Shown: piece after piece, positions 1-64,000 of the stretch
How the letters are laid out: each line of letters begins with the position of its first letter
Numbering within the stretch: the first letter of the stretch is position 1
Assembly (NCBI GenBank): GCA_013365325.1
Contig: JABVXV010000086.1
Location: 62,001-126,000 of the forward strand
Source of the DNA: Dipetalonema caudispina
Lineage: Eukaryota > Nematoda > Chromadorea > Rhabditida > Onchocercidae
Reading direction: 5' to 3'
Length of the DNA: 64,000 bases
Notes under the pieces: generated by a model
Databases searched by the model: none
Seen by the model: the letters and a program-made list of their open reading frames with translations, nothing else
What the model was told of the DNA's origin: nothing
Position numbers and translations under genes: made by a program

Positions 1-1755
1 ATAAACAGTTAACATAAATAAATGGTTTCAAAAATGGAATTACCTTTCACAGATAATGAAGAAATTGATATGGGAACACAATGTGCAGATGAGACACCAT
101 TCCCATTCGAAAAATTGCAATTTCCATTTAGCAATCCATCGTCGGTACTGGTACCATCAACTGCATTAATATCATTTTGCTGCTGCGTGTAAGGTGATGA
201 GGAACCTCCAGGTGAATCCATATTTGCAAATAAGGACATATTATTATCAGTCTGATTAGCACTACCAAATAGAGTTGGAAATTCCCACTCGCTATCCTCT
301 TTTTTTATATTCCCAAGAAGCGAATTTGCTGCTGATTCTGTTCTGCAAAACATTAACATTTGAAAATGTTTTCAGTTTTGAGGTATTTCCAATACAAAAG
401 TAACCAATTTTTTCAATGTATTATCTTAACGAATATTATTTTTAAACTTCAAGTATTTTCACATCTACTATGTAATTTTATGCCAAATCCCATAAAATTA
501 TTATCAGTTCCTACTTATGGCTACTTAATTTTTTACTCCTCAAAAAATTGTGATGTTCCTAATGCATTATTTTTCATTAATCAAAAATATGGTCACGTGG
601 AAATGATTTCAGGAAACTAATTCGCAAGAAATCGCTATCATAGTCCTATAGCAAAATCTCATTTAAATAGCAAATCCCCAAAAATTAAGAAATATTGATA
701 AGTAAGACTTTGAGGGAAGTGTTTCGCTGATCACTACCTAGAACTGTTAAGTCAAATACTTCTATCTGTCGCATTAATCGCTTTTCTCCTTTTCCCAAAA
801 ACTTCCAGGGAAACACAGTATTAAATCGAGTCTACATTTCAGCAAAATCTGCTTTTTCATTCGATACCTGTGTCCTGTTCTTCGCCATTACGGTACAATC
901 GAGGATATGTTAATTGTATGACTAGCTATCTGTTACACTATCACTGACTTACTGCACATATAACAGTCCGGGATTTTTATCAGATTCTCTTCCGCGATTT
1001 GAAGAAGAATCCCTGATTTTTTTTAACTTTCTACGTACAAAAGCACTTACGATTGGGGGGGTACAGCATTAAGGAATTCATCGAGAAATTGCATTTCTGA
1101 AGTAAACATAAATGCTGGTCCAAACTGTCCCGAGGTTCGGTACCGCTGTACCAGGCTTTTCCATCGATCTCTTGATTTTGTTACGGACACTGAAACATAG
1201 TTTGTAATTCAATTATTGTTATTGTTTCCAAATTCACCGCTTAATATCAAACAAACCGACTATGAGAGGAAATATCAGGGAAAGATATTCTGGAGAAATA
1301 TGGAGAAATATACCGAAAAATTAAGCTAAATTCTAGCCATGGACAATATAGATCATAAACGTATATATAAATACTCAAAATAAATTCCCATCTTGGAAAA
1401 GAATTTCTCAGATATGGAAGTAACTTAAAAACAAGGTAAAATTTTCTCATAGATAAAAAACCACGGGAATATTAGGATATTATGATGAACACTACCAAAT
1501 ATCCCGATATTTGACCATAACGGACGGAACAACTTTTTCTTCAATCTCAATAAATACTGATAAACGGAAGCACAGAAATGAAAATTTCCTACCTTCATTT
1601 GGTGAGAAGCCACGTTTGAACAATGTTTCACTAACAAGTTTCCATGCCTCATTACGCTTTCGCACATTTCGGAAATCCGGATGTGCTCGATCGTAAAGTA
1701 CCGGTAATTGCCGTACAGCTTCAATTAAACTTCGATAATAGGAATCAGATACCAT
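1..1755 (-). CDS. MADF-domain protein, 5' part (gene continues beyond left edge)
   Basis: Three exons join in frame on the minus strand: 1755-1593, 1189-1051 and 342-44, with GT-AG borders and matching phases (1, 2, 1). The first exon opens with ATG directly after TTTTGCAG, so it is either trans-spliced there or is an internal exon. The first about 95 residues read as a MADF domain (Myb/SANT-like DNA-binding fold): LIEAVRQLPVLYD, the tryptophan in NEAWKLV, then RDRWKSLVQRYR and an aromatic-rich end. A Ser/Asn/Gly-rich, low-complexity acidic tail follows (exon 3). MADF proteins are sequence-specific transcription regulators in insects and nematodes, and many carry a C-terminal BESS motif, which would lie outside the window. 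At position 44 the frame is left open at a donor site (G then GTAATT), so more exons are expected to the left. Domain call is firm; target genes cannot be inferred. Confidence 0.8.
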
Positions 1756-2407
1756 CTGCAAAAATTCAAATTTGTCATCACAAATATGTAACAAATGATT
1801 TTTTTTTTTACATTAATCAGTAAAATGCTGATCATATTTTCCCTAGACATTATTAATACCTTATTTATACATTTGTGATGAATTTTTTTTTAATTAAATT
1901 AAAAATAAACATTAAAAGTTAAAACACGAATTATTATTTGACACCGTTCCATTTTAAGCAACTCTAACATAATCCAATCCAATGCAACAAATATGCATTT
2001 TCATTTAATGAGCTAACATAACAAATATAAATATTTTATACTAAATTTTTTTCCCAATTTCTTGTCAATCAATTATATGCTAATTAGATTACTAATATGA
2101 CAAGATAAACCAATCACTTTATACTATCAAGAATGACATACTAACCTAACCCGATAATGAAGAGAGCGGATATCCGTCTCCTGATAATTGCCAGAGTACG
2201 AGAATGAAATAAACAAGGGAAAGGAATGAGGTATTTTTTTTTTTTTTTTTTTTTTTTACCTCAACCCTAATAGAATAGTTTGCAAAAATAAATGTATCAG
2301 CAAAGATGAAGGAAGAGCGGTGGTGGTTAAGTGTGGTAGAGCAGGTGATGAGGTGATGTGGTGTGGTAAGAGGAAGGGGGGGGGGAAAGAGGTATGAGTG
2401 AAGAAGG

Positions 2408-2488
2408 AGATGTAGTAGTAGTGGTGATGGTGCTGGTGGTGTTGGTGGTGTGGTAGTGGTAGTGGTAGTGGTAGTGGTGGTGGTGGTG
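2408..2488. repeat. GGT/AGT-type trinucleotide low-complexity block
   Basis: An imperfect run of GTAGTGGT, GGTGGT and related triplets. On the minus strand it gives artificial His/Tyr/Thr-rich reading frames, which I do not regard as genes. It lies inside a locally GC-richer segment. Confidence 0.8.
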
Positions 2489-2689
2489 CGGTACGAGAGT
2501 TAATGCTAGGCGATATAGAGGGAGGGAGCATCGGGAGAGGGCGGGGGGGATCGGTCGATGCTCGGGTTGGAATTGGGATAGCGAGATAGGCACTCCCCTC
2601 GGGCAGACATTATCATTGCCTAGCTTCCCCATTTTCTTTTTTTCTCCCCCCCCCCTCCTTCTCCCATCTCAATATCGACCATTTGATAT

Positions 2690-2716
2690 TGAGCAAGGCC
2701 GTGTTTGCCTTGCTCA
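2690..2716. other. Perfect 10-bp hairpin followed by T5
   Basis: TGAGCAAGGC (2690-2699) and GCCTTGCTCA (2707-2716) are exact reverse complements around a 7-nt loop, CGTGTTT. A run of five T (2717-2721) follows directly. A smaller AATATC/GATATT pair (2671-2676 and 2685-2690) touches the left arm. The stem is too short for a microRNA precursor by itself. It could be a structured RNA end or a protein site; function unknown. Confidence 0.45.
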
Positions 2717-5700
2717 TTTTTGCTATTCTTGACAAGAGGTGGAGAGGAGGGATGTGCCCGGCCGGAATGACAGTTTCTCCTCGATACGACGACCGGTGTG
2801 AAAATCGATGGTAACGGGAGGGTGGAGTTGCTATCGAGAATTCCATTCTTTCTTTCTTTATCTCTTCCAAACTTTTTTCATTCTTTCCCTCTCTTTCTTT
2901 CATTACTTCAGGTTTTCATCATTTTCTCTCTCTCTGTTTCTCCCGGGTAAGAATAATATCCACGAAATATTCCGGGGAAAAAGAGTTAGCGATAGAGAAA
3001 GAAAGCGAAGACATATAATTCTATGAATCCTCGAATAGACACATCTGTTGATGTGACATCAATGTCGAAGAGAGAGGGGGAAGTGTAATAATTTGCTTGG
3101 GCGGTGGTATCTCTCGGATACTATCTCTCGATGTGTTGTGATGGTCCCTTTCATTCTATTGGGACAGAGATGGTCCCCTCATTATCGTTTAGAGTGAATT
3201 GGGGAATAAATGAAGCTGCTGAACAAATTGATAATGCTTACCTCAAAAAACATCCCGGGAAATCTTGTGATAAAAATGCATTAAAATTTACGGTATCTGA
3301 AGGTTATAATAATATCACTCGAAAATACATTTGATTTTCAAAATTTAAATTTATAAATCAAACTTTATTTGTAGATCTAAAAAAGGTGAATGAACCTATT
3401 TAGAAAGTTTGAAAATTAACCGGGAAATATTGAGAAGAAAATACGAAACTCTTTGATATTAATCGAAGTTAAGTAGTAGTAGTAGTACTTTGTCAGTTAT
3501 AACTATGTATCAATAAGTGTAATATATCAGTACGAATATCCAATGATGATAAGATTCATACTTAATACTGGTAAGAAGTTTTGCATAAACTGAAATTTAA
3601 GTAATTTCGTACCATCAATTACTTTATTTGGTACATATATCGAAGCATTTCTGAATTCATAACAAATTATTTCTTTCCAAAAAAAAAAAAGAACCCATTA
3701 AAATCCAGAAAATATGTCTCAAAGATGGAGAAAAATAGAACATGATAGATAATGATAAAAATGTGATAAAAATCTGGCAAGTTTCTTTTTTTTTTTTCGA
3801 GATATTGAAAAATTTTTTGAAATTAGATCCATAACCTTGCATTGCTTCATCATTTCGATCTCCGAAAGAGGAAAGTGGTCATAATGTTATAATTTCAAAA
3901 TCAGCGAAAATTCTCAAAACTTGGCAAATTAGCTAATTTCGTAACATTATAATATTTTGCTAGAAATGCCGTATTTTAATGATAAGGCCCAAACAGTTTT
4001 CCACTTCTTGAAACTAAATGGCCTGAAAACTGAAGTCATATCTAAAGCCTTAATTGTAATAATACAATGCTTTGATAATAATTTATTGAAATGTACTTAA
4101 ATCAAAGCAGGATTTAAGTCTATGCGATCGTTGCATTATATGAGGCAATTTATTACTTAGCAAAATCATTTGATAAATAATTCAATTACCATTCAATTAC
4201 TGGTTAATTAAACATGCCTGTATGCAGAATATAAATCAAAAATCTAACTTAAGCTTTCAAATTAAGCATAAGGGAGGAAAAAAAATAGTTACTCATTAAA
4301 AGTGTAATTTTTGCAGAATAATTTATTACTTACTTTTTTTGCTAAAGAATGTTTCATTTCTGATGTCTAATTTTTCTCTTTAAACTGCAAAAAATTAAAT
4401 TTTTCATCTTATTTTAATCTAATTTTCCAAAATTACAAACTTTGCATAATTATCAATTCATTTGTAAAGATATATAATCTGTGCATTATATTGCAACAAA
4501 TTATTTTTTTTTTACAAATGCCATTGAGCAATAATTTTATTCAAAAAATTTTCAAACAAAAACAAAAATTTAGAAATTATCCTGAATACTGATAAATATT
4601 TTCAAATCTATAATCCTATTCTTAGTAATATTTACAAATGAATAAATTAAAATAATTTAATGGAAGTTATTAAAAGTAACGAAAGCAAAAAAAAAAAAAA
4701 AAAAAAAAAAACAGAATTTCTTATAAATATGTATTTCTTCTTACTGTATGCTAAAAATTTTGTATAAATTTGAAATATCCGTATAGAAACATTGAAATAT
4801 TTGGAAAGATTTATGAGATTAAATGTAATAATTGAAATTTCCAACAATTAATGACATTAGTAAGCCTTTTAATTTCCTAAACCATCGGCATTTTTTCTTT
4901 TTTTTTTTTTTGTCCAATGTTTATAATTTTTACAAGGAAAAAATACAAGCAAACGAATGTTTTATTAATATTTTTCTTTCTTTTTTTTCAGTTCTATTTT
5001 AAGTAATACATTTTGTCTGAATTTTTAAAAAAAAAATTAAAATTAAATTAAATAAGATAATATGTGTGTCAAATGATTGATACAGATGGATAACATTTTT
5101 GCTTGGCTTTGTGGAAAAATTAGTAGAGAGATTTGTAGCTGAAACTTTTAATTTTTTTGTTTTTTTTTTGCAACCCCAAAAAATTATACCATATAGTTTG
5201 TAAATTTGTGAAACATTCCAACAATACATTCCGGAGTTATTCCGGAAAAAATCATTCATTTGGGAAAATTTTTAATCCAAAATTTATTACCACCATATGG
5301 GATGATGGACAGAATAGTTTCATAGAAATGCTTCAAATGTTTATAATTAAATTTTTACGCTACTTGTGTAGTCTTTTGCTTTTTAATATTTGCATTGATA
5401 TAATCCCTCACAATATTCTTCTGGTCATTCTTGTCATTATACGGTCCCTACCTCATTTAGCTACTTCATCATACTGCTACTTTTCTCCACACAAATTTCT
5501 ATATTTGATATATTTCTCGATTAATTATTTTTCATTTACCAATGAATCCATTTTATCACTTTGACATTCATTATCAGACCATATTTTTCATATGGAAAAT
5601 TTCAGATAATTGAAAATGTTCCTCATATCAATTAAAATATGCTTACTTGTCATATATGATTTTATGTTATCTTAGGTCATCATCGATTGATGAAAAAAAA

Positions 5701-6484
5701 AGGCTTATGATATTAGCTGTTGAAATAATTTCATCTATTTTAACAACCCAAATAGAAAAAAAGATATTATTGAACAATCAATAAATAGCAATGATGCCAT
5801 TTTTGTATTGAAATAATTCTTCTTCTGTCGTATTTTTAATACTGACAATGGTTTTTTCTTTTTTTATTTTGATTGGCTATTCATTTGCCCAATACAACAA
5901 ATAGAGAAAGTTAGCTGTTGTATTACGTAAGTGAAAAGTATGGTATTTGTCATATGATCCCTTCGTTGTCGTACTCTCGTAAATAAAAAGTTACATCATC
6001 TTCTTTTCTTACCTTTGACCTCGAATTCTTTCCCCAAATTCGACTGTTTTCGTTTTTGGTTTCTGCCAAAAAAGAATGAATGTGAAATTATTTATTCATT
6101 TCGATTCATAAAATTTATGATAGCATATGATACAGAAAAATAATTGGATATTGTTGCAAAAAAAAACAATAATAAATAATACGGAAATCAATAAGAAGTC
6201 TATAAAAATTGAACTTCCGCATATTTCCTCGTATCTTTTCCTCATCTTTACCGAATTACTTTAGCTATGATAATCTGGTCATGATATTTCCAATCGTTTT
6301 CTGCTACAACATTTTTTTCGGCTTAAATTATTTATCCGATTTGGTCGATCATGAAATCATACAACATTCTGTGCTATAACAGTTTCGGAAAAACATATTT
6401 TTATTCTTTTCCTTGGCTCATTTTTTTCTTGTCCAATAAAAACGAAACATTATAATATAGATCGGTACAAGGGAAAAGCATGAT

Positions 6485-6735
6485 TCATTGAATTTGTGGC
6501 TCTTGGAGAGCCGTTTGAAAGGCACTCTTATTAACTTGAGCAATTAAAAATTTCGTTATGGTACCATGCAGCATACAATGCCGCTTCATTTCGTAGGTTG
6601 CCAGGTTTATCACGTCTTCAAAAACAATTTGTACAAAATTGAGCAATACGGCTAACCGGAAGTTAAAAGAACCTGGCCCGTACGGTAAACCCACTGAAAG
6701 AAGTCGGTGCTTTGGTGAGGTGGCATTTCCTCCAT
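6485..6735 (-). pseudogene. Divergent histone-fold gene (H2A/H2B-like) with an apparent one-base frameshift
   Basis: From 6694 down to the stop at 6485 the minus strand encodes a long amphipathic helix (LAVLLNFVQIVFEDVINLA), a short loop with a Thr-Ile pair, and a second helix. This is the alpha2-L2-alpha3 order of a core histone. The helix can be aligned with H2A ([14 protein letters not shown]) or with H2B ([16 protein letters not shown]); I cannot decide between them. It ends after about 18 further residues, so an H2A-type docking tail would be missing. An ATG at 6735 lies 52 nt past a TATA box (6794-6787). Its frame gives STDFFQWVYRTG, which could be helix alpha1, but stops at 6652. The two frames would join if the A4 run at 6665-6668 had one more base. 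Alternatives: base-call error, true pseudogene, or an unrecognised intron ending at TTCTTTCAG just before 6694. Confidence 0.42.
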
Positions 6736-6786
6736 TGCAGCTACGAATGGTACCAAAACAGTGTTTGGAAAGAAGGTGAGTATGAC

Positions 6787-6794
6787 TTTTTATA
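6787..6794 (-). promoter_or_regulatory. Putative TATA box of the minus-strand histone-fold gene
   Basis: The minus strand reads TATAAAAA here, 52 nt before the ATG at 6735. This spacing is close to that of the plus-strand partner (TATA 7288-7295, ATG 7354). No transcript evidence is available. Confidence 0.4.
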
Positions 6795-7287
6795 GCTTCG
6801 TAAGTGGGAGGTGATTAGGGGAAAGGTCAAGCTAGAGAAAAGAAGGAAGAGAAAAAAAGAAGGGAAAAGTACAAAAAGTGTATTGCTATCTATGAGGGTA
6901 TTGAATGTAGGACAGAGTATCCGATCAATAGTAGGGTGTGACCTCTGGTCAATAGTAGGTATGATTTTTTGGCAGGGAAACAAAACTTCAATTTTGGAAT
7001 GTATTGAGGTAACAATTTTAATTTAGTGCATTTTTAATATTTAATTAATTATCTGCTCCTTCATACTGAGGGTGAAACTATTGTAGTTTTATGATGAAAA
7101 AAAAAATGAGAAATGAATAAAATAATGTTGGGATTTATTCGCTATTAATATTGTTAATTACACAGTAGTCGAAAGAAATTGTGATAGTAAACAATTATTA
7201 CTCACTTTTAAGATATGGTAACATATTTTATTGGTAGATTTTTCTCCAATTCACAATGAAATAATGAACGAAGTTTAAATTAAAAAT

Positions 7288-7295
7288 TATATAAA
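7288..7295 (+). promoter_or_regulatory. Putative TATA box of the H2B-like gene
   Basis: TATATAAA lies 58 nt before the ATG at 7354, a spacing that suits a short-leader histone-type gene. An acceptor-like TTTTCCAG ends at 7332 between the two, so a trans-spliced leader is also possible. Confidence 0.4.
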
Positions 7296-7353
7296 ATGAA
7301 CCATCGTTATATATTTTCAAAAAATTTTCCAGTAGTTCCGATGTTTACTGCAT

Positions 7354-7689
7354 ATGAAAACGGGACGAAGACTGCGACGAAAGAAGATACGATTTTCGCG
7401 GAAGCGACGTCGAAAGAATCGAACTACTTCAAGTACATCATACTCAGGAATACCGAAATCTTATTCGGCGAAGATTTTTGGGGCACTGAAATCGCTCGAT
7501 CGGGCAAGTGTAACACAAGCCCAGCAATTAATGAACCAGTTTGTGAATGCAATGTTTCAACGATCAGCACAGGATGCCCTCAATGTAAATCATCTTCAAC
7601 CTCCTACATATTACTTATTCACCGTACGATTGACCCACAATCAAACGATCGGTCGAGTTGCAGCTACCAATCAACCACCATATCATTGA
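7354..7689 (+). CDS. Highly divergent H2B-like histone with Arg-rich N-terminal tail
   Basis: An intronless frame of 111 residues. Residues 1-24 are very basic (RRLRRKK, RKRRRKNR). From about residue 36 the sequence follows H2B: SYSAKIFGALKSL matches the alpha1 segment [13 protein letters not shown] of the ordinary H2B in this window, and QLMNQFVNAMFQRSAQDA matches alpha2 ([17 protein letters not shown]). A shortened loop and a weaker FTVRL segment (alpha3, TAVRL in H2B) follow. The usual C-terminal Lys/Ser helix is replaced by a Gln/Pro-rich end. The pattern recalls sperm- or testis-type H2B variants with protamine-like tails, but no named family is recognised. It is divergently paired with the histone-fold gene at 6485-6735. 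An out-of-frame ATG at 7341 opens an overlapping 151-codon frame (to 7793); the histone similarity favours the 7354 start. Homology is firm, expression and role are inference. Confidence 0.68.
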   Translation: MKTGRRLRRKKIRFSRKRRRKNRTTSSTSYSGIPKSYSAKIFGALKSLDRASVTQAQQLMNQFVNAMFQRSAQDALNVNHLQPPTYYLFTVRLTHNQTIGRVAATNQPPYH

Positions 7690-8584
7690 TTATCAGATGG
7701 TTCCGTCGAAGAGATGTCACCCGGTTATTGTCGATTACTAGGCCACTTTCTTATAACTATTTGATCAATTTGTGTTATCACTTTTCTCGGTGATAGTACA
7801 TGATTAACATTCTGATTGTATCTCTTCTTTCAAACGATTCTGATTCTATTCATCCATCTGTTGAAAAAATCCAGCTAGGCTTTTTTGAAATTATTCTAAG
7901 TGCCAATAGTACCATAATACCATTATCAATATAAAGTTGTAATTATCATCTGTATTCTGATAATCAGCGAATGGATAAGAACAGTTTTCATTGCATTAAT
8001 GTATCATATTTTTAAATGTATCATATTTTTACTGTTGTATCCAACTGTCAGTGACAATTAAAGATAAGCCCACTTCTATTTCGGTGACCGATTTTGTCTG
8101 TCAGGGCAACGGAATAACCCTTGATATGCAGCCTTGGTGCGATTACTCTTACATTGGATAGCAAACCTTCGAATTTTATATAATTCTAGTAGAACCCATA
8201 CTTTCATGTATTAATGCTATACATCCAAATCGGCTTCAATTAATTTAACTTTATTCATTGCAGAAAGAAACATATTAGAGAACATGAGAACAACATGATT
8301 CTGATGAATTAATACAAGGAATAGCACGCCCAGGCCAACACTCATTAGACAAATTCCTAGGTAAATGGCCTATAGAGGGGAAACACTGGTATGACTTCCA
8401 TGACTTTGAAATGTCAACATACACTGCATCATAACAGTGAAAATCATAAGCACCAAATTAAAAAGATAAGACTATTTCCAGAAAATATATAGCCCTTCTT
8501 TGTCAATGAACCTCACTCCTAACAAATCATGATGAGATCATTTCCAGAAAATTTCTGACTACACTGAAAATTAAGTGCATAAAA
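7690..8584. other. Spacer between H2B-like gene and H2B
   Basis: This holds the 3' ends of the H2B-like gene (+) and of H2B (-). I looked for the 16-nt stem-loop typical of replication-dependent histone mRNAs next to both stop codons and did not see one. No other gene is apparent. Confidence 0.55.
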
Positions 8585-11489
<2,905 letters not shown>

Positions 11490-14400
11490 ATTTAAATATA
11501 CGTGAATGGCAAGGACAAAAAAAAAAAAAAAGAAGTGGCTGATACGTGAAGGATAAATTAGAAAGACGTAGCGGATAACAATAACAACAAACGTGATGGT
11601 TATATGATTTTTTTGTATTTCTTTATTTCTTTTTTTTTTTTTTTTCTTCTATAATGTAATTTCATAATTTAACTTTAATTAATTAAAATCATTAAAAGTT
11701 TTATTCATATAGTTATAGTAGAGCATTTTTAATGGATTTTCAAAATTAAACTTTAGTTCGATACAAACATCTAATAATCAATCGATTAATTACTAAAATT
11801 GTTAGTATGATGTGCTATTGTTTGTCAATGAAAATTGAAGTAAGCATGATTAAGCATTAATTCATATCTAAGAAATTATCCATAAATGATGATTGAAGTG
11901 ATTTTGAAAGTGCTTTTTAAAATTGTTTAATTTTCTTTTTTTGATGAGTGGAAAAGGAATAAATCGACAGAATTATTCCTCTAATATAAACATGAAATTG
12001 AAATGAAATGATGATTTATTGTATTGGTTTTTAATGTTTGCATTGATCTCGGGCATTATTAACATATTAACATTGTATTTTTATAAATCAAATAAAATTT
12101 GAATTGTTGAATACAAAACATTTATCAGTGAACAAAAATGAGTGTAACAAATTTTTGTGATAAATGAATACTAAGCAAATGTGATAAATTGCAAATATTT
12201 CCATGTTATCACTAATTCTTCACTTTTTATCATCTTAACTGTTCGTGTTATCAGTTCTTTAATTTATTTCTGAAGAAAGGTTAGTAAAAGTTAAATATCT
12301 GGGAGAAAGTGTAAAAGTACTGTAGTGATAAACTCAATCTTTGTCTTTTTTATCAATTAGACAATTTATCTTATCAGTTACTGAAAATACAATATCTGTT
12401 GTAGCTAATTTGTTTCTGAAAGAAGATTGATAAATTGCTTTCAAATTGATAGTAATTAGAATAAAAGTGACCATTAAAAATAAATATTCATTGATAAAAT
12501 AGAATTTTGACACTTAATACATTCGGATAGGAGATAATCCATTATCGTATATATCAGGAAATAGCGAAGAAGTTCATTGTTAAAGATATGCAAATGTTTA
12601 ATGTGTAAAAAAAACATTGATACACGTTGAAATTTTGACGTAACGTACGCTAGATGTATATTTTAAAGAAAATATTATCAGTCAAAATATTATTTGCAAG
12701 AAAAAGAATTAATTGTTTTTGATAATTTTTAGTTCAGAGAATACATGGTGATATTATTATTAACTAATTAATTACAGTAATAAAAAAATTGAACAATTTC
12801 CGATATTAGTTAAGTATATACATGTAAAAATTGTCAACAATATATTAATGATCATAAGGATAGCTTCTTTTTTTTTTCTTATCATTATTAATTAGGCATT
12901 TCATTTAAGTTATTTAAAATTGTATGAACTAACACATGATCAATGAACTGATAACTGCATGATAAAATTTGAGTTCTGAATTACATTTTGATTGTAATTT
13001 CATTTCATTTCACAATTGCTAAAATTGATATTTCACCAATTTCATTGACATTGAGAGCTGTTTAGTAATCCGTATTTCAGGAATTCCTATCCGTAATTTA
13101 TTTAATAGCTGGAAATGCATAATGAAAATGTTAGCAATAATTACAAGGGTAACGATATCAATTTGAATAATAACAATAATAATAGTTATAGTTTAACTAA
13201 TAGCAATAATAAGAAGACTTAAAAAGATGAGTGGAAAAGTTTTACGAATTTTGATTATATTCAAAACGATTTATTAAGTTTAAAATTGATAAATAGTGTT
13301 TAGTATTCGTTCTATAAGTCTAAAATTTCATAGCTTCCATATCATCAATATTGACCTTTGTTATTGTTAATTCTTGACTTGCTCAAATTCTGAATGTCAA
13401 AATTTACAAATTATAAAAATGAAAAAGCTACTATAGTTGAAATGATAATTTTCAATTCTTTAATTCTACATCTCTTTTAATAACACTGATTTAAATTTAA
13501 CAAAATATGCAAATTTAAATAATTTCATCAAATTATTTTACTTTATTTCAAGTAACAAATGTATTCTATAAATATGCTTATTACTTGTTGTAGTTAAATG
13601 TTAATTTTAACACATCACTTTTAAATATCACATCAAATTTTATACGCATCATTTAAATATTACATTATCACATTTAATTATACCGATAATTTGAAATTTT
13701 CTCACATATATTTTACTTCATCATCTATTTTTATCTATTAGCACTTAAATTATTTTTCTCCATTTTTCTTTTCTTTGTTTTTTTCTTTTTTTTTTTTTTA
13801 CCAACAAAATTTGAAATGTTTATTCATTATTGTTTTAGAAATTGATAAGCAAATAAAAATCACTGAAATGAATGATCATGGATATTGATTTTCTTCCTTG
13901 GGAAAAATACATACCGTATAGGTTAATTAGACAATTGTAAAATCAAGTTTAATTATCAATGTTATGATGTAGTACAGTAGTATTATTTGGGTAATATCTA
14001 TATTTCTGGTACTGTTATGTTTCATTCGTAATGCTTTGGGAAATATTACTGCATGAGGTTAATCGGGCAATTGTGAAATTAAGTTTAACTATCAATTAAT
14101 TATTACTGAAATATAATATAATTGATAATACTAATATCATATTCATTCATATTATTGTGATGATCGAAAATTTAAAAGAATTTGTTTGAATAATTAATCA
14201 TTAGATAAATTATATATATTTGATAATTTCCTGAAATTATATTCAAGATTGTTACATTTTTGTTAGCATTTATTCTTTTTTCGATTATGTTTTCAGAATG
14301 TAACTTATAAGATTTTAAATAATTCTTCTGAAATAATTAGCAGAAAATAAGTTCCGGTTGATTTCATCTTTTTTTTTTTTTTTTGTTTTCCAGACAAAAC

Positions 14401-16093
14401 TAAGGGGAAAAAAAGTAGTTGAAAGAAAGAATTATGAAAAGTTAAATTATTGAAAAAATTTGTACGAATTTATTAATTATATCAAAATTTTTAGCAGAAT
14501 TTTCAATAGGAGAATTTAACAAATTGGTTAGCTAAATCAGTGAATAATTTTCATTTAATTTTATTAGCAATTTGAGAAAATCAAAATTTAGCACATAAAT
14601 TATTTGTTATTAATTATATTGTAATTTGTCTGGTAAGCAAAAATTTTTTACTTAGTTTAATTGAATTGAAAATATTTCGTTGATGCATTTACAACATGCT
14701 ATTTAATCGATTAAAAAATATGAAAGCAATAAATACTAATAAATAATTCATTCTTATCATGCAGTTTATTAATTCATTATTTGGAAGAAATATATTTTGC
14801 GTCGAATTTTTAATTGAAATATGCTTACGTTAAATATATTTCAATTAAAAATTAAAAAGATCCGAATGTATGACACTTTAGAGATATGTTTACTATTGGA
14901 AAAAGTTAAAAGAAAAAAAAAGTGATTTAACAATTTTTCAAGCATATTTTCATAACAATCAACCTTTCCTATCATATTGAAAATTTTTTCCATCGTATCA
15001 TCATCATCATCATCATCATCATTATCATCATCAAACATTCCGCAACACTCATTCAAATAAATTATTCAAATATTCATCCAGAAATGCTTCATACCTTTTC
15101 AAAATAATTATTTGCAAATCAATCAATTAATAATTTTTCTTTTCCAAACTTTAGAGAGTGCTACTTAAATTTATCGATGAAGAATGAATGCGTATTGAGA
15201 ATGGTAATGTGGGCATTTATTGATCAATGATTAGTTATCATTTCTATATTTTCTTTGGTTTATTAAAAAGTAATTATCTCTTCAGAACCTTTTTATAATA
15301 TTAATTAGTCTTATACAAATAATTTTACAAACTTGAAAGATGGTAAAATTTATTCAGGAGAGGTTCGTTGTAAGCTTGTTAGATGTCGTTCAAAATAATT
15401 TGTTTCAATTGAAAAATAATATCATGTTAACATATAACATATCCCGAATTGCTAATACTGAAAAGTAATGTAAAAAAGTAACGAAGCTTTTTTGTGATAA
15501 TCATTAAAAAAAAAAAAAAAAAAGGGATGATATCATGATATCTGCAAGTTTACTTAGCTGTTATAATACGTTAATGATTAACTTGTTATATTATACCAGT
15601 AAAGAGATGGTTTCTAGTTTAATTGCTCAAATGTTTGATTATCAATATTTCATAGAAGAGCAGAGTAATAAAACATGAAATTAGTTGAACAAGTTAAATT
15701 ATGTCAGTCATCACATCAATTCATAGATGTATGTATGTTTGTCAAAGAAGATAGCAAGGAGTAAGAAAGATGTAAGTGACCATTTGATTGATAAAATGAT
15801 CATTTTCAAATGATAATTTACCTCTAATATAAGCATATGTTATTGCTGTTGAAAAGATAACTAGCAAAAGTAAAAGTTAACCATTCTAAAATAATCATTA
15901 GTTATAAATAACATAATTGTAAATTAAACAAAATTATGATCATATAAATCGAATATTTCACTAATAATTATATCTATTTTGATAAATTATTTTGTTTATA
16001 ATTATTTAATAATGATATTAACAAATGACAAATGAAAAAAAAAAAAAAAAGGAAAGACAAATTGCTAATATTTCAAATAAAAATTTTCTAGCT

Positions 16094-16129
<36 letters not shown>

Positions 16130-16468
16130 TATGCCATTAATGCATACTTCCTATTAGATACGATATAAAATATCAAATGTAGCATAAAATGGATTTGTTA
16201 TATGGAGAATAAAATGGAGAAATTTTATTAGCAATTTAATGAAATAATACTTTCCATTTTATGATGAGAATAGCGAACCAAATTATCGCAAATCTATCCA
16301 TTTATCATTTCCGTTCCAAATTCATACAACGTATAACACATTCCGTATGGACGAATTTTATAATCTTTTTTTTTTTTTTTTTTTTTTTTTCATACAATTG
16401 TTTGGGATTTGAGAGAACGCGGGAGTAAAATTTTGAGAGTTATGTGTTAATTAATTAGAAATGAGATG
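11490..16468. other. AT-rich gene-free stretch between H4 and the PP4 subunit gene
   Basis: About 5 kb of very AT-rich DNA with many homopolymer runs (for example 42 T at 16096-16137) and a short ATC repeat around 15000-15034. No reading frame with family resemblance was found on either strand, and no tRNA-like sequence was noticed. Confidence 0.65.
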
Positions 16469-16903
16469 AGATTAGACAGATATAGAATGAAATTACTTAC
16501 ATAATAATATTTATCATTTTATCTATGGGATAGTGTTAATACATTAGGGATTTTTTTTTTTTTTTTAGGTAATTTTAGATATGCTTTAAATCATATATTT
16601 GAATTGATATGATATGTATTGTAATGAGATATTTCGATAGATTTGGATATGATATGATAAATATTTTTAATCAATTATAACTGAAGAGATTAGGCAGATA
16701 TAGAATGAAATCACTTACATAATAATATTTATCATTTTATCCATGGGATAGTGTTAATACATTAGGGATTTTTTTTTTTTTAGGTAATTTTAGATATGCT
16801 TTAAATCATATATTTGAATTGATATGATATGTATTGTAATGAAATATTTCGATAGATTTGGATATGATATGATGAATATTTTTAATCAATTATAACTGAA
16901 ATA
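16469..16903. repeat. Recent tandem duplication, two copies of about 218 bp
   Basis: Copy 1 (about 16469-16686) and copy 2 (about 16687-16903) match almost base for base, from AGATTAG(A/G)CAGATATAG to CAATTATAACTGAA. I count five substitutions, all transitions, plus different lengths of an internal T run. Copy 2 ends about 20 bp before the acceptor-like TTTGTTTTGCAG (ending 16922) that precedes the PP4 subunit start codon. It could be a real duplication or two haplotypes placed in tandem by assembly. Confidence 0.85.
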
Positions 16904-16988
16904 TTTCTTTTTTGTTTTGCAGTGAATTTATCATTTGTATGGAAAACAGTACATTTTTTATAATACAATTTCAAACAATAAAATAACA

Positions 16989-19900
16989 ATGGCAGCGAGT
17001 AATTTTGACAATTTCACATCAGGTAAGTCCTTAATTAATGGTATCGTTTTATGTTTCTTATTTTTTATGATATATTGTTATTATAAACATTAGCTTACGG
17101 GGGGTTTTTTTAAGAATTCTAATTTAAGCAAGGAGGTTTGATTTCCTTCTAAAAAGCATCTGCCATATGGATTTGCAGCTTCATTTTTGGCAGCTAGCAG
17201 AATGTAAATTTCTACATTTTGCTCAAAAATGTACTTGGTGAAGTATTATTCAAGTTGAAAAACCCCATAAATAATGACTTGTTTCTGATTGTGTTAAACA
17301 ACCGCTCAAGACTTGCTGTATTAAATTGAATTTTCATTTCGCACTTAACTTTGTTGAAGAATATATCCCTCGTCATGTTAAGATTTATATAGTTTGGCGA
17401 ATCTGGCGCTGGTATAAATACAATCCAATGAGAAAGATTTTTTATTTATTTGCAGCTGTTAATTTTCCCGAAATGGTTATTGAATTTGGCGAAAGTGAAT
17501 TCAACGAAGGTTGGTTGTGTATGTATAACGTGGGATTTATTGAAAGTTTCCCTTTCATTATTCAGGCAGATGTAATCTGTTGTTGGTTACTTTCCAAACC
17601 AGTGACTCGATACACTGTTACCATGAGTAGCAAATGATTTAACTTAGTTTCCAACGAGGTTGAACTTCCTATCTCATTATTTTAGAAATGGGAACAGAAA
17701 TTACGGAACTACTTCATTACGACACCTTTTTATTGTATGCACGCAGCGAAAATCCATCTGATAGGTGAGTTTTTCTCGTTTTCAAAAATGATAATTTTTT
17801 GACTAAATTTTAAGATTCCTGTTTTAGGATAGGGGCAGGGATACTACAGTTGAGGACTTCGATAAAATTATACTTTCGATTCCATAGAGAGAGAGAGGCT
17901 GTACTATTCATTTTGCTCAGAACTGTCCTCATCACGTAAGCTTGGTGTAGTGTATCAAATCTATGCTAATCTTGCGAGGACAGTGACATTTCTATGAGTG
18001 GCTGTGGATTGTGAAATAGTTCGTTTTGAAGGATTGGGAAGGCTTTTTCCCGAAACTCTTGCTTACAGAGACAATAAGTTTTAGTTTTGTAAAAAAACTT
18101 AGCTTCTCAGTTTTGTAGGTTTTAGTCTCTGTCTTGATCGTTATTCTGAGAATCTCTAACTGAATAAATTTATTTCGCACGTGAGTTGGAGTAACTTCTG
18201 GTCAAAATAGAAGCTCTTTTCCAGGGAAATTGCCGTCCGTGGTCTGTCAAAATTATCACGGACGTTGAACATCGAAAAAGAGCAACGGAAAATTGAAGTT
18301 GTCTTTAGTCTAATTGAAAGTGTGTTTTCTAAAGAAACAGGTACTTCTTCAGTGATGGAAAAAATAGCCAAAATCTTTGCCTTGTTATCTTAAAATGGGT
18401 TTTCCGAAAATACTTAAGCACAGTTATCCTGAACGTTGGATTAGAGTTCACCGAGATTTTTTATGGCCTTTTAAGCACATGGTTTCTATGTTATTAAGGG
18501 TCATTCTGAACTTGCTATTCTTTAAGCTAATGTAATTCATTAAATTAGACTAGATAGACGCGAGACATCGGAGTCAAGAAGGTGCACTCGATTATGGCAA
18601 TGTATATTTAATTGGTTATTTGTTAATGAGACAAACAACGTATCCCACTTATCAAAATTTACTTCAGTTCGTGATATTGATATAGTCCTGCTAAGCACAT
18701 TTGCAGTAAATAATGTTGCCTAAATTAGAGGAGACATAAATACAAACTCATTTCTAGATTTGAGTTAATTTAAATTCAGACGAAGTAGTTGTTTGGAATT
18801 GCTGATCGTGGGAGGGTTTTGTTTCGGAATTAAATCAAATTTATTGTGTTTAGAAAGGATAGGTGAAAATTTAAATGAACAGTCTTTTTTTCCCTTTTTT
18901 CACTTATTTAAAGCGAGTATTTCACTGAACTGATTTTCCTCTTTGAATTGCAGATACTAAATTATGTGGTATGTTAGTGGAACAGGTTCCATCATTGTAT
19001 GCTGAATTTATGGCAGTAGAATATCTGCTGAAAAGATCCCATAAAGTATTCCCATCATTATTAGCGAATGCTCTGGATCATACTGCTGATAATGTAAGTG
19101 GTTATTTTTGCAAGTTAGTTATGCTTACATTTTGTAGCTTATTTTAGTAGTAGTAACTAAGGAATGATATTTCTCCGAACTCTTCGTAACATGTTTTTGT
19201 CACACTGCAATTTCTGGTAGATTCATTGGTTCCGTTTTTCTTGATGCGAGGAGAAAATTTTTGAAACCTCATTTTTTGCTCCCTTTTTTTCATCTTCTGT
19301 TATGCTATTCGATTATCTTTATAAAACATCTTCTGTGGTTGGTTGTTTGGCAGAACTTGCCAAACAGTTTTTCCCGACAATACCGTAGAGGGATGCTCGA
19401 GAAATGAACAGGTTCTTGTTAGCTTTAAAGGTCGGTAGTTTGCAGTAATGGCAACAGGTTTTTTAATGTGGTTCATCTTGTCTTTACAGTACAATTAGTA
19501 CATTACTTTCCTTTCTTCCTCTTTTTCTGAAAGATGTGTATGTCTTTACTAAAATGATCTTAAGAGCTTTTATTGTACCCTTGCCTACTTTGTTTCATGA
19601 ATGAAAGAAAAAACTGTGATTATTTTCCACTTAATTTGAATCAGAACATCTAGACTAATTGTCCAAGTCTGTTTTATCTAATTCAGCAAAATTTTGGTTT
19701 TAGTTCTGACAACTTAACTCATTTACTTAAGCTATCTATAGCCGCTGCAAATAAGAGTGATAGTAGCTGCGGGTTTGAAATCTTCAACTCAGCCTCGAAA
19801 TTTCTGTAAACAACTCAAATTTCCAGTAATTTAGCTACACTTCGATCGAACACTTCTGTTGATTTTGCTGAACAAATACTTAAGTTCTGCCTGCAAATTT

Positions 19901-22900
19901 GGTCAAATTGAAGTGCTTGTTTTATTTTTCACATACTTGCTGCAGTTGTTAAGAGCACTGGTTATGAATGGTTAGCTTACGAAATACCCACACTGGATTG
20001 ATCAATCTTACCTTGCTGTAGTTCATCGGGATTATTAAAACTGTCCAGCTATTCAGTATAGTCATTAGGGTAATGCAGTGCATGTTAGATACATATATTG
20101 GCTTCCTAGAAAACCTGCGTTGCGCTAGTTACCAAATATTTTTGGTCAACTCACCTCTTTTCACCTCTTAGTTAGGTTGTGCTTTAAATATTTAATAATT
20201 CGCATCCTTGAAGGGGTCCCTGCGGGAAAATGACAGATGCGTAATAAGAAGGAGGGAGAAACTGCTCTTCACAACCATCTATTTTGCATTTTTTTTTTCG
20301 TTTCTTTTTTCCTCGTTGTCTTCCCATTCGTTTCGCTGCAATGACTTGAATTTTTTTGTCCTTTTTGTGGGCCGTTTTTTAGGTTATCGAATTGAATTGT
20401 GCTATTCCGTTGTAAAAGCTCTTCAAGCGAAAAGCACCAACAACATCAGCAATAGGTTCTTCTGACCTTGAAAAAGAGAAGGAAGAGAGAATCAGTCAAC
20501 CACAACCGTCCCTTCCCTGTTTATTGGTTTCTCTGGATAAACGAGGAAAAGGACCCGGGAGGCAAGAACTAAGTTTCAGAAATGGTGGAATGAAGTTTTT
20601 GTGATCTTAACGAAAATGTGAAATTGATGTTGATAATAAGCAGTAAGCATTGGTTTCATTCGATGTCATAAGAGAGGATATCCATGAGTATTCACGCTTG
20701 ATCGTATGTAGGAAATAGGTGACGTTGATAACAATGGTTGTAGGAATTAGCTGTTCATTAGGCAAACTTATTAAGTGGTGTGAATTCTAATTTTTTTCAT
20801 TGATGGCTTTCCCGCTTAATATTCTATCCATGATAACGCAAGGACACCCACTGAAATGAAGCCAAAAATTTTGAATTGCATTCATCTATCAAAGGCTAAC
20901 TTGTCGTCGCTGTTAGTAGAAACACCGAAACAGACATCTTGTGTTTTGAAAGTACGAGTTGAAAAATAGAAATGCTCATTTGGAAGAGAATAAGTGGTAT
21001 TCAGCAGTGAGGATTGAAGTTTTATCCATCGTTGGATTTGTTGGAGGGGGATGAGAATACTAAAATGGATTTTGTCGCATGAAATCAGCAATGAATCATT
21101 CGTGTTTCCTATTCCGTTCCAGATGTCGGGGAGAGATAGGAGAAATATTAACATCTAGCCTATAAACTCATTTACTCGTGGGTCAAAAGCGAGGAGTGGT
21201 TGAATTCCTCAGTCTGTGAGGTATTTCAAGATGTTGCATAGAGATGTCCGAAGTTCTATCATAGGTAATATGATACGAAAGAATGAGGAGAAAACGATAC
21301 TTTTATGTCAGAAAAGCCCTAAGTAATATAGAACGGTTTAGAATGTCGAAAATCTTAGAATTTTTTGAATTTCTTTTCGTCATAAACGATATGGCTCAAG
21401 AAACAAAGAGATGTTCCAAGTCTTGAAAGCTAGTTTTAAAACGAAACAGCAATGAGTCGTTTCCAAGAACTTTGAGAAGATTTGCATTTATTAAAAATTA
21501 TCCTGAGAAAATATTTTTCATTAGTAAGCGAAATTACGTCAGGGATGGGTTATATTATAAAAACTGATTGAAGGTTTTAATCTTCTAGATGTTCGTTTAC
21601 CTGCCTTGTTTTCCGAAATTGCACAAAGAGTGATCTTAAAAAAGGGCTTTCATCACACATTTGTTAAAAAAAGATGGTGAATAATTTTTATCGAAATTCA
21701 GAATGGTAAATATAAAATGTTGACATTGTGGTTCTATATTCTATTTAGCATTTTTTCCGGTTTTAGTTCACTTGAACATTTGCTGGTCTTTGATTTTCTT
21801 TTGATTTCATCCAAGCAAAACGGATTTATTTATATAGTGAACGCATATGAAAAATTGTAATTAGACATGTGTTGTACTCTTTCATAAAATGATATTAAGT
21901 CAGTATAATATTGGACGGAGTTGATGCGCTCCGGAAAACCGAGTGTTATTGTTTTCTACATCTTCACGTGAGTACGTAACTTGGTCTTTGATGCATTGTT
22001 TCATTAAGATGTTATTTAAACTAGTTAATTTTTTCTTGATATAGAAATTGTTGATGTTTCTTCCCAAAATTAGCAGTATTTCTGTCGTTATCGGTATTTT
22101 TGTGGTTGCTTTTATTGCTGAAGCATCTGTAATAATCAGTCTTAGAAAAGAGAAAAACATTTGAGGAATGTGGTGGAACGCATGCTTTAACCTGTTAAAT
22201 GGTTTAGCAAGGGAAAGTGTGGAGGAATAACATTATAAGTAAATATTGATGTTTTAGTTTTTTGTCTCCAAATTGTTGCTTTAATTTTTTCTTGAAATTC
22301 AATTTTTAATCTAATCGAGTAAAGGATTAACAAAAGAACTGTAACACGAAGTTGGAATAATTTACACTTAATGCTAATTTGATATTTACTTTTTTGGAGA
22401 AGATCTGCGAACTATTAGTTTGAGAATAAAAAAAAAGCTTCAAACATATGTGATATGGAATTTTAGTTTGCAATAGATTTTAGGTACGTAAATCGGCAAT
22501 TGGTGCTGTTGATACTTTGGTTGAGCAACGCATACTGACACAAGGTACGTATTTTTTATATTGGATTTTCAAGCGAAACATATTGTAAATTTATGTTGCA
22601 TAAAGTTTGTGAGGAAAGCTCGTAGGTTTTTCCTTGACTAACGATTGATTGCTCCTTTGAATAATGGATTAGATATTTCCTTTTATCACCTCGTTGGTTG
22701 CTTATTATCTCTTATTTGTCTATTCTGCTGGGTAAATTATATTTTCCTCATGTTTCTCTAATAAATTATATGGTTGAAAATGGTTAGATTTCGAGACTTA
22801 TAGGTTCCTCTGGAAAAAAATGACATTAATGATATTTACGGATAGTAGGATAATAGTAAGTTATCTTACCTTATATTTTTGTTGATTTGTCGAGAGGTGG

Positions 22901-25900
22901 TTTATGGGGAGATATTTTTAATTAAATAATAGCTCTCCGTATCTTCGGCTATTTCCTCATATTAGCGATTAAAAAAATATTTGAGTGCTTTTTTCTAGTT
23001 AAAAAACTAGGTAAGCAGGCAAGGGGTAAAAAATCAGGGAACTGTGCTGCACTGAATAAATGGACAAAAATGTCTTGCTGTAACCTGAAAGCAATTATCT
23101 GCTTTATCCTCTATCCTATCAGAACAAATTTGCACTATGGCAGCTTCATTATGCCGTTCCATTTTATTAGTCAGGTTTTTTTTCCAGTTTTGTTTTTGAA
23201 GATAATGCATTTAATTCCAGTACCAGAGGAGTAAAGTAAGGAACTTTGTATTCATATGTATATTGATATTTATAATTCTTTCCCCTTGGATTTTTTTTTT
23301 TGGTTTTAATTTTCAAAATGCTGTTCAATCTTCCTTTACCCATTTGATCTTATGAAGCAATAGGAACAGCAGCGGCGCTTTGTGTGAGGTCCCGACGCCA
23401 TTATACTCACGATAAATATTGCCTTTTTATTTCAGCGATAGAAAAAAACTCCCTTTTTTCTTGGGATTTTATTTTTTTTCACGAACAGAAAAATAGCATC
23501 GTATTTTTATTCATCGTTTTTTCGAAACAAAAAGTGAATAAATCAAAATTAAGAAGATAGAAAACGAAAGAAAGTGAATAAATCACCGCTGGCATGTTTC
23601 CCGTTGTTTTTTGAAAAGTGTTTTTCTTTTGATTGCAGGTTAGTGTGAGGTAAATCATGAGAGAGAGAAGCTCGGTGAAAGGGCATCCTGCTTTGAGTTA
23701 AGTAGTTAAGCATCTCTGTGTATGTGTGTATGTGTGTGTAAGAATGAGTTGTTTTAAAATAATCGTTTGGGTACTTTTGTGGAGTCGTTTTATGGAGAAC
23801 AAAAGGATTAGAATTTCATGGCAAATTCCTATGTGCATTGCTTCATCACCATCTCTTTGTTCCCCTGGTCTTCCCGTTATGTTTATAATATCTTACAGCG
23901 AGTGGGCAGATCGCTGAAGCAGCAGTAATCTATTGGGAGTGTCAAATTGTTCCAAGCAACTTAAAATATGCTAACCATGCGATTAGTGTGTTGTTTGATC
24001 AGCGAGCTTTTTGGTCATAGATCAGCTTCAGGGTGACTGCTATGGGTGTGTGTGTGTGTATGTATGTATGTATGTATGTATGTGTGTGTATGTATGTATG
24101 TACACCACTGGGAAACGTATGGGTGAGTGACGATTTATGTAGCGGGTAGCATCATCGATGAAGAGATAGGATCAGATTGTTTTTTGTTGAAACAGGTTTC
24201 GCTGCGGCAGATTCGGATCTGTCCATTTATGTGCGAGCATTAATATTTAGTCTTGTATGGTACAGAAAGAAGAATGAAGTTTTTCTAAAAGTGAGAAGGG
24301 TAAGTCTCGGAAATGTAACAACGTTTAAGTCCCATTAACCACTTCAATTTTGGCAAAGATGCAGACATATGAGAATCTCGGGAACAGAAACAGATGGGTC
24401 AAGGGAAGGAAATTGTAGATGCAAGGTTCAGGAACGTAAGGAGGATAGGTGAGGTGACACGAACGTTTAAGGATAGGTAGCGTTTGAAGTGAGGTGAAGT
24501 GAAAATAGTTTGAGGTCAAACGGGAAGTGAAAGATAAGAAGACTGTAGAGGAGAGGAGGTTTTGAGGTACTATCCGTTAAGAATCCTTCCCAACATGGTT
24601 CATTGCTGACCTAAAGTTGCTGACATTGTTCAATACCCTCACTGCACTTATGTCCAATATCGTCTTCTTGCTGTACTTTGGTAATTCTTGTTGCATTGAG
24701 ATGTTTTCATTACTATCACTTGCGAAATCGTCGCTATTATGCCAACAACTAACACGCAACAACCAATCGATGGAAGTATCAAGTGGAGTTGATGTGAGGG
24801 AGGAGGAACTGAGTGTAGAGGGAGAAGAGAGGAGAGGAGAAGGGTGCTTGCTGAAAATAGCTGGAATTAATTCTGCACTAGAGAAAAGGGGTGGAGTGAT
24901 TGTGGGGGCGGTAAAGTGATAGTGCAAGCAATTGGTGGAAAGCAAGATGGGAGGGTTAGCATATTCTCGCACTGTCTCAGCGGCATTTTTTGTAGGACGT
25001 CAAGAATGCCATCTACGTTTTTCTTCTTCTGTTCCTGTCTGTCCGACTAGAATCTCTTCATTCTCATAATTCTTTCTTTTCCACTCTCTATTTGAAATGT
25101 CATCTTTTGCAAGTTGCAATTGTCGAACAAATATGAACTTTCAGTCTTTTCTTTATCCTAAAGACCTCAAAGAGGAGAGATAGAAGGAAGATGAGAGGGT
25201 GGGGATACATCTCATATAATAGGTTGGAGGCGGAAGAGAGAGTAAGCTCCGCCTGTATGATCCTCACTTACTTATGAGCTGGTTAGTGTGTCACTTGCTT
25301 GCTCTCGTTGGGTAGGCATAAAAACTAACTGGGAGAGGCAGGGTCATGTCGCTCAATCAGCAAGAAGGGAAAGGTTTGTGGTAGTGACGATGATGATGGT
25401 GATAATAATATTAATGACAATGATGATGGTGGAGTAGGGTGCGGTAGTTTGCTCCCTGATGAAGGTCCCCGAACTTGTCACTTTAACTGCTTCTACGGGT
25501 TGGCTACTTCTAATGTATCCTCTCTGTTTGTGGAGGAGAGTTGGGATTGGATGATTTGGTTGTCCATCGAAATAATTCTATCGCAATCTTCAAGTCCCTC
25601 TATTCTCTTCATTCATTCACTTGACCTTCTCCTCTCGTCACTGCATCCTACTCAAATGCTATCATCATCTTGTCGACAACAAATACAGCTGTTTTCGTTT
25701 CATTTTGTCACGCTGTGACCCCACCTCATCCATTCTCCCATGCCATATCTCTTCTCTATTTTCCTCCCTTTTCATTGAATCCATCCTTTCTGTGGAGGCT
25801 TATATCAGTTTGTATTGCAAGCTCTCTTTCCACCTCCCTCTTCCTGTTTTCTTGCTGCGTTACAGTTTCAGCTTTCTCCACCTCTTTCCAGCATTAATAT

Positions 25901-28900
25901 CGAGGTTGACAGTAATCTCCTTCCTATATCTTATGCATATTTGTCAACGCAACAGTTACGGCATGATTTCCGATCTGGTCCACACTTTGCCTCCATTCAA
26001 CCTCCTAGCTTCCTATCGGCAATACTCAACAATTACTGCAGACACACACACATTTCGCTGCGTTTCATTTGAGCGCGATAGGTCGTTATTCGCTGGGTCA
26101 TTTTTTTCCCCTTCGTTGTTGCAGCGATTATCGTATGATACTGCTTCTGCTTCTTTGTATTGCTACTGCTAATACTAATTCTGTATTGGATTTATCGACT
26201 ACAGTTATGAGCCTGATATTGTTTACTTGTCATGGTTCAACTATTTTGTGATATCCACATTCCTCATTTGATACTTGAGGCATTCCATTTTATTGTTTCT
26301 TGATTGCAAATCCTGATGATGTACATGTTCCTCGTCTTGGCTTAGTGATTTGAATCCTCATTATGTTTAACTAAGACTGGTTGTTGACTTCTGTTAGTTG
26401 TTTGCTGAAGTAGGACTCGATATTGCCTTCTTTCTCGGTAAATTAGTATATGAGACTTGTAGGTGTAGAAAGTACCCTGTGTTTCTTATCTAGTGTCAAG
26501 TCTTTCAGGAAGCTTACAAAATGTGATTTGTCCCACACTGTTTGGGCATTGCTATTGCCCATCTGATTATTCGCATTACATTACTGATGACCAACGAGTG
26601 GAATCGCTAATGGTTAGTTCCTGATTTATCACTGCTGTTATTCCTTTTCACCTTAGGGAGTGGAAAAGTTTAGTGGGGTGGTACTTTGAGAATTACAACA
26701 GAGTCTAATGTTTGATGTTGCCTATGACTTTCTTCAAGCACTTCGTGTTCTCTCAATATTTATTTCTTATGCTTTTGCTTTATATTCGCCTTATATGCTA
26801 TGATGTCGTTTAGAGCTTGTAATTTAAATGTCGAGCAGTGCATTAAAGGAAATGGTATCCAGAGTTGTTTCAAACCTCGGGTTTTGTTGATTAATATTTG
26901 GCCTTTCTGCAGTTACCAGAGTTTATCGCTTCGTGTCATTTTATACAGCCCAGGTTATATCTAAACACGTCGTTGATTCACGCTGTTACTGGCTCCCATT
27001 AGAACGTTCTAGCAGCATATGGTATAGCTGTAAACTGGTAATATTTGGTGGGATATGTCTATTTGTAAGTTTGTAAGCGACTCTGGACTGCCTCCTTTTT
27101 TCCGCTGCTCGTTGTTACATTTGGTCGTTCTTGAGGTGTGATGTAGTGATAAGTTGAATGTGGATCTTACCATGTCCCGATCTTAGTGTCGAAATGGCTT
27201 GACGCGTATTAGCGTCTTTTTCGTGCTTGCCGACGCGTGCTGTTTGGGATTTCTAGACCACTTGGAACTTAGGATCCACTTTTGACGCCAAAAAATATGT
27301 ACGTTATACCTTGCATTATTGAACAAGTTCTTGAAGCATCTAATCAAATTACACTCCTACGTGTTTAGTCTCATGTCTTCCAATGTACTTCATGTTTGTT
27401 CGTGACAGAGTAGGATTATTTTTGCATCGGCAAACAGATTTTCCGGGACGCAACTATATTATAGGATTCAGGTGGATATATCTAAGAAGAAGCAGAGCGA
27501 AGTAGCATGATACTAAAATTTGCTATTATGGATAGAAAATGTCCCGAGGGGTGTAATTTGATAGCTTGTGTACCGGAAGAAACAACTACACCTTCTGGAG
27601 CATGCTGTGTGTCGGTGGTGAAAGACATGGGTAGTGAGACGTTAGAATTTGAAGGTCGTATCACTATTCTGTTTTTCGCCTCGTATCACGGCGACGCCCC
27701 CTTCCTACAATTATAATAATCATCCTGTCCCCAACCGTACTATAAATTCGTCAAGAATAATCTCGATCGACAATACTCACTTTTCGGCGAAGTTGGCTAC
27801 TGCATTAATGTGGACGTGTGTGGAGTGATACGCAATGCGACCTTATTATGTTGCAAAAAACTGCTGTCATTATCAACGCTATGGGATGCTAGTACAGATT
27901 ATGTTCTGCTGTTCCTTTGCAAATATTGGTACCATTATTTCCATGATTGTTAAAGAGAGGTTGGATCAATGGAAATTGGTGCCTTTTTTCATGTTGCGCA
28001 TTGTGCTTAGATGCGTAGTAAGTGAAGTAATCAACAGCTGAAGTTTTGTCTTATTGTTTGGATGGTTTTTCATTTTTATCACTTTTAGTCTGGAATTGTT
28101 TGGCATATGATAGTGCTTGAATTTTTATTCAGGAGAATTGAATTCCAAGCCGAAGTCATCGCATGTGTGTCTATCGTTTTGTGAAAAGTAATCTTGCATT
28201 TTGTATCATAGCTGTTTTGGTGACTTACAGTTATTGTGGACACTAGAATTGGCTATATTAATCCTCTTTACCACTGATGCTGATACGATCTGCAATATGC
28301 GTTAGTGAGAAATATGTCGCCAAAAGCTGCAGAATTTTTCTTCATCTTGTTGGGACGTTCTGGAACAAATAAAGTTAAGAAGGGACAGATTGAAATTACT
28401 ATTTCACATTGTATTATATCATAGATTTAAACATTCCACGAAATGCGAACTAATGTTTTGTTAGCCACCTGATCGCAGCTTGATCCAGGTAAGTATGAAA
28501 CACTGGTGATAAGATCTTAGACACCTGATTGAATCAGTGTTTGTTCTGCAAGTAAGATGTATTTTGAGGAGCAACTTACAAACGATAGTTGATAAGCCGA
28601 AGTGACGGTGCCTCTTTTCATCTTTTTTTTTTTTTTTGAAGGAATTCTCCACTATATTTTTTGCTATATATGGTGTACATATGTAGATGGTTTCAAGGGT
28701 AATTGATATTTATAGCAGTAGCGGTTATCAATATCTATAATGATTCCTTTATGATTGGTATGATAGGATTCGTAGCAGTGATAAGTACAGAGATAGTGAT
28801 AATTGTATTATGGGAGTGATAATAAAATGTGACATTATTGGGACTAGTGCCAGTAACTGTAATAGTAGCAGTGATGATTACAATCGAGATGGTATCGATG

Positions 28901-29091
28901 GTAATGATTGTGATGGTAACCTTGGTGGTTATGACAACAACGATGGGTATTCATGACTGCTCTTCTCGGGTTTTTTCTCTTTTTTTTTTTTTTTTGTGCA
29001 TGAGGAAGAGGAATCCGTGTTCGGGAGAATGGCAGGAGGTGCACCGATATATCCTCCTATTGCGTACCTGCTGTGTAATGCATAATCTGAA

Positions 29092-29125
<34 letters not shown>

Positions 29126-32100
29126 CATCATATTGTTAGGTATTTATTTGGGTTAGGATAAAAGAGCAGATGGGAATATTGCCATTTGGCATCGGACATT
29201 GAAGAGTAATCATAATGTGATAGGATAGGATCGGTATGGGTAACGATGATATATATATATATATATATATGTGAAGTGTGTGAATGAGAATAAATACGTG
29301 AAATGTTGTCAGTGTAGAGAAGCGCGAAATATAAAATAGGGGAGACAAAAGGCATTATTCCTTTTTAATGTTGTTCAAGACTGTCATATGTAGGAAATGT
29401 ATCCGACAAGGATGATAGTAGTAGTAGAAGTCGTAGTTGTAGTAGTAGTAGTAAAGAGAGTATGAGGAAGGTGAATGTTGGATGAAGGAAGAAGAAGAAA
29501 GGAAGCTTCATGGGAGAACAAAAAGTTCTTCCCTCTCCTATTGCAACCAATATCACAGCTGCTTGAGAGTATGATAGGATAGAAAGGGTACGACAGGTGT
29601 CCCTGAAGCAAATGGCGCCTCATTTCCTTCTTTTCCTCTTCCTCCTCCTCCTCTTCACCCCCTTCCCTTTTGCTTTTCATTTTCCTCCACCCTGATTCAG
29701 CTTCATTTTCCTTGGTGAGAATGAGGAGGATAAGATTTTAATAGTATGTAGATGAAGAAGCCGGTATTACGAATAACTCTTCGTTCATTGTATGTTTCTA
29801 TTTCTAAATACCTTATGCATAAAGAAGTGCACTATTGGGGTGTGGTTGTTTTTTCTTTTTTTTTTTTTTTTCCTTCATTGTTGAGAAAGAAGGTGAACAA
29901 GGCATCGGCAATATATTTACTGTTGTAAGACATATATATACATGTTTATGTATATTAGTTATAAAGATTGTTAAAGAGTGTTTAGACTTCTTTTCCTATA
30001 CCTGAGATATATCATTCTATTTTTCACTCTTGCAGTTGATACCATTTCCTATTACCAACTTTCACTTCCATTACCACTTATTCTAGTCTTAGTTTTTACC
30101 TCTTTATTGGTGTATTTTTTTTTTTTTTTTTTACTTTAAATTTGACGATTCACAGAACGACTTTTTTTCTCTTTTTTTTTCTTGAGATTTATTGCCCTTT
30201 TTTTCTTCCATTGTAAGTTTGAGTTCTCTTCCTCTCTTATTCCCTCTTCCATGCTGCGATTTGTTTATAACGTGTATTACGGTTAGTGTGTAGATTCTTT
30301 TGACAAAATTTTCAGGTTTCGTGTTAGGAAAAGGAGATTTGTAGACGAGTCATGTTAATGGTACATTGGGAATCGTTCATCACAGTTGTCAGTTATCAGC
30401 TGAAATTATGCTCAAACAGTTCATCTTATCAGATTGATTCGAAAGTTGGGTTAGCACTTGTTTGGATAAGATTTGGTAATTTGGAGAGGAGCTAGAGCTG
30501 TGAATAATCTGAGCATTACTGGTAACGGTGTGGTATCCGAAGAGAGTTCAGGATAAATGAGTCTCGTTAGGTCAAGTTGAGATGGGTGGTTGTGCCGATA
30601 GGTAAAGGTGATACGTCTTTACACTTTATTTTTGGGAAGGTAAGGATGAGGTGTTTCTTTAGCGTGCAACTGATTGTTTATCCGTAATTGGTATGCTTGT
30701 TTGTGATTTGGGTTGATTTGATTACTTTTGGAATGAAGTTTCGTTCCTAGCAGGACATATATATGTATATAACTGACGATATTTACCAAGTAAAGTGTGT
30801 TATCTTTAAATTGTTTGCAACTGCATATATCATGTTGTTCTACTTGCTTGAGTTGTTAATATTTACATGCACAATATGAATTTCAAACTTGTTTCATTAG
30901 AGTTTTCTTGGTGTTGATTTATGAAATCTTGCTGTGTTATCTTTTGGGAAAATCCTGGGCAACAGTTCTTGTTCACTGATGGTTTTCTTTTTCGAGAATT
31001 TGTCGAAAAGGACTTCTCCAACACGTCAAAGTGGTCGGTGATGTGTCGCTAAATGAAATTCATATCACAGCCAGCTTTGATGTGTTGTGCGCTTGTCGTT
31101 CCATCGTAACATGCATAATTAAGCATTAGGTACACTTCAGTCTTGACCTATCGTCGTTGTTTGACCCTGTTTCTTAATGATATGTCGATTATGCTACTCT
31201 ATTTGTTTGTTCAATTTGTTGTTACGTATAGACTTTGGAGACACGATATGAAACAATTTAGCTGTGAGCTGCTCTATTTTGATGCTACACTTGTGTGCAG
31301 AGGGCTAGTAGATGCATCAGTAATTGGCTTGTTTTGCAAAATATCTCCGAAATTGTAATCGATTAGATATTTTGATTATAATGTTAAATGAATGTAGTGG
31401 AAATGTATATTTCATATGTCTAAATTTGAGAATGATCTTAAAAAGGATCTACATATTCGTTGTTCTTGTTACGTTATCATTTCAAAGTATATTGTATTGT
31501 AATATTGCTTTTTTGTCCTCTTCTTGTTCTGTCTTTCCAAACTTTGAAACTAATATTGTTGCAAGTTGCATGTAAATGGTGACGGCAATCTCTTGTTCCG
31601 TCTTTTCAAAAAATTATTTGAGTTGATAATAAATAAAAGTGTCGAGAACTTATGTTAACCATATGGGGTGTAATTCACAATTATGAGAGATTCTGTGTTT
31701 AAATTTGCTGTTTGCTGGTTGAAAATAGCCTTCACCGGAATTTGCATATATTGAAATGTTGAAAAGAACGAGGTTGCTGAAGAAAAAGGAGAGAGTAGAT
31801 ACCCGACAGGGGATGGATGGACAAAGAACAGTGTAACTAAGAAGATATACGGGATATATAATGCTCATAATGTTTTCAGCTTCTCTGCAAAATTGTCACA
31901 TGGCCGGGAGCGTTGACGAAGAGATGGATTTTCGAAAATTTTATCGGCAGATATAGCATATTATTGCAAGATACAGCGTTTCATATCCGGAAAGTAATAC
32001 TAAAATTTTTATTTTCTCCTAAAATTTTAATATGGTACTTGAAACATACCTAAAAGTTGCACCAATTAGGACAACAAATTGTGAAAGGACATTGATGCAG

Positions 32101-35100
32101 CGTTTTTTTTTTCTCCAAATGGAAGATTTTTCTACCTCAAAGGTATTAGTATTACATAAATATTGTGTGCCACACATTTATAGAATTATCAGGTGTGAAT
32201 CATCGATGTGAAAGGTTATCATTATGTGTGACTGGGTTGATTCAGTGCAATGATGCGGGAATATTTCGTCCTTTTATGCATACATAATTCGATTTTGTTG
32301 TATGAAATGGATGTAGGGTGAAAGAAGGTTAGTTGACAAAAGAATGGCTGATTTCGTAAGTGTTGAAAATAGGGAGAAATGGCGCAATCATAAAACAGAA
32401 ATTGGTGGTATCCAGGAAAAGGGTGAGGTGGGAGGGGGTCTCTCGATCTATGATGTATTATGTGACACTTCGTTGTGACTATTTGCATTTCTTGCATCGG
32501 ATTGAAAAATGATGAAAGAACAAAAGTAGTAAGAGGAGGGTTAGGATGATTTCGTAATTTGAGCTTGCGCCAAAAAGACCAGAGGTTTCCATTTCTCTTG
32601 ATTTTAGTAGTAGATGAAGGATTAATGCAAGAGGGAAATTTTGCATTACGGTCAAAGGTCATTCTAGTAAGCTGTTACACATCTCATTCCCTATACTCCC
32701 CCTCAACAAATTTCTCAACTCAACGGGAATTTTACACACACATACACATACACATACACATATAACATAAATTATACGCAATACATTGTGAAACATTCTT
32801 TCTGCATTCATTTAGTTTGCAGAAAAAAAAAAAAGAAAGAAAAAAGAAAAAGATTATCTGAAAGAGAGAGGATGGGAAAGAGAGGTAGGCAGAAATGTTT
32901 CAGCTTGATTGCTTTAACAATAAAATTACTTCACCGATCTCTAACGTACTTATGAAATCATCCTTCTCATCCTTTTGGAGAATTATATTTGAAAGCATTA
33001 TGTAACAGATAAGGGAAAGCAAAATACGATACATTATATTAATTAATTAGTGCAATTGAACTTGTCATATTGATCGAGGACCGACTGGGAAAATTTACAT
33101 TGTTCGTTGATACTACATTTTGAAGCATCAAAAAATAGAGATGAAGAAATGAAATGAAGTGAAGAAGGATGATCTAAATTGGACATTATGGTGACAATTC
33201 GTTTTTAGGTATTTGAGGAGAGATTTTCCATTAAGATTGATTTGTGAAAAAATTTGAAATGTGGAAAAGTGATGAAGCAGTGAATTCTTTTTAAGCTCAA
33301 TATTTCGGAGATAAAATCGTCCGAGAGATTGGTTGGATGTGCAAAGGGAAGAGTGTGCTAATGTATTCAAGAAGGATGAAAAAGAAAAGAGAAAGAAATA
33401 CGGGGAAGATTGAATAAAATGAAATAAAGAGAGATTTTAAAACGTGAAAGTTATTTTCGGGAGCGTAACATATCATCTCTTTGGATTGCATCAGTTTATG
33501 CTAATTCATTTTTGAAATCAGTTAATTTTAATCAGAAGATATGTATTTTGTATGGTGACATGAAGAATTGTTTAGAATTAAGGGTGAAATTAATAGTTGT
33601 GATATGTTTGTATATAGGTAGTTGTGAAGGCTTTTGATAAGATTGCATTATATCATACTAGAAAGTAAAATCCAATCAATTTAAAACTAATATTTTTGTC
33701 GAAATTTTGCTACATGATATTTGGAATTTTCGAAAATTGGAGAGCAATTATGATTTCTTCCAATTTTATAAGGCCCTGTAAGCTTTGAGTAATTCAAGAT
33801 ATGTGAACTGTAATCGTAAATTTGGGCTTATGATGCTCACTTCAATTGTCTCACTTTTTGTTACGTTTCAAGGCGCAACAATTTTGCATTAGATAGAAGT
33901 TGACACGATTAGACTCAGCTGAAACTGACCTAACCTTTATTAAGCTTCCGAATGAAAGTATAATAAATTGTAGTCTGTTTTTTCTTTTTTTCTTCTATTC
34001 GTTGATATGATAAGATAGATAGATGATGGTGAAATTTTTTCAGTAACATCCACTAATAGAGAAAAGCAATCATGGATAATCTTGAAATAGCAACAATAGC
34101 ACTTCTAGCTAATTAAATTACACTAATGCTCGTTGTTCCACTAGATTGATTATATTTGTGGGAATGATGTGGTATACGGGTTGTGGATTTTACACAGCAA
34201 GGGTAATGGGATGGATGGAGCTTGATAAATTAGCAATGAAATAATAGATGATGAGATATGTTATGTTGTACAGGATGAAATGAAGTGTGGGTGAATGAAT
34301 GGTGATGATTCATTGGAAGATAAGACAACAAGCATTGTTTGTATTGATGTAGTATGATGAAGATTCAATCTAATTATAATAAACTTCATATAATGATGGT
34401 AAAATATAAGATGTAAATTAAAAAGGAATATGATATATGTCGAAATTGTTTTTACTGGTATATAAAGTACATGTAGAAAGTGAGTACAGGAATAATGAAG
34501 AGGTTAAATGATTGTGAAAAGAATCAAAATATCAGGCGAAAAAGCCAATAGATTAGAAGTATGCGGAAATTGGATTGGTAATAAATTTGAAATTTAAATA
34601 TTCAGTATAAAAAGATGATACCAACAGCATTGAATTGTCCAAATATATTTGTTAATATCTGATCAGCTCATATTTTATTCGTTTATTTGACATTTATTTA
34701 GGATGTCCTATCATTTTCAGAAGCACCTTTTTAAATAGCCTAGGATATGCACCACAGCTGTGTTAAAATATGAAATTGAGCATAGTATATTCTGCGATAC
34801 GATCGTTTTTCATTAAATGATGATTAACACAGCTGCTGGAATATATGATTTATCTAATAATCATTTAATTTCTTATAACCTACATATATCATCAGTTATT
34901 TCTGTAAATTTCAGACATGTGTAACGATTCTGGGAAAATTGGCGGTAATGTTCGGAAGGAATTTCACGGAACAGGTGAAAAGAATTAGTACAAATTTATT
35001 TGTGCTAATTTTTTATATATTTCAAAACTGTTTCTGTTGACGGGAAATGAAAAAAGAATGAAGTAGAAATGAATGAAGATTTTGGAAAATGATGGAGAAA

Positions 35101-35904
35101 TATTTCTTGAGTGAAAAAAGTGGAAAAACATTCACATAGAATTTTATATTATCATCTAATGTCTGTTTTTGCCTTTTCTTGCTTGTTGTTTAAATGTTTT
35201 GTAATTACGAAATTTCGCCATTCATTTGTTACTTTTTGCAGTTTGCGGTACCATTCCTAATAACAGCAAGTGAAGATCTAGCATGGGGTGTACGAAAGTC
35301 ATCATGCGAAGTATTTGTTGATATCGCAAATAACTGCACGATGGAAACAAAGGAACGCAAGCTTGCACCACGTTTTATTACCCTACTTCATGATACTTCA
35401 CGTTGGGTAATTTTTCTGTTCCCATTTTTTTTTCTCATCTACAAGTTTTATTTTATTTTTCACTGTTTCCTCCACATTGATGATTGTTCGCCCATCTATC
35501 GTTTTGGGCAAAATTGAACTCATCACTCATTCAGAAGATCAAAACCATGTAACTGTCTTGAAAAAAACCTATATTATTGTTTATTTGTTAATAGCTGAAG
35601 TAGTGAAGTGATGGCTGTTCCAACAATAAATTAGAGAAGTGGGAGGGATTAATGTGAAATTGGAATGTGCATTGAAATAGTGCAATGATGCTGTGCAAGA
35701 TCTCTTTTAAAATAAATTTTCTTTTACTCAAAGTGCGATTGCTACCAGTCATTTACATATATTTTCTTTGTTCATTTCCTATCTGTCTTCTTTTCAAAAA
35801 ATATTAGCAGAATCCAAAAATTGTATGCACTTTTCATTCGCTTTTTTCAAAGTGTATACTTGTCAGCATTTAAGCATCTTTTTTAATGCTGCCGTTGCGA
35901 AAAA

Positions 35905-35999
<95 letters not shown>

Positions 36000-38900
36000 G
36001 ATCCTAGTTTGTTTTGCATGCTTCTGAAGACCTGAAGTATAAGTTTCAAGTTCATTCATTGTTTTTGTTGTTGCAGGTAACGCATGTGGCATTCCAACAG
36101 CTTGGTCGGTTCATTGCAACGTTTGCGGATGCAAATCGCATGGGCCTTGAAATAAGGGATGGCCGATTAGTCGTTGCGAATTGTTAGTTCTCTATATTTT
36201 TTTTTTTTTTTTTTCATTTTGAAGAGTTTTCTTTCAGATTAAGATATTCGATTATCCGTCTTTCTGTTTGAACGATTTCTGTTGGACTGTTTGTATGATT
36301 GTCGTAGATATGAGATTTGTTCATATAATTGTAAAACTGATTTTAAGCAAACAGTTTATATTTAAATTTGTTGCTCAAGTTAGTCAAGTTTTAAATTTAT
36401 TCGAATCATTTCTACAATATATTCCTAACATTTGGTCCTACTTCAATTTCTTCATCGCCAGGAATTTTAAATGAATGAATAGGTTACGCCAGTGTAAATT
36501 TCATTTTGTTTTAAAACTTCCTGTATTTTGAATTTCTATGGACTTCCGTAAATTGTTCTAGATCCTTTTTTTTCCAGCTGATATAGTGGAAGATGGCAAA
36601 AGCACGCAAAACAACAGAAGTAACGGGATAGTTATAGAAGATGACGAAAATGAACAGTATAATCAGCTACCTCCAGGCGTTGTGTTTCCGGAATCGGATG
36701 CAGATGTAGAGTCAGGAGAATCTTCAGCTTCATTATCACCTCAGGATCAAAGGTTATTGGTGAAGTTATATTCATTTAGTTTTTAAAGTACTGCTTGACA
36801 TTACACTCTTTTCTTATTTAACGAAGCACGATCACATCGTGTAGCAGTGGAAAATCGGGGTGGAAATGACTTTGAAAGATTTGGAGATCTTACTATTTAA
36901 CAGAAGACAGGACTAGCACTTTTACACTTACGCTCTAAAAATTAAGTACTTTTTGATTTTCGAACATTGCTTAGGAATTTATCCATACTGCATTATAGTA
37001 ACTGTTTGATAAGTGAAAATGATATTGACACATGATGTCATGATAGGACCTTTTATGCATTAAACAGTCCTCAATAAAGGAACATCAACATAGGTTGCGG
37101 TATATAAAATTGGTTGTAAAATTTCAGTTATGTTTTAAATGAATTAACCTGCTTGCTGGATTCATGGAATTCATGGGCCATGTCGGATGATCCTATTGTC
37201 TCAAATAATTCACTTATTCAAAGTCTCGATTCGTAAGTCTCTCATTTCGCGATTATTGACTGCGTTGTCATAGATATTCTGTAACTGCTATAAATAATCA
37301 TCCTCCTTATGATAGCATATGCTAGCCACTCCGTGTCACAACGCTACGCAGTAATACTAATATAAAGTAAATCGTTAATAGACACGTAGTTAAGATTTGT
37401 GCTGTGAATATTATAAATATTGTAATTTTAGACAGTAATGTAATCAACTGGTCTTAAAATGATTCTGGCTTTCATTATCTGTCGATAAATTCAAGTGTCA
37501 TCTTGTAGTGGTTAAAGATATTTAGCTTCGATGTTCTCTTAAACGCTTTTAACTTCCAGTCTTTTTAGCAATATTTTTCTTATTTATTATTTAGTATGGA
37601 TTTGGATATTGGAAATGGTGTGGCGGCATCTTGTTCAACTCATCCTGACTTAACAAAATTAGTACTTGACGATAATGAGAATAGCAGTGGTGAAGAAGAT
37701 GATGATATCGACGACATCGAAGAACCATGTCCGATGGATATTGAGGACGACGATATAGAGATTTGTTTTGAGGCAAATTTTTTCTTTAGAGGACTGAAAA
37801 TTCTAAAAAAAAGTAGTGAGCATTCTTCAAAAACAGCCAAAGAGTAAATGAAACAAACTGGGTCCAAAATATCAATTTAATTCAGAAATTTCGAAAATCT
37901 ATTTAAGAAACACGTCAGGAAATCAAGTAAGTTATTGTCGTCGTGATTTTTTAGCTGGTGAGTATCCAAGTCGGTTTTGGTACTTTAGTAATCCAATTAG
38001 GTGAAACTGAAATTTTCTCGCAACAATTTTGGCTAAATTCAAACTTTCTTCTTTCAGGAGTCACCGCAGATGGATGATAACGATGATGATGTGAATGCTT
38101 ATTGTCCTTTGATATATTGGTCAGCGGCATCTTTTGACATTGATTTAAAGTCATACGGGAAGAGTACAGTGGTCAATCACAACAACAATAACAAAAGAAA
38201 AGATAAGAATAATCTAGCTGAATTTATTCAACGACGTTCAAATTTGTTTTACGATGTATCAAAATACAGAGTGAGTGTAAGTTTTCGATTTTCCATTTGT
38301 TGGTATATTATCTAAATTCGACACATTATTCGGGTTAGGTTGAAATGGAATGAAGATTGCACCAACTCGTCAACTTCTGCATTTCCAATGACGATAACTG
38401 TTTTTATGAGCTTATTCCCGTCAGAGCAGTTAGCATTATCCCAGTAATACGTTAAGTATTATGTGTTGAGTATTATACTAAATGTCTATCGAATTTTTTT
38501 AAGCAGTCTGAACACTGGAGAAAAATTGGTCTGTTAAGTGAAGAGTGACGGAAAGCTGTTTCGTTAAATAATTTCACCACTATTGAATAATTGTTGACTT
38601 ACCCTAGTGTATAATTGTAGATGGATATTCGTGAAAGAATGTATCTTAGTTCTATAGAATGTCAGAGCCTTTTTTCCCTTTGCGTTATATCTTACAGCAT
38701 AGATCTATGTTTAAACAGTAAATGCTAAGCTGAGATGCACACTTTTCAGGGTGCAGAAACTGTAACTGATAAACATTCGGAATGCGATAGTTATGTTATG
38801 GAAGAAGACGATTTAGATGGATTGGATGTAATTTCGGATGAAATGAATGAAACTGTTACGGTATTGTCTGAAACAGGTCCATTAGCCAGTTCTGCTGAAG

Positions 38901-41812
38901 ATGATGAAAATGGACAAACGACATCTTCAGTTATCAATATTAGAACTCAGGTTCGATTTTTGGACAAATTAATAATCGGATTATGACTTCTGAAACATTT
39001 GTTTCATAATACTTTTTCCTATCATCATCATTTATATGTTAGTTGTACTCCTCAGTTTTGTGTTTCTAGTGGTGATTAAAAACTGAACTGTTGACTGCAG
39101 GAAGTGTTATCTAAATGTAACAAAATTTCAGATGGTTATACCGCAGGCGCTGCTGGACAGTTTCGTCCATATGGTTTCACCGTGTGATAATACAGATGGT
39201 GAAATAAATCGGCAGTGTGCCCACAGTTTCCCCGCTGTTGCTTTTACTCTTGGTCGCAACAACTGGCCTTGTATCATGGGTACCTATAAGCAATTGGCAT
39301 CAGATACGCAGGTATGTTTTTCACAATTTTCCTTAAAGCTTCTTCGTCGAAATTGTACATCGAAATCAAAACAGTAACGTGTTTCAAAATTAGTTTTATG
39401 CATCGTTGTAAAATTACAACTGGAATAGATGCAAGTATTTGCATATATAGTCAATTTCTTTAATGTTAATTACTTTTTTGACTGCCTTTTCTATTTGGTA
39501 CAAGCGCAGAAATACTGGTTCATCTGTTGCAGTGGGTTTGAAAAATAAATTTCCGATTTTTTGGTGCATGCATCAAATATAGTAGCTCAAATATTTACTG
39601 TTCTTCATCAGACGATACTGATAACGCTAAATGTTGTAAGAAAAGTAAGTTAGCTAAGTTTAGATATATTAGGAAGAAAGTAATAGCATCATATTTACAT
39701 TTTCATTCTTTACTCCGAACTGTTTTAGTGGCGTGTTCGACATACATTGGCATCGTCGATCCATGAAATCGCAGCAATTATTGGGGAGGAAAATGCAGAT
39801 GCCCATTTGGTCCCCGTATTTGAACGATTCATGGAAGATATGGAAGATGTAAAACTTGGATTATTGAATCATTTGTACGATTTTTTTAAAGTAAGTTTAT
39901 GGTTACCAGAAATTTTTATACATATGTTATTTTGACCCAAGGATTGAAAAATAAGATTCAGTAGGCTGGGACTGAGTTGACAAGTAAAATTTTTGGGAAG
40001 TGTTAATATTTTTTCAAGTAGCCACAAATACATATACTAGTTATTGGTTATTTCGGTTAATTAATTAACTTTAGTTGTTAGTCATTTATTTAAACATCAT
40101 TCTCATATTGAACAGAAAAAATATTCATCTTGTTTCAGCTGGTAACACCTGCTACAAGACAAAAATTGTTATCGGTATTACCAAATTTTTTGCATTCCGA
40201 TGCTGATAGTGGACGTAACTGGAGGTATAGGTATCAATATGTTAGGTAAATCTGTTTGTATTCCTTTGCTGAGACAATTCTAATATTTTAAGTGATATCC
40301 TCGTCCCTCGAGGTGGTGCTGGTTTAGTGGATCTATTCCTTTTTTTCATTTTGTTTTATGAATTTAATTCTTCTTGTAATTTCAAAAATAATTTTTCCTT
40401 TTCAGACAATGTATTCTTCTGTGTGATCTCTTTGCTATGCATGACATTAATGAATATTTGGCCGCTATAGCTTTAACGTTAGCTAATGGTTAGTTTTTAG
40501 TTTGTAGTAGAAAAATAAGGAATAATAGGCAGAAAAGAGGGAATTGTTGCTACTTGGATTTTACCGTCTCATTTGACTTCTTAAACTGGGTAAATTAAAG
40601 AGAGAGAGAAGGAAGTGCATTATAGCTAATTTATTGAAATGGTATTTTTCATATTTCAGATAGGATATCAGATGTACGAAAAGAGGCAACTGTACTACTG
40701 GCAAGAATATTAGGAAAATTTGTTAGCGAAGAGTGGACTTCTGATTGCACTGACTCTTGCAGAACTGGCATGTCATTTATTCCGATCACTGATTCATTTA
40801 TCAGTGATATTGTGAAGGGATTTGCCCGATCAATGAACTGGCGAAGGAGACAGACGTAAGTTACCTAATTAATTTGCTTTCTTGATTGGTTTTCGTTTGC
40901 CTTGTCTGGTTATATCATGTTGATCCATGAGAAAAACCCGTTTAGTTCCATGCAAAAATATCTTCGAGCTGTTTTTAGATTTGCTTTGTTCTGTGAAAAA
41001 AGTCTGGAAGATGAAGTATTAAGCTACGATCAGTTTTCATCGTTGCTATTGAATGATTTGATGAGACTAGCCGGAGATTGTAAGTTCAATTTCAGATATA
41101 TTCAATAATTATTATTTGATTTCCTTATTCACTTATACAGAAGAGAAACCACGTAACATCTAATGTTAAATGACACTAAATTCAGTGTTAAGGAAGATAA
41201 AATTGCAGACAGAGAAGTTTCCAGTAGATTTAAAGTAGAAAAATAGGAGATTTGAATTTTCAGCAGTAGCAAATGTACGTTTGGCGTTCATACGATCTCT
41301 CTCAAAAACGCGTGGTGGGTGTGCTTTTCGTGGCTTATGTGATTCATCAATTATACATCATAGTCTCGAAACGCTACTTTCTGATAAAGATGTGGACTGT
41401 AGGCGTGCTGCTCGAATTTCACTTGGGATTCCGGATACTGAAAATGCGGTTGATGTAAGTTTTCTTTTTTTCCTACATTTTGACATTTCAACATTTCACC
41501 GTATTAGAGTTCACGTTTCAGGACACTTCAGGTTTATCTTTTTACCCGCGGTGGTGAATCTGATCACTGTATCCAAAAATAAGGTTTAGGGCATAAATTG
41601 AAAGAATAACTGAAAGAGAAATTTATGAAATTTCATGAAGTTTATCCTTAATCTTGAAAAAATTGGGCTTAATTTCATCTTTTGATCTAATTTTTTTTCA
41701 GGTGAAAGATTACGCTCATCGACTTCGTGAGATGAACGAAATTGTTTTAGCCAAATATCACACGGACCAATTTATATCTTGTGATCATAAAACAATCCCG
41801 AAAACAGTTTGA
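16989..41812 (+). CDS. ppfr-1: Serine/threonine-protein phosphatase 4 regulatory subunit 1 (PPP4R1/PPFR-1)
   Basis: HEAT-repeat scaffold of protein phosphatase 4; my model has 24 exons and 1032 residues (human PPP4R1 about 950). Exons: 16989-17022, 17686-17764, 18225-18340, 18954-19093, 22484-22544, 26509-26612, 31880-31993, 34915-34974, 35242-35406, 36077-36182, 36578-36752, 37128-37232, 37595-37815, 37886-37926, 38058-38270, 38750-38950, 39132-39311, 39729-39890, 40139-40245, 40406-40488, 40660-40855, 40946-41079, 41264-41454, 41702-41812. All phases agree. The N-terminal HEAT half (to about residue 326) includes EDLAWGVRKSSCEVF; an acidic, Ser-rich linker spans about 327-645; the C-terminal HEAT half begins with VIPQALLDSF and holds AFTLGRNNWPC, as in human PPP4R1. 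Exons 6 and 7 are the least certain but fit phase and similarity (VICPTLF; FHIRK before TCVTILGKL). The exon 13 donor may be 37812 instead of 37815. An acceptor ending at 16922 suggests a trans-spliced 5' end. Confidence 0.9.
19094..22483. other. Intron 4 of the PP4 subunit gene
   Basis: 3.4 kb without a supported nested gene. One feature noted is a perfect inverted repeat, GTTTGGCA (19345-19352) and TGCCAAAC (19358-19365), around a 5-nt loop. Open frames here are short. Confidence 0.6.
22545..26508. other. Intron 5 of the PP4 subunit gene
   Basis: 4.0 kb. It includes a GTGT/GTAT microsatellite and a region (24.5-26.2 kb) with longer than expected open frames on both strands: 24972-24577 (-, 131 codons) and 25621-26172 (+, 183 codons). 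Neither has a recognisable domain; the latter is Ser/Leu/Phe-rich and lies in pyrimidine-rich DNA. I do not call them genes. Confidence 0.55.
24045..24104. repeat. GTGT/GTAT microsatellite
   Basis: A run of GT units followed by repeated TGTA units, then GTGTGTG and more TGTA units, inside intron 5 of the PP4 subunit gene. Confidence 0.85.
26613..31879. other. Intron 6 of the PP4 subunit gene
   Basis: 5.3 kb, the largest intron. It has several poly-T runs (29101-29125 and others), an AT dinucleotide repeat (29249-29270) and short GGT/GAT- and GTAGTA-rich patches. No nested gene is supported. A degraded mobile element around 27.2-27.7 kb was considered but not confirmed. Confidence 0.55.
29249..29270. 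repeat. AT dinucleotide repeat
   Basis: An uninterrupted AT run of about 22 bp inside intron 6 of the PP4 subunit gene. Confidence 0.8.
31994..34914. other. Intron 7 of the PP4 subunit gene
   Basis: 2.9 kb. It contains a 146-codon minus-strand open frame (32662-32222) without recognisable domain or splice context, and a short ACATAC repeat near 32735-32760. No supported gene. Confidence 0.55.
35914..35998. repeat. Poly-T tract of about 85 nt
   Basis: One uninterrupted T run in intron 9 of the PP4 subunit gene, far longer than the other T runs in the window. It could be a retroposon tail on the minus strand, a strand-slippage product, or an assembly-sensitive homopolymer. Confidence 0.85.
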
Positions 41813-43383
41813 AAAGGATGCATTCAGTTCCATCTGTCAGTGCCTCACTTTTTTGAATCTGTGACTTTTTAAATTTAGGATATCAAGCACATCCTATTGC
41901 AATACTTTTGCATGGGAAATATTCTTCCTCATCAACATTGTTCATTGTCTCTTTATTTGGAGGTCAAAAGTCCTACTTATCTCTGTAAGGGTTATGAAAA
42001 ATTAACATAATGGTTTTTCTTTTATGTGGTAAGTAGAGATCCTTTATACGAAAACCTTTGCCGTGCAACTTCGAATTGGCTTATTCACATACACGGATAT
42101 GTGGATATTTTGTCACCTTAACTGTATAAATTTCAAAACTACTCTAACTTATGTGTGGAAATGAAATTTTTTCATTTTAAGAACGAATTTTTTTTGTCTA
42201 CCGCTTATTTCTCCATTCTTTTGAACTTCAAACTCTAAAAGCGTAACTTTTTTGCCTTGTTTAAAAGCATGGCCTTGTGCTTTCAGATCTTATTATGGAA
42301 AAAGTTCACTGAAAAATCATTCTCAAATGTAATTTTTTTAAAAAATTCTCAATGATTTTGTGGTAATTCAAGTTTGTTGTCTTTCACTTGAAGTTATATG
42401 TGTCTCCTCTATTACTTTCTCTTTCTTCATCCTCCAATTCCATCATGTTTTCTTTTTCCTTTTTTTTTTTTTTTTTTTATAATTTTATTTTAAAAATGTT
42501 TGGTTTCTGACTTGCTCATAACTTGGATTGTTCGTTTGTTTTAACAAAAGTCAATTACAGGCTCTCATAATAATGCTAATAATAATTTAGTGAACAGTGA
42601 GGGCAAGTACGTATGTAGGAATGTTTACGTTTGTTTTATCATATTTACTACTTAATTTATTTACTGATCTTTTGGTCGGTTGAACATATGTGAGTGAAAT
42701 TCTCCACTTATGATGTCTTTAAATTTCTTTACTTATCGTCCTACCGGTTTTTCTCTTGCATTGAATGATTGAATTACTGCATTGAAATAAATTACATTTT
42801 CAATCACAAGAATCAAGTGTATTTCAGGTCACTTTGCTTATATTAAAGCATATCACTTTATACAGAGTATGATAACTTACCCTAAGCTGCTTTTTAGTCA
42901 TATCGAATAAGCATGACAAATTAACATGGTAATTTGTTATGCTTATTTGACCTCTTTGACCTCTTTTTTTTATCTGTTTGTTTATGATATAGAGGGAAGT
43001 TCTATCATACTCTTCAAAGATGATTATAGACTGATCATTTTTCTTAAATTTTTAAACATTTAATTCATGAAATATTAAGATTTTCTGATTATCAAACTGC
43101 ATATTTTCTATATCAATATACTACAATACAAAATAATTGGAAAGTAGCATTCGACGATTTAATAAGGCATTCTGGTATTTTTCTATTTACATCTATCGTA
43201 TTGTTTAGTGTCGAATATATCTGCAAAATATATTATTAAAATTTCTTTGAAAAAAAAAAAATTAAATTTAGTAGAGATTAATTTGCTTTTAATTTACGAA
43301 AACTTCAATGTTGTCATCAGTAAGATGTAGTCTAAAGCAAAAAAAAAAAAAAAAAAAAAAATATATGTCTCCTTAATTCAAAC
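41813..43383. other. Convergent 3' spacer between the PP4 subunit and kinase genes
   Basis: 1.6 kb between two converging genes. It holds their 3' UTRs and AT-rich DNA. If the last donor of the kinase gene is used, an extra terminal exon on the minus strand would occupy 43331-43289. Confidence 0.6.
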
Positions 43384-46300
43384 TTACTTTGTTGTCCAGT
43401 CAATTCTACCGGATGGTTTTGTGCTTGTATTATTTAATACATTTTTCCGGGCACCAAATGATGGTACATATCCTTTAATGAATTTACATATCATCATAAT
43501 TAATCATAGATTACCACTTTTAATAATAATTCATTTCATCATGTAATTATGTAAATTGAATTGTGTAACTTATTTTGTTAATTATTATCCTTACATGGGA
43601 CTTTTTTTTTTTTTTTTGGCAAAAGAAAAATAAAATTAATAGATTAACCAACCGTAAGCATATTCGAAACGAGCTTGAACTGCTGATTTTGTTGGATTTA
43701 ACTTTGATAGATTTGATCGTTTCGCTGGATCAATGCTTTGCTGATTTGTCTGATTTATCATAATACCTAAAGAAAAGCGAAATTCTTGGATACTTTTAAG
43801 GTATATTATCGAATAATGTATGCTATTATAAAATTCAAATTTTAAAATTAATAAAAATAAATACAGAAGAAATGTTTCTAATCAGATGAAATTTTTGATT
43901 TTTGATATATTTTGTAGAATGAAAAATTAGAACAAACCAGGCATATATCTTGATTTTGACATATACAATTCTTTGGCAGGTAGTTTAGTTTTCATAACTA
44001 TGGTACCCGAGATTGTATGACTATTCTTATCTAATAATGTATCACCCTTCGATGGCTCATCCAGAAATCTATAATTTTATTCTAATTATAATAATTAAAA
44101 TTATCATGACAGTAATTTGAATATTTGAATTAAATAGATTGCAATTATTGTTCAATTACTTACTTCGAAATAGGTAAATTCCTATTGATGTTACGTTCCG
44201 GATTTACATTTCCCATATCAATTTTTGTTTCGGAAACATTCGTTTTTAATTTTGCTTTACCAATTAATACACATGAATCAGATAGTGTTGAACCAGCAGT
44301 AGTTTCTCGATTTGATGTAGATGGTTGACTGACCACTGGTGCTCCTAATTTTTTTCCAACCAGAAAATATCTATATTTCAAAGACTGAAAAAATTTATGA
44401 TGTAAATTTTGGCAATTAATTAATTTCTAAATATCATTTTCATTTAATATCTCAATGAATTAATTCACTAACTCCAATTGCACTGGGCCGTTTTTCTGGA
44501 TTCCACATCATCATATCTGTCATCAGTTTGAGACCATCATCACCCACTGAATTTATAATTGTTGCAAAAGGTATTGGAACACATTGTTGAAATTTGAAAT
44601 TCATCGCTACAGCTAATTGATAACCTTCAGGCCAATCATCCTATAACAATACCATTTACTTTAGAGTAGCAATAATTTAGAAAAATCCTTCGTTTGAATG
44701 TTATCGTATCGTAGTAAAAATTGTAGCGATTTTCAACAGAATTAAAGTTTTTCTGATTCATTTTATTAAGTATTTCAATAAGAATATAATTTCTTGCAAT
44801 GCAATATTTTCAATATATTCCATGCACATATTTATTTTAAGTTGAATATTCTTCGATGTTTTAGTGTTTCATTTTCTCTTCATATCCGTAAAAGATTTTT
44901 TTTTTCTTCTTTTTTTGTTTTCTACTAATTTCAGCACTTTTTTGACATTTTAAAATAATGTTAAATGATTAATTTAGTATTGCACTAACCTTATTAGGTG
45001 TTCCCAATATAGTAATAATTTTAAACAATTGATCCAATTCTGAAGTACCAGGAAATAATGGTCTAAGCATGTATAATTCAGCCATAATACAGCCAAGTGC
45101 CCAAATATCAATTGGTGAATTATATGATGTGGAACGTAAAAGAATTTCTGGAGCTCGATACCTAGAAATTTGAGTTTTTTTTTTTTTTTTTCTTGTTTTA
45201 AACAAATTAAACATACCAATTCATTAATTAAATATCGTTCCGTCTTTATCCTCGCTAATTATGTGTTACTTTATTGTTGGATAAATTATCCAATAACATT
45301 TAATGATTAAATTATTACAATAATATATGCTTCTACTTAATAATTCAGCATATCATTCCTTATCATATTATCTCCTTTCCGATATTTCAATGATTACCTC
45401 TCTTATCATATCATATCGCCAAACTGCTGTCTGTCTATCACACACACACACATACACACACACATACACACATATATTTAACACACCTTGTAAATCACGT
45501 CCTATTTGTTCACTTTGTCTTTATTCATTTTGATAGAAGCAAATTTCTATTCAGTAATTAATTTATTGAAATTTAGCTTTGAATGATGTGGGAAAAAAAA
45601 TTTAATTTTGTTATATAAAAGTTGAAGTTTAATAAATTAGAAAATATAATTTCAATAATAAACAGTTAAATTGCAAGAAAAAAAAAAGAAAAAAGGAAAG
45701 ATTAAAAAATTTTCAAAACTTCAAAAATTTAAAAATGAATGAATACAAAAAAAAAAAAAAAAAAAATTGAAAATTATTTCATCTAAAATAAAAATCATAC
45801 CAACGCGTAGAAACATAATCGGTAAAGGGTGGCCTTGAACGAATTTCACGTGCTAAACCAAAATCAGCAATTTTGACAAGTTCAGTACCATTACACATAA
45901 TATTTTCCGGTTTCATATCACGATGAAAGAAACCTTTATGAAATTTTTTAAATAATTCATTTATTTCGTTATCAATGAAATAATATACATTTTAAAAATT
46001 ATAAAGAAAATGATTCATTAATTTATATTTTTGATTAATTTCATTAATCAAATTTTTTTTGTCATTTAAATTCAAATGAAAGGAAGTTTTTCTTGTTTTC
46101 TACTCTTCGTCTGTAAGATTTTAATTTTTCATTCTTTATTTTGATAGATTTTTAAATAATAATGGAAGAATTAACCAACCATTTTTATGCATATAAGCTA
46201 AACCTTGTAATACTTGATAAATTATATTCCGTATAATATGTTCTGGAAAATATCGATCCCTGAAAAATTTAAACAAAATAAGAGTAAAATTTGCTTTTTA

Positions 46301-48272
46301 ATTTTTTAACTCATTGTAATTTTTTTTTTTTTTTTGAACTTATTATTTATTCAACAATTTCCTAATTTTATTTACTTTTTCTTCTTTATTTAGCTATATA
46401 AATATATTTTTATGAGACTAATTAATGCTAATAATCATCCATACATTGATCTTTCTGTGTATCATCAAATATGAGTGATAGTAATGGAATGGAATTGATT
46501 ATTAGAGGATAGCAAAATAAATAATAAAAAATTGAAAAATAATTTCCAATCTTCAATTTTATTTTAACCAAATGATGTAAACATTATATTTTTAAAATAT
46601 ACCTTAAATGATAATCAAATCAAGCGGCAAAATGATATTTTGAACATTAATTAGTAGGGCAATAAATTCAGAATAGTCAATGGATGTGCTCACTAATTAA
46701 CGAAATAATTAAAACAAACAAACAATGAACTAATTTAACAAATAAATTAACCTGATTGTAAACAATCAATAAATTGCTCATTTCAAATTTGCAATTCAAA
46801 TATCACTAATCAATGGAAGAATTATTTACTTTTAATAGTCACAATTAATTAGCACTTTCTTCTATCCTACAACTAAATTCCTAATTTTTTTTTCTCGTCC
46901 AAACTTGACAAATTATCATCTTTTAATTTTAATATTTTACAATGCAAACGCATAAAGATAGTTGAATTACTCATATTTTCTTGTTGAAAAAGAGTATTAT
47001 TAAACTTAAATAATTTCTTGAAAAATTCCATAAAAATATATCAGAAAAAAAAAAACTGCAAGAAAAAATTGAAAACTAATTTTGTTTTAGAGGAAGAAAG
47101 TAGAAAAGTAATTGAATGACAGTTAAAATAAGTAATGTTAATTAGAAGTAAAATTTTAGCATAGCAAAATTAAGCTAATGTTAGCAATAAATTGTTCAGG
47201 AAAAAGAAGACATTATTAAGCTAATTAATTTAGTTAGTGATTAATCTAAGTAATATAATTGTTGTGTTCGAAAACCTTTCAACTAAATAATATTTTTTTT
47301 TTTTTTTTTTCAAATATTTACTTCCATTTTTGACAATTTAGGGTGTAATTTCTAATATGATAAAAGACGATACTTTTACTTCCTTAATGATAAATATCAT
47401 CATTATTTAAAAATCAACCAGCAATACATTCACTTATTTGCGTATTGCTTTAGCTGAATACATAAACTTAATTGCCTTCAATGGTTTAATAATTTATTCA
47501 AAAAATTTTTTTCTTTTCCAAATGAAAAAAAAAAAATAAATTTTAAAGATTAAATCCTTTATTTTGAAGTAAAACTACTAAACGATAATCATTTTATTTT
47601 TAGCTTTTTATCCCCATTAAAATGTCCCCTTTTTTTTTTTACCACAAATAACAACAGCAGCAATAACATCAAAAGTTTGCTTAAACAATTCATTAATTAA
47701 TATTAATTACTTATTCATACATTTATTTACCTGTCTTTCATAAGTTCATACAAATTTTCTTGCATATATTCGAAAACGAAATATAAGTTATCATGTTCAC
47801 GAATTACTTCCCGTAATTTGATAATATTTGGATGATTCATTTTTTTCAATGATTTCACTTCTCGTAATGCCATTGCTTCATTCCAGGAATAAAATTTCCT
47901 TTTCATTCTGAAATTCGAAATTATCCCATATCTTAAAAGATAGCAATAGTGGGAATAGAATTATTTAATCATTAAATGATTTCATGATAAATACTTGGGT
48001 AATTTCTTAAGTCTAGAAAAGAAAAGTAGAAAAAGAAAGCAATGAATTTCGATTTTACTAAAAATGTTTTTTTTGTCAAATGCCGAATTTAAAAAATAAG
48101 TCAAATTTTAAATTAGAATATGAAGAAACCTTTTCACGGCTACTTTATCACCGGTATCGAGTTTTGTAGCAAGTAACACTTCGCCGAATGTTCCATCACC
48201 AAGACGTTTTGTCATCAAATATCGATCCGCTAACGTTTGACCTGTTGAAGCAGCCATTTGTTTTGTATACAT
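43384..48272 (-). CDS. dyf-5: MAK/ICK-family protein kinase, DYF-5 orthologue
   Basis: Serine/threonine kinase of the RCK group, which limits cilium length and controls intraflagellar transport in sensory neurons. Ten exons on the minus strand: 48272-48130, 47907-47731, 46259-46180, 45933-45801, 45161-44990, 44640-44473, 44384-44164, 44068-43938, 43766-43653, 43472-43384; all phases agree, 475 residues. Kinase landmarks: GDGTFGEV loop (25-32), Lys47, Glu64 of helix C, HRDMKPEN with Asp139, DFG (157-159), the MAK/ICK-type TDY activation motif (171-173) and APE (181-183). The tail keeps worm DYF-5 segments ([33 protein letters not shown]) and ends RIDWTTK. ATG 48257 is an alternative start. The stop codon overlaps a good donor (AA then GTAAGT); splicing to 43331 would replace the end with about 14 other residues. 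An X-box lies 667 bp upstream. Confidence 0.95.
45440..45476. repeat. CA-type microsatellite
   Basis: A run of ACACAC units broken by a few ATAC, in intron 4 of the kinase gene. Confidence 0.8.
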
Positions 48273-48938
48273 AAATTGATAACTTATATGCTTTGTCACT
48301 CAATCTAAAAAAAATTAATCATTTGTTAAACTGAACAAATCAAACAATAGTAAGCCATATTTTCGATGTTGGAAATTGCATTCTCGTTTTTCACTTTTTA
48401 TCACTCTCTGTTAATCGATCCTATTCCTCTCTTCGGTGGTAAATTTTCAACAATGCAATTGAGCAACATAACAAAAGAAAAGCCTTAAGTACATATCCAA
48501 CCAAGCTTTTTACTCGTAAATTTCAAAAGATTGTTCCATTTCAATCATTTCCTTTTTATGATATTATTACATTCAAACCACCTGACCTTTTACCTTTCTA
48601 CTACACTAAACATAATAAATGAACTAATAGATAAATAAAAATATTGAGTTAAAGAAAAAAAAAAAAAAAGAAGAAAAAATTAAAATAGAATCTAAATCAA
48701 ATTAAAATTTCAATTTTATAACAAAAAAAAGAAAAAAAAAAAAAACGAACAGATACTTTCGAATATTCTTACTTATTTAATTGTCCCAACGATCCAAATA
48801 TACTTCCATATCTGTAATATCTAGAATAACCACACACATACACACACATACACACACACACATATACACACACAAACAGACACGTACACGTACAAACATA
48901 CACACATACATATAGATGTATGTGACACATTTGTTGGT

Positions 48939-48952
48939 GTCGCCATGACGAC
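48939..48952. promoter_or_regulatory. X-box (RFX/DAF-19 binding site) upstream of dyf-5
   Basis: GTCGCCATGACGAC fits every position of the RYYNYYATRRNRAC consensus used for worm ciliary genes. It is nearly palindromic. It lies 667 bp before the kinase start codon; worm X-boxes are usually closer, but an outron or 5'UTR intron would bring it nearer the true start. Functional link to dyf-5 is inferred from the gene's ciliary role. Confidence 0.65.
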
Positions 48953-49064
48953 ATAAAATACATCGTTAAGTTATCAATTTCGCTTTCCAAAATGTATATT
49001 ATATGTCAAATAATGAAATAACTAATAATTTCATACAAGCACACCTATATATTATTGTTTTTCT

Positions 49065-49236
49065 AATACTTGTATAGTATTTATTTGTATAGTAGTTATA
49101 TTTACATACATACACACACACACACACACATACATACACACACACATACATTATTGTTTTTCTATTATTAAGTTGTATGACATTTGACATTTAGTACAGC
49201 ACTTACTTATATAGTATTTATTTGTATAGCAGTTTT

Positions 49237-49282
<46 letters not shown>

Positions 49283-49560
49283 TCATTTACTATTGTTCTT
49301 CTATTATTTATTTGCATAGTACTTACTTGTATAGTATTTATTTGTATAGCAGTTCTATTTATATATATATACACACACACACATACATTATTTTTTTTCT
49401 ATTATTTATTTGACATTTAGTACAGCACTTACTTGTATAGTAATTATTTGTACAGCATCTATTTATGCAGTATTTATTCATTCAACATTTATATTTACAC
49501 ATACACATACATTATTATTTTTTTATAATTTAGCTGTATGATATTTATTTGTACACATTT
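49065..49560. repeat. Minisatellite of about 105-135 bp units with embedded CA runs
   Basis: Four imperfect copies of a unit that begins ACTTGTATAGTATTTATTTG, continues GTATAGCAG, a CA microsatellite and a CATTATTTTTCTATTATT-like stretch. Copies start near 49065, 49198, 49318 and 49424. Degenerate traces of the ATTTATTTGTATAGCA motif continue to about 49850. Confidence 0.75.
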
Positions 49561-50059
49561 ATTTGTGTAGGATAATTTTATTTATTTATTTATATAATAA
49601 TTTCTTATTGTTGATTGTTATTTTCCTTATTATTTATCTCTATGATCTTTATTTGTGTAGTATTTACTGATGTAGTATACTGTTTATTCATTTATTTTTT
49701 TTTTACTGTTTATTTAAGTAGCATTTATTCGTGCAATATTTAGTTGTATAGCATTTATTTGTATACCATAATATTTAATTATTTATTTGCATAGCAGCAT
49801 TTTAAAGTTGTTTGTTATTTATTTGTATAATAGTTTGTTATTGTTAATTGTTAGTCATTTAGATGATATCATTTAAAAGTGATAAAAATATGAAACTATA
49901 TGAATTATTTCATGTAATTTCATTATATTTAAAATGATACAATAAATGATAGGCTATATGATGATGTTTACTTTATGATTTTATACTATTCTTAAATATA
50001 CTATAACATCTACCTACAATATTATCATTGAAATTTTATTTTAAACAAATTTTAAACAA

Positions 50060-50183
50060 ATTAGTATAGAATGACTTTTTTCAAATATTCATTTGTCTTT
50101 TGAAGAGAAAGAAACTTCAATATTTTTCTATTAATATATGATATGAAATATTCAATTGGAAACTTTAATTATAATTAATTTTT
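50060..50183 (+). repeat. Diverged direct repeat, copy 1
   Basis: This segment, starting ATTAGTATAGAATGA and passing through TTATTAATATATG-like sequence and TATGAAATATT, matches the segment at 50665-50789 with scattered differences and small gaps. Origin unknown. Confidence 0.65.
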
Positions 50184-50664
50184 CCGTACAAAAAGATAAA
50201 AAAAAAAAACGAGAAATTTGTATAACTTAATCGATTAATTGAATATATATATAAAATTATATAAATGAATTTTTATGCAAATTTTTCCTTATTATCAAAT
50301 ATAATAAAAAAAATGGGTGGAAAAAATGAGAAGCTATTGTTTTGTTAGATCATTCGTGTGAATTTGTTAACGTATATGCTTTGTATCGCAATATGTTAAA
50401 TGAAACTAACCCTCAAATGGTACAAAAGTTGAAAGAATTGGATGAAAAGTATATATTTTGAAAAAAAAAAAAATTTTTTTTTAATTATAATCTAAAATAG
50501 CGATAAATTACTTTGTATTTTACATTTGTAAATTATATGCTTCATTAAATATATAGGAAATCATATGTAAAAGTTCGAAATGATTCAAGTAATAGTTAAA
50601 TTTTCACTTAATACAAAAATTTGGTATGATTTTAAAATTTATAATTATAATATTTCAAAATTGA

Positions 50665-50789
50665 ATTAGTATAGAATGATTCTTTTCATATATTCATTTA
50701 TCTTTTAAAAATTAAAAGAAACTTGAATATTTTTTTATTAATATATGCTATGAAATATTTAATTGAAAATTTTAGAGTATAATTAATCC
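50665..50789 (+). repeat. Diverged direct repeat, copy 2
   Basis: Second copy of the segment at 50060-50183, about 600 bp downstream in the same orientation. It begins ATTAGTATAGAATGA and keeps the same order of motifs. Confidence 0.65.
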
Positions 50790-51775
50790 TTACATACTGA
50801 GCTATTTAATTAACCTAATATAGCAGCAGAAGGTATTTTATAAACTGAACAATAAGTGACCGTTAATATGTTTTGATATTTTAAAATGGTTCTGCTATAA
50901 TAATAACTCAATGGAAAGATTGAAATTATTAAACATAAACAACTATAGAAATAAGTGAATAAATATATGAATTATTTATTTATTTAGGTAAATAATTAAA
51001 TAATTAAACAAAATAGCAACATTTTTAGAGACGAAAAAGCAACGAATACATTAATTTCTTCTCAAAAAAAGAGAAAAACCAGACTGTTAGCTTCTCTTCC
51101 GATGCAGGTATCAAGGCAACGTTCGAGAAAAAAACGAACATTACCAAAAAGTACGTAAAAAAAAATTTTAATTTTAAAAGAATGGCAAACGGAAAAAAGG
51201 AAAGGCTACAAATCTGTAATTTTTTTTTTTTTTTTTTCTTTAACAATATAAAATTAAAAATGTAAAGTGTTGAAATCAGTATGAAATTGAAAAGAAGGAA
51301 AAGCATTAAACTAACATATAAAATATGAGCAAAAAACATATATTTAACCAATTTAATGATGCTAAAATTGAAAATTGAAACTCGTAATTAAATTTCTTTC
51401 GTCGGCATTTCTACATTTTAATTATTCAGTGTAATTAACTTTTCACTTGCATACTTCGTCAATTCTCCTTCTATTTTGGGAAGGGGGGAGAAAGCTAGGA
51501 GGGGGGGGGGGAAAAAAAAAAAAGAACTAACAAATTGGTAGTAAAAATTTTGGATGTATATTATTATATTTCCAAAATGCTGTTAGTATAATATTACATT
51601 GATATATGGCTATATTACATTTGTTAGCTTCAAAATAAATTTCGTTTTTTCTTTTTTTTTTTAATTTTAATTTTAAAATTGATGATAAATTCTAAGTGTT
51701 GCAGAATATTCTTTTGGTCATCATTCACGACGTCCGATTAGCAGTTTCGGTGGTTATCATCATGAACATCTTCGG

Positions 51776-54866
<3,091 letters not shown>

Positions 54867-55526
54867 AAAATTTCCATCATTTCCATTATTGTCCAATTAT
54901 TTTGCTTTTAATGAAATTAATAAATTAGGAAAGTATGAAATGAATGTTTTTTCATATTTAACATTTAATTTCAATGAAAAATGATTAATTATATTGAAAT
55001 GATTGAACAAAATATATGCTAATAAAAAAATTGATATAAATAATTTATGTAATAATTTCAAATATAATTTTTGAAATTTAAAAAAAAAAAAAAAAATTTT
55101 TTTTTTTTCATTTTTTTATTTTTATAACAAATATAACAAGAATTCATTCATTCATTCATTCCATTCCAATCATTGTGAATTGAATGATAGTACATAAAAC
55201 TTCATCATCACATTTTAATTGTCATCATCTACACCAGGTCATCATCATCATCATCATCATCATCATTAACTAACGAACTATCATCATCATCATCATCATC
55301 ATACTATCTTTTGCCATCATCAATTCTTGTTTTATATATACACACCCTTGTCTGTCTCTCTCTGTGTGTGTATATGTCTGTTTATGTTGTAATGTAATAT
55401 TATCATTATTTCTTTACTTCATTTTTCACCATAAATTTATTACTTTTTTTTTTTTTTCATTCAATATTAATTGAAAAAAAAGAAAAAAAAACGAAAAAAC
55501 TTTCATTTATTTATTTTAAATCGTAT

Positions 55527-55557
<31 letters not shown>

Positions 55558-57032
55558 CAATATTACATATTGAGTATAAAACTTAATTCTATCCATCAAT
55601 AACAAATACTATTTTTATAGCTAATAGTATAGTGTAGGTATGATATTAAATTAAAATAAATTTTAGGAATTTAAAATGATAATTCATTTCAATATTGCAT
55701 TTTAATTGCAATACTTTACTTGTAACAATGTGTATTATCTAGTAGTTTAGTTGACAAAAAAAAAAAAAAAAAAAAAAAACGGATGAAAAGAGAATTCATG
55801 TTGAAATGTATGTAATAATTATTTAATTTTATCTCAGAATTTTTCTTTTTCTTTTTTTTTTTTTTTTTCATTATTAAATTCATAAAGTTTAATAAGCAAA
55901 ATTGCTTAAAGAAATAATTTGTATTGTATAAATAATAAAGTAAGCATGACGATTTGAATTTTCATATTTTATAGGAAATTTAAAGTTTTTTTTTTTTTTA
56001 AGAGTCATAAATTGATTAGCTATTTTTGAACTTTATGTGAAGCATTTCAGAGATTTTACGAAGAAAGTACAAAAATGATTACATCAAATACTTAATTATT
56101 TCATGATTATCAATAACAACAGTTATCGATTACTTTTTTTTTTTTGCAAATTATCAATCAATAAATAAACGGTGTTGACATTGTGATTTTCTTTTTTTTT
56201 TTTTTTTTGAAATGTTTTATCTATGACTATATCAAACATGGTGATAGGTGATTAGATAAAAAATTTAATTAATAAATTATTTGTAGGATTATAATTGAGC
56301 CAAAAAATCCTGGCAGAATAGAAAACAGCAAGTTAATTGTTAACAAGTTTTCTCTAATTTCATACTTAAAAAATAAAGCATTTAATTAGCAAATATTTTC
56401 TAAGATCAAAATTGAATCAAAAAATTCTAGATAAAAGCAAGAAATTGATTATTAAACAGTTCCATCGAATTTGTTTATTCTTATTTTGCATTTATCAGAA
56501 TTCCGTATGCTTAAGATCTGATAAATTTATGAATTCATTTTTTCAGTATGATAGCAAGAAGAGAAGAAGAGGGAACAAAAACACTAATTAACATTATAAG
56601 ACACTAATTAATCTTATCACAATAGTTTTTACGCCAAAGAGTGTAGTGTAAAATGCACTGAACACAAAAAATGTTGACCCCTACAAATATTATAAGCATA
56701 ACTATACCTATTATTATCTATTTTTACCTATTTATCTAAATTTACCTATTTTTCAGGTAAAATTTTCCATCCTTAATCACAATATTATAAGTGGACTTTA
56801 GTAATTTTTATTAATCACATATTAATTTTTGTTACAAAAATTTCAATCGTAACAACCTGTGAAAGCATAACTTTAATTCGTTTATAAAGCGTTCCAAATT
56901 AATGTTTTTATGTAAACGATTAAATAAGTGGAATGCTTGGATATTGTCATATTTTATAAAATATTTGAAATTTTCAGATAAGAAATAAAATGATGATTTG
57001 AATAAAAATAGACGAAAATATTCTATGCGTTG
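54867..57032. other. Spacer between phosphatase and ANKS6-like genes
   Basis: 2.2 kb of AT-rich DNA. It holds ATC repeats (about 55230-55305), and poly-T/poly-A runs (55529-55557 and 55755-55780). An acceptor-like TTTTCAG ending at 56977 precedes the next gene and may be its trans-splice site. Confidence 0.6.
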
Positions 57033-60000
57033 ATGTGTTCTGTTAGTATCGAGCAGTTTCTTGAAGCATGTGAAACGTGGAATTTAGATGAGGTACATCA
57101 AGCTGTAGAATCTGGATTCCTTGTTGATACATTTGATGATGATCATGTTACCGGATTACAGATGGCTGCTGCAACCGGAAATATTGGAATTGTTAGTTTC
57201 CATGAATAATAATGCTTTGTGTTTTTTTTTTTTTTTTTTTTTTTCGAAAAATATTAACAATTATTTGTAATATCTGATCAGTTTAAGTTGAATCTTCGTA
57301 ACACATTTATTTATATTGATTTAGAAACAAGAAACATGAACTTTCTTTCATTTCGATTAAAAATCATCTCACTGATTCAGGTACAATATTTACTTGATCG
57401 AGGTGCTGATATTGAGAAAACAAATCAGGTAGGTATGACAGCTCTTCATCATGCAGCAAAAAATGGCCATGCTAATATTGTTCGAATACTTGTTCAACGT
57501 GGTGCAAACTATCAAAAATTGACGTATGTCATTCAGATTATTTGAGTATAAAGGTTATTATCAAGTTATGAATTAGGAATATAAATTAAGTTAAAATGTA
57601 TCTGAATAATAAAAATTGCTACAATTTTACTTGTCAAATATATATTTAATTATTCGGCTAATAGGATGGACAAAAAAATAACTGTATGTTACTTTTTGAA
57701 GGAATATATATTTAGCATAAAGTATGGAAGCATGTTATGATATGAAATATGTTAGGTTAATATGATAACGAATGATTCTATGTGTTATCATTCTTATCTC
57801 TCTTTATCAATTTAGATACCTTGGAGCATCAGCAATGACTTTAGCAGCAGGAAGTGGACATACTGATCTTGTCAAATTACTCCTTGATTTACGTGTTAAC
57901 ATCAATCCATCACATACGGCACTTTGTCCAACACCTGTGATAGCTGCAACTTTTCGACGACATACACATTTATGTGCACTATTATCACAAAGGTATAGGA
58001 ATTTTACGATTTAATCAACTTGTTAAGATGAAATTACAGCAAATATTTCTGATACAAATAATGTATGCAAAGAAAAGGGAAATATTTACATTGTAAATAA
58101 TTTGATGTAATTATAGAGGAGCTTATTTGGATGGAAATATTCAACGACTTTCAAATCTTTCCGCTTTATCAACAGCAATATCATGCGGTGCAACAACGAT
58201 AGTTGGTGCATTACTTGAACTTGGCGCTAATCCATCATTTCGATCATTGAATGGAATGACTTCAATAGAACTTGCACAACACTTACAACGAAATGAAGTA
58301 TTAACTGTAATAAATTCAGCACTTCGAAGTACTATAAAAGGTTAGGTATCATTTTTTCCATTACTAACATCAAGCAAAATAAATCTATAATTTCTTATGT
58401 TTAACGGGAAAATTTTTACTTAATAATTTCTTTTGTTTAATATGAAAAGTTTATAGTAGATTTTAATTTTTATTAACAATTAATTAATTAATTTTATTTT
58501 TTACAAATAGATAATTATTTTAAGAAGAGGAACCAATAGAAGTGGATTTACGACAACTCATTTATAGCAATGATGAAAATGCTATTCGAATGATACTTGA
58601 TCGACATTTACCATATGTTCCACTTCCGGAAAATACTACACCGTTAATGTATGCTGTACTCTTAGCTGATATTAATATCGTAAGTAAATATTTCTTTTCA
58701 TTTGTAATTGTTGATCATTTTCCTTCACTTGAATTTTGCATTGTGGAAAAAAAAAATTTTACAAATACTGATAGTAGTAGTAGTAGTTTGATATTAATTT
58801 GAGTAAAATTAATCCTTTCAAAACAGGTAAAAATAATTCAAGAATCAAACGTTACTGATATTAATGCTGCCGAAAATGTTTCCGGACTTACAGCTCTTAT
58901 GTTTGCTGCTATTATCGGGTATGATGCAAAATTTACAAATACTGATAGTAGTAGTAGTAGTTGAAATTTAAATTAAACTTTTATCACATTTCTCCCATTT
59001 TGATGTAATTCTTTACTGCAATGTAATAAGGGATAAACTTTCAAATAAAAGCTTCAAATTTAAATATAATTTTTACTCAATGAAAATACAGCAAATTAAA
59101 TTTCATAAGTCATCAAATTTGAATATTAAAAGTATGAAAAAGACGATACATGTAAAAATTATCGATTAATGAATGAACATCAATTAGTAATCATCAACTA
59201 ATTTAAAAGAATTTATTATAAATTGAACAAAATTGCAAAATAGTTAATTAACAAAAATAATTTTTTTAGAAATTATGAAGTTATGGAATATTTGATAAAC
59301 TTTGGTGCTGATATTTCACTTATATCATTTGATGGTTTTACAGCTATCGATTATGCATTTGCTATAGGTATTGCAATTTTTCATTTTATATTAACTTTAC
59401 TGATCCTTTTTTCCTATTAATTTCAAAACAAAAATATGTTGCTGTAAATTTAATAAACGAAAGATAAATGAATGGAAAATATTTGTAGAAAAAAATAAAG
59501 TTAATTTTGATTTAATTGTAAAAAGTTTTAAAATTGATTAATGATACAATTGAATAATATCTTTAGTATATTTTTAATCATATCATATAATATCACTGAG
59601 AAATTTGCATATTTTATAGGAAATATAAATGCTGATCTGCTTTGTTTACTACAACAACGACTTAACCATGGTACTACTGCGCAATTACAACGTACCGATA
59701 GTCATCAACATCAACACTTAAGTCGTGTCATTTATAGTAGTAAAACAAAAATTGTAAGTTCATTTTTTCCAAATTTTATTTAATTAATTAGAAACAATCA
59801 TATCTAATTTCGATTTTTAGTGTCAAATACGTAAGTGTATTTAATTTCTAACGAAAAACACGTCACATAGTCGATAATTTTGATGTAATTGTACGGTAAG
59901 AATTAATATTTAGAACTAAATCAATAAAAATACAATAAAATATCATTTCCATTTTAGTAGTTTATTATATTCCTTTTCATAAGTATATTTATGCGTCATA

Positions 60001-62921
60001 TTCATATTTGTTCTGTACGTTACATTTACATACTGAATTGTTGTCACTTATAATTTACACAAAAATTATGTTTGATAATTTGCTTAATTAATGAATTTAA
60101 TTAATGATGTTGGACGAGATTTTTAGCTGAACAAACTATCCAGTCATGTTGGTCTTGGTAGTAATACCGGAAATAGCTTGGATAACAAGGAAAGGTCAAA
60201 TTTTAGCAGAGCGCATTTAGCTAAACTCGTACAAATTCATCAACATGATGATGAAGAATTTATTTTGGCTAATGATATTCTAAAATCGGTTGGAAATGAA
60301 AAAGTTGGAAAAAGCGATAATTTACATCGTTACATTGAAGCTGCCAGATTTGTTGCTGAAGTATGATTAATTTAATCAAATATGTAATTAATCAATCAAT
60401 TTACGTAATTGAGTAAATAGTTCTTTATTCATTTACTTTATTGCTTACATAATACTTTATTATTTACCATCTTCAAACAATTACATAATTTCAATTCTTC
60501 CTATGCGAAGTAATACATTTAATATAATAAACAATTTCTTTTTTTTTTTTGAAAAAAATTTTGAATTATTTGAAAATTTTTTAAATTATTATACATTGAA
60601 TGAAAACTTTAATTGTATTCTTTTATTTCAGAATTGTGCTAATCAAGGAATTATTAATCTACCGGTGGTATTTACTCTAAACAGACATGACTTAGAAAAA
60701 AGTAATTCGATCAAATATGGTCCATCGTTGGATAATTCAATTTCTATCGGTACAGCAATCAATCATAAACATCGGAATTTTTTATCAATTGCTCAATGGA
60801 ATGCTTATTTATATTATGTAAGAAAAAAAAAACAAAGAAATTATTTGAAATTTGTTTTTTACACTTAAGCAAAAAGCAAAAGAGTGTTAATTAACATTTT
60901 AATAATATAAGTTTTTGAAGTAATAATATGAAACTTTTTTGCTTCGATAGAAGTTGTAAATTAAATTTCAATTGAACTTTGACATTTGATTAAAGTTTTC
61001 AGACAGGAATTAATTTAAAAGAATTGAATAAGACCGGAATTTGTGGAAGTAAAAATTTCAGGAATGCCGTTTTCCGAATAGAAATTCTGATGGAGTATTT
61101 TTGAACACCAATAGAACACGACATCTATATGATGATAATGATAGTCGGGAGATAAGTTCTTCAACATCAGCTTCAGGTTAGAAAATTTATCAACATTTTA
61201 ATTGCTATCATAACTATTAATTTATAAATTTGATAATCTACAGTGAAGATTTCAAATAAAATCATTAAGTTATCGAATTAAACATTAAATTATTGTTGTT
61301 TCAAGTAATAATTATTGATATTTACTAAGTTTTATTAACTTCAGATCATTCATCTTCAATGCTTTCACGTCATTATGCATCATTGGAACGTTGTTCAACA
61401 CATACATTGGGTACCATTCCACGATTTCATAGTCGATCACGTGAAACAATTAAGCGTAGTAATATTGGTGATGGTGAAGATGATGATGGTCGTAATTCAC
61501 CATCACGTTCTTCCTTAAATCAATATATTTTTTCAGACAAAGATGGTGAACGTTTAAAAAAGTAATCTATTTAAAAGCTTCTTTTTTTTTTTCTTTTTTT
61601 TATTTTCCCAAAATATTATTATGAAAATATATTTCAAAAAAATTAAAAATTATTTGAAATAATTTAACATTCAGAAGATTTACAATATATTATCTATGGA
61701 ATGATTTAATTCATATTTTTGTTAAATACTAATTATTTTAATTCCTAATTTTGAGAGTTAATTAATTAATTTTATTTTACCCTACAATTAATTTTCATTT
61801 TTGTGACATAATTTTACACGTAATTTACGCTATGAAAACAATCGTAGAAGTGCATCTACGCCAACGCTTGATGCGTTTGCTTGGCGGTGTTCTTTGAATG
61901 ATGCTAATGATATGGATAAGATGAAACGAAAATTAAGCAATATACGAACAACAAAAGCTGCTACCTATGATAATGCATATCATGAAAGGAGGAGGCAAAA
62001 AGTTACCGAAGGTAAGAGAATTTCAACTCTTTTAATAATTAAATATCAATAATCAAATAGACTAATTTCAAATTTTAATATTTCAATTTAGTTAACCATT
62101 ATTTGAAGCATGTATATATGTAAATTTATCGTTTTCTTTGTAAAATTAAATGTAAATAATAAAATATATCAATTTCAAATGTGAATATTTTTAGCTTAGT
62201 TAATAAAAATTTGAAGCATATATTTGCAAATTTGTTTTTTTTTCTTCAAAATATGGCAGTGGAATGTATCAATTTCAAATTTAAACCACTTAAGTTACTT
62301 AAAACTTGAAGAATATTCATGTAAATCTGTTCTTTTTCTTTTATAATCATCAACATATTTATTTACTTCTGCATATTGCATTACATTAATTACTATCTTA
62401 ATTATCATTAGAAATAAAAGGAAAAAAAAAAACATATTATTTGTTTTCATTATGTTTATCATTTTATACCCATTAATCTCATTAAATTTTGCATAAAACA
62501 TATTTGATATTAATTATAATCATTCCAATCAAATGACTCAATCATTTTTCAATATGAATTTACAACATTTATAACAATCCGTATATTATCCAAAAGTTTC
62601 AAAGTTAAAGTTATCGAAAATCAACAAGGATTATTATCATCAATATAAATCAAAAAGTTTTGCTAAAGAGTTAATAGCATTTCAATTATATTATGCTATA
62701 ATATTTCATCGAATTTATTGAATTTTATTCCATTTATAGATTTAATATGGGAAAAGCTAAATGAAGCAGGCCTTGGCAAATATGTTAATTTGCTAAAAGA
62801 TGAAGAAGTTGATAAAGGAACATTTCTGGCGCTAACAAACAATGATCTCATTGATATTGGTATCACGGATGTGGCACATCGAAATGCTTTGCTTAAAATT
62901 GCTAAAAGTTTAAGATATTAG
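57033..62921 (+). CDS. mlt-2: Ankyrin-repeat and SAM-domain protein, ANKS6/MLT-2 orthologue
   Basis: Fourteen exons, 759 residues: 57033-57191, 57381-57523, 57816-57992, 58117-58340, 58525-58679, 58827-58918, 59270-59367, 59620-59753, 60127-60360, 60632-60817, 61062-61176, 61345-61561, 61848-62011, 62740-62921. Phases agree throughout. About nine ankyrin repeats fill residues 1-350 (for example GMTALHHAAKNGHANIV, LGASAMTLAAGSGHTDLVKL, TTPLMYAV, SGLTALMFAAIIGNYEV). The order, including the break before VDLRQLIYSNDENA, follows human ANKS6 rather than ANKS3. A Ser/Arg/His-rich middle with a basic-Ser patch follows. The C-terminal SAM domain (about 701-757) has LIWEKLNEAGLGKYVNLL and ALTNNDLIDIGI. 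ANKS6 binds NIMA-type kinases (NEK8) and inversin; in C. elegans MLT-2 works with NEKL kinases in molting and endocytic trafficking. Exon 5 uses an unusual acceptor (TTTTAAG). An AATAAA at 62924 follows the stop. Confidence 0.9.
58758..58788 (+). repeat. 31-bp exact repeat, copy in intron 5 of the ANKS6-like gene
   Basis: Begins TTTACAAATACTGATAG and ends in AGT triplets. The identical 31 bp recur at 58932-58962, on the other side of exon 6. Confidence 0.8.
58932..58962 (+). repeat. 31-bp exact repeat, copy in intron 6 of the ANKS6-like gene
   Basis: Identical to 58758-58788 over 31 bp. The two copies bracket the 92-bp exon 6, 174 bp apart. Confidence 0.8.
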
Positions 62922-64000
62922 TAATAAATTACTAGTCAATTAATGATGTAATTAAAATTGTTTAATATTTGTACTTGAACAAAAATTAAAAATTATTATT
63001 AACTACGCTACATTAACAATATTCATGGAATGTTTCAGAGAAATTTTTTTAAGCCTTACAAAGCTCTAACTCTCTTTCTTTGTTTTCAAAAAAGATGTTT
63101 ATAATTTGATTGATCCTAATTAACTAATCAATTAATTAAGCTAATAAAATTATTAGAATAAATTTATCTTTTTTCCTTTTTTTTTTTTCAGAGAATATGC
63201 ATAATTTCCCTAATTATATCAATACGTATATGATAAAAAAATACTAAATAGCTATAATGAAGTAATTAATATTAATGTATCCATTATTCTTTACATTTTT
63301 ATCACAAGTAGCAATCAGTATTTGATTCAGTTCCATTTCAATCCAATTCCTATATCAAACCTGATATATTTTCGTCTTCCTTCGATATCCGAATGCTAGA
63401 TCTACTATACTTCCGTGTTTTTTTCTGTAATTTCCAAGTTAAATCCGACATGCTTCCATGTTTTTAATCTTTTTTTTTTTTTTTTTTTTTTTTTTGTATG
63501 CTGATTGATGAATTCCGTCTTATGTTAATTGATGTGAAACGAAATAAACAAAGAATATAAGATGAATAATATTCATTCAACTGGTTTCATTGTTCGTTGA
63601 TAACTTCTTATCATGTTGTATTGATAGCTATACGCTTCCATCGATTTAAGTGTTTTCGTGAATATCAATCAGAATATACAGGTCGGAAAAACTGGATAGA
63701 TTTACAATTTGAAAACTTAATTCCTACAACATTTCATGATAACAAACTGGCTAGCTTAAGTGATAATCTGACCATAATTTTGGTAGCTCATCTTATCATA
63801 TTTCTCTATTTCATACATTTAAAATGAATCAATATATCATTAAAGAAAAACAAAGTTTAAAGTAATCTTAACTTTTATTTTTTTATATGATAACGAACAA
63901 ACAAAAAAAAAAAAAAAAATTTTGGCTATCTGTTTTTTTTTTCTTTCGTTTAATTTCTGTTATCAACAATGGCGTTAAAAGTAAAATGAAAAACTTTCAC
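62922..64000. other. 3' flank of the ANKS6-like gene to the window end
   Basis: AT-rich DNA with a long T run near 63470-63495. A 76-codon frame at 63597-63827 has no recognisable domain and is probably chance. No further gene is supported. Confidence 0.6.

What the first reader, a model, noticed from the sequence alone, without database searches (positions are those of the whole stretch)
6485..7689. A divergent pair of highly diverged histone-fold genes beside the canonical histone cluster
Two genes face away from each other, 618 bp apart (ATG to ATG), each with a TATA box about 52-58 nt before its ATG. The plus gene is clearly H2B-like (SYSAKIFGALKSL, MNQFVNAMFQR) with an Arg-rich tail. The minus gene has a histone-like alpha2-L2-alpha3 order and a very short C-terminus. 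The arrangement parallels the ordinary divergent H2B/H2A pair 1.2 kb away. This suggests an old duplication of a bidirectional H2A/H2B unit turned into a specialised, possibly germline or sperm chromatin dimer. I recognise no named family for either.
Basis: partly seen in the sequence, partly recalled or inferred. Interest (0 to 1): 0.82.

Follow-up and report, generated by a model that had tools for sequence, protein, structure and literature searches.

The report
Odd worm H2B beside histone relic
A filarial worm carries a strongly changed copy of the DNA-packing protein H2B that is conserved in related parasites, but its supposed partner gene looks like the remains of an ordinary histone gene rather than a working second protein.

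Summary
Half right. The plus gene (7354-7689, 111 aa) is real: ten database proteins match it, 8 with a filarial species named. Its helix-1/helix-2 region is H2B-like (hhalign E 9.6e-7; PDB profile search). It has an Arg-rich tail, no recognisable H2B helix 3 or C-terminal helix, and a nearly invariant 25-residue C-terminus instead. The minus gene as described is not one reading frame: 6735 to 6485 is 251 nt, the ATG frame stops after 27 codons, and the histone-looking stretch lies in another frame with no ATG before it. It shows no significant similarity to H2A, H2B, H3 or H4, and the one protein search found only its own sequence. The minus frame reads through it. Best reading: a filarial H2B variant without stem-loop, beside a decayed replication-dependent histone gene, perhaps its former H2A partner. 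The sperm-dimer idea is untested.

The parts
7354..7689 (+). H2B-like gene, 111 aa, no intron in the CDS: Arg/Lys-rich tail (1-34), H2B-like helix 1 and helix 2 (35-82), conserved 25-residue C-terminus (86-110)
7288..7295 (+). TATA-like box upstream of the H2B-like gene
   Evidence: consensus match only, in AT-rich DNA
7325..7332 (+). possible splice acceptor TTTTCCAG just upstream of the ATG (5' UTR intron or trans-splice site)
   Evidence: read; protein P0001 reads an upstream frame FFQLFRCLPHM, consistent with a TTTCAG-like acceptor there; inference
6485..6814 (-). open frame holding the histone-looking stretch; no ATG upstream of it; its stop lies beyond the hairpin
6652..6735 (-). ATG frame of the minus locus, 27 codons then stop
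6786..6794 (-). TATA box of the minus locus (TATAAAAAG)
   Evidence: resembles the TATA region of the genome's stem-loop H3 gene, only marginally above other places in the window (25 against 24)
6474..6517 (-). replication-dependent histone 3' stem-loop (hairpin 6512-6498) followed by a downstream element (about 6491-6478)
8585..9166 (-). canonical H2B, two exons, no stem-loop found downstream (context)
10102..10482 (+). canonical H2A, no stem-loop found downstream (context)

Best explanation
Two different things lie side by side. (1) Shown: the plus gene is an H2B-derived histone variant, found so far only in filarial worms, that keeps the first two histone-fold helices by sequence and an Arg-rich tail, and whose C-terminal half is a conserved segment not recognisable as H2B. 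Inferred: it is expressed outside S phase, because it has no detectable histone stem-loop; it pairs through helices 1 and 2 with a normal H2A; it enters or contacts chromatin and presents an altered surface because the C-terminal helix of H2B seems absent. Germline use is likely by analogy with other fast-changing H2B variants but not shown. (2) The minus locus is the remains of a replication-dependent histone gene. Its stem-loop and downstream element, and possibly its TATA region, survive, but no intact histone reading frame does. By position (mirror image of the neighbouring H2B/H2A pair) the lost gene was most likely H2A; that identity is inferred, not shown.
For: Plus gene: 10 database proteins, 8 with a filarial species named; C-terminus 93% mean pairwise identity against 58% in the tail (36 pairs of 9 sequences); PDB hmmsearch best E 7.9e-10 (a chain with two matched H2B stretches), next 8.3e-5, all 60 rows shown of 176 naming H2B; hhalign to four H2B sequences E 9.6e-7 over residues 35-81; rank 3 of 2494 ORFs with an H2B profile, behind the two canonical H2B exons. 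Minus locus: Rfam Histone3 match, E 0.0036 in 7 kb; the element shares 36 of 44 positions with that of the H1-like gene, 34 of 44 with H3, 33 of 43 with H2B; patterns made from these occur once in the window against 0.01 and 0.00 expected; 251-nt frame break; the frame's stop begins 11 nt past the hairpin, whereas C. [quoted passage not shown] only its own sequence found in the protein search. A clear H3 relic with two in-frame stops lies upstream of the stem-loop H2B gene on contig C369, so decayed histone copies occur in this genome.
Against: The minus 3' element is far better kept than any coding similarity, which is odd for old neutral decay and could mean the locus is still used; one stem pair differs on both sides (C-G to U-A), compatible with selection, though the loop is one base shorter. 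Its Rfam score is below the gathering score (23.7 against 34), as for the genome's H3 (31.7) and H2B (26.2) elements; weak matches of this family are common: the same search gave matches at E <= 10 in 14 of 14 prokaryote control genomes, none over the cut-off, and one of 22.8 bits on C2 in this genome without a core-histone hit nearby, so the case rests on likeness to the genome's own elements. The H2A identity of the relic has no sequence support. For the plus gene, Pfam's Histone model matched none of 10 members at E <= 10 (though UniRef names the O. flexuosa member 'Histone domain-containing protein'), and the predicted model is poor (pLDDT 57.5), so a histone fold beyond helix 2 is unproven.
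Confidence: 0.62

Rival explanations
1. One reading: an old duplicated H2A/H2B unit that now makes a specialised histone dimer, both genes working, perhaps in the male germline.
For: Mirror-image layout with the canonical H2B/H2A pair; stem-loop and TATA of the minus locus preserved; histone-looking helix stretch with weak H2B and H4 resemblance, shuffle fractions 0.027 and 0.038.
Against: No single frame from the ATG; the frame reads through the hairpin; no hit in Pfam or to PDB histones; frameshift-tolerant comparison with H2A, H2B, H3 and H4 within the null range; single-sequence model is one long helix; no homologue found, although the neighbouring H2B-like gene has ten.
Confidence: 0.12
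2. The minus locus is an active stem-loop-type transcript that makes only a short peptide (27 codons) or works as RNA; the histone-like stretch is chance.
For: Well-kept 3' processing signal and a TATA box, with no long frame closing before the hairpin; 27-codon ATG frame.
Against: Hairpin loop one base shorter than in the three other genes; no expression data; the motif TTTTGGCGGGAAA (E2F-like, recalled) of the H1-like and H3 promoters is absent from 6736-7353.
Confidence: 0.2
3. The plus protein is no longer a chromatin histone: only the helix-1/helix-2 part survives, and the conserved C-terminus serves another role.
For: Alignment to H2B stops at residue 81-82; the C-terminus is the most conserved part; the mammalian H2B.L and H2B.N variants are discussed as possibly non-nucleosomal (PMC8857922, passages seen).
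Against: Strong R/K tail with 0-1 acidic residues in the nine tails counted suits DNA binding.
Confidence: 0.2

Closest known systems
Mammalian H2B.N and other germline H2B variants (PMC8857922, passages seen)
   Same: Diverged H2B with shortened or changed C-terminus, lineage-restricted, faster-changing than core H2B
   Different: Different lineage, so presumably of independent origin; no germline expression shown here; the filarial C-terminus is not just truncated but carries a near-invariant segment of its own
Canonical filarial H2B (window 9166-8585; C369)
   Same: KSYS..IF..LK helix 1 and MNQFVNAMFQRSA helix 2 align with H2B helix 1 and [13 protein letters not shown]
   Different: No recognisable helix 3 or C-terminal helix; no intron in the CDS (the window H2B has one); no stem-loop (the C369 H2B has one)
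Stem-loop histone genes of this genome (H1-like and H3 on C232, H2B on C369)
   Same: Hairpin, flanks and downstream element resemble those of the minus locus
   Different: The minus locus has no intact histone frame and a loop one base shorter
Mammalian short H2A variants (recalled; listed)
   Same: Proposed parallel: small, fast-changing H2A partner
   Different: The minus locus shows no H2A similarity above chance

Membership tests
Histone H2B (plus gene) | H2B-type helix 1, loop 1 and helix 2 sequence | tested here: met
Histone H2B (plus gene) | Loop 2, helix 3 and C-terminal helix | tested here: inconclusive
   profile alignments end at residue 81-82; model of residues 83-111 low confidence, strands rather than helix
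Histone H2B (plus gene) | Curated Pfam Histone match (a detection rule, not a biological definition) | tested here: not met
   0 of 10 members match at E <= 10; UniRef nevertheless names P0006 'Histone domain-containing protein'
Histone H2B (plus gene) | Forms a dimer with H2A inside nucleosomes | not testable with these tools
   needs biochemistry
Replication-dependent histone gene (minus locus) | 3' hairpin with histone flanks and downstream element | tested here: met
   (below Rfam gathering score, like the genome's H3 and H2B elements; loop one base short)
Replication-dependent histone gene (minus locus) | Intact histone reading frame ending before the hairpin | tested here: not met
   of 23 one-intron models of at least 45 aa, 7 end before the hairpin, with best scores 23-26 against H2A, H2B and H4, in the range of shuffle means
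H2A or short H2A variant (minus locus) | H2A sequence similarity | tested here: not met
   scores at or below the shuffle mean
Sperm-specific or germline histone | Germline-restricted expression | not testable with these tools
   no RNA data available

The most novel reading that the evidence does not exclude
The minus locus is still a working S-phase-type histone transcription unit whose protein (a tail-less minimal histone fold) changes so fast that its family is unrecognisable, made through an exon structure or frame use not yet seen, and it pairs with the conserved H2B-like protein as a filarial-only histone dimer.
Probability: 0.1. Interest if true: 0.8.

Novelty: new variant of a known kind. 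Interest (0 to 1): 0.47.

Why it matters
Core H2B is one of the slowest-changing proteins (recalled), and no paper listed by ten text searches describes, by title or abstract start, an H2B variant of filarial worms (several listings were capped, and subscription papers and supplements were not searchable). A filarial H2B that keeps the dimerisation helices but has a conserved C-terminal segment of its own would be a natural experiment on which parts of H2B chromatin needs. The neighbouring stem-loop relic is a trace of how a histone pair may be taken apart.

Tried and rejected
Minus locus as H2A: rejected for lack of signal. As H4 (eye resemblance [10 protein letters not shown] against EDVINLATY): shuffle fraction 0.038 for the 69-codon piece, 0.05 and 0.093 for longer pieces, and the H4 profile search did not list it; not accepted. 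Splicing from an upstream exon (donor 7205, acceptor 6695) is the best-scoring of 23 one-intron models of at least 45 aa and gives 75 aa in frame, but it still reads through the hairpin. Programmed frameshift: considered by eye only; no standard slippery site seen. Codon-usage coding test: training set too small (14 ORFs), and negative and positive sets overlapped; not used. Loa LOAG_10469 (P0003) carries a 45-residue N-terminal extension that I read as an antisense reading over the minus locus; it aligns only over 32-45 nt around and upstream of ATG 6735 and barely above chance (20.2 against a maximum of 19.9 in 20 shuffles; 10.7 against 9.7 for the next place in the window), so it neither shows nor excludes conservation of the minus coding part. 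The fold comparison of the plus model aligned 7 chains, of which 4 were listed, none titled as a histone; uninformative at this model quality. That of the minus model had nothing to compare. The profile search of the H2B-like family scored only the 7992 candidates sharing most words. An overlapping +2 frame is open through the whole H2B-like gene: 0 of 5000 resamples with histone-gene codon weights were open, but 1.5% of own-codon shuffles are, so only a hint.

Full report
Where we are. The window lies on contig C749 of a 78-Mb assembly. mir-71 and mir-2 hairpins and the homologues found place it among filarial nematodes; the exact species was not identified. PF00125 gave 16 exon-level matches in the whole assembly. 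Searches with the window's own H2A and H2B point to H2A on C749 and C28, an H2A.Z-like gene on C288, a macroH2A-like gene on C333, and H2B on C749 and C369; the variant names are my reading of the translations.

The plus gene. ORF 7354-7689 encodes 111 aa. A single-sequence search of 5.8 billion proteins found 23 candidates, of which 9 had E <= 1, all at 2.7e-28 or better; 7 of the 9 name a species, all filarial: Acanthocheilonema viteae, Loa loa, Cercopithifilaria johnstoni, Setaria digitata, Onchocerca flexuosa, Wuchereria bancrofti, Brugia timori. A profile of ten sequences (the window and these nine) found the same nine plus an Onchocerca volvulus model, and nothing else at E <= 10 among the 7992 candidates scored. 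By sequence it is H2B: phmmer to PDB, best E 1.4e-7 for a chain with two matched stretches, 0.0068-0.033 for the other rows shown (60 of 161); family profile 7.9e-10 for that chain and 8.3e-5 for the next; hhalign to four H2B sequences E 9.6e-7 over residues 35-81, 34% identity; third of 2494 ORFs by an H2B profile, after the two canonical H2B exons. Pfam's Histone model was reported for none of 10 members at E <= 10, although UniRef names the O. flexuosa member 'Histone domain-containing protein'. The family is easily overlooked.

Anatomy of the plus protein. The tail is Arg/Lys-rich: 8-11 R, 4-7 K and 0-1 D/E in each of the nine tails counted; P0007, which lacks the tail, was left out, and the P0001 count includes extra upstream residues. 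Helix 1 and helix 2 regions are 86% and 78% identical on average over 36 pairs, residues 79-85 only 51%, the C-terminal 25 residues 93%. AlphaFold2 on the ten-sequence alignment gives helices 37-46 and 50-77, then strands of low confidence (mean pLDDT 57.5). So the most conserved part is the part that no longer resembles H2B. No histone stem-loop was found downstream; an ATTAAA lies at 8057. This points to polyadenylated, replication-independent expression (inference). The O. volvulus model reads the tail partly in another frame and lacks the conserved C-terminus, so that copy may be broken or misannotated; its DNA was not seen.

The minus locus: the frame problem. The finding's gene runs from ATG 6735 to the stop ending at 6485, 251 nt. 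Three-frame translation shows the ATG frame closing at 6652 (27 codons), while the histone-looking residues are in the frame 6485-6814, which has no ATG before RLAVLL. The database holds a 69-residue reading of the latter frame with a non-ATG start, on three contigs of at most 6959 bases, whereas the window's contig has 211,686 bases; so the break is probably not a local assembly slip (inference; the source is not shown). That search found only this sequence (1 of 3 candidates at E <= 1), although the plus gene, under 1 kb away, has ten matches. Pfam: no family. PDB phmmer at E <= 10: two chains, neither a histone, for the long frame, none for the ATG frame. Profiles over 2494 ORFs: rank 126 for H2B; not listed for H2A or H4. 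Shuffle fractions for the 69-codon piece: H2B 0.027 and H2A 1.0 (300 shuffles), H4 0.038 and H3 0.28 (1000 shuffles). A frameshift-tolerant comparison upstream of the hairpin gave 24, 24, 24 and 29 for H4, H2A, H3 and H2B against null maxima of 35, 32, 40 and 35 in 60 shuffles each, with the H2B-like gene scoring 76 against H2B as a control. AlphaFold2 on the single sequence predicts one 54-residue helix, with no fold match.

The minus locus: what it is. A permissive Rfam scan of 6000-13000 listed 7 matches, the histone 3' stem-loop first, at 6517-6474 minus, 23.7 bits, E 0.0036 (alignment). In eight histone-bearing loci scanned the family matched in two, downstream of H3 (31.7 bits) and of the C369 H2B (26.2 bits). 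A whole-assembly search listed 7 matches, the top three next to an H1-like gene (my reading of its translation), H3 and H2B; the window element was not in that list, probably because only 75 of 11,552 first-look candidates were scored. In that search all 14 prokaryote control genomes also had matches at E <= 10, none over the cut-off, and a 22.8-bit match on C2 lies in a locus without a core-histone hit, so a score near 24 bits alone proves little. What counts is the likeness to the genome's own elements: 36 of 44, 34 of 44 and 33 of 43 aligned positions shared with the H1-like, H3 and H2B elements, including GCCACAAAT and, with H3, the downstream AATGA.TCATGC. Patterns made from these elements occur once in the window and 0.01 or 0.00 times in shuffles, allowing 3 mismatches. 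No match to the family was reported behind the window's canonical H2A, H2B or H4. The hairpin stem is intact with one pair changed on both sides, but the loop has three bases instead of four. The long frame runs through the hairpin and its stop begins at 6487, 11 nt beyond the hairpin end at 6498; C. [quoted passage not shown] So a normally processed mRNA would not contain that stop. Stops before the hairpin are in other frames (the nearest at 6546, 6533 and 6530). Of 23 one-intron models of at least 45 aa, 7 end before the hairpin; their best scores against H2A, H2B and H4 are 23-26, in the range of the shuffle means seen for the minus pieces.

Interpretation. The minus strand carries a TATA box 59 nt before the ATG and a replication-dependent histone 3' end, about 280 nt apart, shorter than the smallest core histone CDS here (H4, 312 nt with stop), and without a recognisable histone frame. 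I read it as the remains of a replication-dependent histone gene. The order minus-locus(-), H2B-like(+), H2B(-), H2A(+) is a mirror image, which makes H2A the likeliest lost partner, but there is no sequence support for that. Decay of such genes has a parallel: upstream of the stem-loop H2B on C369 lies an H3-like stretch with two in-frame stops (48% over 56 aa, E 3e-7). The point against plain decay is that the 3' element is much better kept than the coding part; this keeps the novel case alive at low probability.

How the plus protein may work. Shown: sequence homology to helices 1 and 2 of H2B and a basic tail. Inferred: pairing with canonical H2A, loss of the C-terminal helix, replication-independent deposition, germline role. 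Closest parallels are mammalian germline H2B variants; for H2B.N the authors report C-terminal truncation removing the alpha-C domain and raise a non-nucleosomal function (PMC8857922, passages seen). Of the nematode H2A-variant survey PMC11139335 I saw abstract and outline; a term search of its main text for Brugia, filari, Spirurina, Onchocerc, clade III and short H2A found nothing, though filarial genomes may be among its 108. Ten text searches listed no paper whose title or abstract start describes a filarial H2B variant; three searches listed only part of their hits (25 of 183, 15 of 26), and subscription papers and supplements were not searchable.

Noticed in passing
L004:751-918 (contig C369, upstream of the stem-loop H2B gene): H3-like stretch, 48% over 56 aa with two in-frame stops: a histone H3 relic, or a divergent H3 read across breaks.
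   Followed up: partly
window 7296-7793 plus: A second frame (+2) is open through the whole H2B-like gene; 1.5% of own-codon shuffles are open too, 0.03-0.8% with general codon weights, 0 of 5000 with histone-gene weights. Possible overlap coding or chance.
   Followed up: partly
P0011 (Onchocerca volvulus): Its model reads the H2B-like tail partly in another frame and lacks the conserved C-terminus; the gene may be broken or misannotated there.
   Followed up: no
window 8585-9166, 10102-10482, 11178-11489: Canonical H2B (with intron), H2A and H4 in the window show no histone stem-loop match, unlike the H1-like, H3 and H2B genes on C232/C369; possibly the polyadenylated set.
   Followed up: partly
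L043 1579-2154 minus (C232): Linker-histone-like (H1, by my reading) gene that ends in a replication-dependent stem-loop; its promoter and that of H3 share TTTTGGCGGGAAA upstream of the TATA box.
   Followed up: no
window 27613-27685 and 31019-31089 plus: mir-71 and mir-2 precursors 3.3 kb apart.
   Followed up: no
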